Assembly (NCBI RefSeq): GCF_021028995.1
Contig: NZ_JAJJZG010000002.1
Span: 124,001-188,000, forward strand
DNA: 64,000 bases
Source: Halobacterium sp. KA-4
GTDB lineage: Archaea; Halobacteriota; Halobacteria; Halobacteriales; Halobacteriaceae
Reading direction: 5' to 3'
Shown here: positions 1-64,000 of the stretch, one piece after another
How the letters are laid out: every line of letters begins with the position of its first letter
How positions within the stretch are numbered: position 1 is the stretch's first letter
The notes under the pieces: generated by a model
Databases searched by the model: none
Told to the model about the DNA's origin: nothing
The model's input: the letters and a program-made list of their open reading frames with translations, nothing else
Made by a program: the position numbers and the translations under genes

Positions 1-1
1 G

Positions 2-988
2 GCGTACCGCGAGCGCGAGCCGCGCGCGGAGACGTACCTCGACGCGATGGCCGCCAGCGGTATCCGGGGCGTCCGCGCGGCCGCAAACGACTGGACGACG
101 ACGCTCGCGGACCTCGACCCTGATTCGGTCGAACTCGCGCGGGCGAACCTCGCGCGCAACGACCTCGACGGCGAGGTCGTCCAGCGCAACGTCAACAGCC
201 TCCTCCACGAGGACGGCCAGTTCTTCGACGTGGTGGACCTCGACCCGTTCGGGACGCCGATTCCGTTCGCGGACGCGGCGTTCGCGAACGCCCGCAACCT
301 CGTCTGCGTCACGGCCACCGACACCGCGCCGCTGTGTGGCGCGCACTTCGAGTCCGGCGTCCGGAAGTACTCCGCCGTCCCCCGGAACACCGAGTACCAC
401 GCCGAGATGGGGCTGCGCGTGCTGCTGTCCGCGCTCGCCCGGACCGCCGCGCGCTACGACGTCGGCGTCACGCCCATCCTCAGCCACGTCAGCGACCACT
501 ACGTCCGCACGTATCTGGACCTCTCGCACACCGCGACCGAGGCCAACGAAGCCATCGACGAACTCGGCTACGTCTACCACTGCCAGGAGTGTCTCCACCG
601 CGAGCACGAGTACGGCCTGATTGCGGACCCACCGGAGACGTGCGCGCACTGCGGCGGCCGACAAGTGCTGCCCGCGGGCCCGCTGTGGCTCGGGGCCGCC
701 CACGACCGGCAGTTCGTCGCCGAGGTCCGCGAGCACGTCACTGATTACATGGGCACCGCCAAACGCGCGCGCAAACTACTCGATACTGTCGCGGGCGAAC
801 TCCACGAACCCACGCACTTCGACCAGCACCGCCTCTACAAGCAGTGGGGAGAGCCCGCCGTGGGCATGGACGAGTTCCTCGACGAACTCCACGAGGCGGG
901 GCTGGCGGCCTCGCGCACGCAGTACGGCGGCACGACGTTCAAGACCGACGGCACGCTCGCCGACGTCGAGGCCGCGGTCCGCGAGTAG
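2..988 (+). CDS. trm1: tRNA (guanine(26)-N2)-dimethyltransferase Trm1, 5' end cut off
   Basis: Trm1 methylates guanine 26 of tRNA using S-adenosylmethionine. The reading frame is open from base 2, so the N-terminus lies outside the window; 328 residues are visible. Seen in the sequence: the segment [15 protein letters not shown], which matches the DPFG catalytic motif of this methyltransferase family, followed by a C-terminal zinc-binding module with two Cys pairs (CQEC, then CAHC about 20 residues later) typical of archaeal Trm1. The stop codon is 22 nt before the next start, so the two genes could be co-transcribed. The family assignment is secure; the true start cannot be given. Confidence 0.93.
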
Positions 989-1010
989 GCGTCGCGCAGT
1001 AGCCCGATTT

Positions 1011-2207
1011 ATGACCCACCACGTCGAAGTCCGTGACGTGACACGAATCGGGTCCGCCGTCGGGGTCGCGCGCCGCGTGGTCGGGACGGCCCAGGACGAG
1101 CAAGTGACGTTCCTCTCCGCGGCTGTCGCCTACTACGCGTTCGTCTCCCTGATTCCGCTGCTAGTGTTGTCAGTCGCAGTCGGGACCGTGCTCGGCGGCG
1201 TCGAACTCGTCGACGCCATCGTCGGCGCGCTCGGGCCGTTCCTCACCGAGTCCGGCGAGACAGCGCTCCGGGACGCGATGACGGACGGCCGCGGGCGGAC
1301 GAGCGCGACCGTCGTCAGTCTCCTCCTGTTGACGTGGTCCGCGCTCAAACTGTTCCGCGGCCTCGACGTCGCGTTCTCGCAGGTGTACGGCGTCCAGGAG
1401 CCCGAGTCGCTGCTCGAACAGGTCGTCGACGGACTCGTCGTCCTGCTGACGCTGCCGCTGGCGGTCGGCGCGGCAATCGTCGTGACGGTGCTCGTGCCCT
1501 ACCTCGACGTCCTGCCGTACCTCGACCTCGCCAGCGCGCTGACGCTGCCGGTCGCGCTCACGCTGGTGTTTCTGCCGTCGTACTACGTCTTCCCGGACGT
1601 CGAGATGTCCGTCCGGGAAGCGGTGCCGGGCGCAGCGTTCGCCGCGGTCGGGTGGACGCTCCTCGCGCAGGGGTTCCGCGTGTACGCCGCGTACGTCGGC
1701 GGCGGCGAACTGTACGGGATTCTGGGCGGCGCGCTCCTCCTCGTGACGTGGCTGTACTTCGGCGGCATCGTTATCACCCTCGGTGCGGTACTCAACGCCG
1801 TGCTGTCGGGACGACCTGACGACGACGAGAAGCCGGAGCCCGAGCCACCGAACGAGGCGCCGGACGTCGCCGAACTCGGCGCGGAAGTCGAAGCGCTGCG
1901 CGCCGAGTTGGACGCCAAGACCGTGCGCAAGTCCGAGCTGGAGGCGGACCTCAAGCAGTACGTCCGCCAGCGCCTGCGCCGCGGGAAAGCCCGCGGCTGG
2001 GGACCGTACCTCGTGTTGCTGTACGGCACCCTGATGACCGTCGGCGCGTTCCACTACCTCGACGGCGGCTGGTCCATCCTGGCGATGCTCGTAGTGTGGC
2101 TGTCGACGCTGGGCCTGTACGTGCTGATGGTGTTGTTCGGCCTGAGCATCAACGCAGTCGGTCTCTCGGGCCGCATTGCCGACCGCGTGCGGTCGTGGCG
2201 ACGATGA
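1011..2207 (+). CDS. YihY/BrkB family integral membrane protein
   Basis: A 398-residue membrane protein of the YihY/virulence-factor BrkB family, whose function is not settled. The N-terminal two thirds holds about six hydrophobic segments, starting with the family-typical stretch FLSAAVAYYAFVSLIPLL near residue 35. A charged, coiled-coil-like segment follows (residues about 280-325, rich in Glu, Lys and Arg), then two more membrane segments, an extension beyond the core family domain. I chose the ATG at 1011; a GTG at 1038 is a plausible alternative that would shorten the protein by 9 residues. The stop overlaps the next start as ATGA, which indicates translational coupling with the PAP2 phosphatase. 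Confidence 0.85.
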   Translation: MTHHVEVRDVTRIGSAVGVARRVVGTAQDEQVTFLSAAVAYYAFVSLIPLLVLSVAVGTVLGGVELVDAIVGALGPFLTESGETALRDAMTDGRGRTSATVVSLLLLTWSALKLFRGLDVAFSQVYGVQEPESLLEQVVDGLVVLLTLPLAVGAAIVVTVLVPYLDVLPYLDLASALTLPVALTLVFLPSYYVFPDVEMSVREAVPGAAFAAVGWTLLAQGFRVYAAYVGGGELYGILGGALLLVTWLYFGGIVITLGAVLNAVLSGRPDDDEKPEPEPPNEAPDVAELGAEVEALRAELDAKTVRKSELEADLKQYVRQRLRRGKARGWGPYLVLLYGTLMTVGAFHYLDGGWSILAMLVVWLSTLGLYVLMVLFGLSINAVGLSGRIADRVRSWRR

Positions 2208-3028
2208 GCGCAATCGACAGGAGCGTCAGCGTCACGGAGACGCTCGCAGGAAGCCTCCCCGAGGCGCTGGTGCCGGTGTTCGTGGTGTTGACGTTCCTCG
2301 GGAGCACGTGGTTCGTGACGACTGTCGGCCCCGCGGTCTACCTGTTCGGCCCCAAACGCGACTGGCTGTCGCGCCGCGACGGCGCGCGCCTGCTCGCGGT
2401 GAGCATCGGCGCGCTCGCGCTCGTCGTCCTCACGAAGGGGCTGTTCGCGGAGCCGCGGCCGCCCGAGTCGGTGATGCGCATCGCCGAGGACGGCAACGGC
2501 TTCCCGAGCGGCCACGCCACCGGTGCGGCGGCGTTCTACGGCGGACTCGCAGCGCTCCTCGACGTGAGCGACCGCGCGCGCCGGTACGCTGCAGCCGCCG
2601 GGATGATTGCGCTCGTGGCGTTCACGCGGCTCGTGCTCGGCGTCCACTACCTCGGGGACGTAGTCGCGGGCGCGCTCCTCGGCACGGCGTTCGTCGTGGC
2701 GCTGCTCGCGCTCACCCGCCGCCGCGTCGGCTACGGGTTCGTCGTCGCGACCACTACCGCCGTCGCGGCCGTCGTGCTCGTCGGCCCTACCGAGGACCCG
2801 GTCGCGGCACTCGGCGGGACGGTCGGCGCGCTCGTCGGCTGGTGGCTGGTGACCCGCAGGGGCGCACTGCTGAACGACGTCTCGGTAAAGACCGCGGCCC
2901 CCATTCTCGTCGTGCTCGGCGGGACCGCCGCGCTCACGCTGAAAGTGGACGCGATGCTGCCCGCGATAGGTGTGGCACACGTCGTCGCCGGCGTCGCGTT
3001 CGTCGCGCTCCCGGTCCTGCGGCAGTGA
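2204..3028 (+). CDS. PAP2-family membrane phosphatase
   Basis: A 274-residue multi-pass membrane protein with the three acid-phosphatase signatures of the PAP2 superfamily: K...RP (LTKGLFAEPRPP), PSGH (GFPSGHATGAAAF) and RxxxGxHYxxD (TRLVLGVHYLGDVVAG). These residues form the phospho-histidine active site of lipid or polyprenyl phosphate phosphatases. The C-terminus adds several hydrophobic segments. The start overlaps the upstream stop by 4 nt, so the gene is probably in an operon with the BrkB-like protein. The substrate is unknown; dephosphorylation of a polyprenyl or lipid diphosphate at the cytoplasmic membrane is the most likely role. Confidence 0.9.
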   Translation: MSAIDRSVSVTETLAGSLPEALVPVFVVLTFLGSTWFVTTVGPAVYLFGPKRDWLSRRDGARLLAVSIGALALVVLTKGLFAEPRPPESVMRIAEDGNGFPSGHATGAAAFYGGLAALLDVSDRARRYAAAAGMIALVAFTRLVLGVHYLGDVVAGALLGTAFVVALLALTRRRVGYGFVVATTTAVAAVVLVGPTEDPVAALGGTVGALVGWWLVTRRGALLNDVSVKTAAPILVVLGGTAALTLKVDAMLPAIGVAHVVAGVAFVALPVLRQ

Positions 3029-3079
3029 CGCCGTCGCTGGTCGGCGCGCGACGCGAAAGAAAACGTGGAGTGGAGCCGT

Positions 3080-4456
3080 CTAGAACTTCTCGAGGTAGCG
3101 GTCGAGCTCCCAGTCGGAGACGTCGACGCGGTAGTCGTCGTACTCGGCGTTCTTCGCTTCGAGGAACTTCTCGGAGACGTGGTCGCCGAGCGCGTCTAGG
3201 ACGACCTCGTCGTCTTCGAGCTCGTCGAGGGCGTCGCCGAGGTTCGACGGCAGCGTCTCGATGCCGTACTCGTCGCGCTTGGCCTCGTCGAACTCGTAGA
3301 TGTTCTCGCGGACCGGGTCGTCGCAGTCGAGGCCGCGCTCGATGCCGTCGAGGCCGGCGTGGATGAGCGCCGCGAACGCCAGATACGGGTTACACGACGG
3401 GTCCGGGAAGCGCGCCTCGATACGGCTGGCGGCGGGCACGCGGGCCGCGGGCTTGCGGATGAGCGCGGAGCGGTTGCGGTCCGACCACGCGACGTACACC
3501 GGCGCTTCGTAGCCGGGGACGAGGCGCTTGTAGGAATTCACGGTCGGGTTCGTGACCGCGGCCAGCGCCGGCGCGTGTTCGAGGATGCCAGCCGTGAACT
3601 GCTTGGCCGTCTCCGAGAGGTCGAACTCGTCGTCGCCGTCGTGGAACGCGTTCTCGCCGTCCTCGGTGAACAGCGAGATGTGGGTGTGCATGCCGGAGCC
3701 GTTGATGCGCGGGATGGGCTTGGGCATGAACGTCGCGTGGAGGTCGTGCTGGGCCGCGATGGCGCGCACGACCGTCCGGAACGTCCCGACGTTGTCCGCC
3801 GTCGTGAGGGCGTCGTCGTACTCGAAGTTGATCTCGTGCTGGCCCTGCGCGACCTCGTGGTGGGAGGCCTCGATTTCGAAGCCCATGTCTTCGAGGCCGT
3901 AGATGATGTCACGGCGGACGTCGCTGGCGAGGTCCTTCGGCGCGAGGTCGAAGTAGCCACCGGCGTCGTTGGTCTTCGTCGTCGCGCGACCTTCCTCGTC
4001 CTCCTCGAAGAGGAAGAACTCGGGTTCGGGCGCGGCGTTGACCTTGTACCCCATCTCCTCGGCGCGGTCGAGGGCCTGCTTGAGCACGTAGCGCGGGTCA
4101 CCCTCGAACGGCTCGCCGGTCGAGGTGTCGACGACATCGCAGATGAGACGCGCAGCGCCGCCCTCTTCCTCGTCCTCGCGGGTGCGCCACGGGAGCACGG
4201 AGAACGTCTCGGGGTCGGGGACGAGGCGCATGTCCGACTCCTGGATGCGGACGAAGCCCTCGATGGACGAGCCGTCGAAGTAGATGCCGTCCTCGAACGC
4301 CTTCTCCGCCTGACTGGCGGGGATGGAGACGTTCTTCACGGTGCCGAGGATGTCCGTGAATTGGAGACGGAGGAAGTCGATGTTCTGTTCGTCTATCTTC
4401 TCGAGTACCGCCTGCTCGCTCGGGCTGAGGCCCTCACTAGGATTCCCGTTCGTCAT
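3080..4456 (-). CDS. glnA: glutamine synthetase (type I)
   Basis: Condenses ammonia and glutamate to glutamine with ATP, the main ammonia-assimilation step. The 458-residue protein has the GS beta-grasp domain (FDGSSIEGF near residue 70), the catalytic-domain motifs [10 protein letters not shown] and [10 protein letters not shown], and a C-terminal substrate region. The frame extends upstream to 4483, but a TATA-like CTTTAATGG at 4495-4487 would start the transcript about 10 nt before 4456, so I favour the start at 4456. It is divergent from an Lrp-family regulator gene 124 bp away; this pairing is known in haloarchaea and suggests nitrogen-responsive control. Confidence 0.95.
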
Positions 4457-4486
4457 ATCTGTGGACACTCCAGACGAGTACATCCA

Positions 4487-4495
4487 CCATTAAAG
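4487..4495 (-). promoter_or_regulatory. TATA-like box for glnA
   Basis: CTTTAATGG on the minus strand, centred about 35 nt upstream of the chosen glnA start. This places the start of transcription about 10 nt before the ATG at 4456 and argues against the longer reading frame beginning at 4483. Confidence 0.5.
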
Positions 4496-4550
4496 CAGTA
4501 GCGGTTAGCGTAATTTTGGGAGACGCAGCGATAACTGAACATTCGTAAAC

Positions 4551-4558
4551 TTCTATAC
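4551..4558 (+). promoter_or_regulatory. TATA-like box for lrp
   Basis: TTCTATAC centred 26 nt upstream of the lrp ATG, the spacing expected for a leaderless haloarchaeal transcript. Confidence 0.55.
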
Positions 4559-4580
4559 GGCGGAGACGGTAGGGGTGGGT

Positions 4581-5042
4581 ATGACGTACGAAAACCTCGA
4601 CGCGCACCTCGTCAACGAGCTGCTGGCCGACGGCCGCGCCAGCCTGCGCAGCCTCGCCGACGAACTCGACGTATCGGTGACGACCGTCTCCAACCACCTC
4701 AAAGACCTGGAAAACGAGGGCGTCATCGAGGGGTACGTCCCAATCGTCGACTACGACCAGCTCGGCTACGACGTCACCGCCATCATCCAACTCAAGGTCG
4801 AGGGTGGCGCGCTCCCCGACATCACCGACCGCTTCCGCGACCACAAGCAGATGGTCTCCGTCTACGAGGTCACCGGCGACCACGACGTCATCGCCGTCGG
4901 GAAGTTCAACGACACCGACGACATGAACGCGCTCATCAAGGAACTGCTCTCGGACGCCGACATCAAGGAGTCCAACACGAGCGTCGTGCTCAACGCCGCC
5001 GCCGAACACGAGCAGTTCGAGCTCGACGTCGACGACGAGTAA
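4581..5042 (+). CDS. lrp: Lrp/AsnC-family transcriptional regulator
   Basis: A 153-residue regulator. Residues about 5-50 form an HTH ([21 protein letters not shown]) and residues about 65-150 a RAM-type effector and oligomerisation domain ([16 protein letters not shown]). The ATG at 4581 is preferred over an in-frame GTG at 4575 because the TATA-like box lies 26 nt upstream of it. The gene is divergent from glnA, and the Lrp protein encoded next to glnA in Halobacterium has been linked to glnA regulation, so glutamine synthetase is the likely target here (inference from context). The acidic C-terminus is typical of halophile proteins. Confidence 0.93.
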
Positions 5043-5208
5043 CGCGACCACTCCTTTCTGCGACCGCGCGTGACCCGGAGCCGCCGCTATCCAGCGAAAC
5101 GTCGAAAGAAAATCGCGAGTAGTCAGCCGACGGTGCAGCGCGGCGGAACGGGAGCATCCGGCGACCGGAGGTCGCCGGTTCACAGCGCGCGAAGCGCGCT
5201 GGCCCCGA

Positions 5209-5239
5209 GGACCCCCGAAGTGGGGTCCACGGGGCTTTT
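5209..5239 (+). terminator. Stem-loop plus T-run downstream of lrp
   Basis: A 7-bp GC stem (GGACCCC paired with GGGGTCC, loop of 6 nt) is followed within 7 nt by a run of five T. It lies in the convergent gap between lrp and the thermosome gene. A second GC palindrome, GCGCGCGAAGCGCGC at 5185-5199, precedes it. Confidence 0.5.
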
Positions 5240-5246
5240 TAGCGTA

Positions 5247-5301
5247 GCTTTTTCCCAGCGAACGAGGGCGCGGTAGCGCCCGAGTGAGTGCAGGAAAAAG
5301 G
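5247..5301 (-). repeat. Dispersed 3' repeat element, copy E (short, diverged)
   Basis: Read on the minus strand, the element begins 3 nt after the thermosome stop with CCTTTTTCCTGC and ends with GGGAAAAAGC, so its ends are inverted copies of each other. It resembles the longer copies at 16937, 24807 and 37813 in its T-rich start, its CTC/GCGC-rich middle and its GGGAAAAAG end, but it lacks their distal part. Confidence 0.55.
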
Positions 5302-5303
5302 TA

Positions 5304-6968
5304 CTACATCATCCCGCCCATGCCGCCGCCCATGCCGCCTGCGGGGCCGCCGGCACCGCCCTCGTCACCCTTGTCGGTGGAGAGGTCGCCGGCGGAGATG
5401 ATGTCGTCGATTTTGAGCACGAGGTTCGCGGCTTCGGAGGCGCTCGTGACGGCCTGCTCTTTGGCGTGTGCGGGCTCGACGACACCGGCTTCGAAGGTGT
5501 CCTCGAGGTTGCCGGAGAGCACGTTGAGGCCGGTGCGTTCCTCGCCGGATTCGTGCGCGGAGCGCAGGTCGACGAGCGTGTCGATGGAGTCGAGGCCGGC
5601 GTTCTCGGCGAGCACGCGCGGCACGAGTTCCAGGGAGTCCGCGAACGCTTCGACGGCGAGCTGTTCGCGGCCGGAGACGGAGTCCGCGAAGTCGCGGAGC
5701 CGGTCGGCGACTTCGACTTCGATGGCGCCGCCGCCGGGGAGGACGCGGCCGTCGCTGAGCGTCTGCGCGGAGACGTCGAGCGCGTCAGTGACGCCGCGTT
5801 CGAGCTCGTCGACGACGTGTTCGGTGGAGGCGCGCAGGAGGATGGTGACGCCGTGGGCGTCCTCGTCGTGGCCCTCGACGTAGAAGAGTTCGTCCTCGCT
5901 GTCGCGGGAGATAGAACCGCTGGCGACGTTGGCTGCGGTCGCGGAGTCGAGGTCCGTGACGACTGCCGTGTTGAGGACGTTCGTCAGGAACTCGATGTCG
6001 GACTTCTTGGTGCGACGGATGGCGAGGATGCCCTCCTTCGCGAGGTAGTGCTGGGCCATGTCGTCGATGCCCTTCTGACAGAAGACGACGTTCGCGCCGG
6101 TGTCGACAATCTGCTGGACCTTCTGCTTGAGCTGCTCCTCTTCCTGGTCGAGGAAGGACTGGAGCTGGTCGGGGCTCTCGATGTTGACCGAGGTGTCGGC
6201 TTCGGCTTCCTCGACTTCGATGGCCTCGTTCAGCAGGAGGATTTTGGCGTCCTCGACGTCCGTCGGCATCTCGTCGTGGACCGGGTCCTTGTCGATGGCG
6301 GCACCGACGAGGAGCTCGGAGTCACCGACCGCGCGGCCGGTCTGGGTCTCGACGTTGATGTTCGCGGCGTCGACGACGGTGCTGCCGTCGGCGGCCTCGA
6401 CGGAGACCTGATTGATGGCGTCGTAGATGATGCCGGAGAGCAGCTCCTTGTCGAGCTCGGCGCCCTTGCCGGTCATGGAGGTCTCGGCGACGCTGCGGAT
6501 GAGGTCCTCGTCCTCGGGGTCGACGTCGATGGCGACGTTGTCGACTTCCTCGCGGGCCTGCTCGGCGGCGAGGTTGTAGCCCTTGATGATGGCGGTCGGG
6601 TGGATGTCGCGCTCGAGGAGGTCCTCGGCGTTCTTGAGGAGTTCGCCCGCAATGGCGACCGCGGTCGTCGTGCCGTCGCCGGCCTCGTCTTCCTGGGTTT
6701 CGGCGACTTCGACGATCATCTCCGCGGTCGGGTTGTCGATGTCCATCTCCTGGAGGATGGTGACGCCGTCGTTCGTGATGGTGACGTCGCCCATCGAGGA
6801 GACGAGCATCTTGTCCATCCCTTTCGGGCCAAGTGTGGAGCGGACGGCGTCCGCGACGGCTCGCGCCGCGGAGATGTTGTGCTCCTGAGCGTCCTTGTCT
6901 TTCACGCGCTGTGCGTCGTCTCCCATGATGATCATGGGCTGCCCCTGCATCCGCTGTTGTTGTGCCAT
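5304..6968 (-). CDS. thsA: Thermosome (group II chaperonin) subunit
   Basis: A 554-residue subunit of the hexadecameric archaeal chaperonin, which refolds proteins with ATP. Visible motifs are GPKGMDKM near residue 48, the ATPase motif GDGTTTAV near residue 97, and [10 protein letters not shown] near residue 410. The C-terminus is a Gly/Met-rich tail ([11 protein letters not shown]) that points into the folding chamber in this family. A strong TATA box (TTTTATATAG on the minus strand, 7004-6995) lies about 30 nt upstream of the ATG. Haloarchaea carry two or three paralogues, so the exact subunit name is uncertain. A dispersed repeat begins 3 nt after the stop. Confidence 0.96.
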
Positions 6969-6994
6969 AGGTACCTGGATGATTGATTGTGATT

Positions 6995-7004
6995 CTATAT
7001 AAAA
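6995..7004 (-). promoter_or_regulatory. Strong TATA box of the thermosome gene
   Basis: TTTTATATAG on the minus strand, centred about 31 nt from the start codon; it closely matches the archaeal TATA consensus and stands out in GC-rich DNA, fitting a highly expressed chaperonin gene. Confidence 0.7.
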
Positions 7005-7138
7005 TCTTCTATCCCGCTCCGAGGCCGGTCGCGCGCCGAATGGAAGAACACGCCCTGAGTCCCGCGGAAAATCACTACACAGCCCGAATAGTGTGTTAGT
7101 CGTTCACACGAGACGGGCGCGTCGAACCGGCCTTTAAG

Positions 7139-7360
7139 TTAGGCGACGTCGGATTCGTGCTCGACGAGCTCCGCCATCGCGAAGTCCGGCTCGACGCGGT
7201 CGATGCGCACCCGCACGCGGTCACCCATGTCGGCCTCGGGCACTAGCACCACGAAGTCGTCGACGTGCGCGACGCCGTCGCCCTCGTCGCCGATGTCCTC
7301 GACGTCCACGACGTACTCCTCGTCCTCCTCGACCGGTACGGGTGTGTCTGATTCGCGCAT
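7139..7360 (-). CDS. Small TRAM-domain protein
   Basis: A 73-residue protein. After an acidic N-terminal lead (residues 1-17), residues about 18-68 match a TRAM domain, a small beta-barrel that binds RNA (segments VVDVEDIGDEGDGVAHVDDF and GDRVRVRIDRV). Free-standing TRAM proteins are common in archaea and are thought to bind or chaperone RNA; no enzymatic domain is present. The ATG at 7360 gives a compact single-domain protein, whereas the reading frame further upstream is Arg-rich and unlikely to be coding. A second TRAM gene lies at 59921. Confidence 0.85.
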   Translation of the reverse strand: MRESDTPVPVEEDEEYVVDVEDIGDEGDGVAHVDDFVVLVPEADMGDRVRVRIDRVEPDFAMAELVEHESDVA

Positions 7361-7410
7361 ACACTCCCGTTCCCGACCCGGCGAAAAGAGCGCTGGGGCC
7401 GATGTGACGG

Positions 7411-7689
7411 TCAGGACTCGTGGTGCGAGCGCCACACGTCCTCGAGGTCGTCGCGGAAGTCGTGGAACTCGTTGACTGCGTAGTGGTGCGCGCCGATGCG
7501 CTCGCCGAGCGGCTCGCCGGTCTCCTCGTCCACGAGCGCGTAGTACTCTCGGGCGACGTCGCCGTCCTCGCGCTCCTCCTCGACTTTCTCCAGCAGGAGG
7601 TCGCCGTACTCGACGCTCTCGCCCAAGTCGTGGTAGCCCAGTTCCAGCACCTTCCGCGCGGTGTCCTCGTCGATGTTCGGCGGTTCCAT
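7411..7689 (-). CDS. Conserved hypothetical protein, 92 aa
   Basis: I do not recognise this protein. It is soluble and acidic, with the segment AREYYALVDEETGEPLGERIGAHHY broken here as AREYYALVDEETG and EPLGERIGAHHY. The ATG at 7689 (MEPPNIDEDTARKVLEL) is chosen because the upstream extension changes to an Arg-rich, non-halophilic composition. It lies 50 bp upstream of the TRAM gene on the same strand and could be co-transcribed with it. Confidence 0.7.
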   Translation of the reverse strand: MEPPNIDEDTARKVLELGYHDLGESVEYGDLLLEKVEEEREDGDVAREYYALVDEETGEPLGERIGAHHYAVNEFHDFRDDLEDVWRSHHES

Positions 7690-7814
7690 ACGGGCGACTC
7701 CGGCCGGCCCCCAAGTAGGCGCTGTGGCCGTTCGCTGGAAAACTCGAAGTACTCGACTACGCACTAGTTTGAGATGCCAACTCCCAAATAGAGCATACGC
7801 GCGGCTCTGCCTAT

Positions 7815-7888
7815 CGGGATTTAAACTGGAGGAAGACGGTCCTGCTCGCTGTGGTGCGCGGGCTGCGACTTCCAGAGTTCAAATCCCG
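7815..7888. repeat. Imperfect inverted repeat resembling two tRNA T-arms
   Basis: The left arm CGGGATTTAAACTGGA (7815-7830) and the right arm TCCAGAGTTCAAATCCCG (7871-7888) are near-perfect inverted copies about 40 nt apart. Each arm looks like the T-loop end of a tRNA gene (GTTCAAATCCCG). No complete cloverleaf could be drawn on either strand. It lies in the 268-bp gene-free gap between the hypothetical gene at 7411 and tRNA-Ser; nothing else is recognisable there. Confidence 0.5.
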
Positions 7889-7957
7889 CCGTCGTTTACG
7901 AAACCATCGCGCGCCCAGCGACAGAACCGTCGCTGGGCGGCGCGAGTACGGTGAAAA

Positions 7958-8039
7958 CGCCGGGACAGGGATTTGAACCCTGAACCCCGTAAGGGGACAC
8001 GCTTTCCAGGCGTGCGCTTTGCCATTCGGCCATCCCGGC
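7958..8039 (-). tRNA. tRNA-Ser(GGA)
   Basis: An 82-nt tRNA on the minus strand. The acceptor stem GCCGGGA (5') pairs with TCCCGGC (3'). The D-arm contains GGCCGAATGGC, the anticodon loop reads CTGGAAAG (anticodon GGA, Ser codons TCC and TCT), a long variable arm is formed by CCCC..GGGG, and the T-arm is GGGTTCAAATCCC. The discriminator base is G, as in serine tRNAs. No intron is seen, and CCA is not encoded. Confidence 0.95.
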
Positions 8040-8085
8040 CCGTCGTAACCTATCCGGGTCTGTCGTTTAAACCCTTCTTTTCGCG

Positions 8086-8274
8086 TCAGTGGAGGCGAGT
8101 GGCCGCGAGGTGGGCGACCAGCGAGGACGCCGCGAAGACGACGACGGCGACGCCAAGCAGCGGGAGGAAGCCGACGCCCTCGTCGGCGAACAGTCGGTAG
8201 CCCTGGGCGAGCACGAGGAACGCGAGCGCGCCGACGGCGCCCCACGCCAGCGTGTCCAACGTGGAGCGACGCAT
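8086..8274 (-). CDS. Small two-span membrane protein, 62 aa
   Basis: Not recognised. Two hydrophobic segments, residues about 9-27 (LAWGAVGALAFLVLAQGY) and 36-57 (FLPLLGVAVVVFAASSLVAH), with a basic N-terminus MRRS. Its start codon abuts the stop codon of ridA, so it is very likely the second gene of a ridA operon. No function can be inferred. Confidence 0.65.
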   Translation of the reverse strand: MRRSTLDTLAWGAVGALAFLVLAQGYRLFADEGVGFLPLLGVAVVVFAASSLVAHLAATRLH

Positions 8275-8658
8275 CTAGTCGCGCTGGGCGGCGATGGCTT
8301 CGATTTCGACGGCCGCGCCCTTCGGGAGCGCCGAGACTTCGAGCGCGGAGCGGGCGGGCGGGTTGTCCTGGAAGTACTCCTTGTACGCCTCGTTCATCTC
8401 GTCGAAGTCGTCGATGTCGTCGAGGAACACCGAGACCTTGAGCACGTCCTGCATCGTGAGGCCCTCGGCTTCGAGGATGGCCTTGACGTTCTCGAGGCTC
8501 TGCCGGGTCTGGGTGGCGATGGGTTCGTCGTCGAGGTGGTCGCCGTCCGGCGTCAGCGGAATCTGGCCGGCGGTGAAGACGAGGTCGCCGTCGGTCGTCG
8601 CCTGGCTGTACGCGCCGACCGCAGCGGGGGCGTCGGGGGTGTCGATAATGCGTTTCAT
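8275..8658 (-). CDS. ridA: RidA family reactive-intermediate deaminase
   Basis: A 127-residue YjgF/YER057c/UK114-type protein. RidA hydrolyses the enamine/imine intermediates released by PLP enzymes such as threonine dehydratase. Visible family motifs are AYSQA near residue 17, FTAGQIPLTPDG near residue 28, and PARSALEVSALPKGAAVEIEA with the conserved Arg and Glu of the active site near residues 101 and 118. A TATA-like box (CTTTAATAC, 8689-8681) lies 27 nt upstream. The ilvA gene for the partner enzyme is about 1 kb away at 9618, a sensible functional association. Confidence 0.94.
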   Translation of the reverse strand: MKRIIDTPDAPAAVGAYSQATTDGDLVFTAGQIPLTPDGDHLDDEPIATQTRQSLENVKAILEAEGLTMQDVLKVSVFLDDIDDFDEMNEAYKEYFQDNPPARSALEVSALPKGAAVEIEAIAAQRD

Positions 8659-8680
8659 GTCCGGTGAGTCGCGGTCACAC

Positions 8681-8689
8681 GTATTAAAG
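8681..8689 (-). promoter_or_regulatory. TATA-like box of ridA
   Basis: CTTTAATAC on the minus strand, centred 27 nt from the start codon, as expected for a leaderless mRNA. Confidence 0.5.
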
Positions 8690-8774
8690 ACCGGCGTCAG
8701 CGCTCGGCGGCGGCCGGGAAGCCGGCAGACGCCGGAGTCACCAGATTCGTGTCCGTTCGCGCGCAAGCGGGCGT

Positions 8775-9617
8775 ATGCGTGGCCGAACAGTCGCCGCCGG
8801 CGCCGTCGCGTCGCTGGCCGGCGCCGCGGCGTGGCGAGCGCGCGACGTGCCGTTCAGCCCGGTGACCGGCGGGGGCCACATCGGCGCGGAGTTCGTCGCA
8901 CGGCGCGGACTCGCCGCCGAAGACCCCGCACTCGTCGGCGAGATGGACGACATGGCCGAGTTCGCGCGGCCGGACTTCGACCCCGAGCGCGTCGCGGGCG
9001 ACGTCCGGCGGTTCTACGAGCGCACGACCGAGTACGAGATGCTGCTTCGCGCGCGCTGGCACCGCCCGTTCCGAAAGGGCGCGCGCCTCGCTGCGCCCGT
9101 GACGACCCGCATTCGCCAGTTGAATCTCCCGGGCCCGAGCGACGAGGACTGGCACCGGCTTGGAAGCGAGTTCGTCGCGCTCGACCCCGACGCCGACCCG
9201 CGGGACGGCGCGCGAGCGTGGATTCGCACGGACGAGTCCGGGGCGGCGGTGTTCGTAGCGCTGTACGCGAGCCACGAGCGCGACGGCGAGCGGTTCGTGA
9301 ACATCGCGGCACCGCTGCCCGGCGGCAACCTCTCGACGGTGCTGCGCATCGGGCACCTCGGCGCGGGCGACGCGACCGGCGTGGAACTGACCACGAGAGC
9401 ACCCGGCGACCCCGGGCTCTACTGGGTCACGCCGCCCGCTGGATTCGCGCTCCCCGCGGACCAGCGGTTCCGCGTGTGGCCGACGGACGGGACGGTGAGC
9501 GCGCCCGCAGAAGTAGACGACCCGACCGGCGGCGACGCGGTGGCGCTGGCGACCCACGAGATGTGGCTGTGTGGCGCGCAGTTCCTCACCGTCGAGTACG
9601 CGGTCGTGCCCGCGTAG
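8775..9617 (+). CDS. Conserved hypothetical protein, 280 aa
   Basis: Not recognised. The N-terminus MRGRTVAAGAVASLAGAAAW looks like a weak signal or membrane anchor (Arg, then a hydrophobic Ala/Val run), followed by a soluble domain with no membrane span. Visible features are YERTTEYEMLLRARWHRPFR near residue 81 and a C-terminal segment EMWLCGAQFLTVEY. It is convergent with ilvA and the two stop codons are adjacent, with no base between them. I cannot assign a function. Confidence 0.75.
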   Translation: MRGRTVAAGAVASLAGAAAWRARDVPFSPVTGGGHIGAEFVARRGLAAEDPALVGEMDDMAEFARPDFDPERVAGDVRRFYERTTEYEMLLRARWHRPFRKGARLAAPVTTRIRQLNLPGPSDEDWHRLGSEFVALDPDADPRDGARAWIRTDESGAAVFVALYASHERDGERFVNIAAPLPGGNLSTVLRIGHLGAGDATGVELTTRAPGDPGLYWVTPPAGFALPADQRFRVWPTDGTVSAPAEVDDPTGGDAVALATHEMWLCGAQFLTVEYAVVPA

Positions 9618-10847
9618 TCAGTTCTGGGGGCGCGGTCCGTTGAGCACGGTGACCTCGAAGCCCGCCTCGCGGATGCGGTCCAGGAGCGCGTCGACGTGTT
9701 CGGGGCCGCGGGTCTCGAGGTCGAGTTCGACCTCCGCGGCGTTCATCGCGATGTCGCGGTTCGTGCGGTCGTGCTGGATGGCGTAGATGTTCGCGCGCTC
9801 GTCCGCGACGACGTCGATGAGGTCGTCGAGGGCGCCGGGGCGGTCCTTCAGGACAGTGCGAATCTTCACGTAGCGACCCTGATCGACGAGCCCGCGCATG
9901 ACGACTGTCGTGAGGAGGTTGAGGTCGATGTTGCCGCCGCAGAGCGCGGGCACGACGACCTCGTCGTCCTCGTAGACGAACTTGCCTTCGAGCAGCGCCG
10001 CGAGTGGCGTCGCGCCCGCGCCCTCGACGAGGGTCTTCCCGCGTTCGAGCATCAGCACGAGCGCGGTCGCGATCTCGTCGTCGGAGACGGTGACGACCTC
10101 GTCCACGCGCTCCCGGATGACCGGGAACGTCTGCTCGCCGACCCGGCGCACGGCGATGCCGTCCGCGATGGTGTCCACGGAGTCGAGGGCCTGCGGCTCG
10201 CCCTTCTGGAGCGAGGGGGCGACCGTGGAGGCACCTTCGGCCTGCACGCCGACGACGCGGACGTCCGGGTCGTGAGCCTTCACCGCAGTCGCGACGCCCG
10301 AGATGAGTCCGCCGCCGCCGATGGGGACGACGACGGTGTCGACTTCGGGGAGGTCGTCGACGATTTCGAGGCCAATCGTCCCCTGCCCGGCCATCACGTG
10401 CTCGTCGTCGAAGGCGTGGACGTAGGTGCGACCCTCCTCGTCTTCGAGTTCATGGGCGTGGGTCTGGGCGGCGTCGTAGTCGACGCCGTGGAGGACGACC
10501 TCCGCGCCGTAACTCTTCGTCGCCTTGACTTTCGAGATGGGCGCGGTCTCGGGCATCACGACCTTCGCGTCGACGCCCGAGCGCGAGGCCGCGAGCGCGA
10601 CGCCCTGTGCGTGGTTGCCCGCCGAGGCGGTGACGACGCCGGCGTCGCGCTCGGCCTCCGACAGCGTGCGGATGCGGTTGGTCGCGCCGCGAATCTTGAA
10701 CGACCCCGTCCGCTGGAAACACTCCAGTTTCAGGTGGACCTCCGCGTCGGTCATCCGGGAGAACGTGTTGGAGTAGTCCAGCGGGGTGTGGCGGGCGACG
10801 TCAGCGACGCGCTCGCGGGCGTCGAGCACGTCGTCGAGTCCAATCAT
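9618..10847 (-). CDS. ilvA: Threonine ammonia-lyase (threonine deaminase)
   Basis: A PLP enzyme converting threonine to 2-oxobutanoate and ammonia, the entry to isoleucine synthesis. The 409 residues comprise a fold-type II catalytic domain (residues about 1-320) with the PLP lysine in TGSFKIRGA near residue 51, SAGNHAQGVA near residue 75 and the phosphate-binding loop PIGGGGL near residue 176. A C-terminal ACT domain follows (KIRTVLKDRPGALDDLIDVV, residues about 328-405), which often mediates allosteric control by isoleucine or valine. The next gene (MATE exporter) is divergent, with a 208-bp gap. Confidence 0.95.
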   Translation of the reverse strand: MIGLDDVLDARERVADVARHTPLDYSNTFSRMTDAEVHLKLECFQRTGSFKIRGATNRIRTLSEAERDAGVVTASAGNHAQGVALAASRSGVDAKVVMPETAPISKVKATKSYGAEVVLHGVDYDAAQTHAHELEDEEGRTYVHAFDDEHVMAGQGTIGLEIVDDLPEVDTVVVPIGGGGLISGVATAVKAHDPDVRVVGVQAEGASTVAPSLQKGEPQALDSVDTIADGIAVRRVGEQTFPVIRERVDEVVTVSDDEIATALVLMLERGKTLVEGAGATPLAALLEGKFVYEDDEVVVPALCGGNIDLNLLTTVVMRGLVDQGRYVKIRTVLKDRPGALDDLIDVVADERANIYAIQHDRTNRDIAMNAAEVELDLETRGPEHVDALLDRIREAGFEVTVLNGPRPQN

Positions 10848-11055
10848 GCTCGCGGCTACGGCGCTGTCGCTGTTAACGGTTGGTGGTGTGCTCCAAGAAT
10901 ACGTGGGGGACGGAGCGTGTGACGATTACGACGACGACCCGGATGGTGATAAAAGCGACCAAAGCACGGTGAAAGTGAAAGTGCAGGAATGCGGCGGGAC
11001 GACGCGGGCAGCCGCGGACCGACAGCGGTTTTTCGCGGCGCTGTGAGTCTCGACC

Positions 11056-12414
11056 GTGCGCTCCCGACTCCGCGCGGTGTGGCGGCGCGTCTTCGCGCTC
11101 GCGTGGCCCGTGATGACCGAGCAGACGCTCCGCACGCTGATGCGGACCGTCGACGTCGTCGTCACCGCCGCCATCTCGCCGGCTGCCGTCGTCGCCGTCG
11201 GCATCGCGGACCTCTACGCGCGCTTCCCGCTGCGCGTCGGCCTCGGCTTGGGCGGCGGTGCCATCAGCCTCTCCAGTCAGGACACCGGCCGCGACGCCAC
11301 CGTCACCCGCGACGAGGCCATCACGCAGGCCGTCCTCGTCGGCGCGCTCGCGGGCGTTCCGTTCGCCGCGTTCGGCGTGCTGTTCGGCCCGGCCGCCATC
11401 CGCCTGCTCGGCGCTGCACCGAACGTCGTCACGCTCGGAAGCACCTACCTTGCTGTCATCCTCCTCACCGCGCCCGCACGCCACGTCGCGCTCATCGCCG
11501 CCCGTGCCCTGCAAGGGACCGGCGACACGCGCACGCCGATGTACGTCAACGCCGTCTCCAACCTCGGCAACGTCGCCGGCAGCGTCGGCCTCGGCCTGGG
11601 CTACTTCGGCCTCCCCGAACTCGGCGTCGTCGGCGTCGGCGCCGCCACCGCCGCCGCGAACACCTTCACCGCCGTCGCGCTCACCGTCGCCATCGCGTCC
11701 TCGTACACCGCCGCCGGCTTCGCGCGCCCGCGCTCTCGAATCATCACGAAACAGCTGTTCGCGGTTAGCCTCCCGAAAATCGCGGAGGGGACCGTCTCCG
11801 CGCTCGCGGAGTTCCCGTTCAACGCCCTGCTGCTCTCCTTCGGGACGAACGTCAACGCCGCGTTCCAAATCGGCCGCCGCGTCTACCAGCAGGTCACCGG
11901 CCCGCTCTCCCGCGGCTACAACGTCGCGGCGAACGTCGTCGTCGGCCAGGCGCTCGGCGAAGGCGACCCCGACACCGCGCGCTTCGACGGCTGGGCGGTC
12001 GCCGCGCTCGGCGTGCTCACGGTCGGTGCTGTCGGCCTCCTCCTCTCGTACTACGCCCGGCCGCTGGTCTCGCTACTCGCCGACGAACCCGAGACAATCC
12101 GCCACGGCGTCTGGTTCGCCCGCGCGTACGGCCTGAGCGCGCCGTTCCTCGCGGCGTTCGTCGGGCTCTCGGGCGCGCTCCAGGGCGCCAGCGAGACCCG
12201 CGTCCCGTTCGTCGCGCGCGCCACCGGGATGGTCGGCTTCCTCGTCGGCTTCTCGTGGCTCGTCGGTCACACGCTCGACTACGGCCCGCTTGCGGCGTAC
12301 TGGGGCATCGCGCTCTCGAACGTCTGGATGGCTGCCGTCGTCGCCGCCGGCTTCCACTACGGCGGCTGGGCGAGTCGCGCGGCGTCGATGATGGCGGAAC
12401 GGAGCGACGCGTAG
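11056..12414 (+). CDS. MATE-family multidrug/toxin efflux transporter
   Basis: A 452-residue polytopic membrane protein with about 12 hydrophobic segments in two homologous halves, as in Na+- or H+-coupled MATE exporters. Family-like features are the N-terminal AWPVMTEQTLRTLMRTVDVV (about residues 14-33), ARALQGTGDTRTPMYVN near residue 150 and its counterpart LSGALQGASETRVPF in the second half, near residue 370. A GTG at 11056 is the apparent start. It is convergent with the citrate synthase gene 27 bp downstream. Substrate unknown. Confidence 0.9.
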   Translation: MRSRLRAVWRRVFALAWPVMTEQTLRTLMRTVDVVVTAAISPAAVVAVGIADLYARFPLRVGLGLGGGAISLSSQDTGRDATVTRDEAITQAVLVGALAGVPFAAFGVLFGPAAIRLLGAAPNVVTLGSTYLAVILLTAPARHVALIAARALQGTGDTRTPMYVNAVSNLGNVAGSVGLGLGYFGLPELGVVGVGAATAAANTFTAVALTVAIASSYTAAGFARPRSRIITKQLFAVSLPKIAEGTVSALAEFPFNALLLSFGTNVNAAFQIGRRVYQQVTGPLSRGYNVAANVVVGQALGEGDPDTARFDGWAVAALGVLTVGAVGLLLSYYARPLVSLLADEPETIRHGVWFARAYGLSAPFLAAFVGLSGALQGASETRVPFVARATGMVGFLVGFSWLVGHTLDYGPLAAYWGIALSNVWMAAVVAAGFHYGGWASRAASMMAERSDA

Positions 12415-12441
12415 AAAGAAGTCGTTACGGCGCGACTGAGC

Positions 12442-13578
12442 CTACCGCTCGTCGAGCGGCACGAACTCCTGGTCTTCCTCGCCGACGTACCGCGAGCGCG
12501 GGCGGATGAGGCGGTTGTCCTCGTACTGTTCGAGCACGTGGGCAATCCAGCCGCCGGCGCGGGACATCGCGAAGATGGGCGTGTAGATGTCGACGGGGAT
12601 GCCCATCTGGTAGTACGTCGAGGCGGAGTAGAAGTCGACGTTCGGCGCGAGGCCCTTCTCCTCTTTGACGTACTCCTCGATGGCGACGCTCATCTCGTAC
12701 CACTTCGTGTCGCCGGCGGCCTCGCCGAGTTCCTCGCTACGCTCGCCGAGAATCTTCGCGCGCGGGTCCTTGACGTTGTAGACGCGGTGACCGAACCCGG
12801 CGACGCGCTCGCCGTTCTCGAGGGCGTCCTCGACCCACTCGACGGGCTCCTTCTCGGACTCGTCGATGGTCTGGAGCATGCGCATGACGTTCGCGTTCGC
12901 GCCGCCGTGGAGGCTACCGCCGAGCGTGCCGACGGCCGACGTAATCGCGGAGTGGAGGTCCGCGAGCGTGCTGGACGTGACCATCGAGGAGAACGTCGAC
13001 GCGTTCAGCCCGTGGTCGGCGTGGAGCACGAGCGCCTGGTCGAAGACGTCCGCGAGCACGTCGTCGGGCTCCTCGTCGTTCAGCATGTAGAGGAAGTTCG
13101 CCGCGTGGTCGAGGTCGTCCCGGGGCGCGACGGGGTCGTCGCCCTCGCGCAGGCGCGTGAACGCCGCGACGATGGTCGGAATCTTGGCGGTGATGCGCTT
13201 GCCCTTCCGGAGGTTCGCCTCGCGGTCGGTGGGGTCGGCGTCGGCGTCCGGGTCGAACGCCGACAGCTCCGAGACTGCCGTGCGCAGCGCCGCCATCGGG
13301 TCCTCGTCGGCGGCCGCGAGGTCCGCGACGAGGTCGAGCACGACGTCGTCGAGCTCGCGGTGGGTGGTCATCTCCTCGCTGAACGCTTCGAGTTCCTCCC
13401 GGTCGGGGAGGCGGCCGTGCCAGAGCAGGTAGAGGACTTCCTCGTAGCTCGCGCCGCGCGCGAGGTCCTCGATGGTGTACCCGCGGTAGACGAGTTTGCC
13501 CTCGTCGCCGTCGATGTAGCTCAACTCGGACTCCGCGACGAGCACACCTTCCAAACCCTTCTTGAGTTCGTCGGCCAT
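12442..13578 (-). CDS. citZ: Citrate synthase
   Basis: Condenses acetyl-CoA and oxaloacetate to citrate in the TCA cycle. The 378-residue archaeal/Gram-positive-type enzyme shows the catalytic histidine regions LHADHGLNAST (near residue 184) and GSLHGGANANVM (near residue 220), and GFGHRVYNVKDPRAKIL (near residue 261). Length matches the archaeal dimeric form. The ATG at 13578 is followed directly by a typical N-terminus. It is convergent with the MATE gene. Confidence 0.96.
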   Translation of the reverse strand: MADELKKGLEGVLVAESELSYIDGDEGKLVYRGYTIEDLARGASYEEVLYLLWHGRLPDREELEAFSEEMTTHRELDDVVLDLVADLAAADEDPMAALRTAVSELSAFDPDADADPTDREANLRKGKRITAKIPTIVAAFTRLREGDDPVAPRDDLDHAANFLYMLNDEEPDDVLADVFDQALVLHADHGLNASTFSSMVTSSTLADLHSAITSAVGTLGGSLHGGANANVMRMLQTIDESEKEPVEWVEDALENGERVAGFGHRVYNVKDPRAKILGERSEELGEAAGDTKWYEMSVAIEEYVKEEKGLAPNVDFYSASTYYQMGIPVDIYTPIFAMSRAGGWIAHVLEQYEDNRLIRPRSRYVGEEDQEFVPLDER

Positions 13579-13762
13579 GTGCGTGGGTTCTTGACGGTTC
13601 TACCTAATGTGTGTCGGTTTCCTTCACGGTCGTCTACGAAAATATTGCGCGAGAGAACGATTACCGAGCGCTTCGTGTGAACAACTAACACGATTTTGGC
13701 GGTCGCCGCGAGCGCCCCGACTGACGCGAACGTTTTTCGGGGGCGGGGGCGAATCCGGGGGC

Positions 13763-14956
13763 ATGAGCGGCCGCGTCGAGTACGAGCCCGCGAGCGTAAA
13801 AGACCTCCTCGCGGAGATGAAAGACACCGCCGAACTCCTCATCGACCTCTCCTACTCGGCGGTGCTGCACGGCAGCGACGACGTGGCGGCGGAAGTCCTC
13901 AAACTCGAAGAGCGCATGGACGTCCTCCAGTTGCGCGCACGCATGAGCCTCCTGATGGCGGCGCGCAACCCCGAGGACGCGGAGACGCTCGCGCCCGTCC
14001 TGGGCGTCGTCGGCGCGGCGGAGAAGATTAGCGACGCGGCCGGGGACATCGCGAAGGTCGTCCTCGAAGACATCCGCGTGCCCGACGCGATTCGCGCGGC
14101 GCTCCCCGAAGCCGTCGAGTCGCTGGAGCGTGCGGAGTTGACGGTCGACTCCGCGTACGCCGGCCGCACGCTGCTGGACGTGAATCTGGAGACCGAGACC
14201 GGGGTGCGCGTGCTCGCGATTCGGCGCGGCGGCGACTGGCTGCTGAACCCGGACCGCGACACGGAACTAGTGGCGGGCGACGTGCTGTTGCTCCGCGGGC
14301 CGGAGGACCGCATCGGCGGCGTCTACGAGACGGCGACGGGCGAGTCCTACGAGCCGCCTGCGGTCCCCGAACCGAGCATCGACGACCTCGGGCGCGCCGT
14401 CGACTCCGTGGTGACGATGAAGAACATGAGCGAACTCTCCGTCGACCTCGCGTACGGCGCCGTCCTCTTCGACTCGACGGACCTCGCGGCGGAGGTCGTC
14501 GAACTGGAAGCCGAAGTAGACGCGCTGAAGTCCCGCTTCGAGGCGTGGACGCTGCGGGCGGCCAGCCGCGTCGAGGACCCGGTGTCGCTGCGCGGGCTCG
14601 TCCACATCGCCACCGCGACGGAGGTCATCAGCGACGCCGCGGTCGAAATAAGCGAGGGGGTCCTCCGCGGGCTTGACACGCACGTCGTCGTCCAGGAAGC
14701 CGTCGAGGAGTCCGACGAGGTCATCGTCCGGGAGACCGTCGAAGCGGGGAGCGCGCTCGACGGCGCGACGCTCGGCGGGAAGGAGGTCGCAACCGAGACC
14801 GGGATGCGCGTCATCGCGGTGCGGCGGCCGGACGCCGAGACTGACGAGTGGGTCGTCCAGCCCGGCCCCGAGACGGAAGTCACGGCCGGCGACGTGCTGT
14901 TGGCGAAGGGGACGCGCGCGAGCGCCGACCGGCTCCACGACCTCGCGTCGGCGTGA
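13763..14956 (+). CDS. Tandem PhoU-like / RCK_C (TrkA-C) protein
   Basis: A 397-residue soluble protein built from two copies of the same unit. Copy 1 (residues about 1-195): a helical PhoU-like domain (DLLAEMKDTAELLIDLSYSA) then an RCK_C/TrkA-C domain (TETGVRVLAIRRGGDW...VAGDVLLLRG). Copy 2 (about 205-395) repeats this with VDSVVTMKNMSELSVDLAYGA and TETGMRVIAVRRPD...TAGDVLLAKG. RCK_C domains bind ligands such as c-di-AMP or ions in K+ transport systems, so a regulator of cation transport is likely (inference). No transporter gene is adjacent. Confidence 0.85.
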   Translation: MSGRVEYEPASVKDLLAEMKDTAELLIDLSYSAVLHGSDDVAAEVLKLEERMDVLQLRARMSLLMAARNPEDAETLAPVLGVVGAAEKISDAAGDIAKVVLEDIRVPDAIRAALPEAVESLERAELTVDSAYAGRTLLDVNLETETGVRVLAIRRGGDWLLNPDRDTELVAGDVLLLRGPEDRIGGVYETATGESYEPPAVPEPSIDDLGRAVDSVVTMKNMSELSVDLAYGAVLFDSTDLAAEVVELEAEVDALKSRFEAWTLRAASRVEDPVSLRGLVHIATATEVISDAAVEISEGVLRGLDTHVVVQEAVEESDEVIVRETVEAGSALDGATLGGKEVATETGMRVIAVRRPDAETDEWVVQPGPETEVTAGDVLLAKGTRASADRLHDLASA

Positions 14957-14957
14957 G

Positions 14958-15552
14958 TCAGTCCAGTACGTCGCGCTCGGCCGCGACCGCGCGGAGCGCG
15001 AGGTCCGGCAGCGGCACGGAGAGGTAGTCGCGGCCGTCCGCGTAGCCGGTCACGGAGAGCACCGCGGTGTCTGCGGTCTCGAAGCGCAACTCGAAGCCCA
15101 CGGGCTCGTCGGTGACGCGTGGCGTGGCGACGCGCGCGTCGACGCCGTTGGCGACGACCTTCCGGCGTCGTTTCGCGAGCCGAGCGACCGAGTCAGAACC
15201 GACGCCGAGCGCGTCGTACCCGGACTTGCCGCCCCGGACGCGAGACAGGAGCCCGCCGCTCTCTGGTGGGCGGACGCCGTGCCGGGCGTAGACGTAACCG
15301 TCCTCGCGATGGACGACGAGCCGGGCCGTGCAGTCGGTGCCCGCGAGTTCGACCGGGCACGTGAACGCGTAGCGTTTGTCGGCGTGGCTGGTCTCGGCGA
15401 CCTCGAAGCGCTTCCCGCCCGGCGACTTGTCCGCCCCGCGCAGCGGCGCGAGCACGCCAGCGACGACGGCGGACACCGACGGGGAGTCCCTTCCCGTCGT
15501 CCGCGTCGTCGCCCGTGTACGCGGCGAGCCGGGTCGGGAAGTCCTCAGCCAT
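14958..15552 (-). pseudogene. Conserved hypothetical gene with a +1 frameshift
   Basis: The N-terminus MAEDFPTRLAAYTGDDADDG (ATG at 15552) is in one frame, and the rest, from DSPSVSAVVAGVLAPLRGADK to RDVLD, is in another. Removing a single G from the run GGGAAGGGAC (minus strand, about 15488-15495) restores one 197-residue frame. The downstream part is soluble, with segments RYAFTCPVELAGTDCTARLV and GGKSGYDALGVGSDS. I do not recognise the family. It is convergent with the PhoU/RCK_C gene (1 bp between the stops). Either a real lesion or a sequencing error at a G-run. Confidence 0.7.
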
Positions 15553-15602
15553 CTTCGAAACGAAACAGACCCGCCGACAAGAGGTTTTCTTCGGCGAACC
15601 AA

Positions 15603-15890
15603 CTACTCTAGTCGGCGGTAGAGCCGGTAGGCAGCGCCGGCGGTGAAGGCGAACGTCGCGAGCAAGCCGACCGTGAACGCGAGCACGGCGGCCAGCGCGA
15701 CCAGGTACGGCGTCGAGTACGGCGACCCGCCCGACGCCACGACGAAGAAGTAGTACGTCGCGACGGCGACCAGCAGGCCGACCGCGAACCCGCGTTTCGC
15801 CTGCGTCACGACGCCGAGCGCGCGCACGAAGTTGTCGACGCCGGGGCGGTCGGACGCCGCGTCGGCGGACTGCTCGGACCGCTCGGACAT
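15603..15890 (-). CDS. Small two-span membrane protein, 95 aa
   Basis: Not recognised. A hydrophilic N-terminal part (about 30 residues) is followed by two membrane segments, GFAVGLLVAVATYYFFVVAS (about 34-53) and YLVALAAVLAFTVGLLATFA (about 62-81), and a basic C-terminus YRLYRRLE. The ATG at 15890 is chosen over the longer frame because the upstream extension overlaps the likely promoter of the divergent gene at 15976. It may share a transcript with the frameshifted gene downstream (50 bp away). Confidence 0.7.
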   Translation of the reverse strand: MSERSEQSADAASDRPGVDNFVRALGVVTQAKRGFAVGLLVAVATYYFFVVASGGSPYSTPYLVALAAVLAFTVGLLATFAFTAGAAYRLYRRLE

Positions 15891-15975
15891 ACACGGGGGT
15901 TGGCTGTGGCACGTGAAAACGTCGCCGATTCCGGGACCGAACCGCTCAAGGCCACGCGTGCGTGGGATTACTGTA

Positions 15976-16932
15976 ATGACTACGCTCGGCACGGCGTCCG
16001 CGGACCCCGGGGAGTTCGACACCGGTCGGCTCACCGTGGGCGAGATGCGGGACGGCACCGCAGTCGGCCTCCCGGTCGCGGTCGTGAACGGCGAACGCGA
16101 CGGCAAAACCCTCTACCTGCAGGCAGCCAGCGACGGCGACGAACTGAACGGCGTCGGCGTGCTCCGCCGCGTCGTCCCCCAACTCGACCCCGCGGAGCTC
16201 GCGGGCGAAGTGCGCGTCGTCGGCATCACGAACTTCCACGCGTTCCAGGTCGCCGAACACCGCAACCCCATCGACGACACGAAACTCAACCGTGCGTACC
16301 CCGGCAGCGCGAACGGCTCCTCCTCCGAGCGCATCGCACACGCCACGTTCTCCGCCGCCGAGGACGCCGACCTCATCCTCGACCTCCACCAGGGCTCGAC
16401 CTCCCGCATGATTAACGAGGTGCGCGTGCGCTGCGGCCGCCACCACCGCCTCCACAGCGACTGCCTCGAACTCGCGAAGGCGTTCGGCTGCGGGCACGTC
16501 CTCGACCAGAAAGGCCCCGAAGGCCAACTCGCACGTGCCGGCCCCTCCGAAGGCATCCCCACCGTCGACCCCGAACTCGGCGGCGCGGTCGGCTTCGACG
16601 AGGAATCGATCCAGTACGGCGTCGACGGCGTCTTCAACGTCCTCCGCTACTACGGCCTCCTCGACGGCGACGTCGAGACCGAACGCCAGACCCGCGCGAA
16701 GGACTTCGACCGCTACGGCTCCCCCGTCGGCGGCATCGTCGAGTACAAACAGGACCTCGGCGACGACGTCCGCGCCGGCGACACCCTCTTCGAAGTCACC
16801 GACGTCTTCGGCACGCTCAAAGCCACCGTCACCGCCGACAACCACGGTATCTTCTGGCGAAGCCGTCGCCTCCCACAGGTCGCCACCGGCGAGTACGTCT
16901 GTTCGGTCGGAACGGACGTGGATTCTTTCTAA
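15976..16932 (+). CDS. Succinylglutamate desuccinylase/aspartoacylase-type (M14-like) deacylase
   Basis: A 318-residue zinc-carboxypeptidase-fold protein. Family members remove acyl groups from amino acids or related small molecules. Seen: a region corresponding to the first zinc motif reads ASDGDELNG, where a His-Gly-Asp-Glu would be usual; the second ligand region is LILDLHQGST; GIVEYKQDLGDDVRAGDTLFEV near residue 252 is a small biotinyl-like beta domain at the C-terminus typical of the family. The His-to-Asp change means catalysis or the metal ligand may differ. A dispersed repeat begins 4 nt after the stop. Confidence 0.82.
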   Translation: MTTLGTASADPGEFDTGRLTVGEMRDGTAVGLPVAVVNGERDGKTLYLQAASDGDELNGVGVLRRVVPQLDPAELAGEVRVVGITNFHAFQVAEHRNPIDDTKLNRAYPGSANGSSSERIAHATFSAAEDADLILDLHQGSTSRMINEVRVRCGRHHRLHSDCLELAKAFGCGHVLDQKGPEGQLARAGPSEGIPTVDPELGGAVGFDEESIQYGVDGVFNVLRYYGLLDGDVETERQTRAKDFDRYGSPVGGIVEYKQDLGDDVRAGDTLFEVTDVFGTLKATVTADNHGIFWRSRRLPQVATGEYVCSVGTDVDSF

Positions 16933-16936
16933 CCCA

Positions 16937-17090
16937 CTTTTTCCAGCGCTCGGCGCGCTACGCGCGCCGTCGCTTGCAAAAACTTGGGAAAAAGCACTCC
17001 TCACCCCCTCCGGGGGTTCGTCGGCCTCCGCTCCCTCGCTATGCTCGGTCGCGGAGTGAATCGCGCAGCGGAGCCGCGCGAATGCTCGTT
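16937..17090 (+). repeat. Dispersed 3' repeat element, copy B
   Basis: The element begins with CTTTTTCC 4 nt after the stop of the M14-like gene. The order is: T-rich start, GCGCTCGGCGCG palindrome-like core, CGCTTGCAAAAACTTGGG, AAAAAGCACTCCTCACCCCC, a C5/G5 hairpin, TCGTCGGCCTCCGCTCCCTC, and a tail ending GCGCGAATGCTC. CTTTTTCC and GGGAAAAAG are inverted with respect to each other and could form a long stem. The middle section is almost identical to copy C at 37813, and most of it to copy D at 24807. Confidence 0.75.
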
Positions 17091-17130
17091 CATCGCCACG
17101 CTCAGGTAGCCCGTCCTCGTTCTCGGGAGT

Positions 17131-18204
17131 ATGCTCGAATGCCGTTCCTGCGGTCGAACCTACGAGTCCGGACCCGAGGAGCCGTGGCGCTGCGAGTGCG
17201 GGCACGCGCTGGACTTCGCTGAGCAGCCGCTGCCGGACAGCGACGAGCCGGACGTCGACCCCCGCGAGGGGCTGTGGGCGTTCGACGAGTTCCTCCCAAT
17301 CGGGGCGGAGGTGACACTCGGTGAAGGCTGGACGCCACTGGCCGATGCGCCGGAGTGGGACGCGCAGTTCAAACTGGACTACGTGTTCCCGTCGGGGAGC
17401 TACAAGGACCGCGGTGCGGCGCTGACGCTGTCGCGTGCAGCGGAGTTGGGCGTCGAACGAATCGTGGAGGACTCGTCGGGGAATGCAGGTGCGGCCATCG
17501 CGCAGTACGCCGCGCGCGCCGGCATCGACGCCGACATCTACGTGCCCGCGTCAGTCAAGCAGTCGAAACTCGACGCCATCGAGGCGGCGGGCGCGACGGC
17601 AGTCCGAATCGAGGGGAGCCGGCAGGACGTGACTGATGCCTGTATTCAGGAAGCCGTGGGCGGGGATGCGTGGTACGCGAGCCACGCGTGGAATCCGGCG
17701 TTCTACGCGGGGACGTCGACGTTCGCGCTCGAACTCGCGGCGCAACGCGACTGGACCGTCCCGGACACGGTGGTGCTCCCGCTCGGTCATGGCACGCTGT
17801 TCATCGGCGCGTACCGCGGGTTCTCTGCGCTCGAGGCGGCAGGGTGGACAGAGTCGGTGCCGCGGCTGCTCGGCGTGCAGGCGATGGGCGTCGCGCCAAT
17901 CGTCGAAGAACTCCACGGCTCGGAAGAGGCAGGTACGAACGACGTCGCGGACGGCATCCAGATTCGGGAGCCCGCGCGGAAGGGGCAGATTCTAGACGCC
18001 ATCGACGCGACCGACGGTGACGCCATCGCGTGCGACGCCGAAGTGACCGAGGACGCACTGGACGCGCTCCACGAGCGCGGCTTCTACGTGGAGCCGACGA
18101 GCGCCGTCGGCGTCGCCGGCTTAGAAGCGTACCGCGAGCGCGGCGTCCTCGACGCGGACGCCGACGTGGTCGTCGCGCTGACGGGCAGCGGACTGAAGAA
18201 GTAG
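17131..18204 (+). CDS. thrC: Threonine synthase-like PLP enzyme
   Basis: A 357-residue fold-type II PLP protein. The N-terminus carries a four-cysteine zinc ribbon-like element (CRSC then CECG, residues 4-24) seen in archaeal threonine synthases. The PLP lysine is in FPSGSYKDRGAAL (near residue 92) and SSGNAGAAIAQYA follows near residue 113. Threonine synthase converts O-phosphohomoserine to threonine. The enzyme is somewhat short and lacks a distinct C-terminal domain, so a related PLP lyase is possible. The dispersed repeat just upstream belongs to the previous gene's 3' end. Confidence 0.85.
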   Translation: MLECRSCGRTYESGPEEPWRCECGHALDFAEQPLPDSDEPDVDPREGLWAFDEFLPIGAEVTLGEGWTPLADAPEWDAQFKLDYVFPSGSYKDRGAALTLSRAAELGVERIVEDSSGNAGAAIAQYAARAGIDADIYVPASVKQSKLDAIEAAGATAVRIEGSRQDVTDACIQEAVGGDAWYASHAWNPAFYAGTSTFALELAAQRDWTVPDTVVLPLGHGTLFIGAYRGFSALEAAGWTESVPRLLGVQAMGVAPIVEELHGSEEAGTNDVADGIQIREPARKGQILDAIDATDGDAIACDAEVTEDALDALHERGFYVEPTSAVGVAGLEAYRERGVLDADADVVVALTGSGLKK

Positions 18205-18206
18205 GC

Positions 18207-18422
18207 CTACCGCCAGTTGGCGAGGGAGACGAACGCGTCGTCCTCGGCGGTCACCCACGTCGTGACGAGTTCGTCGCCGTCGGCGTTCGCGGGGAACAGC
18301 GTGCACGCCCGCTCGCCGTCCTGCACTTCGACGTGCGCGGCGAGTCGTCCCGCAGCGGCCTCGCTGTCGGTCGTCTCGCTGGCGACGCCAACCTCGTCAG
18401 GGGTACGGCGGTCCGGGCGCAT
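18207..18422 (-). CDS. Small conserved haloarchaeal protein, 71 aa
   Basis: A 71-residue acidic protein of a type common in haloarchaea (segments CTLFPANADGDELVTTWVTA and DDAFVSLANWR). No known catalytic motif or membrane segment. The ATG at 18422 gives the full length. Its stop is 2 nt from that of thrC (convergent). Function unknown. Confidence 0.65.
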   Translation of the reverse strand: MRPDRRTPDEVGVASETTDSEAAAGRLAAHVEVQDGERACTLFPANADGDELVTTWVTAEDDAFVSLANWR

Positions 18423-18514
18423 GGTTACAGTTTAGGACGTGCTAGAATAAAGCGTTGTGGCTGCCTGTGAGAGTGTGACAACCAGCGAAAGCGATTTACT
18501 CGTCGGCACGCCGG

Positions 18515-19777
18515 CTACCGCTCGGGATGGATAGGAGCGTCCCAGTCGCCACGAATCAGTGGTTTGGCGACGTGGCGACGCGCGCACGGCGGCACCTCGT
18601 ACCAGCCGACGTCGAGGTCGCGGTCGACGGGTTGCTCGACTTTCCCGGGCGCGGATGTCCCGCAGTCCCGGCAGCGGTAGCCCTGGTTCGCGCCCGCGCT
18701 CTCCATCGACGTCTCGCAGTCCGGGCACTGTGGCGTCACCGACTCCGTCTCGTCGAGGTCGCGGACCGCGAACTTCTCCAGTTTGAGCGTGCCGTCGCTG
18801 ACCTCGCCACAGACCGTGACGCGGTCGGCCGGCCGGAGCGCCCGCACGCGGTCGCGGAACCGCTTGGTCGGCTCGAACGCCGCGCACTCCACGCGAACAC
18901 CGTCGTCCTCAACGGGGGCGAAGACGTGCCCGCCGCGCCGCGTCGCGGGCTCCCCGACGACCGTCGCGTCCGTACAGTACGCGCGGCCGTCTTCGAGGTC
19001 GGCGAGGTCGGCCGCGCGGAGGTGGGCGTCCGTCCCTTGGTTCGTGACGAACAGTTCGCTGGCGTGGACTCGCTCGCTCTCCACGGAGTTCGCGACTTCG
19101 GCGACGGTCTCGGCGTCGTCGCCGCGGATGCCGTAGAGGATGGGGCCGGGCGTGTGCGGCACGCAGACCAGCTCGGCCTCCTCGCGGTCGACGGTGTCCC
19201 ACGCGTCGGGGTAGGCGTCGTCCGCGGCGGCGAACACGCTCTCGGCGTCGACGTCGCGCTCGGTCCCCCAGCGGTCGGGTGCACGGTAGTCGATGCGCTC
19301 GCAGGTCCAGTCGTCGAATGCCGTCCACGCGCCCACGGCAGCGAGTGCGCCGACGACGCCGCGGCCGTTCTCCCACTGCGCGGTCTCGTAACCGTGGGCG
19401 GCCGCCAGCGACTGCGCTTCGCCGGGGTCGAGGTGTTCGCGCATCGCGCGTTCGGCGAAGTCGGCGATTGGTTCGGGGGCGTCGGCCTCGGGCGCGACCA
19501 CCACGCCCGGGTTCGTTCGTGGGTCGTCGACCTCGGCGACCTCGCCGACTTCTTCCTCGGCGACCGCCAGCCCCACTCTGGGGTCGACGTCGGTGTGGAT
19601 GGCGAGCGCGGCGTTCCCGCGCGTCTTGTACTCGACGGCGGGGTTCAGGCGCACGAGGAGCACGCGCTCGACGCTCGCGCCGCGGTCGCGCAGCCGCTCG
19701 GCGACCAGGTGGGCGGCGTACGTCGTGCACATCCCGCGCTCGCGGGAGTCCGTGTCGTCGAGGGCGACGACCGTCAT
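18515..19777 (-). CDS. tiaS: tRNA(Ile2) 2-agmatinylcytidine synthetase TiaS
   Basis: TiaS attaches agmatine to C34 of tRNA-Ile(CAU) so that it reads AUA codons; it is archaea-specific and essential. The 420-residue protein begins with the family motif MTVVALDDTDSRERGMCTTY, has the central QWENGRGVVGALAAVGAW segment, an OB-fold-like segment (DRVTVCGEVSDGTLKLEKFAV, near residue 325) and a C-terminal zinc ribbon (CPDC ... CRDC). The ATG at 19777 matches this conserved N-terminus; the longer frame upstream is rejected. Gene context gives no further information. Confidence 0.93.
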   Translation of the reverse strand: MTVVALDDTDSRERGMCTTYAAHLVAERLRDRGASVERVLLVRLNPAVEYKTRGNAALAIHTDVDPRVGLAVAEEEVGEVAEVDDPRTNPGVVVAPEADAPEPIADFAERAMREHLDPGEAQSLAAAHGYETAQWENGRGVVGALAAVGAWTAFDDWTCERIDYRAPDRWGTERDVDAESVFAAADDAYPDAWDTVDREEAELVCVPHTPGPILYGIRGDDAETVAEVANSVESERVHASELFVTNQGTDAHLRAADLADLEDGRAYCTDATVVGEPATRRGGHVFAPVEDDGVRVECAAFEPTKRFRDRVRALRPADRVTVCGEVSDGTLKLEKFAVRDLDETESVTPQCPDCETSMESAGANQGYRCRDCGTSAPGKVEQPVDRDLDVGWYEVPPCARRHVAKPLIRGDWDAPIHPER

Positions 19778-19887
19778 CGCCTCTCGGCTAGTGCCCGCGC
19801 GCTTTTCGTGCTTCCGGTCCGCGGCCCGAAGATAGTGGCGGCCGAATGACCGAAACCGCGGGGCAGCGCCGCCGTATCGGCACAACG

Positions 19888-19895
19888 CATATATG
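19888..19895 (+). promoter_or_regulatory. TATA box of the HTH regulator gene at 19919
   Basis: GCATATAT, centred about 28 nt upstream of the ATG; the transcript is likely leaderless. Confidence 0.55.
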
Positions 19896-19918
19896 TCGCC
19901 GACGGCTTACACTCGTGT

Positions 19919-20881
19919 ATGTCACGGTCGGTACTCATCGAGAACGTCACCGCCATGCTCGCGGACGCGGGGTTCACGGTGAGCGACCGGTGTGCGACGC
20001 GGCCCAAGAGCTTCGACGTGGCCGCCCGCCGCGAGAACGACGTCATCCTCGTGAAGATTCTCGGTAACATCGACGCCTTCGACGCGCCGACTGGCGCGGA
20101 GATGCGGCGGCTCGGCACCTACCTCGACGCCACCCCGATGGTCATCGGCCTCCGCACCCGCGACGAGGAATTGAAGCCAGGCGTCGTCTACTTCCGCCAC
20201 GGCGTCCCCGTGCTCAGCCCCGACACCGCGATGGACTTCTTCGTGGAGGGCGTCCCGCCGCTCATCTACGCGGCCCCGGGCGGCCTCTACGTGAACATCG
20301 ACGGCGACGTGCTCGCGGACCGCCGTCAGAACGAGGACTTGAGCCTCGGCCAGCTCGCCAACCAGCTCGGCGTCTCCCGGCGCACCGTCTCGAAGTACGA
20401 GGACGGCATGAACGCCAGCATCGAGGTCGCGATGGAACTCGAGGACCTCTTCGGCGGCGACCTCACCTCGCCCGTCTCCGTGATGGACGGCGCGGAGGAG
20501 GTCCGGGACGCCGAACCCACCCCGGAGGACCCCGAAGCCGACCCCGAGGACGTGCCCGTGCTCTCCGTGCTCGCGCGCGTCGGCTTCGAAGTCCACCCGA
20601 CGGACCGCGCGCCGTTCAAGGCCGTCAGCGAGGACGCGTCCGGTGCGGACCGCATGCTGACGGGGCACTCGTCGTTCACGGACGCCGCCGTCAAGCGCGC
20701 CCGCATCATGAGTTCGCTCGGCGCGATTACGCACACCCGCGCCGTCTACGTCGTCGACGAGGCGTCCCGGGAGTCCGTCGACGACACCGCTATCGTCGAA
20801 CGCAAGGAACTCGAAGACGTGGAGGACTCCGACGAATTCCGCGACCTGCTCGCCGACCGCGGCGCGCAGTCCGAAGCCTGA
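19919..20881 (+). CDS. Putative archaeal HTH-type transcriptional regulator
   Basis: A 320-residue protein of a conserved euryarchaeal family annotated as an HTH-type regulator. Residues about 1-125 form an N-terminal domain ([24 protein letters not shown], here split as [17 protein letters not shown] and LGNIDAF); residues about 135-185 form an XRE/Cro-like HTH ([20 protein letters not shown]); the C-terminal domain is an alpha/beta module ([19 protein letters not shown]). Targets are unknown. The N-terminal domain resembles nuclease-like restriction-endonuclease folds in general layout, which is only a guess. Confidence 0.85.
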
Positions 20882-20890
20882 CGGCGACTT

Positions 20891-21076
20891 TTATCGAAGC
20901 GACCAGTAGCCGAGGACGCCGCACGCGGCGGTGAGCGAGACGGTGAGAAGGAAGCTCTCTGTCCACGCGTAGACGAGCGCGACGAAGCCGAGCAGCCCTA
21001 GAACCGACAGCAGCCCCACGCTGGAGGGGTCGTGGCGCGTCTCGGGGTCGTCGGTCGGAATCTCGGGCTCGGTCAT
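20891..21076 (-). CDS. Small two-span membrane protein, 61 aa
   Basis: Not recognised. An acidic 17-residue N-terminus is followed by two hydrophobic segments, VGLLSVLGLLGFVALVYAW and FLLTVSLTAACGVLGYW. The ATG at 21076 avoids a Thr/Arg-rich extension. It is convergent with the HTH gene (9 bp between stops). Confidence 0.65.
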   Translation of the reverse strand: MTEPEIPTDDPETRHDPSSVGLLSVLGLLGFVALVYAWTESFLLTVSLTAACGVLGYWSLR

Positions 21077-21122
21077 CGTGTGGACGTTACGCTCGACTCC
21101 CGCTTCACCCTTCGCACGGTTC

Positions 21123-21491
21123 TCAGGCCGTCTCGTCCTCGCGCAGCCACTCCCACGCGTCGTCGAGGTCAGCCGCACCGAAGTACTCGAGGTCAACGTC
21201 GGTGACGCGGTCTTCGAGGTCCGTCACCCACTCTAGGAGTCTATTGTCACCGACGACGGCGTACTTCTCGAGGTCGTCGCCGTGGTGTAGCCAGAAGCCG
21301 ATGTCCTCGTCGAGTGCGTCGAGGTCCGGCACCGGCACGGTCGGCATGTACACCAACACCCGCGCCGACCCCTCCTCGTGGATGGTCTCCTCGATGTCCT
21401 GGAGCATCGCCTCGACGTCCTCCTCTGAGAGTTCGTCGCGGACCTGGTAGCCGACGACTCGCCCACCACTCCGGTCGAGTTTCTCGTACAT
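21123..21491 (-). CDS. SpoIIAA/STAS-like protein
   Basis: A 122-residue soluble protein resembling the SpoIIAA-like (STAS/SEC14-type) family: an N-terminal beta-strand pair (MYEKLDRSGGRVVGYQV), a helix-rich EELSEEDVEAML-type segment (here DELSEEDVEAML), VLVYMPTVPVPDLDAL, and KYAVVGDNRLLEWVTDLED near residue 76. Proteins of this fold are small ligand-binding or scaffolding modules; the specific role is unknown. Confidence 0.75.
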   Translation of the reverse strand: MYEKLDRSGGRVVGYQVRDELSEEDVEAMLQDIEETIHEEGSARVLVYMPTVPVPDLDALDEDIGFWLHHGDDLEKYAVVGDNRLLEWVTDLEDRVTDVDLEYFGAADLDDAWEWLREDETA

Positions 21492-21561
21492 CGTCGGCGA
21501 CTGCGTACGCCCGCAGCAAGTTGCTTCTGGCAGCGACTACCAGAAACCTAGGAAAACTCCG

Positions 21562-21807
21562 CTACGCCCCGTACGTCTCTTCTAGGTACTCCACGATGTC
21601 GTCCGACTCCGGCAGCCCCTCGATGCCGTGGTCGGTGTCGACGAGCACGGGGACGCCGGTCTGGCCGCTGACTTCTTCGACTTCGTCGCGCTGGCTGTGG
21701 GAACTCGGGACCTCGTGTTCGACGTAGTCGAGGCCGAGTTCGTCGAGTTTGGTCTCGACTTTCGCGCAGTACGGGCAGCCCGGCAGCTTGTACAGTTCGA
21801 GTGTCAC
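21562..21807 (-). CDS. Glutaredoxin-like protein
   Basis: An 81-residue thioredoxin-fold protein, LELYKLPGCPYCAKVETKLD with a CPYC redox motif at residues about 10-13, a cis-proline segment TGVPVLVDTD near residue 50, and GLPESDDIVEYL. Length and motif fit a glutaredoxin or the N-terminal domain of a glutathione-S-transferase type. Haloarchaea lack glutathione, so the partner is probably gamma-glutamylcysteine or another thiol (general knowledge). GTG at 21807 is taken as the start. Confidence 0.88.
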   Translation of the reverse strand: MTLELYKLPGCPYCAKVETKLDELGLDYVEHEVPSSHSQRDEVEEVSGQTGVPVLVDTDHGIEGLPESDDIVEYLEETYGA

Positions 21808-21861
21808 ACCCGAGCGTACGGGGCGGCGACGCAAAGAAGCCGTGGATGCGGCGGGCGGCGC

Positions 21862-23250
21862 TCAGACCGCGGCGGCGAGCGTGCCGCTGGTGCGGACGTA
21901 GAAGTAGACGACGAACGCGAGCGCGAGCAGCCACTGGCCCGCGGAGACCTCGTCGTACTCGCCGACCGCGACTTTCACGACCGGGTAAGAGACGATGCCG
22001 GCGGCGATACCGTAGCCGATGTTGTACGTGAACGGCATCATGAACACGGTGAGGCCGGCGGGAATCGCGTACGTCATGTCGTCCCACGCGACGTCGGTGA
22101 CGTTCGCGAGCATGATGACGCCGACGACGACGAGCGCGATGTGGCTGGCGTAGAGGGGGACGATGGCCGCCAGCGGGACGACGGCAAGGCTCGCGAGGAA
22201 CAGGACTGCGACGACGAGTGCGGTGAGACCGGTGCGGCCGCCCTCCTCGACGCCCGTCGCAGACTCGATGTACGTGGTGACTGTCGAGGTGCCGAGCATG
22301 CTACCGATGGTGGTGCCGATTGCGTCCGCCATCAGCGGCTTGTCGATGTCCGGGAGGTTGCCGTCCTCGTCGAGGAAGCCCGCGACCTGCCCGACGCCGA
22401 CGAGCGTGCCGGCGGTGTCGAAGAAGTCCACGAAGAAGAACGTGAAGACGATGAGCGCGAACGCGAACATGTCGATGCCTTCCGCGGGAGCGCCGACGAG
22501 CCCGTCGAGGAACGCGCCCGCGAGCGGCGTGATGTCGTACTGTGCGCCGGTGATGGTCGTCGTGAGCGTGCCCGGCGCGACGACGCCCGCCCACTCGATG
22601 ACGTAGGCGGCGACTGTCGTGCCGAGGATGCCGACGACGATGGAGCCGGGAACGCCGCGGGCGTACAGCGCGAGCGTGAAGAACAACCCGGCGATGGCGA
22701 GCGTGGCGGCGGGGTCGGTCGCGATTTGGCCGAGCGTGACCATCGTCGCCTGGTCGGCGGCGACGACGCCCATCTCCTGGAGCCCGATGAGCGCGAGGAA
22801 GCCACCGATACCCGCACCGACCGCGAGTTTGACGGGTTCGGGGAACGCGCGGATGATGGCTTTGCGCGCGCCGGCGGCGGTCAGCAGGATGAAGATGATG
22901 CCTTCGACGAACACCGCGGCGAGCGCGACCTGCCACGGGATGCCGAGCCCGATGACGACGGTGTACGCGAAGAAGGCGTTGAGCCCGAGGCCGGGCGCTT
23001 GCGCGAACGGCCGGTTGGCGTACAGCGCCATCACCGTCGTCGCGACGAACGCCGAGATGATGGTGACGACCGCCAGCATCTGCTGGACCTGGTCGCCGGT
23101 GTACCCCGGGATGGAGATTGCTTGGCCGAGCGTCGCGGGGTTGACGAGGACGATGTACGACATCGCGAAGAATGTCGTCACGCCCGCGAGCACTTCCGTT
23201 CGGACGTCCGTGTCGTGTTCGTCGAGTGCGAAGTAGTCAGCGAGCCCCAT
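21862..23250 (-). CDS. NCS2-family (AzgA-like) purine nucleobase permease
   Basis: A 462-residue membrane protein with about 12 hydrophobic segments. Motifs: EVLAGVTTFFAMSYIVLVNP (residues about 18-37), typical of AzgA/PbuG-type adenine/hypoxanthine/guanine transporters, and FFFVDFFDTAGTLVGVG (residues about 260-276), the conserved NCS2 substrate-region motif. The ATG at 23250 is preferred over 23271 because a CTTAAG TATA-like site lies about 35 nt upstream. GfcR follows 160 bp away, upstream on the same strand, and PyrE beyond it, both PRTase-type genes, suggesting a nucleobase salvage group. Confidence 0.9.
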   Translation of the reverse strand: MGLADYFALDEHDTDVRTEVLAGVTTFFAMSYIVLVNPATLGQAISIPGYTGDQVQQMLAVVTIISAFVATTVMALYANRPFAQAPGLGLNAFFAYTVVIGLGIPWQVALAAVFVEGIIFILLTAAGARKAIIRAFPEPVKLAVGAGIGGFLALIGLQEMGVVAADQATMVTLGQIATDPAATLAIAGLFFTLALYARGVPGSIVVGILGTTVAAYVIEWAGVVAPGTLTTTITGAQYDITPLAGAFLDGLVGAPAEGIDMFAFALIVFTFFFVDFFDTAGTLVGVGQVAGFLDEDGNLPDIDKPLMADAIGTTIGSMLGTSTVTTYIESATGVEEGGRTGLTALVVAVLFLASLAVVPLAAIVPLYASHIALVVVGVIMLANVTDVAWDDMTYAIPAGLTVFMMPFTYNIGYGIAAGIVSYPVVKVAVGEYDEVSAGQWLLALAFVVYFYVRTSGTLAAAV

Positions 23251-23410
23251 TAACGATGCACGTTCGGGCATAACTACACCGCCCGCTTAAGCGTTGTTAT
23301 GCACGTTGGTAGTTCGTGTCTGTCGACGATGAAGAATCGTCCAGAAGATGCACGGTCGTGTCTAGAATCGGGGGCTGCGACGGGTTGGGAGCGGCGTCGT
23401 GGTCGTAAGG

Positions 23411-24124
23411 TTATTCGAGTTCGGCGAGCGCGCCGACGGGGGCGTCCGTGAGTTCGCGAGCGCGTTCGACGCCGTCGTCGCCGACCGCGATGAGCGTGAA
23501 CACGCCGGTGACGTCGGCGTCCGCGGCGCCGGCGATGTCCAGCAGAATCTCCTGGGTCTCGCCCGACCGGATGAGGTCGTCGACGACGAGCACGGTCTCG
23601 CCGCTGTCGATGGCCGACGCGGGGAGGTAGTAGGTCAGTTCGATGCCCGACGCGAAGCGCTTGCGGGCCTCGATGAACTCCTCGACGGCGGTCTCCTTGG
23701 ACTTCTTGGCGTACGCGCAGCGAGCGCCGTAGTAGGAGGCCAGCGACGCCGCGAGCGTGATGCCGTCGGTGGCGGCGGTGAGCACGACGTCGGGGCGCTC
23801 GAAGTCGAACGTCTCGGCGGCGACCGGCGCGACCAGGTCGAGGAACGACTGGTCGAAGACGACGCCGGAGTTGTCGACGTAACCCTCGTCGTCGAGGCGG
23901 ACGCGGGCTTCCAGTTCCTCGCGCAGGAGGCCAGCACCGGCGTCTTCGACGACTTCGCGGGCGCGCTCGGCGCTCGGGAGGACGTGACCGTTGACGTAGC
24001 GGTTGAGGTCGCCCGCGGGGAGCCCGGTCTCCTCGGAGAGTTCGTCGTACGTCCGGGTCTCCTTCAGCGTGCGCAGCACGTCGACCGCCCGCAACTGGAG
24101 GGCGGCCTTCTCTGCTCGGTTCAT
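23411..24124 (-). CDS. gfcR: GfcR-type HTH/phosphoribosyltransferase regulator
   Basis: A 237-residue protein: residues about 8-40 form an HTH (AVDVLRTLKETRTYDELSEE, then GLPAGDLNRYVNGHVLP), followed by a PRTase-fold domain with the PRPP-binding loop VLVVDDLIRSGETQE near residue 180. This is the architecture of GfcR (PyrE-like DNA-binding protein), which in Haloferax regulates glycolysis genes in response to glucose-derived metabolites. It could instead be a PRTase used in purine salvage, since the permease is adjacent. ATG at 24124. Confidence 0.85.
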   Translation of the reverse strand: MNRAEKAALQLRAVDVLRTLKETRTYDELSEETGLPAGDLNRYVNGHVLPSAERAREVVEDAGAGLLREELEARVRLDDEGYVDNSGVVFDQSFLDLVAPVAAETFDFERPDVVLTAATDGITLAASLASYYGARCAYAKKSKETAVEEFIEARKRFASGIELTYYLPASAIDSGETVLVVDDLIRSGETQEILLDIAGAADADVTGVFTLIAVGDDGVERARELTDAPVGALAELE

Positions 24125-24221
24125 AGGGATACACACGTTTCCACAAACTTGAATATCCCGGAACTGTCGGCGTGCGAAGAAATCACAAACGCGCCCATCT
24201 CGGGCGGCGAAGCGGCCCGAA

Positions 24222-24743
24222 CTACTCGGCGTCCAGCAGGTCGCTGGCCGTCACGAGCGCCTCCATCTCGACGCCGTGCTCGGCGAGCAGTTCGCGGCCA
24301 CCTTCCTCGCGGTCCACAACGAGCAGCGCGCGATCGACTTCCGCACCCGCGTCGCGGAGCGCCTCCACGGCGTCGACGGCGGACTGGCCGGTCGTCGCAA
24401 TGTCCTCCACGACGACGACTTCCTCGCCGTCTTCGAGGCGGCCCTCGATGCGGTTGCCGGTGCCGTACTCTTTCGCTTGCTTGCGCGCGATGACGTACGG
24501 CACGTCGGCTTCGACGGCCGTCGCGGCCGCCAGCGGGACGCCGCCGAGCGCGACGCCGCCGAGTTTCGCGTCCGCGTCGAGGCGCTCGGCGAATGCTTCG
24601 GCGATGGCGCGCAGGCAGTCGGGGTCGGTCTCGAAGAGGTACTTGTCCACGTAGTACTCGGACGTGCCACCGTGGGAGAGTTCGAACTCCCCGAATTTGA
24701 CGGCGTCCGCGTCGCGGAGCAGTTGAACGAGGTCGTCGGTCAT
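24222..24743 (-). CDS. pyrE: Orotate phosphoribosyltransferase
   Basis: Converts orotate and PRPP to OMP in de novo pyrimidine synthesis. The 173-residue protein has [20 protein letters not shown] at residues about 16-35 and the PRPP loop [14 protein letters not shown] near residue 110. Length and order of motifs are typical. It lies 97 bp upstream of gfcR on the same strand; the intervening gap has an AT-rich segment that could be the gfcR promoter. Confidence 0.95.
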
Positions 24744-24806
24744 TACCAGAGTTGGCGGGCCACCCGACCAAAAGGGGTGCGATTACCGAGCCGAGACGAA
24801 TGTGGT

Positions 24807-24983
24807 GGAGCATCCGCGAGCGAGCGGTCTGAAAGACCCGAACGAAGTGGTTCACTCTGCGACTGAAAGAAGTGAGGGAGCGGAGGCCGACGACTGAGGG
24901 ACGCGAAGCGGACCGAAGGAGGAGTGCTTTTTCCGCAAGTTTTTGCAAGCGAACGCGCCGCAGGCGCGTTCGCTTGCAAAAAG
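24807..24983 (-). repeat. Dispersed 3' repeat element, copy D
   Basis: On the minus strand it starts 2 nt after the CarS stop with CTTTTTGCAAGCG, includes the palindrome GCGAACGCGCC/GGCGCGTTCGC, then GCTTGCAAAAACTTGCGG, AAAAAGCACTCCTC, and TCGTCGGCCTCCGCTCCCTC, ending near GGATGCTCC. It shares the order of blocks with copies B and C. It is longer, with extra sequence between CTCCTC and TCGTCGGCC. It occupies most of the 242-bp gap between carS and pyrE. Confidence 0.75.
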
Positions 24984-24985
24984 TG

Positions 24986-25531
24986 CTACCAGGGCTCGTT
25001 CTTCAGACCGAGCAGATAGGCGATGCCGTTGGTGACGACGTGGAGCAGCGGCGTGAGGACGAGGATGGCGACGACGACATCGAGGGTGAAGATGGCGTCG
25101 AACCAGGCGGGGGCGGCGACGGCGGCGAGTGCGAGCGCGACGACGACGAAGTCGAGTTGGTCGAGGAGGGGGAAGGCGGCGCCGCGTTCGCGGCCGGTGC
25201 GACGTTTGAGGAAGGAGGCGAGGATGTCGCCGAGCATCGCGCCGGCGGGGAGCGCGACCATCGCTGCGGGCGGGAACGAGGGGAGTGTGACGCCGAGTGC
25301 GTCGCTGGCGGCTGGTTCGACAGTGTTCAGGACGAACGCGAGCGCGACGCCGGCGAGCACGCCGATGGCGGTGCCGCGCCACGTCTTCCCGTCGCCGAGC
25401 ACGCGCTTGCCGCCCCACGTGCGGCCGCCGTCGATGGGGCGGCCGCCGCCCGCCAGCACCGCGGCGTTGTTCGGCACGTACGCGGGCAGCATCACCCAGA
25501 CCGCAGTCGCGACCGTCGCTACGAGACCCAT
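24986..25531 (-). CDS. carS: CDP-archaeol synthase
   Basis: CarS activates digeranylgeranylglyceryl phosphate with CTP, the committed step towards archaeal phospholipids. The 181-residue integral membrane protein has about five hydrophobic segments and the family motifs [11 protein letters not shown] (residues about 16-26), [14 protein letters not shown] (about 40-53), [19 protein letters not shown] (about 100-118) and LLDQLDFVV (about 121-129) with conserved Asp residues for Mg2+. All conserved elements are present. A dispersed repeat starts 2 nt after the stop. Confidence 0.93.
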
Positions 25532-25621
25532 GCGTGGGGGTGGACGCGGCCGGCGGAAAAACCCGCGGGTTCGAGCGGGGGAGGCGCGTCGTTTAAGGGT
25601 CGTGACGCCGCAGATTCGGGT

Positions 25622-26461
25622 ATGCTACCGCCCATCGCGAGCAACTTCGTCGCGGGTGAGACGCCCGCGGAGGCCATCGAGCACGCCGAGTCGCTGAACG
25701 CTCGGGGCGTCGCCGCCATCCTGAACCTCCTGGGCGAGCACTACGCGGAGCGGCCGCCCGCGGACGAGGACGCCGCGGCGTACGAGAACCTCGTGCGCGA
25801 CGTCTCGAAGAGCGGGGTGGACGCCTGTATCTCGGTGAAGCCCTCCCAAATCGGGCTGGACGTCGGCGAGGACGTGTTCGCCGAGAACCTCGCGGGCATC
25901 GTCGCGGTGGCCGACGAGCACGACGTGTTCACGTGGGTGGACATGGAGGACCACGAGACGACGGACGCCACGCTGGACGCCTACGAGGACCTCACCACCG
26001 AGTACGGGGGCGGCGTCGGTGTCTGCATTCAGGCGAACCTCAAGCGCACCGAGGACGACCTCGAACGTCTCGCAGACCTTCCCGGTAAAGTCCGACTCGT
26101 GAAGGGCGCGTACGACGAGCCGAAGTCGATTGCGTACAAGCGCAAGGAGCGCGTGAACCAGGCGTACCGCGACTATCTAGAGTACATGTTCCGGGAGTTC
26201 GAGGGCGGCGTCGCGGTGGGCAGCCACGACCCGGAGATGATAGCGCACGCCCGCGACCTCCACGACGAGTACGGCACCGACTACGAGGTCCAGATGCTGA
26301 TGGGCGTGCGCGACGACGCGCAGGTCGACCTCGCGGCCGACGGCGTCACGGTCTACCAGTACGTGCCGTACGGCGACAAGTGGTTCTCGTACTTCTACCG
26401 GCGCGCGATGGAGCGCAAGGAGAACCTGTTGTTCGCGCTGCGGGCGGTTCTGGGGCGGTAG
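25622..26461 (+). CDS. Proline dehydrogenase
   Basis: A 279-residue FAD-dependent TIM-barrel enzyme oxidising proline to pyrroline-5-carboxylate. Motifs: [22 protein letters not shown] near the start (split as [13 protein letters not shown] and HAESLNARG), [17 protein letters not shown] (about 106-122), [14 protein letters not shown] (about 133-146), [17 protein letters not shown] (about 156-172) with the catalytic Lys, and [19 protein letters not shown] (about 248-266), the C-terminal YxxxRR substrate motif. No P5C dehydrogenase gene is adjacent. A TATA-like GTTTAAG lies 28 nt upstream. Confidence 0.93.
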
Positions 26462-26480
26462 GGCGGTCGTCTCGAAATCC

Positions 26481-26488
26481 CTATACGT
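26481..26488 (+). promoter_or_regulatory. TATA-like box of the DUF502 gene
   Basis: CTATACGT centred about 26 nt upstream of the ATG at 26510. Confidence 0.5.
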
Positions 26489-26509
26489 CGGCGCTCAGTG
26501 GAATCCGGT

Positions 26510-27112
26510 ATGACCTCGTGGAAGCGGGACTTCGCGAGCGGGCTCATCGTGCTCGCACCGATTCTGGTCACGCTGTACGTTCTCTACTGGCTGTTCTCGC
26601 TCATCGCGCGATTTTCGCTGCTGGCGACGAACGTCGACGACCCCGTCGTGGCGGTCAGCCTGACGGTCGTCATCTTCGTGTTGCTGGTGTTCTCCGTGGG
26701 GTACCTGATGCGGACCGCGCTCGGCACGTTCGCGGAGGAGGTGCTGGACGACCTCATTAACCGGCTACCGGGGCTGCGCATCGTCTACAACGCCTCGAAG
26801 ATGGCCGTCGAGACGGTGCTGTCGGGCGGCGCCGACGAATTCCAGAAGCCCGTGAAGGTTGAACCGTGGGAGGGGATGCGCCTCACCGCGTTCAAGACGG
26901 GGAAGACTACCAACGACGGCCGCGAGGTGGTGTTCATGCCGACCGCGCCGAACATCACCTCGGGGTTCGTGATGGAACTGGAACCCGAGGACATCATCGA
27001 GGTCGAGGAGTCCACGGAGGACGCCCTGACGCGGGTGCTCTCGGCGGGGTTCGGGGAGAACGAGCGTGACGTCCCGGAGCCGTTCACCGACGACAAGGAC
27101 GAACAGGAGTAG
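26510..27112 (+). CDS. DUF502 family membrane protein
   Basis: A 200-residue protein with two membrane spans (about 9-32 and 45-70) and a soluble C-terminal domain, the layout of the DUF502 family (LIVLAPILVTLYVLYWLF; INRLPGLRIVYNASKMAVE; FMPTAPNITSGFVMELE). The function of the family is not established; it is found in bacteria, archaea and plants. I prefer the ATG at 26510 to the GTG at 26498 because of the TATA spacing. Confidence 0.88.
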   Translation: MTSWKRDFASGLIVLAPILVTLYVLYWLFSLIARFSLLATNVDDPVVAVSLTVVIFVLLVFSVGYLMRTALGTFAEEVLDDLINRLPGLRIVYNASKMAVETVLSGGADEFQKPVKVEPWEGMRLTAFKTGKTTNDGREVVFMPTAPNITSGFVMELEPEDIIEVEESTEDALTRVLSAGFGENERDVPEPFTDDKDEQE

Positions 27113-27146
27113 ACAGGCCGTCGCTGGTGGCGTGGGATAGCGCGAG

Positions 27147-27341
27147 TCAGTCGTCCGCCGCCTGCTGCCGGTGTTCTATCCAGCCGACCGCGAGAATGTC
27201 GGTCGCACAGGTGTCACAGAGGTAGACCGTCACGTCGCGGCGCTCGCCGCCGGCGCGGTCGAACCGCAGCGAGTGCTCCGTGGCGGCGTTGCTCTCGTCG
27301 TTGCAGTTACTACAGACGACTTGGTCCGCCGGGCCGTGCAC
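27147..27341 (-). CDS. Small zinc-finger protein, 64 aa
   Basis: A 64-residue protein with two Cys pairs, CSNC (10-13) and CDTC (42-45), typical of a zinc-ribbon. The rest, with TVYLCDTCATDILAVGW, resembles other small haloarchaeal zinc proteins. The start is a GTG at 27341 and is tentative. It is convergent with the DUF502 gene; the spacing is 34 bp. Confidence 0.65.
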   Translation of the reverse strand: MHGPADQVVCSNCNDESNAATEHSLRFDRAGGERRDVTVYLCDTCATDILAVGWIEHRQQAADD

Positions 27342-27455
27342 ACGTCTCAGTGAACCCTCACGGGCATACGATGTGAGGGTTTTGACTACGCTGTTCGTTT
27401 TGATTAATCGGGTAACAGTTCGTGCCGGCGTCGTCGAGAGGGGGCTACGCGGCGT

Positions 27456-28382
27456 TTAGACGTAGTGGAACCACTCCTCGCGGTCGCCGGTCTCGACGAC
27501 GTCGAAGAACGCCTGCTGGAGTTCCTCGGTGATGGGGCCGCGAGTCCCGGAGCCGATTTCGACGTTGTCGACCTGCCGGATGGGGGTGACTTCCGCGGCG
27601 GAGCCGGTGAAGAACAGTTCGTCAGCGGTGTGGAGTTCGCCCCGCGAGATGGAGACGTTGTCGTGGACGGTGTAGCCGCGTTCCTCCGCGAGCGTGATGA
27701 CGGTGTCGCGGGTGATGCCGTCGAGGATGCTCTCGGAGAGCCCGGGCGTGAAAATCTCACCGTCGCGCACGAGGAAGAGGTTCTCGCCGGGGCCTTCCGC
27801 GACGTTGCCCTCCTTGTTGAGGACGATGGCTTCCGTGAAGCCGTTGCGGCGGGCTTCCTCGCCGGCGAGCATGGAGTTGACGTAGAGGCCGGTGGTCTTG
27901 GCGTTGGTCGGAATCTGGCTGGAGGCGTGCTTGCGCCACGAGGAGACCATCACTTCGACGCCCTCTTCGAGCGCTTCCTCGCCGAGGTACGTTCCCCACG
28001 GCCACGCGGCGACGGCGACGTCGGTCGGGCAGTCCTTCGGGGAGACGCCCAGTGAGTCGTAGCCGAAGTACGCGATGGGGCGGACGTAACACGACGCGAG
28101 GTCCTGGCGGTCGAGCAGTTCCACGGTCGCCTCGGTGAGCTCCTCGCGCGTGAAGTCGATGTCGAGGTCGTAGGGCTTCGCGGACGCGAACAGGCGGTCG
28201 AGGTGTTCCTCCCACCGGAACAACGCGGGGCCGTTGTCGGTGTCGTACGCGCGGACGCCCTCGAAGACGCCGCTGCCGTAGTGCAGCGCGTGCGTGAGCA
28301 CGTGGGTCGTGGCGTCCTCCCAGTCCACGAAGTCGCCGTTCATCCAGATGGTGTCGACGTCCATGTCGTCGAATCCGCTCAT
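27456..28382 (-). CDS. ilvE: Branched-chain amino acid aminotransferase
   Basis: A 308-residue fold-type IV PLP aminotransferase that forms or uses Leu, Ile and Val. Motifs: MNGDFVDWEDATTHVLTHALHYGSGVFEG (quoted in parts: FVDWEDATTHVLTHALHYG), the PLP lysine in TNAKTTGLYVNSMLAGEEA near residue 155, and VAEGPGENLFLVRDG near residue 185. The ATG at 28382 fits a TTTTATGAT box 27 nt upstream, whereas the longer frame from 28409 would overlap that box. The product pairs with IlvA at 9618. Confidence 0.95.
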   Translation of the reverse strand: MSGFDDMDVDTIWMNGDFVDWEDATTHVLTHALHYGSGVFEGVRAYDTDNGPALFRWEEHLDRLFASAKPYDLDIDFTREELTEATVELLDRQDLASCYVRPIAYFGYDSLGVSPKDCPTDVAVAAWPWGTYLGEEALEEGVEVMVSSWRKHASSQIPTNAKTTGLYVNSMLAGEEARRNGFTEAIVLNKEGNVAEGPGENLFLVRDGEIFTPGLSESILDGITRDTVITLAEERGYTVHDNVSISRGELHTADELFFTGSAAEVTPIRQVDNVEIGSGTRGPITEELQQAFFDVVETGDREEWFHYV

Positions 28383-28404
28383 ACGTCCGGGGACGGCGCG
28401 CCGT

Positions 28405-28413
28405 ATCATAAAA
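28405..28413 (-). promoter_or_regulatory. TATA box of ilvE
   Basis: TTTTATGAT on the minus strand, centred 27 nt from the start codon at 28382, which decides the choice of start. Confidence 0.6.
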
Positions 28414-28525
28414 CCACGAGTGCCGGCTACGGGCAGTCGTTGCCGGTGAGTTCGAAAACCGGCGCGAATGTCCGAGAATAATTCAACCGAGACGCTTAAT
28501 TACCGAAGAGAATTACAAGCGGTCG

Positions 28526-29977
28526 ATGAGCGATTACGCACCCCTCACGTACGAGGACATCGACGAGGCTCGCCGCCCGAGCCTCGGCGAGGCGCTCGTG
28601 CCGATTCTCGCCGTCGTCGTCGCTCTCGGCGTCGGCTCCGGCTACCTCGGCCTCGCGCCACACGCTCCCCTCCTCTGGAGTATCGCCTTCACGGGACTGT
28701 TCGCGCGCTACCAGCTCGGCTACGACTGGGACGGCGTCTACGACGCCGCCGCCTCCGGCCTCCGCATGGGCCTGCAGGCGATTCTCATCCTGTTCGTCAT
28801 CTACGGGCTCATCGCTACGTGGATTAGCGCCGGCACCATCCCGGGACTGATGTACTACGGCCTCGGCACGCTCACGCCAATCGTCTTCCTGCCCGTGACC
28901 GCCGTCCTCGCGGCCATCGTGGCGTTCGCCATCGGCTCCTCGTGGACGACCGTCGGGACGCTCGGCGTCGCGTTCGTCGGCATCGGCGAAGGGCTCGGCG
29001 TCCCGCTGGCGATGACCGCGGGTGCCATCGTCTCCGGCGCGTACGCTGGCGACAAGCAGAGCCCCCTCTCTGACACCACGAACCTCGCCGCCGCCGTCAC
29101 GAACGCCGACCTCTACGACCACATCAAGGCGATGCGGAACGGCACCGCCATCGCGTTCGGGCTCTCCGTGGTCGCGTACGCCGTCCTCGGCGTGTACTTC
29201 ATCGAGGGCGGGAGCGCCGACATCGCCGCAATCAGCGGACCGCTCGCGGACTCGTACGCGCTCGGCCCGCTCGTGTTCCTGCCGCTCGTGGTGACGTTCG
29301 GGCTCGCGCTCCGCGGCTACCCGCCGCTCCCCTCGCTGATTGCGGGCATCTTCGCGGGCGCGCTCACCACCATCGTCGCGCAGGGTGCGAGCTTCACCGC
29401 CGCGTGGAACATCTTCCTCAACGGCACCAACCCCGCCACCGGCAGCGACCTCGTCAACAGCCTCCTGACCGCCGGCGGCATCTCGGGCTCGGCGTGGACC
29501 ATCGCCGTGGTCGTCGCCGCGCTCGCCCTCGGCGGCCTGCTCGAGGGCACGGGCGTGCTCGCGACGCTCGCCCACCACCTCACGACCGCCGTCTGGTCGC
29601 CGGGCTCGCTGGTCGCCGGTACCGGCCTCGCCGCCATCGTGACCAACGCCTTCTCCGCCCAGCAGTACATGAGCATCGTCGTCCCGGGGCTCAGCCTCCG
29701 GAACCTCTACGAGGAGTACGACCTCCCCGAGACGGACCTCTCGCGAGCCGTCGAGGCCGCCGGCACACCGACCGGGCCGTTCTTCCCGTGGCACGCCGGC
29801 GCCGTCTTCATGACGAGCGCGCTCTACAGCGCGCCGGGCGCTATCTCGTGGTGGTGGGTGCCGTTCTACTTCTTCGGCATCCTCTCGCCAGTCGTGCTGT
29901 TCGTGATGGCGCTGACCGGTCACGGCTACACGCAACAGCCGAAGCCGGCCGACGCTGCGCCCGCGACGGACGACTGA
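28526..29977 (+). CDS. nhaC: NhaC-family Na+/H+ antiporter
   Basis: A 483-residue polytopic membrane protein with about 11-12 hydrophobic segments. The family motif of NhaC appears as GSSWTTVGTLGVAFVGIG (near residue 138), GAYAGDKQSPLSDTTNLAAA (near residue 171), and TNAFSAQQYMSIVVPG (near residue 373). It exchanges Na+ for H+ and helps maintain internal pH and low Na+, a central need in hypersaline medium. It is convergent with ribB. The C-terminal tail is acidic and Ala-rich. Confidence 0.9.
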   Translation: MSDYAPLTYEDIDEARRPSLGEALVPILAVVVALGVGSGYLGLAPHAPLLWSIAFTGLFARYQLGYDWDGVYDAAASGLRMGLQAILILFVIYGLIATWISAGTIPGLMYYGLGTLTPIVFLPVTAVLAAIVAFAIGSSWTTVGTLGVAFVGIGEGLGVPLAMTAGAIVSGAYAGDKQSPLSDTTNLAAAVTNADLYDHIKAMRNGTAIAFGLSVVAYAVLGVYFIEGGSADIAAISGPLADSYALGPLVFLPLVVTFGLALRGYPPLPSLIAGIFAGALTTIVAQGASFTAAWNIFLNGTNPATGSDLVNSLLTAGGISGSAWTIAVVVAALALGGLLEGTGVLATLAHHLTTAVWSPGSLVAGTGLAAIVTNAFSAQQYMSIVVPGLSLRNLYEEYDLPETDLSRAVEAAGTPTGPFFPWHAGAVFMTSALYSAPGAISWWWVPFYFFGILSPVVLFVMALTGHGYTQQPKPADAAPATDD

Positions 29978-29992
29978 GAAGAACCTCGCTTT

Positions 29993-30655
29993 TTACGCGC
30001 TGAACGCCGCCAACAGGTCGCTACCTTCCACGTAGACGAGGCCCTCGCGGTCGGCGTACGCCTTCGCGTCCGCGACCGAGAGCGCTTCGCCCGTCTCGTC
30101 GTCGAGCATCTCGCAGACGACCGCGGCGGGCGCGACGCCGGCTTCCTCGGCGAGCGCGACCGCGAGTTCCGTGTGGCCCTTCCGGTGGGACAGTGACGGC
30201 GCCGACCGGAGCACGTGGACATGGCCGGGCGCGCGGAACTCCGTCGCGAAGTCCACGCTGGCGGGGTCCGCGGCCGCCTTTCCGAGCTCCGTGATGGTGA
30301 GCGCGCGGTCCTCGTCCGTGATGCCCGTGTAGGTGTCGCGGTGGTTCACGGGCAGCGAGAACGACGAACGGTCGTCGTACCCGAGGTGGCCGTGGTCGGC
30401 CGCCGGGTGGTCGATGACGTCGCCGAGGAACGGGAGGTCGAAGGCGTCGGACGCCGCTTCGCCGAGCGCGACGCAAATGAGGCCGCCGGCGTCGTTGCGG
30501 AGGCGGGCGACGTCGTCGGGCGTCACCGACTCCGCGGGGTAGACGAGGTCGACCTCTCCCTCGCGGTCGGCGGCGTCGTGGACGAGCACGGGCTCGCCAG
30601 CGCGGAACGCTGCGACGGCGCGCTCGACGCGGGTGGCGTTACTGCTCTTCGACAC
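29993..30655 (-). CDS. ribB: 3,4-dihydroxy-2-butanone-4-phosphate synthase
   Basis: Makes the four-carbon unit of riboflavin from ribulose 5-phosphate. The 220-residue monofunctional protein has [13 protein letters not shown] (near residue 31, the acidic metal site), [12 protein letters not shown] (near 53), [20 protein letters not shown] (near 98), and [13 protein letters not shown] near residue 157. It overlaps the upstream rbkR gene by 17 bp on the same strand, so the two are one transcription and translation unit. Confidence 0.94.
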
Positions 30656-31346
30656 GAACAGTCACCTCGTCGCCGTCGAGCAGGCCGAGTTCCTCGCGGA
30701 GCTTCTCCGGCGCGATGAGTTCGACCTGCGTCTCGTCGTGGTGGGTGCGGTCCGGGACGATGACGTGCGCGGGGGAGAACGAGCCGTCGTCGTCGTTCTC
30801 GACGGTGGCGTGGTAGCACGTCGCCGGGCCGTAGGTGCGCTCCTCGTCCTCCCAGCCCTCGATGCGGACGCCGTCCATCGCCTCTAACGCGGAGCGGGCG
30901 CGCTGGCTCTCCGCGTCGAGTTCGACGTTGAGCGTGCCGAGGTACGGCTCGTAGCCGAGTTTCTCCTCGAACTGGCGCATGTACCCGGGGAGGCTGATGT
31001 AGTGGCGGCCCTCGCCCATCCCGCTGGTGACCGAGCCTTCCAGGGCGAGTTCGCCGGCGTCCTCGAAGATGCGGCGGTAGTCCTCGTACTCGCGTTCGAG
31101 CGTGCGCTCGCCGTCGTCGGTGATGGCGACCCACTGGCCGTCGTTGACGAGGTCCCGCTGGACGAGCCCGGCGTCCTCCAGCGCCTGGAGGCGGCGGGAG
31201 GCGGTCTGGTTGGAGGCGTCGAGGCGGCCCGCGAGGTCCCCGCAGGAGACCTTGACTTCGCCGCGGCGCGCGCCGTCGAGCGCGAGCAGCTTCAGCACGG
31301 CGAGCTCGTCGAAGCCGACCTCGCTCGTGCCCGTTGCTTGCGACAT
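30639..31346 (-). CDS. rbkR: CTP-dependent riboflavin kinase with HTH domain (RbkR)
   Basis: A 235-residue fusion of an N-terminal HTH (residues about 12-95, segment [20 protein letters not shown]) and a C-terminal archaeal riboflavin kinase domain (about 100-235; [53 protein letters not shown]). RbkR converts riboflavin to FMN with CTP and also represses riboflavin genes, which explains its position upstream of ribB. A TATA-like TATTCTTATG (31380-31371) lies 29 nt before the ATG at 31346. Confidence 0.93.
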
Positions 31347-31415
31347 ACCCGCAAATTCGGGCGCGCGCCGCATAAGAATACCGGAAGTGGAACGCGTCCC
31401 GAAAGTGAGAGTGCG

Positions 31416-32372
31416 TCAGTCCGCCGTCGAGCCCGCCCAGAACTCCGAATCCGCGCGGAGCTTCGGCACCCACGTGTCCTGCTCGCGAGCGAGCAGCGCC
31501 ACCCGCGAGACCTCCTGGTCGCGCAACACCGTGTGCTCGGGCATGTGCGCCTGGACCTCGCGGGCGAACTCCAGCACGTCCTCGTGGTTCGGCATCGCCT
31601 CCCGGTCGAGGCGGTCCCGCGAGTCGCCGACGTGCATGTACGCTTTCAGTTCCACGAAGTCGGGGTCCGCGCGGTCAAAGAAGCCCGCGTACCAGTCCGG
31701 GTTCTGCATGTTCTCGCCGCCGACGAGCGTCGTCCGCAGCACGGTCCGCGTCTCGTCTTTGTCGTGGAGGACGTCCATCGTGTCGACGAGTTTCTCCCAC
31801 GCGTCGTCCTCGGTTGCGCCCACCACGTCGTCGAACGTCGCGCGCTCGGGGGCGTCCACGGAGACGTACAACTGCGTCGGGTCACACTCTTCGAGGACGT
31901 CGGGGCGCGTCCCGTTCGAGACGAGGAACGTCGTCAGGCCGCGGTCGTGGAACTCCTCCAGCAGTTCCGGGAGGTAGGGATACAGCGTCGGTTCGCCGTC
32001 CAGCGAGATGGCGACGTGGCGCGGGTCCATCGCCTCCTCGAAGCGTTCTCTCGGGACGTCGTCGTTGCCGCCGAACCCCGAGAGCAGTTTCTTCTGGAGT
32101 TCGATCGAGGCGTCCACCACTGCCTCCGGGTCGTCCCACTCCACGCCGTCCAGTTCGTACGTGTGGCCGGCGTGGTCCCGCCAGCAGAACACGCAGCGCT
32201 CGTTGCAGCGCACCACGGGCGTCATCTGGATGCAGCGGTGCGAGCGGATGCCGTAGAAGGCGTGCTTGTAACAGGTGCCCTCGCCGCGCAGGGAGTTCGC
32301 CGTCCACCCGCAGGTCTGGGCGGCGGTGTGGTTGTCGTGGTGGTAGTCCGGGTCGTCCACCTGCTTGGGCAT
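31416..32372 (-). CDS. taw1: 4-demethylwyosine synthase (Taw1), radical SAM
   Basis: Taw1 forms the tricyclic base of wyosine at position 37 of tRNA-Phe. The 318-residue protein has the radical SAM motif CNERCVFCWRD (Cx3Cx2C) near residue 55 and an additional cysteine cluster in the N-terminus (CGWTANSLRGEGTCYKHAFY, Cys21 and Cys34) for the second Fe-S cluster; VAISLDGEPTLYPYLPELLEEFHD follows (in parts: VAISLDGEPTLYPYLPELL). The gene is transcribed alone, 69 bp upstream of rbkR. Confidence 0.93.
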   Translation of the reverse strand: MPKQVDDPDYHHDNHTAAQTCGWTANSLRGEGTCYKHAFYGIRSHRCIQMTPVVRCNERCVFCWRDHAGHTYELDGVEWDDPEAVVDASIELQKKLLSGFGGNDDVPRERFEEAMDPRHVAISLDGEPTLYPYLPELLEEFHDRGLTTFLVSNGTRPDVLEECDPTQLYVSVDAPERATFDDVVGATEDDAWEKLVDTMDVLHDKDETRTVLRTTLVGGENMQNPDWYAGFFDRADPDFVELKAYMHVGDSRDRLDREAMPNHEDVLEFAREVQAHMPEHTVLRDQEVSRVALLAREQDTWVPKLRADSEFWAGSTAD

Positions 32373-32428
32373 ACTCCGGGATTCGGCGAGCGCGTGGAAA
32401 AACGTGGCGTTCGGCGCCCAATTCGGAG

Positions 32429-33439
32429 TTAGCGTTCGAGAATCGTGCCGCTAGAGCCGACCGCGACGTCCGGGTCCGTGTCGCCGCCGTACGCGACGTC
32501 GTAGATGTCCGAGCCGACCGGCGTGTCGTACTCCTGCCAGCCGTTCGACGTGCGCTCGTAGACGTAGCCGCCGTTGCCCGCCGCCAATACCGGCTTGTCC
32601 GGCGCGACGCGGTCGAGGCCCTGGAGCGCGTTCTCGCCGACGTCGATTGGCGTCCACCGGCGACAGCCACAGTCGTAGCGGTAGATGGTGCCGCCGCCCG
32701 CGGAGACGTACACCGTCTCGTCGTCGCCGAGCACGTCGTAGAACGACTCGTTGGCGTTCGAGACGCCGATTTGCGTCCACGTGCTGTTGAAGTCGGTGCT
32801 CTCGAAGGCGGCCTGGCTGGTGCTGATGCCGTAGGCGGTGTCGCTGCTGCCGCGGGAGAACGCGACGCCCGGGATGGTCGACCCGCCCGCGGGCTTCGTG
32901 ACGCTTCCCCACTGCATGCAGTACGCGCCCTGGTCGTTCTGCTCGAAGACGCCGTGGAGCGTCTCCCCGGAGCCGTTCGCGACGATGACGTGCTCGCGGT
33001 CGATGGTGCCCGTCGTCGCGATGGCCTCCCACGTGCTCGTCTTCCCGTCGGGCGCCGTGTAGTCGTGTTTCTTCCCGGTCATGACGTCGTAGGCGCCCAT
33101 CGCGCCGGAGCCGCCCGCGAACCAGATGCGCTCGCCGTCGCTAGTGACGGCGACGTCGTTGAGCGGGTTGTTCGACGCGTCCGGGCCGCTGTCCACGACG
33201 AGCTGCCACTGCCCGTCGGCCAGGGCGAGGATGTTCCCGCTGGAGCCGACGGCGTGCGGGCCGTCGGCGGTCTGGACGACCGCCGATATCGACTTCGACG
33301 TCGGCGACGACACCTCGGCCCACGTGCTGCTGCTCTGTGCGGTCACCTGCGTCGCGGCCGCGCCGCCGCCGACGGCGACTGCAGCGGCACCGCCGGCTAC
33401 TTTCAGGAACGTCCGTCGCGAGGTCGTGTGTTCTGTCAT
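32429..33439 (-). CDS. Tat-exported beta-propeller-like protein
   Basis: A 336-residue secreted protein. It begins with a twin-arginine signal, TSRRTFLKVAGGAAAVAVGG, ending near residue 33 after ATQVTAQ. The mature part is built of short repeated strands of the type WAEVSSPTSKSISAVVQTAD and GPHAVGSSGNILALADGQWQ, about every 45 residues, suggesting a WD40/YCF48-like propeller with six or seven blades. Two cysteines in YDCGCRRW near residue 256. Function unknown; extracellular binding or assembly factor. AT-rich upstream DNA with a palindrome at 33521. Confidence 0.8.
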   Translation of the reverse strand: MTEHTTSRRTFLKVAGGAAAVAVGGGAAATQVTAQSSSTWAEVSSPTSKSISAVVQTADGPHAVGSSGNILALADGQWQLVVDSGPDASNNPLNDVAVTSDGERIWFAGGSGAMGAYDVMTGKKHDYTAPDGKTSTWEAIATTGTIDREHVIVANGSGETLHGVFEQNDQGAYCMQWGSVTKPAGGSTIPGVAFSRGSSDTAYGISTSQAAFESTDFNSTWTQIGVSNANESFYDVLGDDETVYVSAGGGTIYRYDCGCRRWTPIDVGENALQGLDRVAPDKPVLAAGNGGYVYERTSNGWQEYDTPVGSDIYDVAYGGDTDPDVAVGSSGTILER

Positions 33440-33469
33440 CTCACGTCACCGGTTGCACCCACGAATCGG

Positions 33470-33575
33470 ATGAAAAATGTATATACTGGCTGTCTCCTAA
33501 CAAAGAAAACCGAATAAGTGTATTCGCGAATAAAATCGAACTAATATTCCGAATCTATCCATAATTTTCTAACTA
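33470..33575. promoter_or_regulatory. AT-rich intergenic island with a 12-bp palindrome
   Basis: The 218-bp gap between the propeller gene and argS contains about 105 bp of unusually AT-rich DNA (for example GTATATAC near 33480 and AATATTCC near 33545). At 33521-33532 lies the perfect palindrome TATTCGCGAATA. The palindrome may be an operator for the divergent genes; argS has its own TATA-like CTTTAG 27 nt upstream of its ATG. Confidence 0.5.
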
Positions 33576-33657
33576 CGCGTGAGGTCGCGCCGGCCGGCGA
33601 CCGCGTCCGCTCGCCCGCTTCGGAAATCCCTTTAGCCGTCGCGTTGAACGAGCGAGC

Positions 33658-35412
33658 ATGTTCATCGCTTTCCGCCGGGAAGTCGAGGCGGCCCTCGACG
33701 CCGCGCTCGACGACCTCGGCTACCCGACCGAGGACCTCGGCATCGAGGAACCGCCCGCGGACGTGCCCGCCGTGCTCGCGTCCAGCGTGGCGTTCCGACT
33801 CGCCGGCGAGGCGCAGGCACCGCCGCCGGAGGTCGCCGCCGAAATCGCCGACGCCGTCGACCTCTCCGATTCGGAGTACGTCGCCAGCGCGTCCACGCAG
33901 GGGCCGTACGTGAACTTCACGCCCAGCGAAGCGTACTTCGAGGGCACGCTCGCTGACGCCCAAGAGACCGAGTGGGGTCGCCTCCCCGACACCGACACGT
34001 CGGTCGTCGTCGAGCACACCAGCGCGAACCCCACGGGCCCGGTCCACGTCGGCCGCGCCCGCAACCCGATTCTCGGCGACGCGCTCGCGCGCGTTCTCGA
34101 CTACGCGGGCTACGACGTCACCCGCGAGTACTACGTCAACGACGCCGGCCGCCAGATGGCCGTGTTCACGTGGGCGTACGAGACTTTCGACGAGAGCGAC
34201 CTCCCCGAGCCCGAGCGCGAGAAACCCGACTACGAACTCGTGCGCTACTACCGGAAGGGCAACGAGTTCTTAGAGGAGGGTGACCCCGAGGCCGTCGAGG
34301 AAGCCGAAGCCGAAATCGCGTCCATCATCGAGGGATTGGACGCCGGCGACGAGGAGACCTACGAGCGCGTCGGGGAAGTCGTCGACCAGGTGCTCGGCGG
34401 GATGAAGCAGACCCTCGACCGCCTCCTCGCGACCTTCGACGAATTCGTCAAGGAGACGCGGTTCCTCCGGGACAGCTCCACGCACGAGGTCGTCGAACGC
34501 CTCCAGGACTCCGAGTACGCCTACGAGGAGGAGGACGCGTGGCAGCTCGACCTCGAGGAGTGGGACATCGAGCAGTCGTTCGTCTTCCTGCGCTCGGACG
34601 ACACCACGCTGTACACCACCCGCGACCTCGCCCACCACGAGTGGAAGTTCGACACCTTCGACCAGGCCATCACCGTGCTCGGCGAGGACCAGGAACTCCA
34701 CGCGAACAAACTCAACGCCGCGCTGGACATCCTCGGTAACGACACCGAGCAACTGGAGGAAGTGTTCTACGCGTGGGTGAACCTCCCGGGCGGCGAGTCG
34801 ATGAGCACCCGACAGGGCACGGGCGTGGACATGGACGACCTACTGGACGAGGCGGTCGCGCGCGCCGAGGACGCCGTCCGCTCCCGGCTGGACGACCGCA
34901 TCCGCGGCGACGACCTGACCGACGAGGACGTCGAACGCATCGCGCGGCAGGTCGGCATCGGCGCGGTGCGCTACGACATCGTCTCCAAGCAGCCCACGAA
35001 GGCGATTACGTTCGACTGGGAGGACGCCCTCGACTTCGAGGGGCAGAGCGCGCCCTACGTCCAGTACGCCCACGCCCGCGCCTGCGGCATCGCGGCGGAA
35101 GCCGGCGACCTCGAACCGGAACTGGACGCCGGCCTGCTGGACTCGCCCGAGGAGCGCGACCTCCTGAAGGCAATCGCGCGGTTCCCGGGCGTCGTCGAGG
35201 AAGCCGCGGCGGACCGCGAACCGCACCAGATTGCGACGTTCGCCCGCGAGTTCGTGGACACGTTCAACGGGTTCTACCGCTCCCGGCACGTCCTCAGCGA
35301 GGACGTCGACGACGACGTCGCGGCCGCGCGCCTCGCGCTCGTGAACGCCGCGCGGCACACGCTGGCGAACGCGCTGGACGTGCTCGGCATCGAAGCGCCG
35401 GAGTCGATGTAG
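33658..35412 (+). CDS. argS: Arginyl-tRNA synthetase
   Basis: A 584-residue class I synthetase. The N-terminal Arg-tRNA-synthetase domain (about 1-85) precedes the catalytic core with the HIGH-like motif [12 protein letters not shown] (near residue 125) and the KMSK-like loop [11 protein letters not shown] (near residue 381). The C-terminal DALR anticodon-binding domain starts near YVQYAHARA (about 466) and ends in [20 protein letters not shown]. All are usual for archaeal ArgRS. Confidence 0.96.
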
Positions 35413-35424
35413 GCGAAAAAGCAG

Positions 35425-35526
35425 TTACAGCGCGCCGACGTACACCAGCGAGCCGTAGATGATGAGCAGCGCGACCACGACGTAGACCAGCAGCCAGCCG
35501 GTCGAGACGGAGTTCTCGTTTGCCAT
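35425..35526 (-). CDS. 33-aa single-span membrane protein
   Basis: A short reading frame starting MANENSVSTGWLL and ending YGSLVYVGAL, with one hydrophobic span (residues about 10-31). The ATG at 35526 lies 40 bp downstream of the MinD-like gene on the same strand, so it may be its last operon member. Small proteins of this form are widespread in haloarchaea. Whether it is expressed is unproven, but the strongly hydrophobic, non-shadow composition supports it. Confidence 0.55.
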   Translation of the reverse strand: MANENSVSTGWLLVYVVVALLIIYGSLVYVGAL

Positions 35527-35566
35527 AGTCGACATTCGGCGGCCGTGTTCGCTTAATTGTTCCCGT

Positions 35567-36409
35567 TCAGCCGAGCCGGCCGCCCGTCAGCCGCGACAGC
35601 AGCGACCGTCGCTCGGGCTCCTCCTCGTCGCCGGCGACTTCCGCGAACGCCGCGCCAGCGGACACCTCGCCTTCCTCCTCGTCGTCGCGGAACGAGACGG
35701 GCGGCGACTCGCCGAGCAGTTCGTAGCCGAGTTCGCGGTACGACTGCGCCGCCGGGTTCTCCGGCGCGTAGACGACCAGCGGCTCGCCGGCCTCCTCGCT
35801 GTCCGCGACCGCACTGTCCTCGGGAATCGTCCCGAGCAGCGGCGCGTCGATGCGCTCGACGGCCTCGTCGACGTCCACGGCCGACCCGCCGACGCGCGTC
35901 AGAATCAGGCCCGTGACGTCGCCGCCGACGCGCTCCGCGAGTTCGAGAGTCTTCTTCGTGTTCTCCAGCGCGGCGACCTGCGGCGTCGACACGAGCAGCA
36001 CGTCGTCGGCGAGCCCGAGCGGCACGGTCGTGTCGTGGCTGAGGCCGCCGCCCGTGTCCACGATGGTGACGTCGTACTCCGCGCGGAGGTCTTCGGCGAC
36101 CTCGCGGAGTTTCGAGGGGTCCGCGCGCCCGAAGTCCTCGATGTGCGTGCCGCCGACCATCGCGTCGAACTCCCCGGGTGCCTCCGCGACGGCGTCAAGC
36201 GTGTCCGCGTCCCCCGCGAGCACGTCGTGGAGCGTCGCCTCGGCGGACTCCACGTCAAGGACGGCGCCGACGTTCGACATCCCGAGGTCGTAGTCCACGA
36301 GCACGACCGAGCGGTCGGCCTCCGCCATCACCGCCGCGAGGTTCACGGCAGTCGTCGTCTTGCCGACGCCGCCCTTGCCGGAGGCGACGGCGAACACGCG
36401 TCCAGTCAT
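35567..36409 (-). CDS. minD: MinD/ParA-family P-loop ATPase
   Basis: A 280-residue deviant Walker-A ATPase: KGGVGKTTTAVNLA (residues 11-24), switch I/II segments DYDLGMSNVG (about 39-48) and DTGGGLSHDTTVPLGLADDV (about 117-136). The C-terminus is an acidic linker followed by a short basic amphipathic helix RRSLLSRLTGGRLG, resembling a membrane-targeting sequence of MinD. Haloarchaeal MinD homologues are involved in positioning of motility and other polar machines rather than FtsZ. ATG at 36409. The 33-aa membrane protein follows. Confidence 0.9.
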   Translation of the reverse strand: MTGRVFAVASGKGGVGKTTTAVNLAAVMAEADRSVVLVDYDLGMSNVGAVLDVESAEATLHDVLAGDADTLDAVAEAPGEFDAMVGGTHIEDFGRADPSKLREVAEDLRAEYDVTIVDTGGGLSHDTTVPLGLADDVLLVSTPQVAALENTKKTLELAERVGGDVTGLILTRVGGSAVDVDEAVERIDAPLLGTIPEDSAVADSEEAGEPLVVYAPENPAAQSYRELGYELLGESPPVSFRDDEEEGEVSAGAAFAEVAGDEEEPERRSLLSRLTGGRLG

Positions 36410-36555
36410 ACTCCCGGGTACACAGAGTGGCCCTTAAAGCGTTGGGCGGGATTCGGGGCTCGCACGCTCCGATAGCCGGCCAGCGAGCCGGCGGATTCCC
36501 CCACCACCCCCGGAGGTCAAAGGTTACTTACGCGCACGACGGCTATCTTCGGGTA

Positions 36556-37806
36556 ATGAGCGAGCAGGAGGGCGCACCGTCCGAGGACCGCCGAAAGTAC
36601 GAGTTCCAGAAGGTCATCGAGGACCTGAAGGACTACACCGGGAGCGGCACCCAGCTGGTGACCATCTACATCCCCCCGGACAAGCAGATTTCGGACGTCG
36701 TCGCCCACGTCACGCAGGAACACTCCGAAGCCTCCAACATCAAGTCCAAGCAGACCCGGACGAACGTCCAGGACGCACTCAAGTCCATCAAGGACCGCCT
36801 CCGGTACTACGACACGTTCCCGCCGGAGAACGGCCTCGTCGTCTTCTCCGGTGCCGTCGACACCGGCGGCGGCCGCACGGACATGGTGACGGAAGTGCTC
36901 GAATCGCCGCCCCAGCCCATCGAGTCGTTCCGCTACCACTGCGACGACGCGTTCCTCACCGAGCCCCTCGAGGAGATGCTCGGTGACAAGGGCCTCTACG
37001 GGCTCATCGTCCTCGACCGCCGCGAAGCCAACGTCGGCTGGCTGAAGGGCAAACGCATCGAGGCTGTCAAGTCAGCGAGCAGCCTCGTCCCCGGCAAACA
37101 GCGCAAGGGGGGGCAGTCCGCACAGCGGTTCGCCCGCCTCCGCCTGGAAGCCATCGACAACTTCTACCAGGAGGTCGCCGGGATGGCCGACGACCTCTTC
37201 GTCCCGAAGCGCCACGAGATCGACGGCATCCTCGTCGGCGGCCCCTCCCCGACGAAGGACGAGTTCCTCGACGGCGACTACCTCCACCACGAACTCCAGG
37301 ACTCGGTGCTCGGGAAGTTCGACGTCTCCTACACGGACGAATCCGGCCTGAAGGAACTGGTCGACCGCGCCCAGGACACGCTCGCGGAAGCCGACCTGAT
37401 GGACGACAAGTCCGACATGGAGACGTTCTTCAAGGAGCTCAACGGCGGCGACCTCGCCACCTACGGCTTCGAGCCCACGCGCAAGAACCTCGTCATGGGC
37501 TCCGTCGAGACCCTGCTTATCTCCGAGGACCTCCGCAAGGACATCGTCACCTACGAATGTCCCAACGGCCACGAGGAACGCGAACTCCTCGGCCAGCGCG
37601 CCGACACCCCCGAACACACGTGCACGGAGTGCGGCGACGACGCCGAAGTCGTCGAACGCGACGACGCCATCGACCACCTCATGGAAATCGCGGACAACCG
37701 CGGCACGGACACCCACTTCATCTCCACCGACTTCGAGAAGGGCGAACAGCTGCTCACCGCCTTCGGTGGGATTGCCGGGCTGCTACGGTACGGCACGGGC
37801 GTCTAG
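36556..37806 (+). CDS. prf1: Peptide chain release factor aRF1
   Basis: The archaeal release factor that recognises all three stop codons. The 416-residue protein has the N-terminal stop-codon domain with NIKSKQTR (residues about 61-68), the catalytic GGQ in KGGQSAQRFARLR (near residue 181) and a C-terminal domain with a zinc-binding Cys-rich part (CPNGHEERELL ... CTECGDDAE). A TATA-like GTTACTTA lies about 29 nt upstream. A dispersed repeat starts 6 nt after the TAG stop. Confidence 0.96.
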   Translation: MSEQEGAPSEDRRKYEFQKVIEDLKDYTGSGTQLVTIYIPPDKQISDVVAHVTQEHSEASNIKSKQTRTNVQDALKSIKDRLRYYDTFPPENGLVVFSGAVDTGGGRTDMVTEVLESPPQPIESFRYHCDDAFLTEPLEEMLGDKGLYGLIVLDRREANVGWLKGKRIEAVKSASSLVPGKQRKGGQSAQRFARLRLEAIDNFYQEVAGMADDLFVPKRHEIDGILVGGPSPTKDEFLDGDYLHHELQDSVLGKFDVSYTDESGLKELVDRAQDTLAEADLMDDKSDMETFFKELNGGDLATYGFEPTRKNLVMGSVETLLISEDLRKDIVTYECPNGHEERELLGQRADTPEHTCTECGDDAEVVERDDAIDHLMEIADNRGTDTHFISTDFEKGEQLLTAFGGIAGLLRYGTGV

Positions 37807-37812
37807 AACCCA

Positions 37813-37914
37813 CTTTTTCCTGCGCTCGGTCGCTGACGCTCCCTCGCTTGCAAAAACTTGGGAAAAAAGCACTCCTCACCCCCTTCGGGGGTTCGTCGGC
37901 CTCGCGGATGCTTG
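37813..37914 (+). repeat. Dispersed 3' repeat element, copy C
   Basis: Starts 6 nt after the aRF1 stop with CTTTTTCCTGCGCTCGG and continues CTCGCTTGCAAAAACTTGGG, AAAAAAGCACTCCTCACC, CCCTTCGGGGG (hairpin) and TCGTCGGCCTCGCGGATGC. Nearly identical over the middle to copy B at 16937. Beyond it (37915-38006) is ordinary intergenic DNA with the promoter of the next gene. Confidence 0.75.
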
Positions 37915-38006
37915 TCTTTGTTGGTGTAGGTGTTCGTCGACAGTCGCCTTTTCGCCGGCAGGGACAGGTACTTGTTACTCGGTCACATGGACCAAGATGC
38001 ATCGCC

Positions 38007-38276
38007 ATGAAACCGTGCCAAAACTGTCAGACGGTCATCGACGAGTACGTCTTGGACAAACAACTCGAACCCCTGCGCGACCTGACAGTCGACGACTTCA
38101 ACGTCTGCGCGGACTGTGCAACCGTCGTCGACGACGCGTGCGTGGAGTGTGGCGGCGCGGTGTACGTTCCCCGAAGCGACTCGGACGTCCCCGACTTCTG
38201 TCCGGCCTGCCGCTCGGACTTCATCGAGCAGACGGGCCACGACCCCGGCTGGCACCGCGACCCGATTTCGACCTGA
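38007..38276 (+). CDS. Small multi-zinc-ribbon protein, 89 aa
   Basis: An 89-residue protein with four Cys pairs: CQNC (4-7), CADC (34-37), CVEC (45-48) and CPAC (65-68), so it can bind two zinc ions. The remaining sequence is acidic, with an ending TGHDPGWHRDPIST. It has no enzymatic motif. A run of five T follows about 30 nt after the stop. Function unknown; possible nucleic-acid or protein binding. Confidence 0.75.
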   Translation: MKPCQNCQTVIDEYVLDKQLEPLRDLTVDDFNVCADCATVVDDACVECGGAVYVPRSDSDVPDFCPACRSDFIEQTGHDPGWHRDPIST

Positions 38277-38347
38277 AGCGCGGACCAGTCGCTGCTATCG
38301 CTTTTTGGCTACTTTTGCTCGGCAGACGTGAGTCAAGAAAAGCCGCT

Positions 38348-38398
38348 CTACGCCAGCGGCGTCCGCTCTACCACTTGGCTGTCGTACGTCGGGTACTG
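38348..38398 (-). pseudogene. Duplicated 3' end of the radical SAM gene
   Basis: On the minus strand this segment encodes DQYPTYDSQVVERTPLA followed by a stop, almost the same as the C-terminus EQYPTYDGQVVERTPLA of the complete gene ending at 38535. About 41 of 47 bases match between the two copies (roughly 38351-38397 and 38538-38584). No start or upstream domain is present. It is separated from the intact gene by the repeat at 38411. Confidence 0.75.
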
Positions 38399-38410
38399 GT
38401 CAGACCCACC

Positions 38411-38531
38411 GTTTTCCCGCTCGGGTGTCCTCGCTCCGCTGCGGGCACCTCTCGCGGCAAAACCCTGGACGAAAAACACCTCGTCCTCGCTGCGCTCGGA
38501 CGAGCGAATCGCGCCTCCGGCGCGAATGCTC
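38411..38531 (+). repeat. Dispersed repeat element, copy F (diverged)
   Basis: Shares a T-rich start (GTTTTCCCGCTCGG) and distal blocks with copy B: CTCGCTGCGCTCGG, GAATCGCGC and GCGCGAATGCTC. The central CTTGCAAAAACTT block is replaced by a diverged CGGCAAAACCCTGGACG. Unlike the other copies it does not directly follow a stop codon in its own direction; it lies between the intact and the duplicated 3' ends of the radical SAM gene. Confidence 0.5.
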
Positions 38532-38534
38532 CAC

Positions 38535-39530
38535 TCAGGCGAGCGGCGTCCGCTCGACAACCTGCCCGTCGTACGTCGGGTACTGCTCGACGATTTCGCC
38601 GCTGTCGATATCGCCCTCCTCGACCATCTCTTCGAGAATCCACCACGCCACCTCGACGTGGTTGGACTTCACCGTGTAGAACTCCTCGGGGACGCCGAGT
38701 TCGCGGATGCGCTGGGGGCTGACGGTCGTCTTCCCGTAGACGAGCGTGCCGTCCTCGGTGACGTCGTCGAACTCCCGGCGGACGTTCCGCGCCATGCGCT
38801 TCAGGCGCGAGCGGTGCTGGGCGGCGTCCTTGAAGACGCTCGTGCAGAAGTACACCTTCTCGTGGTCGGCCATCTCTTCGAGGATGGCGTCCTTCGAGCC
38901 GTCGACGGCGCTCATGTGGTCCTCTTGGAGTTCGTAGCCGGCGTCCTGCATACGCTCGTAGTTGCCGTCGCTCATCTCGAACTCGTTGACGTTGCAGAAG
39001 TCGGCGGCTCCCTCGTCGAGGAAGTCGAGGAACTCCTGCTCGGCGCGGATGCCGGGAATCTCGAACGCCGGGGTCAGACCCTCCTCGCGCGCAATGTACA
39101 GAATCTCCTCCCACTCGGTGCCGTGGAGGTCGCCCCACTGCTCGTACGGCGGGTGGAAGCGAATCTCGTCGAGGCCAGCCTCCGAGAGGCGGCGCATGTT
39201 CTCGCGGCCGCCCGTGATGCCCGTGTAGAGGTGTGTGTGGTGGTCCTCGCCGAATTCGTCTTTCAGCAGGCGGAGGTACCGGCACGTGCGGTCGAGCACT
39301 TCCTGGGGCTCGCCGCCCGTAATCGAGGTGCCGAGCGCGTCCATCAGCTTCGCTTCCTTGACGATGTCCTCGTCGTCCTCGACGGGACGCTCGTTAGCGT
39401 ACACCTGCTGGACGTTCTTCCGGTTCTCGCCCAGCGGGCAGTAGAAGCAGTCACGCTGGTCGCAGTACCCGTAGACGAAGAGCACCATCTTGCCGCCCTT
39501 CGCGCACTGCTCGCAGCCCTTCGAAATCAT
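38535..39530 (-). CDS. Radical SAM protein of unknown substrate
   Basis: A 331-residue radical SAM enzyme. The N-terminus has a Cys pair CEQC (6-9), then VLFVYGYCDQRDCFYCPLGE with a CX4CX2C arrangement (Cys residues near 22, 27 and 30) instead of the common CX3CX2C. GTSITGGEPQEVLDRT near residue 67 is the GGE motif. TGITGGRENMRRLSEAGLDEI follows (in parts: TGITGGRENMRRLSEAGLD). The family is conserved in haloarchaea; substrate unknown. ATG at 39530. Its C-terminus is found again at 38348. Confidence 0.88.
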   Translation of the reverse strand: MISKGCEQCAKGGKMVLFVYGYCDQRDCFYCPLGENRKNVQQVYANERPVEDDEDIVKEAKLMDALGTSITGGEPQEVLDRTCRYLRLLKDEFGEDHHTHLYTGITGGRENMRRLSEAGLDEIRFHPPYEQWGDLHGTEWEEILYIAREEGLTPAFEIPGIRAEQEFLDFLDEGAADFCNVNEFEMSDGNYERMQDAGYELQEDHMSAVDGSKDAILEEMADHEKVYFCTSVFKDAAQHRSRLKRMARNVRREFDDVTEDGTLVYGKTTVSPQRIRELGVPEEFYTVKSNHVEVAWWILEEMVEEGDIDSGEIVEQYPTYDGQVVERTPLA

Positions 39531-39618
39531 TCGTTGGAACACCTCTACTCCCCGAGGGCTGAAAAACTGTGCGAATCCAACTGGACGTACGTCCGACTCG
39601 GTGTGCGCTCCCGAAAGC

Positions 39619-39627
39619 AGTTATACC
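39619..39627 (+). promoter_or_regulatory. TATA box of the DUF373 gene
   Basis: AGTTATACC centred about 27 nt before the ATG at 39650; likely a leaderless transcript. Confidence 0.55.
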
Positions 39628-39649
39628 GCCCTCCCGTACCTCCCAGCGA

Positions 39650-40747
39650 ATGCTGCTCGTGCTGTGCGTGGACCTCGACGACGACCTCGGCCGGAAGACC
39701 GGCGTGCCGACGCCGGTGGTCGGGCGCAACGAGGTCGAACACGCCGCGGTGTCGCTGGCGGAGGCCGACCCCGAGGACAGCGACGTGAACGTCCTCTTCG
39801 AGGGCGTCCACCTCCACGACCAGTACAGCACCGACGAGGAGGTGGAGGTCGCCGCCGTCACGGGCCTCGAGCGCGGCGACGTCGCCGCCAACCGGAAGGT
39901 CGGACGCGAAGTCGACGAAGTATTGGCGAGCATCCAGAGCGACGACCCCGTTCGCGCGGTCGTCGTCACGGACGGCGCACAGGACGAGTCCGTCGTCCCG
40001 GTCATCCGCTCGCGGGTGCCCATCGACGCCGTCAAGCGCGTCGTCGTGCGGCAGGCCCAGGACCTCGAGTCGATGTACTACACGCTCAAGCAGGTGATGA
40101 ACGACCCCGAGACCCGGGGGACGCTGTTGGTGCCGCTGGGCATCCTCCTGCTCATCTATCCGCTGGCGGTGCTCGCGGACGTGCTCGGGCTCCCCGGCGC
40201 GGTCTTGGGCGTCTCCTCGGCAGCGGTCGGACTGTACGCGCTGTTCCGCGGGCTCGGCCTCGAATCCACCGTGGACGCCGCGGTCGAGCGCGTGCGCTCG
40301 GGGCTGTACACGGGCCGCGTGACGCTCATCACGTACGTCGTCGCGGCCGCCCTGCTCGTCATCGGCGGCGTCGAAGGGATGAACGAACTCGCGACCGTCC
40401 GGGAGAGCACGGCCGGGTCGCTCGCACCCTCGACGGTCGTCGCGGCGCTCACGTACGGCGCCGTCCGGTGGTTCGCGGCGGCGGGACTCACCACGAGTCT
40501 CGGCCAGGTCACGGACGAGTACCTCGCCGAGCGGTTCCGCTGGCGGTACCTGAACGCGCCGTTCTACGTGCTCTCCATCGCCGCCGTGCTGCACATGCTG
40601 TCGGCGTTCTTCCTCGGGTACGTCACGCTCACCGAACTCGCCGCGGTGCTGACGGCCGGGACGCTGGTGAGCGTGCTGTCGACGTTGACGTTCGCTGTCG
40701 TCGAGTCGTGGCGCGCCGACCGGAAGGGCGGCCCGGACGCCGCTTAG
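39650..40747 (+). CDS. DUF373 family membrane protein
   Basis: A 365-residue archaeal protein. Residues 1-145 form a soluble alpha/beta domain (MLLVLCVDLDDDLGRKTGV; FEGVHLHDQYSTDEEVEVAA, AVVVTDGAQDESVVPVI, VKRVVVRQAQDLESMYYTL). Residues about 160-350 contain about six membrane spans. DUF373 proteins are widely conserved in archaea but have no settled function. The stop codon overlaps that of the convergent prenyl synthase gene (TAG and TTA share bases). Confidence 0.85.
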   Translation: MLLVLCVDLDDDLGRKTGVPTPVVGRNEVEHAAVSLAEADPEDSDVNVLFEGVHLHDQYSTDEEVEVAAVTGLERGDVAANRKVGREVDEVLASIQSDDPVRAVVVTDGAQDESVVPVIRSRVPIDAVKRVVVRQAQDLESMYYTLKQVMNDPETRGTLLVPLGILLLIYPLAVLADVLGLPGAVLGVSSAAVGLYALFRGLGLESTVDAAVERVRSGLYTGRVTLITYVVAAALLVIGGVEGMNELATVRESTAGSLAPSTVVAALTYGAVRWFAAAGLTTSLGQVTDEYLAERFRWRYLNAPFYVLSIAAVLHMLSAFFLGYVTLTELAAVLTAGTLVSVLSTLTFAVVESWRADRKGGPDAA

Positions 40748-41586
40748 GCTTCCCGGGAGACGACGAACTCCGCGAGGTACTCCAAGTAGTCGTAGGCTTC
40801 CCCGGCCGGCAGGTCGAGGCTGTCGAGGGCGTCCATCGCGCGCTCGCTCTCGCGCTCGGCGAGCGCGTTCAACTCCGCGGGCGACCGGTCGGTGACGCGC
40901 ACGATGCTCGGGCGGTCCATCTCCTCGTCGATGCCCGCGGGCTTCCCGAGCGCCTCGCTCTCCGCGGTGGCGTCGAGGACGTCGTCCCGAATCTGGAACG
41001 CGACGCCGACGCGCTCGGCGTACTCGCCCAACGCCTCTATCGAGCGGCCGTCGGCGTCCGCCGCGACCGCGCCGAGTTCGGCGGCCGCGCGGAACAGCGC
41101 GCCCGTCTTCCGGCGCGCCAATTCCATGTACTCCTCCTCGGTCTCCGGGCGGTCGACGAGTTCGATGGCTTCGCCCTCGCCGAGTTCGACGAGCGCGTCG
41201 GTCACGCACTCCATCGCGCGGGGGTCGCGGGAGAACAGCGCGAACGCCTCCCCGAGCAGGCCGTTCGACGCGACGAGCGCGGGACCGTGGTCGAACTCCG
41301 CCCACGCGCTGGCCTTCCCGCGGCGGAGCGCGGACTGGTCGATGATGTCGTCGACGACGAGAGAGGCGTTGTGGACGAGTTCGATGCCGACCGCGAACCC
41401 CATCGCGTCCTCGCTGTCCCCGCCCGCGGCCTCGCAGACGAGCACGGTGAGCGTCGGGCGCACGCGCTTGCCGCCCGCGAGCACGACGTGTTCGAGTTCG
41501 TCGCTGAGCTCCGACGGCTCCACGGCCGCGACGGTCTCCGCGAGCCGTTGCTCGATGGCGGCGCGGCGCGCCTCCACGTACTCCAT
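40744..41586 (-). CDS. idsA: Geranylgeranyl-type polyprenyl diphosphate synthase
   Basis: A 280-residue all-helical trans-prenyltransferase that makes C20 (GGPP) or related chains for archaeal lipids and carotenoids. First aspartate-rich motif in LVVDDIIDQSALRRGK (near residue 76), with GGKRVRPTLTVL before it; second Asp motif FQIRDDVLD near residue 197. The ATG at 41586 fits a CATATATTT box 31 nt upstream. It overlaps the convergent DUF373 stop by 3 bp. Confidence 0.93.
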   Translation of the reverse strand: MEYVEARRAAIEQRLAETVAAVEPSELSDELEHVVLAGGKRVRPTLTVLVCEAAGGDSEDAMGFAVGIELVHNASLVVDDIIDQSALRRGKASAWAEFDHGPALVASNGLLGEAFALFSRDPRAMECVTDALVELGEGEAIELVDRPETEEEYMELARRKTGALFRAAAELGAVAADADGRSIEALGEYAERVGVAFQIRDDVLDATAESEALGKPAGIDEEMDRPSIVRVTDRSPAELNALAERESERAMDALDSLDLPAGEAYDYLEYLAEFVVSREA

Positions 41587-41611
41587 TACCCGTCTCTCGG
41601 GGATTCGCGCG

Positions 41612-41620
41612 GAAATATAT
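41612..41620 (-). promoter_or_regulatory. TATA box of idsA
   Basis: ATATATTTC on the minus strand, centred about 30 nt from the idsA start codon. Confidence 0.55.
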
Positions 41621-41923
41621 GACGGGATTCCGCGGCCAGCGGCGCGCACGCGTCGCTCCCGGTCCGACAGAACTCGGTGGTTGAAGCTCGCTGCCCGCGT
41701 CGCCACAGCCGCGACTCACAGGAGATTACGCCGGCACCGAGCGAACGTGTCAACGAAGTCCGAAAATCCCTATTAACCCGCGCTACAAATATGTAAGTGA
41801 AGGATAAACTCAAACTTTTTCACAATTCTTTTTGCGGATGCCCGTATATCCAGAGAAGCCGTCACAGGACCACGTACACTCTTGTCCATCGCATCGCCCA
41901 CCAGCCGAGAGCGCAACGACACC
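41621..41923. other. Gene-free gap with AT-rich promoter region
   Basis: Between idsA and the BAAT gene there is no reading frame or RNA I can support. The segment 41765-41850 is AT-rich, with TTAACC, AAATATGTAAG and GTATATCC (41844-41851). The last could be a TATA box for transcription rightwards, giving a leader of about 50 nt to the ATG at 41924, or almost none to a TTG at 41882. Confidence 0.4.
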
Positions 41924-43146
41924 ATGACAGAGGACAGACAGTCAGCAGCTAGTCCGCCCGAAACCGACCACCGAACGCTCGACATCGAGGCCCGCGACGC
42001 CAGTCCGAACGACGAACCAATTACTGTTCGCGTCACGGGCGCGGAACCCGGCGAGGAGGTAACGCTCGTAGCGACGCTCGAAGACGCCGACGGCGTCGAG
42101 TGGACCTCGGAAGCGACATTCACCGCTGACGGCGACGTCGACTGTGCCGAGCACGCGCCCGACACTGGGAGTTACGACGGCGTCGAAGCGATGGGGTGGC
42201 TGTGGTCGATGACCAGCGACGCGGACGCGCCGTTCGCGCGACTCAGCGGCCTCCAGCACGTCGACGTCACCCTCCGTGCGACCACGGACGACGCGGAAGT
42301 GACCCGCACCGTCACGCGCGTCCTCCACGACGGCGACATCGAAACACGACCCGTCGAGCGCGACGGCCTCGTCGGCACGCTCTACCTCCCACCGGGCGAC
42401 GGCCCACACCCTGGCGTGATAGAACTCCACGGGTCCGGCGGCCGGCGCGCCGACGGCACCGCGAAACAGCTCGCAACGAACGGCTACGCCGCGCTCGCGC
42501 TCACGTACTTCGGCGAGGACTACGACGCGCTCCCGGACCAACTCGAACGCGTCCCGTTGTCGTACGGCGACGACGCCGCGGACTGGCTGCGCGACCACCC
42601 GAGGTCGCCGACGGTTCTGTCGGCCTCGTCGGTGCCTCGCGCGGGGCCGAGTTCGCGCTCCTGCTCACCGCCCACTGCGACTGGGTCGGCGCAGTCGTCT
42701 CCTACGCCGGCAGCGGCGTCCCGTGGGACATCCCGAGCGGCGAGCCCGCGTGGACGCACGACGGCGTCCCAGTCCCCCACATCGAAGCAGACGAACACCC
42801 CATCGTCACCGACCTCGACGACCGCGACCTCGACGGGAACGTCCCGCCCGTCGAGAACGCCGGCGGCCCCATCCTGCTGCTCTCCGGGCAGGACGACAAC
42901 ATCTGGAACGCCAGCCGGCTCTCCGAAGTCGTCGTCGACCGTCTCGACGCCCACGACTTCCCCCACGACTACGAGCACCGCACCTACGACGACTGCGGGC
43001 ACCTCATCGGCACGCCGTACGCTCCCGTCGCAGGCATCGATGACGTCGACCATGCCGGCGGCACCCCGCGCGGCACCGTCCGTGCCAGCGAAGACGCGTG
43101 GCCCGCCGTGCTCGACACGCTCGAAGACGGACTCAAGAACGACTAA
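41924..43146 (+). pseudogene. BAAT-type acyl-CoA thioesterase, frameshifted
   Basis: The N-terminal half (41924 to about 42600) holds a BAAT N-terminal sandwich domain (ITVRVTGAEPGEEVTLVA) and the start of the alpha/beta hydrolase domain (GVIELHGSGGRRADGTAK). The second half lies in the next frame: VGLVGASRGAEFALLL with the nucleophile, LLLSGQDDNIWNASRL and YDDCGHLIGTPYAPVAG with the acidic residue and His. One base is missing near 42600 (DWLRDHP then EVADGSV). All three catalytic residues remain, so this is either a recent lesion or a sequencing error. If intact it would be about 407 residues. Confidence 0.8.
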
Positions 43147-43164
43147 CGGCGAAGAAGACCTATC

Positions 43165-44139
43165 TCAGACGCTCGGCGGCTCCCCGCCGAACTCTTCGAT
43201 GAGCGCGGGCACGACGTCGAAGAGGTCGCCGACGACGCCGTAGTCCGCGATGTCGAAGATGGGCGCGTTCGGGTCGGTGTTGACCGCGATGATGGTCTCA
43301 CTTGCCTTCATCCCGGCGACGTGCTGGACCGCACCCGAAATGCCGATCGCGAGGTAGACGTCAGGCGTCACCTGCTTGCCGGACTGGCCGACCTGCCGGT
43401 TCTTCGCCAGCCAGCCGTTGTCCACGATGGGGCGCGAGGAGGAGAGCGTCGCACCCGTCACGTCCGCGAGTTTCTCCACGAGTTCGAGGTTCTCCTCCTC
43501 CTCGATGCCGCGACCGATGGAGACGAGGAACTCCGCGTCGCTGATGTCGACGTCGCCGCCGCCGACCTCCTCGAAGCCCTTGACGTTCGACCGGACCGCG
43601 TCCTCGTCGACGTCCACGTCGAATTCGCTGACTTCGGCGTCGCCGATGCCTTCCGCGGGCGGCCACTCGCCGCCGCGGATGGAGACCGCGAACGGGCCTT
43701 CGGCGACGTCGACGGTCGTCTCGACCTTCGAGCCGTACATCTCCCGGGTGACTTCCAGCGTGCCCTCGCTGTAGTCGAGGTCGACCGCGTCCGAGACGTA
43801 CGGGCGGTCGAGCCGGGTGGCGACGGCGGGCGCGTAGTCGAGGCCGTTGACGCTGTTGGGCACCACGATGAATTCGGGCGCGAGGTCCGCGGCGAGCGCG
43901 GTGAGGGCCTGCACGTAGACGTCGTGGTTGAACTCCTCGCCGTACGCGACCGTGTGAATCTGGTCGACGCCCTCGCGGTCGAGGTCCTCGGCGAACGACT
44001 CGACGTTCCCCGAAATCACGGCCGCGTGGAGGTCCCCGCCCGCGGCGTCCGCGAGGTCGCCGCCCGCCGAGAGCAGTTCCAGGCTGACGTCGCGCAGGTC
44101 GCCGCGTCGGTGGTCGGCGACGACGAGTACATCAGTCAT
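43165..44139 (-). CDS. etfA: Electron transfer flavoprotein alpha subunit
   Basis: A 324-residue subunit that binds FAD and carries electrons from acyl-CoA and other dehydrogenases to the respiratory chain. The C-terminal FAD domain is visible: SIGRGIEEEENLELVEKLAD, SSRPIVDNGWLAKNRQVGQS, LAIGISGAVQHVAGM and NTDPNAPIFDIADYGVVGDL. It overlaps etfB by 4 bp, so the two are translationally coupled. Some haloarchaea carry more than one etf pair. Confidence 0.93.
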   Translation of the reverse strand: MTDVLVVADHRRGDLRDVSLELLSAGGDLADAAGGDLHAAVISGNVESFAEDLDREGVDQIHTVAYGEEFNHDVYVQALTALAADLAPEFIVVPNSVNGLDYAPAVATRLDRPYVSDAVDLDYSEGTLEVTREMYGSKVETTVDVAEGPFAVSIRGGEWPPAEGIGDAEVSEFDVDVDEDAVRSNVKGFEEVGGGDVDISDAEFLVSIGRGIEEEENLELVEKLADVTGATLSSSRPIVDNGWLAKNRQVGQSGKQVTPDVYLAIGISGAVQHVAGMKASETIIAVNTDPNAPIFDIADYGVVGDLFDVVPALIEEFGGEPPSV

Positions 44140-44936
44140 TCGCCGACCACCCCCTTCTCGCGGAGCACGTCAGCGAGTTTCCCCGCCTGCTCGCTGGCGT
44201 CGCCGTCGAGGTACTGGGCCTCGCTCTCGGTCTCGGGCTCGTACATCGCCGTCACGTCGAGGCTGCTGGCGACATCTTCGGCACCGACTCCGAGGTCGGC
44301 GAGGCTCTGCACGTCCAGTGGCTTCGACTGCGCCTGGCGGATGCCCCGGAGGCTGGCGTAGCGGGGCTCGTTGATGCCCGTCTGGATGGCCAGCACCGCC
44401 GGGAGTTCGACGTCCGTGAGTTCCTCGATGCCGCCTTCGAGTTCACGGCGGACCGAGGCGACGCTTTCGTCGACGACTTTCTCGGTGTCGAGGGCGTTCA
44501 CGACCGCTGCCCACTCGAAGCCGACTGTTTCGGCGAGCGCGACGCCGGTCGCGCCGAAGCTGTCGTCGTTGGCCTGCACGCCCGAGAACACGAGGTCCGG
44601 GTTCTCGGCTTCGACGACAGCGCCGAGCAGTCGTGCTTTCGTCTCGACGTCGAGCAGTTCGACGTCCGCGATGGCGTCGTCCCAGACGCGGACCGCGCGG
44701 TCGGCGCCCTTCGCCAGCGCCATCCGAATCGTCTCCTCGCTTCGCTCGGGGCCGATGGTGACCGCGACGACTTCGACGTCGTCGCCGGCTTCCGCGAGCT
44801 GGACGGCCTCCTCGACGGCGTAGTCGTCCCACTCGTTGAGGTCGTAGTCGAGGTACGTCTCCTCGATTTCCGTGCCGGAAATCTCGAAGTCGTCCTCGAC
44901 AGTAGCGACCTCCTTGACGGTGACGAGAACCTTCAT
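44136..44936 (-). CDS. etfB: Electron transfer flavoprotein beta subunit
   Basis: A 266-residue partner of EtfA that holds AMP in the heterodimer. Motifs: DYDLNEWDDYAVEEAVQL (about 28-45), ALAKGADRAVRVWDDA near residue 73, GVQANDDSFGATGVALAE near residue 117, and ELPAVLAIQTGINEPRYASL near residue 184 (AVLAIQTGINEPRYASL). ATG at 44936. No dedicated ETF:quinone oxidoreductase or acyl-CoA dehydrogenase gene lies within the window. Confidence 0.93.
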   Translation of the reverse strand: MKVLVTVKEVATVEDDFEISGTEIEETYLDYDLNEWDDYAVEEAVQLAEAGDDVEVVAVTIGPERSEETIRMALAKGADRAVRVWDDAIADVELLDVETKARLLGAVVEAENPDLVFSGVQANDDSFGATGVALAETVGFEWAAVVNALDTEKVVDESVASVRRELEGGIEELTDVELPAVLAIQTGINEPRYASLRGIRQAQSKPLDVQSLADLGVGAEDVASSLDVTAMYEPETESEAQYLDGDASEQAGKLADVLREKGVVGE

Positions 44937-45022
44937 CGTGCGTGAGTGCTCCGGGACGGAGGTAAACGTTTTCGGAACCGCGAGGAGCGCACGAACAGTT
45001 TCTCCGGCGTTCCGGCGGGACG

Positions 45023-46171
45023 TTACTCCTCGCCGAGGTCGTCGTTGACGCCCTCTCCGGGCAGCGAGATGAGATTCTCGCGGCCGATGCGGAGCTTCTC
45101 GACGCGGCCCTCCTCGGCCATCGAAGAGAGTAACTGGGAGACTTTCGCCGTCGACCACCGCGTCTCCTCGACGATTTCGGACTGTTTCATCCGGCCGCCG
45201 TGCTCGTGTAGTAGTCGCTCGACGCGCTCCTCGTCGCTCAACAGCTCGGGGTCGACGTCCTCGGGTTCGGACTCGGCGGCTTCGCCCGCCGTCGTCGCCG
45301 CGGCACCTCCAACCGATTCCGTCGGTTCGGTCCCCGCTTCGGATTCCACGGACGGCTCGCCGGACGCAGCCTCGCCGCCGGACTCGCTGCTCTGGATGCT
45401 ATCGCGAACGCGGCGCAGCCACGAGAGCGCCGGCTCGCCACGGTAGTACGCCCACACGGACGCGCCGCCCGCGACGAGCGCGAAGAGACCGACGACGACG
45501 AGCGCGGCCATCGAGACGCCGACCACGGAGTTGGCTTCGGTGAACACGACCGTCGGTTCGTCGGAGCCGAACGTCTGTGGCCCGTTCCATCGGTACGCAC
45601 CGTTCGCGATGCTGTCGGGCCCAGGCTCGACCTGGTCAGTGTCGTAGCCGTCGGGCGGCCGAATCGTCAACGTCTGGTTCGCCGCGAGGTCGCCGAACCA
45701 CCCCGTGGAGAACGCGTCGACGACCAGTCGCTCCTCCTCGACGCGCGAGAAGTTCGTCCACGTGAATTCGATGGTGAGCACGCCCGTGGAGTTGTTCCCT
45801 TCCCGCACGATGTGCGAGGACCGGCTGGCGTCCCGGATTTCCATCTCCCGGCCGACGCTTTCGCTGACCGACGGGGCGACCGCGCGGAACACGTCCACGG
45901 AGAACTCGCTGTCCGTCTCGCCGGCTTCGAATCGCTCGCGGAGCCGCTCGAACGCCGCGGTGGCGTTGGCGTCCTCGAGGGGGTACTTCGCAGAGACGTT
46001 CCAGCGCGCCGCACCGTCGGACTGAATCTGGACGGTGATGTCGACGCCCGACGCTGCCGGCTCGGTATCTTCTTGGAGGGCGGCCGACTGCGGAGCGGGC
46101 GCTCCGACTGCACCGGCCACGGGCACGGCGAGGAGACAGACGACGGCGACGAGGAGGGCGGCCTGCCGCAT
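45023..46171 (-). CDS. Signal-peptide, membrane-anchored HTH protein
   Basis: A 382-residue protein with three parts: a signal peptide (residues 1-20, LLVAVVCLLAVPVAGAVG), an extracellular domain of about 200 residues, a membrane span near SMAALVVVGLFALVAGGASVW (in parts: AALVVVGLFALVAGGASVW), and a cytoplasmic tail with an acidic linker and a winged HTH (RVERLLHEHGGRMKQSEIVE; WSTAKVSQLLSSMAEEGRVE) at about 300-365. Such proteins are common in haloarchaea and may sense envelope conditions. The ATG at 46171 fits a TATA-like AGAAAATAC near 46209-46201. Confidence 0.8.
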   Translation of the reverse strand: MRQAALLVAVVCLLAVPVAGAVGAPAPQSAALQEDTEPAASGVDITVQIQSDGAARWNVSAKYPLEDANATAAFERLRERFEAGETDSEFSVDVFRAVAPSVSESVGREMEIRDASRSSHIVREGNNSTGVLTIEFTWTNFSRVEEERLVVDAFSTGWFGDLAANQTLTIRPPDGYDTDQVEPGPDSIANGAYRWNGPQTFGSDEPTVVFTEANSVVGVSMAALVVVGLFALVAGGASVWAYYRGEPALSWLRRVRDSIQSSESGGEAASGEPSVESEAGTEPTESVGGAAATTAGEAAESEPEDVDPELLSDEERVERLLHEHGGRMKQSEIVEETRWSTAKVSQLLSSMAEEGRVEKLRIGRENLISLPGEGVNDDLGEE

Positions 46172-46379
46172 ACCAATTCCGTCCACCCCGCTCGTGCAAA
46201 GTATTTTCTATCCCGTGGAATCTGCCACCTCGCCGGCGACGCGGCCGAATTCCGCAGCCACAGTCGTTACAGCGGTCTAACAAGACGTTCCGGCGCGTGA
46301 ACCGGCGGCGCTCCGACCGAGACTCCGCTGCCTTCGTCGTCTCCTCATCGTTTTGTCGGGTGCGGCCGAACGCGTTCTC

Positions 46380-47587
46380 ATGTCCCGCGTCCGCCCCGCC
46401 CTCGCCGCCGTCCTCCTCGTCGTCGCGACGACGGCCACGCTCGCCGCCAGCGGGACGTCGCTACACCCGCCGAACCCAGCGACAACCCCATCGTCGGTAC
46501 GTCCGAGCGCTCCTCGCACGTGCTCCTCCTCACGGAGGCCGACGCAGCGGCCTACGACGAACCGAACGCGTCCGTGACGAGCACGCTCGAAACCGGTCAC
46601 GCTGACCTCGCCATCGACCTCCAATTCGGCGAGGTCGAACAGCGCCTCGTGGCGACGGACAACCGGTCCGCTCGCCGCGAAATCCTCCAGAACGCCACCG
46701 ACGAGGCCGCCGAACGCGTCGCGAAACTCTGTGCTCGTGCGACCGCCGCCAACGACGCGTACCGGGACGGCGAGATGACCGCCGTAGCGTACGTCCGCAC
46801 GCTCGGCGCGGTTCACGCGGAAGCCAGCAGCCTCTCCTCAATGCTCTGGAGTACGTCTAGCCCGGGAACGCTGTACACCTACGCCATCGGGAACAGCTTC
46901 TCCGAAACCGGCACGCGAGTGTACCAACTCCGCGCACAACTGGCGACCGTCGAGGGGCCGGTCCGGGAGCTCGTCGCCAAGGTTGTCCACGGCGACCGCG
47001 ACCAGATTCGGGTCCACGTGACCGCCGGCAACGGCGTCATGCTGTCGACCATCGACGACAGCCAGTACGTCCGCGAGACCGTCCGCCCGGACAACGCCGA
47101 TGACAGTCTCGGCGGCGACTTCTCCGAGGCGTCGGCGATTATCCAGGCGCAGTATCCGTGGCCGGCGAACCAGTCGACGTCGCCGTGCATCACCGAGACA
47201 CACGGCGGGTACGCCTTCTACTACCGGACGAACTACGGCCACGGCCAAATCACGGCGTACATCGACACGACGACCGAGCGCGTCTACGCGGAACACCACC
47301 AGCAGACGCTCGCACAGCTCCCCGCCGACGCCGAACGGAACGACACCGAGAACAACGCGACACTGACCACGTCCCGAACGTACGCTGGCGGGCCGCTGCT
47401 CGTTCGGATGGAGAACGAAGCCAGCGAACCCCTCGACACGACGGTCTCACTGAACGGGACGGTCGCCGGTCACACCGGCGCCGACGGCCGGCTCTGGCTG
47501 TTGAGTCCGGCCGGCGAGTACAACGTCACGACAGTGCACGACGGGACGACGCTGGAAGTCAACGTGACCGCACGACCGTCGCCTTGA
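46380..47587 (+). pseudogene. Exported haloarchaeal surface protein, frameshifted
   Basis: The N-terminus MSRVRPALAAVLLVVATTAT is a clear signal peptide, but it is in a different frame from the remaining protein. The main frame begins around 46460 with ATPAEPSDNPIVGTSERSSH and continues LLLTEADAAAYDEPNASVTS to the stop at 47587. A single missing base near 46455-46460 would join the two to about 402 residues. The body has helical segments (about 45-170), an Asn/Thr-rich domain and Ig-like ending LNGTVAGHTGADGRLWLLSP. Function unknown; the divergent neighbour encodes a membrane HTH protein. Confidence 0.7.
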
Positions 47588-47638
47588 CGTTCCGAATCGT
47601 CCGAGCGTTCTTGTAGGAGAGCGCGACCACTGGAGCGC

Positions 47639-48100
47639 GTGGCTCGCGGCTACGCGCCCGTCGCGGTCGTGCTCCTGCTCGCGGTCACCGTCGTCGCCGC
47701 GGCAGCCGTCGCGACCGCCGTTCCCGCGCTCCCCGGAGACCCGCCGCCACAACGCGCGGTAGACGCCGACGCGACCAGCGACGGCCGCGTCACGGTCACG
47801 CTGCTCTCCGGGGAACCGCTTGACGTCCAGAGTGCGACCGTTCGCGTCGCGGTCGACGGCGAGCCGCTGGCTCATCAGTCGCCCGTGCCCTACTTCGCGG
47901 CGCGCGGATTCCGCGGCGGGCCGACCGGCCCGTTCAACGTCGCCGCCGACTCGTCGTGGACGGTGGGTGAAACGGCGTCGCTACAGGTCGCAGGGACGAA
48001 CAGTCCCGAGTTGCGGGTAGGTGCGACGCTCACCGTGCGCGTGCTCGTCAGCGGACAGGTCGTCGCTGTCGGCGAGACGACCGTCGAGAAGGCGTCGTAG
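47639..48100 (+). CDS. Type IV pilin-like exported protein
   Basis: A 153-residue protein starting at GTG 47639. The N-terminus RGYAPVAVVLLLAVTVVAAA resembles the class III pilin / DUF1628-like signal of haloarchaeal type IV pilins, in which a hydrophobic helix follows a charged, Gly-containing cleavage region. The rest is a beta-rich domain (SLQVAGTNSPELRVGATLTV). It is 52 bp downstream of the frameshifted surface protein and may be in the same operon. A pilus or surface role is inferred. Confidence 0.65.
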   Translation: MARGYAPVAVVLLLAVTVVAAAAVATAVPALPGDPPPQRAVDADATSDGRVTVTLLSGEPLDVQSATVRVAVDGEPLAHQSPVPYFAARGFRGGPTGPFNVAADSSWTVGETASLQVAGTNSPELRVGATLTVRVLVSGQVVAVGETTVEKAS

Positions 48101-48126
48101 TCGTCAGGTAGAGGCGTCGGTGTTAG

Positions 48127-48771
48127 TCAGGCCGAGGCGTCGTCGCTCTCGTCGACAGGCGCTCGCGCGAGCGTGACGATGGCCCGCGGACTCCCAGGTT
48201 TCGCCTGCATCACGTGGTGTTCGACGTCGACGAAGCCGGCTTCCGCGAACATCCGGTCGGCCTCGGCCTCGTCGTAGAACAGCATGATGGCGTCGGCGAC
48301 CTTCTGGAACACCGTCGAATTCGGGTAGTCGGGGCCGACGACGACCGTCCACTCGCCAGGCTTCAGCACACGCCGAATCTCGCGCAGCCCCTCCACGGGG
48401 TTGGGCCAGTACTCGATGGAGCCCGACGACCACACGGCGTCGAACGTGTCGTCCTTGAACGGCAGGCGCTCGGCGTCACCGTAGTGGAACGCCACGGGGT
48501 CGTGCTTGCCGAGCTTCTCCCGCGCCTTGGCGAGCTGGTGTCGGCTCTGGTCGAGGCCGTAGACGTCGTCAGTGTACTGGAGGAGTCCCTCCGTGCCGAA
48601 GCCGGTGCCACAGCCGACGTCGAGTACGCGGTCGTCGGCGTCGAGGTCGAGCAGTTCGAGCGCCTCGTCGCGCATCTCCTCGTTCCACACGAACGGGTTG
48701 ACGCGGTCGTACACCTTCGAGAGGTACTTGTAGAAGGTGCGGGCGCGCGCCTTGTCTTCGAGGACTCCCAT
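48127..48771 (-). CDS. Class I SAM-dependent methyltransferase
   Basis: A 214-residue methyltransferase with motif I VLDVGCGTGFGTEG (near residue 49), DAERLPFKDDTFDAVWSSGS (near 98, motif II region) and VLKPGEWTVVVGPDYPNS. It resembles UbiE/MenG-type quinone or MPBQ/MSBQ methyltransferases, so a role in menaquinone or another lipid ring methylation is plausible but unproven. A CTATTATGC box lies 30 nt upstream. It is divergent from the atp operon. Confidence 0.88.
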   Translation of the reverse strand: MGVLEDKARARTFYKYLSKVYDRVNPFVWNEEMRDEALELLDLDADDRVLDVGCGTGFGTEGLLQYTDDVYGLDQSRHQLAKAREKLGKHDPVAFHYGDAERLPFKDDTFDAVWSSGSIEYWPNPVEGLREIRRVLKPGEWTVVVGPDYPNSTVFQKVADAIMLFYDEAEADRMFAEAGFVDVEHHVMQAKPGSPRAIVTLARAPVDESDDASA

Positions 48772-48796
48772 TACTCCGGAATTGCGCCCGAGGACG

Positions 48797-48805
48797 CATA
48801 ATAGC
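48797..48805 (-). promoter_or_regulatory. TATA box of the methyltransferase gene
   Basis: CTATTATGC on the minus strand, centred about 30 nt upstream of the start codon at 48771. Confidence 0.5.
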
Positions 48806-48835
48806 TTGCGTTAGCGCCCGCGAACTTCGCAACTA

Positions 48836-48842
48836 CCATATA
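48836..48842 (+). promoter_or_regulatory. Likely TATA box of the atp operon
   Basis: CCATATA, centred about 37 nt from the atpH ATG, giving a leader of about 10 nt. No other gene is between it and the operon. Confidence 0.55.
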
Positions 48843-48875
48843 GGCCGTGGCCAAACTTCCGCCCGGTAAGAGTGT

Positions 48876-49208
48876 ATGCCAAGGCCAGAGGTTCTCGAAG
48901 ATATCAAATCGGCTGAATCGGACGCCGACGACATCGTGGCCGAGGCGGAGGAGGACCGCGAGGAACGGTTGTCCGAAGCCCGGCAGCGGGCCGATGAAAT
49001 CCGCGACGAAGCGGAGGAGGAGGCTCGCGAGCTGAAAGAACAAAAACTCGAAGAGGCACGCGAAGACATCGAGGCGGAGCGCGACCGCATCCTCGAAGAG
49101 GGCGAAGCCGAGCGCGAGCAGCTCGAAGCCCTCGCGGACGAGAACGAGGAGGACGCAGTCGCGTACGCCGTCGAACAGTTCGAGGAGGCGGTACATGCTC
49201 AGACCTGA
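48876..49208 (+). CDS. atpH: A-type ATP synthase subunit H
   Basis: A 110-residue, highly charged coiled-coil protein (EARQRADEIRDEAEEEAREL, with long Glu/Ala/Arg heptads). In archaeal A-ATPases subunit H dimerises with E to form the peripheral stalks. It is the first gene of the operon and overlaps atpI by 14 bp. Confidence 0.9.
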   Translation: MPRPEVLEDIKSAESDADDIVAEAEEDREERLSEARQRADEIRDEAEEEARELKEQKLEEAREDIEAERDRILEEGEAEREQLEALADENEEDAVAYAVEQFEEAVHAQT

Positions 49209-51375
49209 GCGCATGAGCAAGGTGTCGGTGACGGGCTCGAAGCGCGTCATCGACGACGTCATCGAGACGATTCACGACCTGAATCTCGTCCACCTCTCGG
49301 ACTACGACGGCGAAATCGAGGGGTTCGACAACGGCAACCCGATGGAGGGTGCCGACGACGCCTCCGAGAAGCTCGTCACGGTGCGGTCGCTGGAGTCGAC
49401 TCTCGACATCGACGAGGCCGACGCCGGCCCGACCCGCATCGTCACCGAGGAAGCCCTCGAGACGGAACTCGAGGAGATTCGCGTCGAAGTCAACGAGCTC
49501 GACGACCGGTACAGCGAGCTCGAGGACGAACTCCGCGACGTCGAAGAGCGAATCGACGCCGTCGAACCGTTCGCGGACCTCGGCATCGACCTCGACCTGC
49601 TCAGCGGCTACGACAGCCTGCAGGTCGCAGTCGGTGAGGGGAACGCCGACGACGTCCGCGACGAACTCCGGACCGCGGAACCCATCGAGGCGTTCGAGGT
49701 CTTCGAGGGGGACGACACGCTCGCGGTGTTCGCGTACCCGCGCAGCGACGACCCCGACGCGCTCGACGACGCGCTCGTCGGCGTGGAGTTCGCGCGACTG
49801 GAGGTCCCGGACGCCGAGGGCAGCCCCGAGGCGTACGTCGAGGACCTCCGTCACGAGCGCGAGACTATCGAGTCGAAGCTCGACAGCGTGGAGAGCGAAC
49901 TCGACGACCTCCGCGTGGAGCACGCGGGCTTCCTGCTGGCCGCCGAGGAGAAACTCTCCATCGACGTCCAGAAGGCCGAAGTCCCGCTGCAGTTCGCGAC
50001 CACCGAGCGCGCGTTCGTCGCCGAGGGCTGGATTCCCAGCGACGAGTACGCGACGTTCGTCGAGGGCATCCAGGACGCCGTCGGCGAGCACGCTGCCGTC
50101 GAGGAACTCGAACAGGCGGACTACGAGCCGTCCGGTCACGGCCACCACGGCCCCGTCGAAGAGGGGCACGACGTGGAGGAGGCCGCGACCGACGGTGGGA
50201 CGGCCGCCGAATTCGACGCCGACGACAGCCCGCCGGTCATCCAGGACAACCCCGCGCCGACGCGCCCGTTCGAGGCGCTGACGGAGGTCATCAACCGACC
50301 GAAGTACACGGAACTCGACCCGACGGTCGTGCTGTTCCTGACGTTCCCGGCGTTCTACGGGTTCATGATCGGTGACCTCGGGTACGGCATCCTGTACGCC
50401 GCGCTCGGCTTCTGGCTGTACCGCGGTTTCGACAGCGAGATGATTTCGAAGCTCGGTGGCGTCGCCATGTGGGCCGGCGGATTCACGGCCCTGTTCGGCG
50501 TGTTGTACGGCGAAATATTCGGTCTCCACCTCGTCACGGAGTACCTGTGGCACGGCGTGTTCCACCTCGCGGACGCCCCGCTGAAGAAGGGGCTGCACGT
50601 CGGCGCGTTCGCCGAACTGTGGCTCGCGGCGAGCCTCCTGTTCGGCATCGCGCATCTCGCCATCGGCTACCTGTTCGGGCTCGTCAACGAGACGCGCTCG
50701 CACGGCGTCAAGGCCGCCGTCACGGAGAGCGGCGGTCCGCTCCTGCTGATGGCAGGGGTCGGCGCGTGGCTGTTCAGCACGCACATGCAGTCCGGCGGCG
50801 GTCCGCGCCCCGAACTGCTCTACCGCGCGCTCGAGCTCCCGCCCATCGTGGGCATCGTGGGGCTCGCGCTCGCGCTCGTCGGCCTCGTACTCGTGACAAT
50901 CGGCGAGGGCGCTGCCGGGTTCCTCGAGAGCCCGACGTACGCGCTCGTCAACACGGTCTCCTACACGCGGATTGCGGCGGTCCTGCTCGCGAAGGCGGGC
51001 ATGGCGTACGTCGTCAATCTGCTCGTGTTCGGCGCCTACGAACTCCACCTCGAAGAACCCGAGACGGTCGAGTACATGTTCGGCCTGTTCTCGGCGGTCA
51101 TCGAGCACGAGACGCACTTCATGCTGTTCAGCACCGACACCCACGGGGGCGAGGTGCTGTTCCCCGGCCTGGTTCACATGGGCACCGCAGGGGTGCTGGC
51201 CGGCATCGTCGTGCTCGTACTCGGGCACCTCCTCGTGCTGGCGCTCGGCGTCACATCGGCCGGCTTACAGACGCTACGCCTCGAATACGTGGAGTTCTTT
51301 AACAAGTTTTATGAGGGCGGTGGCGAGAAGTACCACCCGTTCGGCTACCAGCGAAACTACACCACTGAGGACTAA
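49195..51375 (+). CDS. atpI: A-type ATP synthase subunit I (a)
   Basis: The 726-residue membrane subunit that forms the ion half-channels and the stator. The N-terminal half (about 1-350) is acidic and cytoplasmic, beginning MLRPERMSKVSVTGSKRVID. The C-terminal half has about eight membrane spans, with the family regions FLTFPAFYGFMIGDLGYGIL (near residue 380) and MFGLFSAVIEHETHFMLF (near residue 625). It couples proton (or sodium) flow to rotation. It ends 5 nt before atpK. Confidence 0.95.
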   Translation: MLRPERMSKVSVTGSKRVIDDVIETIHDLNLVHLSDYDGEIEGFDNGNPMEGADDASEKLVTVRSLESTLDIDEADAGPTRIVTEEALETELEEIRVEVNELDDRYSELEDELRDVEERIDAVEPFADLGIDLDLLSGYDSLQVAVGEGNADDVRDELRTAEPIEAFEVFEGDDTLAVFAYPRSDDPDALDDALVGVEFARLEVPDAEGSPEAYVEDLRHERETIESKLDSVESELDDLRVEHAGFLLAAEEKLSIDVQKAEVPLQFATTERAFVAEGWIPSDEYATFVEGIQDAVGEHAAVEELEQADYEPSGHGHHGPVEEGHDVEEAATDGGTAAEFDADDSPPVIQDNPAPTRPFEALTEVINRPKYTELDPTVVLFLTFPAFYGFMIGDLGYGILYAALGFWLYRGFDSEMISKLGGVAMWAGGFTALFGVLYGEIFGLHLVTEYLWHGVFHLADAPLKKGLHVGAFAELWLAASLLFGIAHLAIGYLFGLVNETRSHGVKAAVTESGGPLLLMAGVGAWLFSTHMQSGGGPRPELLYRALELPPIVGIVGLALALVGLVLVTIGEGAAGFLESPTYALVNTVSYTRIAAVLLAKAGMAYVVNLLVFGAYELHLEEPETVEYMFGLFSAVIEHETHFMLFSTDTHGGEVLFPGLVHMGTAGVLAGIVVLVLGHLLVLALGVTSAGLQTLRLEYVEFFNKFYEGGGEKYHPFGYQRNYTTED

Positions 51376-51380
51376 GTAAA

Positions 51381-51650
51381 ATGTTCGACACAATTCCAGA
51401 ATTCGTCACGGTCGCACAGCAAACGACAGGCAGCAGCCCCGCAATCACCCCGAAGTCCGCCGCCGCACTCGCCGTCGGTCTCGCCGCCCTCGCCGCAGGG
51501 TACGCGGAGCGCGGCATCGGTAGCGCCGCCGTCGGCGCCATCGCGGAAGACCAGGACCTCTTCGGTACGGGCCTCATTCTGACGGTCCTCCCGGAGACGC
51601 TGGTCATCCTCGCGCTGGTCGTCGTCTTCGTCGTGCCGTCCGCATTCTAA
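51381..51650 (+). CDS. atpK: A-type ATP synthase subunit K (c, proteolipid)
   Basis: An 89-residue c-type proteolipid with a short N-terminal extension, two membrane helices (about 25-48 and 62-87) and the ion-binding Glu in ILTVLPETLVILALVVV (near residue 72). The hairpin is a single one, so one carboxylate per subunit is expected. A Gly/Ala-rich first helix (SAAALAVGLAALAAGYAERG) fits the rotor ring. Confidence 0.94.
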   Translation: MFDTIPEFVTVAQQTTGSSPAITPKSAAALAVGLAALAAGYAERGIGSAAVGAIAEDQDLFGTGLILTVLPETLVILALVVVFVVPSAF

Positions 51651-51672
51651 ACCACCGTCCCCCCTCTCATCT

Positions 51673-52260
51673 ATGAGCTTGGAAACAGTAGTTGAGGACA
51701 TTCGAGACGAGGCCCGCGAGCGCGCGAAGGAGATTCGGAACGATGCCGAATCGCGCGCCGAGGAGATTGTCGCGGACGCCGAAGCCGACGCCGAGGAGGT
51801 TCTCTCCGAGGCCGAAGCCGACGCCGAGCGCGAAATCGAGCGGGAGCGCGAGCAGCGCCTCTCCAGCGCGAAACTCGAGGCCAAGCAGATGCGCCTCGAA
51901 GCGCGCCGCGACGCCCTCGAGGACGTCCGCGAAACCGCCGAGGAGGAAATCGCCGCCATCGACGGCGACGACCGCGAGGAACTCACTCGCGCCCTCCTCG
52001 ACGCTGCGGCCGACGAATTCGACGCCGACGCCGACGTCAGCGTCTACGGCCGCGCGGACGACGAGGACCTCATCTCGGACATCCTCGACGACTACGACGG
52101 TTACGAGTACGCCGGCGAGCACGACTGTCTCGGCGGCGTCGTTGTCGAGAGCGAGACGTCTCGGGTCCGGGTGAACAACACGTTCGACTCGGTCATCGAC
52201 GACGTCTGGGAGAACAACCTGAAGGAAATCAGCGCACGCCTCTTCGACGAGGAGCAATGA
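51673..52260 (+). CDS. atpE: A-type ATP synthase subunit E
   Basis: A 195-residue peripheral-stalk subunit: an N-terminal coiled coil (EARERAKEIRNDAESRAEEI) to about residue 100 and a C-terminal globular domain (HDCLGGVVVESETSRVRVNN) that contacts the catalytic head. It is overlapped by the atpC start as ATGA. Confidence 0.94.
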   Translation: MSLETVVEDIRDEARERAKEIRNDAESRAEEIVADAEADAEEVLSEAEADAEREIEREREQRLSSAKLEAKQMRLEARRDALEDVRETAEEEIAAIDGDDREELTRALLDAAADEFDADADVSVYGRADDEDLISDILDDYDGYEYAGEHDCLGGVVVESETSRVRVNNTFDSVIDDVWENNLKEISARLFDEEQ

Positions 52261-53306
52261 GCGTGTACGGGTCGGCAAACTACGAGTACGTGGTCGCCCG
52301 CGTCCGCCACCGCCGAGCCAGCCTGTTCAGCGACGACGAGTACCGGAAACTGCTCCGCATGGGCACGGGCGAAATCGCCCGGTTCATGGAGGAGACCCAG
52401 TACGAGGACGCGGTCAACGCGCTGGGCTCGCGGTTCAGCGGCGTCGACCTCGTCGAGCACGCGCTCAACGAGACGCTCGCCGAGGACTTCCAGGACTTGC
52501 TGCGGTACAGCGAGGGCCGGCTCTACGAGCAGGTCGTCCGCTACCTCCGCAAATTCGACGCGTGGAACGTCAAGACCGTGCTTCGCGGGCTCTACTCGGG
52601 CGCGACCGACGAGGAGGTCCGCTCGGACCTCATCGACGCCGGCGAGTTCGAGGACGCGTTCCTCGACCGCCTGGTCGCCGCCGAGTCCATCGAGTCCGTC
52701 GTCGAGCTACTCGACGGCACGCGGTTCGAGACGTACCTCGACAGCGCGTTCGAGGCCTACGAGGAGTCCGGGACGCTGGTCCCGCTGGAGAACGCGGTCG
52801 ACCGCGCGTACTACGAGAACCTCGTGCCCGACGAGTCCGCGCGCGGCGAGGCCGCGCAGCTCTACCGGGAGTTCCTCGAAGCCGAAATCGACTTCCGGAA
52901 CGTCCGGAACGCGCTACGGCTGGCGCGGTCGGGTGCCGACGTCGACCCCGCGGAGTACTTCATCGACGGCGGCGCGCTGTTCGACCGGAAGGAGGTCGGC
53001 CAGCTCGTCGCGGACCGTTCGACGCTGGTCACGCGCATCCGTGAGAGAAAGTACGGCGACGAGCTCTCGAAGGCGCTGGACGAGCTGGAGGACGCGGAGA
53101 GCCTCATCGGCTTCGAGCACGCCCTCGACCGGGCGCTGCTGGAGTACTCCGACCACCTCTCGTACGTCTACCCGCTGTCGGTCTGTCCGGTGCTGGCGTA
53201 CGTCCTCGCGAAGGAACGCGAAGTGGACAACATCCGTGCCATCGCTCGCGGCCGCGAAGCCGGCCTGAGCGAGGCGGAAATCGAAGAGGAGCTGGTCATC
53301 CTATGA
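52257..53306 (+). CDS. atpC: A-type ATP synthase subunit C (d)
   Basis: The 349-residue helical funnel that joins the central stalk to the proteolipid ring. Begins [20 protein letters not shown]; repeated motif of three helical lobes; the C-terminus has [20 protein letters not shown] and [13 protein letters not shown]. It overlaps both atpE and atpF by 4 bp (ATGA). Confidence 0.93.
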
Positions 53307-53644
53307 GCCAGGAAATCGCAGTCGTCGGCAGCCCGGACTTCACTACCGGGTTCCGGCTCGCGGGCGTCCGGAAATTCGAGAACGTCCCGCAGGACGAGAA
53401 AGACGAAGCGCTCGACGACGCAGTCGAGTCGGTGCTGGCAGACGAGGACGTCGGCATCGCGGTGATGCACGACGACGACCTCGACGCGCTCTCGCGGCAG
53501 GTCCGCGAGGAAGTCGAGACGAGCGTAGAGCCGACGTTCGTGACCATCGGCGGCGGTGCCGCCGGCGGGAGCGGACTGCGCGACCAGATCAAGCGAGCCA
53601 TCGGGATCGACCTGATGGCCGAAGAAGACGAATCCAACGAATGA
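53303..53644 (+). CDS. atpF: A-type ATP synthase subunit F
   Basis: A 113-residue central-stalk subunit, Rossmann-like: [20 protein letters not shown] at the N-terminus, followed by [17 protein letters not shown]. Overlaps atpC and atpA by 4 bp on either side, showing tight translational coupling. Confidence 0.92.
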
Positions 53645-55392
53645 GTCAAGCAGAAGAAATCACTGACTCCGGCGTAATCGAGAGCGTGAGTGGTCCGGTC
53701 GTGACCGCCACGGACCTCGACGCCCAGATGAACGACGTCGTCTACGTGGGCGACGAAGGCCTGATGGGCGAGGTCATCGAAATCGAAGGCGAAGTAACAA
53801 CCATCCAGGTCTACGAGGAGACCTCGGGCATCAGCCCGGGTGGCCCCGTGGACAACACGGGCGAACCCCTCACCGTCGACCTGGGCCCCGGTATGCTGGA
53901 CTCCATCTACGACGGCGTCCAGCGCCCGCTGGACGTCCTGCAGGGCGAGATGGGCGCGTTCCTCGACCGCGGTGTCGACGCGCCCGGTATCGACCTGGAG
54001 AAGGAGTGGTCGTTCGAGCCCGTCGTTGAGGAGGGCGACCACGTCGAGGCCGGTGACGTCCTCGGCACCGTCGACGAGACGGTTAGCATCGAGCACAAGG
54101 TGCTCGTGCCGCCGCGCAGCGACGGCGGCGAGGTCACCGAAGTGAACGCCGGCGAGTACACGGTCGACGAACCCGTCGCCGTGCTCGACAGCGGCGAGGA
54201 AATCGCGATGCGCCAGGAGTGGCCGGTTCGGCGTGCGCGTCCGTCCAAGGACAAGCACACGCCGCGGACGCCGCTCGTCACGGGCCAGCGGATTCAGGAC
54301 GGCCTGTTCCCGCTCGCGAAGGGTGGGACGGCCGCGATTCCGGGGCCGTTCGGCTCCGGGAAGACGGTCACCCAGCAGCAGCTCGCCAAGTGGTCCGACG
54401 CGGACATCGTCGTCTACATCGGTTGCGGGGAGCGCGGCAACGAGATGACGGAAGTCATCGAGGACTTCCCTGAACTGGAAGACCCTCAGACCGGGAACCC
54501 GCTGATGGCACGGACGTGTCTCATCGCGAACACGTCGAACATGCCGGTGGCGGCCCGCGAGTCCTGCATCTACACGGGCATCACCATCGCGGAGTACTAC
54601 CGCGACATGGGCTACGACGTGGCGCTGATGGCCGACTCCACCTCGCGGTGGGCCGAGGCCATGCGCGAAATCTCCTCGCGCCTCGAGGAGATGCCGGGCG
54701 AGGAGGGGTACCCCGCGTACCTCGCCGCTCGCCTCGCACAGTTCTACGAGCGCGCGGGCCTCTACACCACCCTCAACGACGACGAGGGGTCGGTGTCCGT
54801 GGTCGGCGCGGTCAGTCCGCCGGGCGGCGACTTCTCCGAGCCGGTCACCCAGAACACGCTGCGCATCGTGAAGACGTTCTGGGCGCTGGACGCAGACCTC
54901 GCCGAACGCCGGCACTTCCCCGCTATCAACTGGAACGAGTCGTACTCGCTGTACAAGGACCAGCTCGACGACTGGTGGCGAGAGAACGTCTCCGAGGACT
55001 TCCCGGAGGTCCGGCAGTGGGCCGTCGACGTCCTCGACGAGGAGACCGAACTGCAGGAGATCGTCCAGCTCGTCGGCAAGGACGCGCTGCCGGACGACCA
55101 GCAGCTCACCCTCGAAGTGGCGCGGTACCTCCGCGAGGCGTGGCTCCAGCAGAACGCGCTCCACGACGTCGACACCAACTGTGAGCCGGCGAAGACGTAC
55201 AAGATGCTCACGGCCATCAAGACGTTCAACGACGCGGCCTTCGACGCACTCGAAGCCGGCGTCCCCGTCGACGAGATTCAGAACGTCGACGCGGCGCCCC
55301 GCCTCAACCGTATGGGCGTCCAGGAGGACTGGGACGAGTACATCGAGGAGCTGAAAGACGACCTCACAGCGCAACTACGGGACCTCTACTAA
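53641..55392 (+). CDS. atpA: A-type ATP synthase catalytic subunit A
   Basis: The 583-residue catalytic subunit: N-terminal barrel (about 9-75), non-homologous insertion (about 110-190), and P-loop [19 protein letters not shown] near residue 236. [20 protein letters not shown] near residue 326 holds the Walker B segment, and [20 protein letters not shown] near residue 391 follows. No intein is present. The stop overlaps the atpB start by 1 bp (TAATG). Confidence 0.96.
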
Positions 55393-56810
55393 TGAAAGAG
55401 TACAAGACAATCTCGGAAGTCAGCGGCCCGCTGGTGTACGTCGACATCGACGAGCCGGTGGCCTACGACGAGATGGTGGAAATCGAGACGCCTGACGGCG
55501 AAGTCAAGCGCGGTCAGGTGCTCGAATCCAGCGACGAGTTCGTCGCGATTCAGGTCTTCGAGGGCACCGAGGGCATCGGGCAGGACGCTTCGGTGCGGTT
55601 CCTCGGCGAGACCCTGAAGATGCCCGTGACCGAGGACCTCCTCGGTCGCGTGCTCGACGGCTCCGGCCAACCCATCGACGGCGGCCCGGACATCGTGCCC
55701 GAGGAACGCCGCGACATCGTCGGCGAAGCAATCAACCCCCACGCGCGCGAGTACCCCGAGGAGTTCATCCAGACGGGCGTCTCTGCCATCGACGGCATGA
55801 ACACGCTCGTGCGCGGGCAGAAACTCCCCATCTTCTCGGCGTCGGGGCTGCCCCACAGCGACCTCGCGCTCCAGATTGCGCGACAGGCCTCCGTCCCCGA
55901 GGAAGAGGCCAGCGAAGAGGGCGGCAGCGAATTCGCCGTCGTCTTCGGCGCGATGGGTATCACCGCCGAGGAAGCCAACGAATTCATGGAGGACTTCGAG
56001 CGCACCGGCGCGCTCGAACGCAGCGTCGTCTTCATGAACCTCGCGGACGACCCCGCCGTCGAGCGGACGGTCACGCCGCGGATGGCGCTCACCACGGCGG
56101 AGTACCTCGCCTTCGAGAAGGACTACCACGTCCTCGTCATCCTGACGGACATGACCAACTACTGCGAGGCGCTCCGCGAAATCGGTGCGGCCCGCGAGGA
56201 AGTCCCCGGCCGCCGTGGCTACCCCGGGTACATGTACACGGACCTCGCGCAGCTGTACGAGCGCGCCGGCCGCATCGAGGGCCGGGAGGGGTCGGTCACC
56301 CAGATTCCCATCCTCACGATGCCCGGCGACGACGACACCCACCCGATTCCGGACCTCACGGGGTACATCACCGAGGGCCAGATTATGATGGACCGCGACC
56401 TGAACAGTCAGGGCGTGACGCCGCCCGTGAACGTCCTCCCGAGCCTCAGCCGGCTGATGGACGACGGTATCGGCGAGGGCCTCACGCGCGAGGACCACGG
56501 CGACGTCTCCGACCAGCTGTACGCGGCGTACGCGGAAGGTGAGGACCTCCGTGACCTCGTGAACATCGTCGGTCGCGAGGCGCTCAGCGACCGCGACAAC
56601 CTCTACCTGGACTTCGCGGACCGCTTCGAGGCGGAGTTCGTCGACCAGGGCTTCGACACGAACCGCAGCGTCGAGGAGACGCTGGACCTCGGCTGGGAGC
56701 TGCTCAGCCTCTTCCCGAAGGAGGAGCTCAACCGCGTCGACGAGGAGCTCATCGAGCAGTACTACGTCGAGGACGAGGCCGAGGCCGAAGAGGCCGCGGC
56801 CGCCGACTAA
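55392..56810 (+). CDS. atpB: A-type ATP synthase regulatory subunit B
   Basis: The 472-residue non-catalytic nucleotide-binding subunit. [19 protein letters not shown] near residue 94; the region corresponding to the P-loop reads [20 protein letters not shown] near residue 151, degenerate as in all B subunits; [13 protein letters not shown]-type segment here [20 protein letters not shown]. The C-terminus is acidic and Ala/Glu-rich. It is followed by crtY after 93 bp instead of by atpD. Confidence 0.96.
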
Positions 56811-56903
56811 CCGCCGCGCCCGCGGCGTGCCGTCCACGTATCTTTTGCAGACGACCACCGTCGACCAGCCACGCGTGCGCACGGACGAACCGAGGGCGAC
56901 CTG

Positions 56904-57614
56904 ATGGCGACGTACCTCCAGTTCCTCGCCGCGTTCGTCGCGCCGCCGCTGCTCGCGCTCGCCGCGCTCCGCTTCCGTAACCACCGCGAGGACTGGTGGT
57001 CGTTGGCCGGCGTCGGCGTGCTGGTCGTGCTCGCGCTGGCGTACACGACGCCGTGGGACAACTACCTGATTCGCCGCGGCGTCTGGACGTATGGCGCGGA
57101 CACGGTTCTGGGGACGCTGTGGCTCGCGCCAATCGAAGAGTACGCGTTCGTGGCGATGCAGACCGTCGTCGCGGGACTGTGGGTGCAGTTCGTTGCTGGC
57201 CCGCCGGACGCCGGATTCGGTCCCTCGAAGCGTGACGCTGCAGTCGGCGCGCTCGCCGGCCTTGTCGTCACCGCCGCGGGCGCCGCGTTCCTCGGGACGG
57301 CGAGCACGTTCTATCTCGGCGCGATTCTCGCGTGGGCCGGACCCGTGCTCGCGCTCCAGTGGGCCGTCGGCTGGCAGTACCTCTGGGAACGCCCGCGCAC
57401 AGTCGCAGTGGGCGTCGGCGTGCCGACGCTGTACTTCGCCACCGTGGACCGCATTGCGCTCGCGGACGGTATCTGGACGATATCCGCGGAGTACACGACC
57501 GGCGTCGCCGTCGCAGGCCTCCCGGTCGAGGAGGGCGCGTTCTTCCTCGTGACGAACCTCTTCGTCGTGCAAGGACTGCTCCTCTACGACTGGGTGGTCG
57601 CGCGATGGGCGTGA
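56904..57614 (+). CDS. crtY: Lycopene beta-cyclase (CrtYcd type)
   Basis: A 236-residue membrane protein with about six or seven hydrophobic spans, in two homologous halves. Each half shows the family signature: TTPWDNYLIRRGVWTY near residue 48 and PIEEYAFVAMQTVVAG near 75; second half DRIALADGIWTISAEYTTGV near 180 and PVEEGAFFLVTNLFVVQG near 208. It cyclises lycopene to beta-carotene, the precursor of retinal. It overlaps the carotene dioxygenase gene by 10 bp. Confidence 0.9.
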   Translation: MATYLQFLAAFVAPPLLALAALRFRNHREDWWSLAGVGVLVVLALAYTTPWDNYLIRRGVWTYGADTVLGTLWLAPIEEYAFVAMQTVVAGLWVQFVAGPPDAGFGPSKRDAAVGALAGLVVTAAGAAFLGTASTFYLGAILAWAGPVLALQWAVGWQYLWERPRTVAVGVGVPTLYFATVDRIALADGIWTISAEYTTGVAVAGLPVEEGAFFLVTNLFVVQGLLLYDWVVARWA

Positions 57615-58632
57615 ACAGCCTCGACGAGGACGTCCGCCGCACGCTCGCGCGTCCAGCGCTCGCTGCCGGCTGGATTGGGGTCGCCGTCGCAGCGCTTCCA
57701 ACGCGCGCCGGCGTCGAGTTGCCGACGACGCTTCGGTACGCGCCGCTGGTCGCGAGCGTCGTGCTGTTCGGCCTCCCGCACGGCGCCATCGACTACGTCG
57801 CGCTCCCGCGCGCGGTCGCAGGTCGAGTGACCGGGCGCTGGCTCGCCGTCGTCGGCTGCCTCTACCTCGTACTCGGCGGCGCGTACGTGGTGGCGTGGTT
57901 CGCGTGGCCGGTCGCGGCGGCGCTGGCGTTCGTCGCGCTGACGTGGCTCCACTGGGGGCAGGGCGACGTCTACTCGCTGGCCGTGCTGCTGGACGCGGAT
58001 TATCTCGATTCGCGCGCGCGACGCGTGGCGACCGGCGTCGTCCGCGGCGGCCTGCCGATGCTCGTGCCGCTGCTGGGCCACCCGGAGACGTACCGCGAGG
58101 TAGTGGCGGCGTTCGCCGCGCCGTTCGGCGGCAACGTCGGCGACTTGTGGCTGTTCACACCGGACGCCCGGCTCGTGCTCGGCGTCGCGTTCGCAGTCGT
58201 AACCGTCGGGACGCTGGCCGCGAACCGGCTCGCGACCGCCGAGTCGCCGCCGACCGCGTGGCGCGTCGACGCCGCCGAAACCGTCGGCCTGTGGGCGTTC
58301 TTCCTTGTCGTTCCACCTGTGTTCGCTGTGGGGGTGTACTTCTGTCTGTGGCACGCGTCCGCCACGTCGCCCGCGCGGTCGCCGTCGACGGCACCTCGCG
58401 GCACGCGCTCGCGGCCGGCGACCTCCGGAAGCCCCTCGAGCGATTCGCGCGCGAGGCGACGCCCCTGACAGTTGCCGCGCTCGCGCTGCTCGCCGGCTTC
58501 TGGGTCGCCGTCCCGAACCCGCCGACGACACTCGCAGGCGCGACCGGACTGTACCTCGCGTTCGTCGCGGTGTTGACGCTCCCCCACGTCGCCGCCGTCA
58601 CGTGGATGGACCGCGCGGCAGGACTGCTGTAG
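57605..58632 (+). pseudogene. blh: Brp/Blh beta-carotene 15,15'-dioxygenase, frameshifted
   Basis: A membrane enzyme that cleaves beta-carotene to retinal. From the ATG at 57605 the frame shows VLFGLPHGAIDYVALPRAVA near residue 58, LTWLHWGQGDVYSL near residue 112, and GVYFCLWHA near residue 240; these His residues are the iron ligands. The frame then changes near 58355-58358 and continues [20 protein letters not shown] and [20 protein letters not shown] to the stop at 58632. One missing base would give LWHAxRHVARAV, 342 residues. All ligands, including the last HV, are preserved, so sequencing error is possible. Confidence 0.82.
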
Positions 58633-58660
58633 TTGGCGGCAGCGACAGGAAACGTTTACC

Positions 58661-58670
58661 TCCCTCCGTC
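58661..58670 (+). promoter_or_regulatory. Candidate internal promoter before atpD
   Basis: AACGTTTACC, centred about 30 nt upstream of the atpD ATG; could let atpD be transcribed independently of the two carotenoid genes. Confidence 0.4.
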
Positions 58671-58694
58671 CAGAAGTTGCCGCCAAGAGAACAG

Positions 58695-59375
58695 ATGGCC
58701 CAGGACATCAAACCGACCCGGAAGAACCTCATGGAGATCGAGGACCGCATCGAACTCTCCGAGCGGGGCCACGACACGCTCGAGCAGAAGCGCGACGGCC
58801 TCATCATGGAGTTCATGGACATCCTCGACCAGGCACAGGACGTCCGCGAGGACCTCGAAGCCAACTACGAGACCGCCCAGAAGAAGATCAACATGGCGCG
58901 CGCGATGGAGGGCGACATGTCGGTCCGCGGCGCGGCGGCGGCCCTCGAAGAACACCCCGAGATTACGGTCGAGTCCCGGAACATCATGGGCGTCGTCGTC
59001 CCGCAAATCGAGTCCTCGAAGGTCCGCAAGAGCCTCGACGAACGTGGCTACGGCATCCTCGGCACGAGCGCGCGCATCGACGAAGCCGCGGAAGCCTACG
59101 AGGAACTCCTGGAGTCCATCGTGCTCGCGGCGGAAGTCGAGACCGCGATGAAGAAGATGCTCACGGAAATCGAGACCACCAAACGCCGCGTGAACGCCCT
59201 GGAGTTCAAGCTCCTCCCTGAACTGTACGAGGGCCAGGAGTACATCGAGCAGAAGCTCGAGGAGCAGGAGCGCGAGGAGATCTTCCGCATGAAGAAGGTC
59301 AAAGCGAAGAAAGAGGAAGACGAGGAAGAGGAGGAGGAAGCCGCGCAGGCCGCCGAGGAAGCGCTGGCGGACTGA
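58695..59375 (+). CDS. atpD: A-type ATP synthase subunit D
   Basis: A 226-residue central-stalk rotor subunit made of two long helices (residues about 1-75 and 125-195) with [20 protein letters not shown] at the N-terminus and [20 protein letters not shown] (near residue 173) in the second helix. The C-terminus is an acidic/basic charged tail. It is separated from atpB by about 1.9 kb of carotenoid genes. Confidence 0.94.
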
Positions 59376-59422
59376 CCGGTCTCGTCCACGCCGGCTAAGT
59401 ACGACCCCTCCGTTCTCCGGGT

Positions 59423-59815
59423 ATGAGCTGTCCGAACTGCGGCGGCGACGAAGTCTTCTTTCCCGTGCCCGACGCCGTCAGCGACTACCTCCCCGACGAG
59501 CGGCCCGCGGCGACGCTGTGCACGAACTGCCTACACGTATCGCCGGCCGATGAGGCTCCCGACGAGTATCCGGACTTCACGCGGGTCAGCGACGCGTTCC
59601 CCGCGGACGGCGAGACCGGCGCGGTCTTCGCGTGTCTGCTCGCGCTGCTCGACCGGCTGGTCGTCCACCGCAGCGACGCCGAGCAGGTCGCCACCGAGGC
59701 CGAACGGCGGGGCGTCGACGTGTTGCTCGTTCTCGACCGGCTCGCCGCGGACGACGGCCTCGACCCCCACCTCGACCTCGCCCGGCGACGCCGCCAACTC
59801 GAACAACTCATCTAG
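59423..59815 (+). CDS. Small zinc-binding haloarchaeal protein, 130 aa
   Basis: A conserved haloarchaeal protein with two Cys pairs, CPNC (3-6) and CTNC (33-36), likely one zinc ribbon; the segment GGDEVFFPVPDAVSDYLPDE lies between. The C-terminal half is helical (FACLLALLDRLVVHRSDAEQ). The family has no known function; it does not overlap atpD (47 bp gap) but may share its transcript. Confidence 0.75.
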   Translation: MSCPNCGGDEVFFPVPDAVSDYLPDERPAATLCTNCLHVSPADEAPDEYPDFTRVSDAFPADGETGAVFACLLALLDRLVVHRSDAEQVATEAERRGVDVLLVLDRLAADDGLDPHLDLARRRRQLEQLI

Positions 59816-59920
59816 GGGCGCGGCCGGCCGTTGCCGGCGAGCGCGCGGGTGCGCTGACGCCGCTCCGGGACAGCGACGGCGTGCCGCAAGGGTTTAGCCG
59901 GCCGGCCAGTAACTCCCTGT

Positions 59921-60400
59921 ATGGCAGACTGTCCACTCGCCGACGAATGCCCCAGTTTCCAGGAGCAAATCGAAGGGATGGGGTGTCAACACTACGGCGA
60001 CCGCGGCGGGATGGAGTGGTGCAACCACTACAACCAGCCCATCAACGACCTGAAGACCGCGCCCGTAGTGCCCGGCGAGGAGGTCGTGCTGGAAGTCGAC
60101 GACATGCACGAGAGCGGCGCCGGCGTCGGCCGGCAGGAGGAGAGCGGCTTCATCGTGATGGTCGACGGCGTGCTGCCGCCGGCCCGCGTGAAAGCCGAGA
60201 TTACGAAGGTGAAGTCGAACTACGCCCGCGCCGACCTCGTCGAGAAGCTCCCCGACGAGCCCGAAGGCGAGGAGGGCGAAGAAGGTGAAGCAGGCGAGGA
60301 AGACGGCGAGGACGTCGAGAGCGAGGAAGACGAAGACGAGCAAGCGGAAGAAGCCGAGAGCGAGCGGCTCGGCAGCCGCGAGAACTTCTGGGGCAACTAG
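59921..60400 (+). CDS. Cys-rich TRAM-domain protein with acidic tail
   Basis: A 159-residue protein. N-terminus has clustered cysteines (Cys4, Cys10, Cys22, Cys34 in MADCPLADECPSF, GMGCQHYGDRGGMEWCNHYN). Residues about 50-110 form a TRAM domain (VDDMHESGAGVGRQEESGFI, VKAEITKVKSNYARADLVEK). The last 45 residues are Glu/Asp-rich. TRAM binds RNA in methylthiotransferases and methyltransferases; this one has no catalytic partner domain. Its stop overlaps the convergent CHAT gene by 4 bp. Confidence 0.85.
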   Translation: MADCPLADECPSFQEQIEGMGCQHYGDRGGMEWCNHYNQPINDLKTAPVVPGEEVVLEVDDMHESGAGVGRQEESGFIVMVDGVLPPARVKAEITKVKSNYARADLVEKLPDEPEGEEGEEGEAGEEDGEDVESEEDEDEQAEEAESERLGSRENFWGN

Positions 60401-62466
60401 CGGAACTGCTCGACCGAGAGGTCGTCGGTGAGGCGGACAGTCCCGTCGACGAGCACCGGGATACCCGAGTCTGCGAAGAACTCGTCTAGTGCCGACTGCG
60501 GGAGCGTCGTCTCCCGGACCGACGCGTCGTAGACGGCCGAGGACGTGTCCGTGTGCGAGTACGCCGACATCCCGCCGATGCCGCTCTTCCTGTGTGGGTA
60601 GTGATGGAGGGACACTGGCCACGCCCCGGATGCTGCCCGGACGGCGTCGGTGTCGAATTCGTGGAGAATGGAGACGTTGGAGTGGCTCTGTCGAACGTTG
60701 CTCTGCCCGTCGCCGAGAATCGTGTACCGGTCGGCCGGCGTGCCGGCGAGTTCGAGCGCGTCGAGAATTCCGTACAGCGGGAACCCAACGCCGAGGAGAG
60801 TCGCCGCCATTTCGCCGACTGACCGCGCATCGTCGTCGGCCACGTCGTCTACCGTGACGAAGCCGCCGGCAGCGCCGGCAGTCAACAGCGCGCGGCCCTG
60901 CTCGTAGGAGCGACAGCCGTTCAGGAAGAACGCCTTCACGCCCGTTCGCGCCAGCGTTCGGGTGTCGAGCGCCCCGTCCGGGCACATCATCCCCGAGTCC
61001 GTGACGTGGCCCACGAAGTGGAAGTAGTCCACGTCCTCGTACAGCGCCTCGCGTAGCTCCGCCGTCGACAGGTCGTGGGACACCCGCACGTCTGTCTCCC
61101 GGTACGGGTGCGAGTCGAACAGGGAGACGTCGCCCTGCTGGAGTCGGGCGTCGTTGAACACGACGTGGACGTCGAGCGCGCCGTCGTCAGCCGACGCCGA
61201 GAGGTCCCGTCGGAACGACCCCACCGTCGGGTTCGACGCGCGGACCGCGTGCCCGGGTGCGACCCACGAGTGGCCGGGCGTCTCGGCGTCCTCCGGCACG
61301 ACCACCGAGCGCGGCGTCGGCGCTGCCGTGCTCGCGGACCGTGCGAGCGCGCCGTCCGTGGACTGGAGCGCGTTCGGGGACGGCGTCAGGTCGACCTCCG
61401 AGGCCTACCGCGGCGGACTCCGCACCAGCGCCAGGTCGTCGAGCAAATAGGGGAGCACCGGTGCGTACGCCGAGTCCGCTTCGACGTCCGCCGTGTAGTG
61501 CCAGTCGAGCAATCCTTCCGTCGCCGAGCGCGGAATCTCGAGGTACTCGGCCGTGCGCTCGGCCAGCGGCAGCTCGAACAGCCGCTGGTAATCCAACTCC
61601 ACGCGCTCCTCCAACGCCGTGACGACTGTCGTCCGGAACGGGTAGACGCCAGCTGTCCGCACCGCGCAGTCCAGCGTGAACACGTGCTCCAGTATCGACC
61701 GCACGCTCTCGGCGAGGGCGTCGACACAGAGGTCGCGGCTGCGGCCGGCGGCGACCAGTCGCGGGCGGTTCCCCGGTTCGACGGTGGCACCGAGGTAGTA
61801 CGCCAGCGGCGCCACCGTGTAGATGGCCCCGTACGCCGGCGGTACCTCGATGCGCACTCCCGTCTCCGGGGGCGCGACCTCCGGCGGGATATTCAGCGTA
61901 TCTCCTCGCTCGATGGCCGGCGGATGGCCCCGTAGCGTCGGCCACGACCGATCCGGTGACTCCGTCTTCAGCGCCGACCCGAACGTCGACACCGCAGCCA
62001 TCAAATCTCGTGGGTCGTCCGTCGTCGTCACCGTCCCCGCCGGCGTCTCGTGGTGCGACCGAATCCCGAGCACCATCCGCGTCGCGGCCTCCGTCTCGAG
62101 AACCGACCGACCGTCGTCGAAGCGAGTGGTCGGTGCGGCGTCCTCGACGCGCACGTAGAGCTTCGCGTCGGGCGGCGAGAAGTCGACCTCGTAGGTGCCT
62201 CGCGGCAGTCGCTCGGCGGACTCCTCGGACTCGGGGCGGTGGACGGCCTCACCGTCGCGCCAGAAAATCACGTCGACGAACGTCGGCATTCGGAGTTCGC
62301 GCGCTTCGACGGCGACCGTCGCGTCGACGGGCATCGTGAAGCCGTCAGTCGACGCCGGCGTCGGGTCGACGGCCCGGTCCGTGTACAGCGGGAACTGCTC
62401 GCCCTCGACGGTGTCCCGGACGCGGAGCCCGTGCTCGTCGTCGAGTACGTCGACGTGGATCGTCAC
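60397..62466 (-). pseudogene. CHAT-domain protease-like protein with in-frame TAG
   Basis: One 690-codon frame starts at GTG 62466 and ends at 60397 but is interrupted by TAG at 61407-61405 (codon 354). Residues about 1-353: N-terminal domains of unknown function (VDFSPPDAKLYVRVEDAAP; PPAYGAIYTVAPLAYYLGAT). After the stop: CHAT caspase-like domain, with His487 in YFHFVGHVTDSG and Cys518 in FFLNGCRSYEQGRALL, the expected dyad. In the paralogue at 62557 the interrupted codon is CAG (Gln), so the TAG looks like a C-to-T change. Without read-through, only the N-terminal half would be made. Confidence 0.82.
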
Positions 62467-62556
62467 GCTTCGCGGCCCCCGCTGGCGGCCGCCTGCCAGT
62501 GCATAGCCGTAAATAGGATGTTTCGATTAAAAACATTCGGCCCGCGCGACCGGCTT

Positions 62557-64000
62557 TCACTCGAAGTCCGCCATCGTCAGGTTCGAGGTGTACCGGAGTT
62601 CGCCGTCGAGTATGATGGGTATCGGAGAGGTGTCGAGCAGCCGTTCGAGTTCCGAGTACGGGGTCGGGTTGCGACGAGTACGACCGTCGGCGATGACTCC
62701 ATCGACAGCGGTGTACGAAGGAACGACGAACGAGCCCATCCCGTTCTCGTCGTAGGGATACTGTTGGACAGTCACCGAGGCAGTGTCGGAATCGGCGTCA
62801 AGCTCGTCAGTGTCGAAGTCGTACATCACCGGGGTTCCACCTGGGTCGCGACGGAAGGCGAGCGTCCCACTCCCGAGAATCGAGTAACGCTCTGCAGGCA
62901 TTCCCGTTCGGTCGAGCACGTCCAGCACCGCGTACAACGGGAATCCGCTGTCCAACAGCAACGAGATGTCGTGCCCGACCCGCCCCGCCACGTCGTCGGC
63001 CACGTCGTCGACCGTGACGATACCCCCGACGCTCCCCGCGGTTAGCAGCGCGCGCCCCTGCTCGTAGGACCGGCACCCGTTCAAGAAGAACGCCTTCACG
63101 CCCGTCCGCGCCAGTGTTCGGGTATCCAAGGTCCCGTCCGGACATACCATTCCGTTGTCGGTGACGTGGCCCACGAAGTGCAGGAAGTCAGTCTCCTCGT
63201 ACAGCGCTTCCCGGAGTTCCCCCGTCGTCAGCGAGTACGACACGCGGACGTTCGTCTCCGCCGTCTGGTGAGTATCGTACGCGGTTTCGTCGCTGGCGTC
63301 CAACCGTGCGTCGTTGTACACCACGTGCACGTCCAGCGGGTCGTCGCCCTGCGGCCAGTCGAACCCACGCCGGAACGACCCCACCGTCGGATTCGCCGCG
63401 CTCGGCGAAAAGTCGCCCGCGACCCACGAGCGACCGGGCGTCTCCGTGTCCGACGGAACGACACCCGAGAGCTGCGTCAACGTGGTGTCCGTGGCCGAAC
63501 GAGCGAGCACACCGTCGCCCTCCTGGAGCGCGTTCGGGGAGGGCGTGAGGTCGAACTGTCCGGACTGTTGGGGCGGACTCCGTACGAGCGCCAGCCGGTC
63601 TACGACGTACGGCAGCGCGGGCGCGTACGCCGGGTTTGCTGCTACGTCTGCCGTGTAGTGCCACCCCAGAATTCCCTCGGTTGCCGACCGTGGAATATCG
63701 AAGTATTCGGCCGTCCGTTCGGCCAGCGGCAACTCGAACAGCGCCTCGTAGTCTAACTCCACCCGTTCCTCCAGCTCGTCGACGGCAGTCGTTCGGAACG
63801 GGTAGACGCCCGCTACTCGGACGACGCAGTCCAGCGTGAATACGTGCTTCAGGAACGTCCGCACGCTCTCCGCCAAGTCGTCCACGTCTAAGTCTACGCT
63901 CTGCCCGTCCGCGACCACCCGCGGCCGATTCCCCGATTCGACAGTCGCGCCGAGGTAGTACGCCAGCGGCGCCACCGTGTAGATGGCGCCGTACTCCGGC
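62557..64000 (-). CDS. CHAT-domain protease-like paralogue, N-terminus outside window
   Basis: The visible 480 residues have no interruption. They align along their whole length with the neighbouring gene: YGAIYTVAPLAYYLGATVES at the window edge, FELPLAERTAEYFDIPRSAT, and the CHAT core with His in FLHFVGHVTDNG (63168-63166) and Cys in FFLNGCRSYEQGRALL (63075-63073). The dyad spacing (31 residues) is the same in both copies. CHAT proteases are caspase-like peptidases; in bacteria several serve in immunity or regulated cell death. Reading frame remains open at 64000. Confidence 0.88.
   Translation of the reverse strand, partial: PEYGAIYTVAPLAYYLGATVESGNRPRVVADGQSVDLDVDDLAESVRTFLKHVFTLDCVVRVAGVYPFRTTAVDELEERVELDYEALFELPLAERTAEYFDIPRSATEGILGWHYTADVAANPAYAPALPYVVDRLALVRSPPQQSGQFDLTPSPNALQEGDGVLARSATDTTLTQLSGVVPSDTETPGRSWVAGDFSPSAANPTVGSFRRGFDWPQGDDPLDVHVVYNDARLDASDETAYDTHQTAETNVRVSYSLTTGELREALYEETDFLHFVGHVTDNGMVCPDGTLDTRTLARTGVKAFFLNGCRSYEQGRALLTAGSVGGIVTVDDVADDVAGRVGHDISLLLDSGFPLYAVLDVLDRTGMPAERYSILGSGTLAFRRDPGGTPVMYDFDTDELDADSDTASVTVQQYPYDENGMGSFVVPSYTAVDGVIADGRTRRNPTPYSELERLLDTSPIPIILDGELRYTSNLTMADFE

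Follow-up and report, generated by a model that had tools for sequence, protein, structure and literature searches.

Comparison with known 3'-end repeats and terminators

The REP/BIME elements of enterobacteria are dispersed palindromes near stop codons which form hairpins and are thought to affect both termination and mRNA 3' ends, and the DUS/USS terminators of Neisseria and Haemophilus are dispersed repeats of one family that also serve as 3'-end stem-loops. Among haloarchaea, Haloquadratum walsbyi harbours short, transposase-free palindromic repeats, i.e. PATEs, SMRs and MITEs, the PATEs stemming from IS605-type ends (PMC3119063), and in Haloferax volcanii a T stretch is an experimentally confirmed terminator with an efficiency of 95 %, such terminators being intergenic 3' T-tracts with hairpins nearby in some cases (PMC7237163).

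Here we describe a dispersed hairpin repeat of 100–200 nt, found in dozens of copies in many haloarchaea, which resembles these systems in part. Like REP/BIME, it consists of dispersed extragenic palindromes by gene 3' ends, but it is common to most of an archaeal order, occupies fixed orthologous sites, carries a T-tract at the stop codon as well as TC/TC internal loops, and showed no detectable dependence on a Y1 transposase. In contrast to DUS/USS, it has no known uptake role and its hairpin sequences are variable, the linkers alone being conserved. It lies off the tested IS605-type loci and mostly behind housekeeping genes, which sets it apart from the PATEs, and it differs from the H. volcanii terminators in having the tract embedded in a conserved repeat of 100–200 nt that also carries hairpins in a distal array. 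No Rfam family matched at gathering score or at E<1, and a search of open-licence papers found no earlier description of the family.

Copies in the analysed window and anatomy of the element

The window, i.e. the whole stretch of 64 000 nt of Halobacterium sp. KA-4 DNA analysed here, had been proposed by a sequence-only reading to contain four copies. All four are present, but the extents given were too short, the covariance model R1 yielding larger ones (R1 and alignment A1 were built from 15 copies and R2 is a broader model; the E-values of both are rough, coming from a short calibration).

The first copy is a full element on the plus strand (16934–17088; R1 E=1.2e-30) and follows an M14-like deacylase gene (ORF 15832–16932, plus strand; stop codon TAA at 16930–16932). 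Its T5 tract (16938–16942), located 5 nt past the stop codon, is a putative termination signal matching the H. volcanii T-stretch motif (PMC7237163). The tract opens hairpin A (16938–16993), which includes the A5 tracts 16978–16982 and 16989–16993 and whose base stem covaries across genera. According to alignments A1 and A3, GCACTCCTC, hairpin C (ACCCCCTCCGGGGGT) and TCGTCGGCC follow at 16994–17026, and alignment A1 places hairpin D, GTGAA, hairpin E and a terminal ATGCT at 17027–17086. The second copy, likewise a full element, lies on the minus strand after carS (24807–24986; ORF 24986–25531; R1 E=1.6e-37), the first base of the element being the final base of the TAG stop codon. The third, on the plus strand after aRF1 (37810–37914; stop codon TAG at 37804–37806; R1 E=5.2e-17), lacks hairpins D and E. 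The fourth, after a thermosome subunit gene on the minus strand (ORF 5304–6968, stop codon at 5304–5306), had been delimited as 5247–5301, whereas it is in fact a full-length copy of a divergent subtype spanning 5151–5303 (minus strand; R1 E=3.3e-4).

As predicted, the copies are oriented like their upstream genes and the T5 tract comes right after the stop codon, at a distance of 3–7 nt rather than the 2–6 nt first given. The proposed pairing of the element's start with an inverted GGGAAAAAG is borne out in copies of the TTTTTCC type (16934 and 37810); in the carS copy, the partner of TTTTTGC is the first A-tract (GCAAAAA). A displaced fifth copy, suspected near 38411, proved real but weak: it is a divergent element of the GACGAAAAACACC subtype on the plus strand (38402–38530; R2 match 38405–38521, E=0.036), with the layout of the other copies and no stop codon directly before its start in its own direction. 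A 50-nt direct repeat (86 % identical; 38352–38401 and 38539–38588) brackets this copy and corresponds to the 3' terminus of ORF 38535–39542 on the minus strand, giving the appearance of a duplicated gene end divided by the copy. Partial R1 matches at 27041 and 8080 apparently lie within coding sequence and were discarded. Elsewhere in the window, long direct repeats at 60815–61633 and 62975–63793 (75–77 % identical, 2160 nt apart) are probably tandem paralogous genes.

The general layout runs from the stop codon through a T4-5/A4-5 palindromic hairpin A, AAAAGCACTCCTC, hairpin C, GTCGTCGGCC, hairpin D, GTGAA and hairpin E to ATGCT. A few bases past the stop codon, hairpin A comprises G-C-A-C-T4/5-G-C, a variable hairpin and GCAAAAACTTGC, followed by GGAAAAAGCACTCCTC and hairpin C; an example of the base in other families is CGAAATTTTGC...GCAAAATTTCG, with ATC-AAAAGCACTCCTC after it. 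Hairpins D and E are absent in some copies (L015, L018), and others carry additional hairpins (L010, L017). All 48 copies of alignment A3, drawn from many genera, have a T4-5 tract at the base, so that the T-rich coding-strand tract soon after the stop codon that characterizes archaeal T-tract terminators is found throughout. This tract forms part of the stem's 5' arm, and the A-tracts are T-tracts on the other strand.

Copy number and distribution

The sequence-only reading had proposed a dispersed family and had considered its shared blocks too conserved for chance, and both points were borne out. In the 3.34 Mb genome of Halobacterium sp. KA-4 (G000), R1 finds 33 matches at E<1e-4. GGAAAAAGCACTCCTC with up to two mismatches matches 23 times genome-wide, compared with once for its reversed control, and CGCTTGCAAAAACTT with up to three mismatches occurs six times in the window against 0.3 expected, a count reached in none of 100 shuffles. 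The other shared blocks named earlier are present too, but TCGTCGGCCTC is unremarkable as a bare word: with up to one mismatch it matches 45 times in the window against 8 expected, an excess that is probably mostly coding codon bias, the word being meaningful inside the element only.

Within the genus, 11 of 12 other species harbour 17–48 matches each, and G006 has none; this genome is 99 % complete and possesses Y1 transposase genes, making it a natural comparison strain. Across the order, R2 detected the element in 232 of 293 genomes and 64 of 78 genera, in a scan restricted to genomes at least 90 % complete and in which the top per-genome value stands for at least 13 copies. Among named genomes, Halomarina halobia has 54 copies, Natrinema zhouii 26, Haladaptatus pallidirubidus 11, Halospeciosus flavus 9, Halovivax sp. 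3 and Haloferax denitrificans 2, and similar copies occur in named Halobacterium records and on some haloarchaeal plasmids. A viral origin was rejected, there being no match among phage records. On the Natrinema thermotolerans plasmid CP031304.1, a copy (L271:2501-2624) lies right after the gyrB stop codon, between gyrB and gyrA.

Position relative to genes

The copies are anchored to stop codons: 27 of 30 in the KA-4 genome start between −1 and +5 nt from the stop codon of a same-strand open frame of at least 80 codons, compared with 5.8 % of random positions, and the number rises to 28 after re-reading L042, whose start had been mis-set and whose true start also follows a stop codon. L047 adjoins a tRNA gene, downstream of it. 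The upstream genes are mostly housekeeping genes, such as those encoding EF-1 beta, AdoMet synthetase, AdoHcyase, Cdc6, TatC, DnaJ, RadA and ferredoxin oxidoreductase. Of the 30 copies, 19 are followed by a convergent gene and 11 by a co-directional one (window baseline 28 of 66 convergent, p=0.026), and a promoter would mostly fit in the gap before a co-directional neighbour. Tail-to-tail pairs of copies about 25 nt apart, apparently one per gene of a convergent pair, were seen in G012 (contig C2, 210254–210436 on the plus and 210461–210635 on the minus strand), G001 (C1, 345284–345467 plus, 345492–345670 minus) and G010 (C1, 1691414–1691588 plus, 1691613–1691795 minus).

Fixed sites, changing hairpins and the question of mobility

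Most species of the genus keep the element behind aRF1 and carS, with differing hairpins. At these orthologous sites the hairpins resemble one another no better (mean identity 0.63–0.64) than randomly chosen copies of the genome do (0.60–0.67), whereas the adjoining coding ends are 85–96 % identical between species. Behind aRF1, G010 retains a clean deletion derivative; behind carS, G004 retains the distal part alone. In the closest species, G011, 16 of 22 sampled copies stand behind genes whose orthologs in G000 likewise have one, with a mean whole-element identity of 0.75 (0.79 for the next 80 nt, 0.64 for paralogs). The sites are thus inherited and the hairpins replaced; the distal chain of two to three hairpins may be swapped among copies by recombination, with linkers, TC/TC loops and site held constant.

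It is tempting to regard such a family as a non-coding mobile repeat of the REP/MITE kind, tolerated or favoured behind stop codons, whose hairpins are one-strand transposase sites and whose effect on termination is secondary. We consider this rather unlikely, although it is the strongest of the alternatives. The element is indeed a dispersed, multi-copy hairpin repeat with its structure on one strand, it is present or absent between species, and transposase-free repeats are abundant in haloarchaea (PMC3119063). Moreover, Haloterrigena and relatives harbour a derivative of about 160 nt (157–174 nt) whose copies are 95–99 % identical between unrelated flanks, i.e. L225, L226 and L227 in Haloterrigena alkaliphila (G283) as well as L228–L232, and whose TIR-like ends CGGTAACTACAG/CTGTACTTACCG lack a clear target duplication; no such ends were seen in stop-anchored copies. 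On the other hand, sites are common to species and the anchoring to stop codons is in one orientation. Whole-element identity within the KA-4 genome reaches 0.89 at most (mean 0.64), which indicates no recent burst; a MITE with near-identical copies was rejected on the same grounds, the Haloterrigena derivative alone fitting that description. Carriage inside larger IS elements was also discarded, the near-identical copies of G283, G209 and G206 sharing only those approximately 160 nt.

Y1 transposase was undetected in the copy-rich genomes G012, G007, G017 and G046 and is present in the copy-free G006; Y1_Tnp was likewise undetected in the further carriers G003, G004, G005 and G019, so that a RAYT-dependent REP was rejected. 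None of the 35 IS605-type loci of the KA-4 genome (5 TnpA and 30 TnpB) gave a match at E<0.05, which speaks against a PATE-like, IS605-derived element in this genome. The same genome has 43 TnpB (Cas12f1-like TNB) matches and only 5 Y1 TnpA.

Stem covariation and a strand-specific mismatch code

The long stem foreseen by the sequence-only reading shows strong compensatory change. Scored on 48 copies that span many genera, the base stem reaches a covariation score of 0.294 (0.090 when shuffled) with 70 double-change cells, G-U intermediates are very scarce and the signal fades when partners are slid. The raw alignment gave no informative RNAalifold result, the variable hairpins being misaligned.

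Beyond the base stem, 150 copies contain 359 triloop hairpins with 3069 Watson–Crick pairs and 266 two-base internal loops. In 228 of the 266, the gene strand reads TC/TC, which is tandem GA/GA on the opposite strand, and GA/GA on the gene strand does not occur among the loop classes listed for these copies; in random genomic sequence the two are nearly equal (31 and 25 of 345). GNA triloops show the same bias, with 191 on the opposite strand and 49 on the gene strand, and the opposite strand folds more stably in 144 of 160 copies under RNA parameters and in 143 under DNA parameters. Few features of DNA hairpins are as stable as tandem sheared G-A pairs and GNA triloops, which RNA can form as well. 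The mismatches identify the opposite strand as the one that folds, which disfavours the small RNA from the gene strand that had been considered for the distal half. This signature is the same whether the neighbouring gene is convergent or co-directional. That speaks against its serving convergent transcripts, and a terminator dedicated to such transcripts was rejected.

The code of the distal array points to a folded template strand, either as single-stranded DNA or as antisense RNA. The latter would be a structured transcript ending at the T-tracts GGAGTGCTTTTT and GCAAGTTTTTGC and regulating or protecting the gene's 3' end. The opposite-strand order, i.e. E, D, C and then two T-tracts, would suit it, as does the higher stability of that strand as RNA. 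Conserved RNAs would however be expected to look different: G-T and A-C single mismatches make up only 0.5 and 0.7 % of stem pairs, compared with 8.2 % G-U in haloarchaeal tRNAs from the same loci, a contrast somewhat overstated by a hairpin finder stricter than the tRNA count. Considering also the lack of an Rfam match, we judge such an antisense RNA decidedly improbable. Together with the equal signature beside co-directional genes, the scarce G-U intermediates favour DNA over RNA, without proving it. Least credible by far is an attC-like recombination site, single-stranded, folded on the bottom strand and marking exchangeable gene cassettes behind stop codons, since the copies, for all their likeness to integron cassettes in stop-codon anchoring, fixed orientation and bottom-strand folding, are dispersed behind syntenic core genes instead of arrayed and, judged by eye alone, have no consistent GTTRRRY core at their ends.

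A candidate terminator and insulator module

On balance, we lean towards a 3'-end module combining T-tract termination, two-way insulation and a recombining hairpin array with a folded opposite strand. The earlier suggestion of a terminator-linked family agrees with the copies genome-wide, the stop-codon anchoring, the T-tract, the covarying stem and the housekeeping genes upstream, but the classical form of a stem followed by a U-tract does not apply, the T-tract being part of the 5' arm; this position suits archaeal T-tract termination. Since the T stretch is a terminator in haloarchaea (PMC7237163), the most likely role of the proximal part is to terminate the transcript at the stop codon: RNA polymerase would halt at the T4-5 tract a few bases downstream, leaving an mRNA with nearly no 3' UTR. 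Because the tract lies within a palindrome with matching A-tracts, a polymerase arriving from the other side would meet T-tracts as well, which makes two-way insulation plausible. Against the module stand G003 and G006, which do without the element behind aRF1 and carS, and an annotated plasmid copy of the Haloterrigena derivative, which lies between divergent genes and not after a stop codon.

Considering that a T-tract alone suffices in archaea, termination can do without the distal part of 80–150 nt. The body of the repeat is constructed for folding on the strand opposite the gene, and no known terminator accounts for that. The distal part may have been retained because the template strand folds stably via tandem G-A pairs and GNA triloops, and the folded strand, most likely single-stranded DNA or antisense RNA, could be bound by a protein or stall the polymerase. 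A bolder version, in which these are order-wide gene-end elements whose template-strand DNA hairpin array, folded through tandem sheared G-A pairs and GNA triloops and the target of a dedicated protein, ends or insulates transcription in place of an RNA hairpin, seems to us doubtful at present.

Implications

The ends of archaeal transcription units and the roles of unannotated 3' repeats are a poorly known field. The family is unusual in being an order-wide repeat, mostly behind housekeeping genes, in which hairpins are replaced wholesale and a one-strand mismatch code (TC/TC, i.e. GA/GA) is nevertheless kept. Annotation would gain as well, the elements having been left blank in the plasmid records inspected. 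With this family, 3'-end formation in archaea, selection acting on DNA secondary structure and the exchange of palindromes between loci become open to direct testing.

Follow-up and report, generated by a model that had tools for sequence, protein, structure and literature searches.

Two ends of one gene around a terminator-like element: a recurrent gene-end cassette in Halobacteria

How a gene comes to possess two 3' ends, with a short non-coding element lodged between them, is the question raised by a radical SAM gene in a 64,000-nucleotide stretch of Halobacterium sp. KA-4 DNA (the window, meaning the whole stretch analysed; its genome is G000 below). A sequence-only reading of the locus had proposed that an allele was replaced by a related incoming one that left the old 3' tail behind, or alternatively that an element had inserted with a long, old duplication, and had added that dispersed elements may act as recombination points. 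The features concerned, in window coordinates, are the following.

38535..39542, minus strand: radical SAM gene, resident allele (open reading frame list; Pfam PF04055, E 2.3e-8)
38535-38537, minus strand: TGA stop of the radical SAM gene
38539..38588, minus strand: inner gene tail, inside the resident radical SAM gene (direct repeat, 86%)
38402..38534, minus strand: dispersed terminator-like element, in sense orientation relative to the gene, comprising a spacer hairpin (38480-38534) and a T run with hairpin (38404-38479) (sequence, RNA fold, genome copies, comparison of filled and empty sites)
38348..38401, minus strand: outer gene tail, which has a TAG stop of its own and is the native end of element-less relatives (direct repeat; empty sites in G009, G012 and G002)
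38008..38277, plus strand: convergent neighbour, a DUF7571 zinc-ribbon-like protein (Pfam PF24455, E 8.6e-53; also present beside the empty sites)

The second copy of the radical SAM 3' end across a dispersed element is real. The direct repeats at 38352-38401 and 38539-38588 are 86% identical over 50 nt without a gap and lie 187 nt apart from start to start, and the two tails differ at 5 sites across 44 unambiguously duplicated nt, close to the 'about 6 of 47' bases counted originally. Read on the minus strand, the resident gene ends in ..EQYPTYDGQVVERTPLA-TGA and the second copy in DQYPTYDSQVVERTPLA-TAG, the latter stop lying at 38348-38350; the last codons and stop of the resident end differ from those of the outer tail (CTCGCCTGA versus CTGGCGTAG). 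The window element, about 135 bp, has an RNA fold that beats 200 of 200 shuffles (z -2.85), and parts of the stretch are found again at two further sites in the same genome. A variant of the element (T run, CCCAAGTTTTTGC, hairpin, GGAAAAAGTGGG) is also seen in the window at 37806-37868 and 16930-16993, in both places with its right end beside a convergent stop codon and without a tail copy. An NCBIfam search with the gene at 38535..39542 gave no match at E 0.001, and a search of window positions 37780-38700 against Rfam 15 gave 0 matches at E up to 1.

Relatives of the window genome carry the locus in two states. The closest of them, G011, has both tails and the element with identical junctions, at 96% across 563 bases; G009, G012 and G002 have a single tail with a TAG stop next to the same DUF7571 neighbour, which is to say an empty site. 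Given these two states, chance is excluded as the source of the window's repeat, and the single-tailed genomes likewise dispose of an old feature fixed in all relatives, which the sequence-only reading had named as the finding that would speak against recent replacement. Because the empty-site relatives have the TAG stop and the same neighbour, the outer tail and its flank are native and the TGA resident end arrived with the element. In G008 and G004 a tail copy is present, but behind a different element, as is likewise the case in G031, a member of another family. All four tail copies of G000 and G011 stand only 1-3 differences from empty-site G009 over the 44 duplicated bases, so these bases could have been identical at insertion, and a second allele in the window would be marked solely by the last codons and the stop. 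The outer end matches the single-tailed Halobacterium relatives, but the 44 bases call for no separate lineage.

This locus exemplifies a gene-end cassette that recurs in Halobacteria, its order being gene tail, stop, spacer, hairpin element, second tail and native downstream DNA. Among 80 haloarchaeal radical SAM loci, 79 were scored (L092 was dropped, its frame not being found) by comparing the last 120 gene bases with the following 500, with 20 shuffles for each locus; a second tail scoring at least 17 was present at 17 of the 79, and the shuffle maximum never exceeded 16. In gene sense the insert consists of a T run, GGTSCAGATTTTT, a GC-rich hairpin, AAAAAGGT, a few bases and the tail, with the insert at L065 lacking the GGT, and three tails are present at three loci of this gene (L055, L087 and L060). 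A hot spot seems to lie at the radical SAM gene end: the direct-repeat scan of the same 80 loci picked out four places elsewhere, compared with these 17 of 79 loci.

Other genes carry the same arrangement. The left-foot pattern was found at 58 places in 38 of 242 Halobacteria-class genomes, and the reversed pattern at none; across 30 fetched loci, a tail copy scoring at least 15 accompanied 19 of 35 elements and 3 of 168 mismatched pairs. When all fetched loci except the viral ones were pooled, 59 elements fitted the two-sided pattern, 58 of them with enough flank. A copy of the preceding gene's end followed in 37 of these 58 (score at least 18) and the remaining 21 scored at most 10, so that the split between elements with and without a tail copy is clean. 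Since the pool includes loci chosen for the radical SAM gene, elements outside that gene were counted separately: 19 of 40 have a tail copy, as against 9 of 1554 mismatched pairs, orthologous genes included. The 21 of 58 elements without a copy mean that the copy is not obligatory, which is a point against the cassette model. Further, 12 of the 22 copy-less elements outside the radical SAM gene (one of them without full flank) end 2-7 nt from a convergent stop, compared with 0 of 19 that have a copy; this position is not predicted by the cassette model, and elements ending there may serve as two-way terminators. Among elements at other genes, a sense stop precedes the element by at most 220 nt in 17 of 19 cases with a tail copy and 19 of 22 without.

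An unbiased direct-repeat scan of 616 kb returned 39 repeats, and with the element right edge at 22 of them and 5 more inside the same arrays, chance or coding repeats were rejected as the source; 12 of the 39 had no element edge. The element was present at 3 of 11 direct repeats in 400 kb of G011 and at 0 of 8 in 400 kb of G032, the latter a further point against the cassette model. Another gene end, at L054:8-146, has three perfect 34-nt tails with the element between them, and one of its flank copies contains a run of N. Haloviruses were considered as carriers and set aside: 10 viral stretches match the left motif, at 30-46% GC and with the rest of the element missing, and were taken as chance. 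Among plasmids, a single weak match to part of the window stretch was found, in a Halomicrobium plasmid. The automatic gene-calling rate at other genes was left unused, the caller having found just 34 of the 80 radical SAM genes.

The element itself has a recognisable form. The pattern behind the 59 elements demands an A-T pair and a GA/GG loop, and the evidence for pairing therefore resides in the two further base pairs beside the required one, which form in 57 and 59 of the 59 elements, whereas shuffled foot partners pair in a mean of 44 and 30 and a maximum of 49 and 41. C-G, T-A and G-C pairs are all seen there, so that a short inverted repeat with covarying bases makes up the hairpin foot; a third foot pair showed no excess over shuffles in the same 59 elements. 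RNA folding of six examples gave z from -0.9 to -4.0, two of the six being unremarkable. The right edge is fixed, at GGT plus about 7 nt: the tail copy starts a median of 7 nt after the foot GGT (42 of 44 rows, two being omitted). The left edge varies, lying at the stop codon or within the spacer or hairpin, and the matched repeats range from 18 to 145 nt, unlike a MITE-like short fixed target duplication. Likewise absent is the lack of target duplication that characterises PATE/IS605-derived elements, a tail copy being found at 37 of 58. Inserts measure 60-230 bp and have no coding capacity. A T run close 3' of the stop in sense orientation, a feature of intrinsic terminators, is present in the 59 elements, as the search pattern demanded; from these T runs and hairpins, the element would be predicted to end transcripts in the cell.

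The stop codons provide a means of telling one allele from another. Of 44 distinct cases, the stop could be placed in 40 (4 were dropped with no stop found), and the outer stop was the same as the inner one in 26 of 40, different in 12 and missing from the outer tail in 2. L170 is counted within the 26 'same' cases through a stop placed in the wrong frame, its tails ending by eye in TGA and TAA, and the 40 are not all independent, the window and G011 being one event and some related-species rows likewise. Because a passage from TGA to TAG needs two changes, outer tails with a different stop are the ends of working alleles rather than decayed copies, and one element then stands between the ends of two alleles. 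That 26 of 40 cases share a stop is a point against transfer, and the perfect or same-stop cases fit duplication within a genome as well as they fit transfer. At L094, L100 and L168 the duplication is perfect and extends into the spacer or hairpin, a pattern suggestive of a second process in which the copy is made within a genome.

Another gene end, L140, separates cassette from flank. Three genomes, G011, G002 and G012, have this site filled; the remaining ten, with G000, the sister of G011, among them, have it empty. Between G011 and G002 the cassette is identical at 132 of 140 positions and the gene body at 371 of 400, but the downstream flanks are unrelated (0.48, with a shuffled mean of 0.48 and maximum of 0.52), so that one cassette stands before two unrelated flanks; the flank of G011 is that of empty G000 (136/149). 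G002 and G012 share both flank and cassette, each only about 0.70 alike, and 0.94 for the cassettes of G011 and G002 is consequently too close for common descent of non-coding DNA. In G011 the inner stop is TAA, as in G002, and the outer stop TAG, as in G000, and the two tails encode different in-frame C-termini. These relationships are read here as a probable recent passage of the cassette between the G011 and G002 lineages. Loss of an ancestral cassette in G000 is possible and would also give an empty site, but it leaves the 0.94 unexplained. Within one genome the L140 tails differ at 3 (G002) or 4 (G012) of 75 positions, and the same tail differs at 14 between the genomes, which suggests that conversion between tails may have occurred at this locus in G002 and G012.

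The explanation that best fits these observations, and towards which the balance tilts modestly, is that a non-coding, terminator-like element is passed from lineage to lineage when gene tails recombine homologously. Since the element has the same gene tail on either side, a cassette can enter a related genome despite non-homologous downstream DNA and can leave cleanly by tail-tail recombination. Three steps may be envisaged. In the first, the least firmly drawn, the initial extra tail would arise as strand synthesis running through the element quit the hairpin at its foot and resumed 17-100 nt upstream in the gene tail, the exit being suggested by the fixed edge and the loose return by the variable length. 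In the second, to which L140 and the stop exchanges lend support, homologous recombination in the tail would carry cassettes from one lineage to another, presumably as double crossovers (or copy-choice). In the third, arrays would grow and shrink through their tails, as the three-tail arrays and repeat-mediated deletion suggest. Haloarchaea mate by fusion and recombine between species, according to the available parts of two accounts (PMC5496957, PMC4500145). Against transfer, no donor of the window's own cassette was found.

A broader proposal, held only tentatively, is that these cassettes form a transposase-free class of Halobacteria element whose insertion copies the host's last codons and whose tails act as homology arms for interspecies spread, kept alike by conversion. 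If so, an element with a terminator and a stop would pass gene by gene despite non-matching intergenic DNA, and tail conversion would preserve the homology for the next transfer as well as the clean exit. This would be a short DNA spreading on the cell's homologous recombination, with no enzyme of its own and with homology arms that are built out of the host gene as the element inserts.

Perfect duplications, paired with clean empty sites, might instead be credited to a non-autonomous transposon that inserts at gene ends and whose target duplication is exceptionally long and varies in length (17-108 nt), the copies drifting later. L133 is filled in G011 alone, where the tail copy is 51/51 identical and sited exactly at the stop codon, and 12/12 other Halobacterium genomes are single-tailed; L034 offers a duplication of 33/33, and the fixed right edge of the element accords with such an origin. 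The sequence-only reading's second option, insertion with a long duplication, was also partly right. However, the different outer stops in 12 of 40 cases are often two substitutions away with the remaining tail near-identical, and drift of a non-coding copy should destroy stops, not exchange them. The two in-frame C-termini at L140 and a left edge that may fall at the stop codon, spacer or hairpin also tell against a transposon, which is an unlikely account. Slippage, by which tail and element would be duplicated in tandem and the outer element copy then eroded, would accommodate the three-tail arrays at L055, L087, L060, L054 and L173 and the outer copies that retain part of the element at L049, L062 and L094. 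Yet at L133 of G011 the ancestral state, represented by 12/12 relatives, had no element to duplicate, and in the window the outer tail has the native TAG and native flank and the inner tail does not. As a general origin slippage is already contradicted, and its overall standing is poor.

On the view first taken of this locus, incoming DNA replaced the allele in a one-off event and the old 3' end stayed in place. This view is consistent with the native outer tail and flank and with the difference between the tails in last codons and stop, but the recurrence of the layout and a junction always at the element edge oppose it, and most of the tail shows no separate lineage. A single old-allele replacement lacks support because drift after duplication suffices for the 44 bases, and a chance replacement lacks it because the layout recurs with different elements at the radical SAM gene in many genera and at other genes. 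Such an event is accordingly quite improbable as an explanation. The 'replaced allele' was nonetheless partly right, in a process that is recurrent and element-bound, and the suggestion that dispersed elements may act as recombination points was sound, since elements do sit at recombination junctions. When a tyrosine integrase uses a gene's 3' end as attachment site, direct copies of that end usually flank the insert, and in two genomes tRNA 3' ends, too, are duplicated. A remnant of this kind is nevertheless highly improbable, because tails of many unrelated genes occur with a single element family, which leaves no common attachment core, and because inserts of 60-230 bp have no coding capacity.

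Those tRNA tails belong with a different small element, present in two families. Two further 3'-tail copies lie downstream of tRNA-His at L143:3239-3640 (G011), and one lies downstream of tRNA-Ser at L158:8640-8864 (G032); between the tail copies are an inverted decayed tail and a shared piece, AGTCGCGC-CAG..GCGAGCACGTC.

The gene-tail cassettes bear on how haloarchaeal genomes are read. They would explain part of the change in gene ends and terminators between haloarchaeal species, and where two allele ends surround one element, points of interspecies recombination would be readable exactly. It would be wrong to label a second gene end found in intergenic DNA a pseudogene or an assembly fault. 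The radical SAM gene end, with its 17 of 79 loci, provides a ready test bed. No description of the tail-element-tail layout was found in the accessible portion of the open-licence literature on haloarchaeal repeats, target or gene-end duplications and terminators.

Several known systems nevertheless share parts of the arrangement. REP/BIME repeats and IS200/IS605-type ends are imperfect gene-end hairpins whose edge lies at a fixed distance from the foot. They have the gene-end hairpin and fixed edge in common with the cassette but, unlike it, no gene-tail copy, and no HUH enzyme is linked to the cassette here. Neisserial DNA uptake sequences, which act as paired terminators, are likewise gene-end inverted repeats that link termination with recombination. 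As far as the accounts available in part describe them (PMC3630211, PMC2397512), they are a short exact uptake signal with no gene-end copy, unlike the cassette. The terminators of Haloferax volcanii similarly comprise T runs and hairpins just after the stop in sense orientation, although the accessible part of that study (PMC7237163) describes neither a tail copy nor mobility. Also comparable are the transposase-free mobile repeats of Haloquadratum walsbyi, namely MITEs, PATEs and small mobile repeats (PMC3119063, in its accessible part), likewise short, non-coding, palindromic, dispersed, strain-specific and haloarchaeal. There, target duplication is reported to be lacking in PATEs and small mobile repeats and MITE ends to be transposon-related, whereas here the flanking repeats are 17-108 nt gene-end copies and no transposon end was recognised. 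Finally, the repeat-mediated deletion described in the same source for haloarchaea would, by clean loss between direct repeats, turn a filled site into an empty one; it explains loss only, whereas in the cassettes the repeats arise together with the element.
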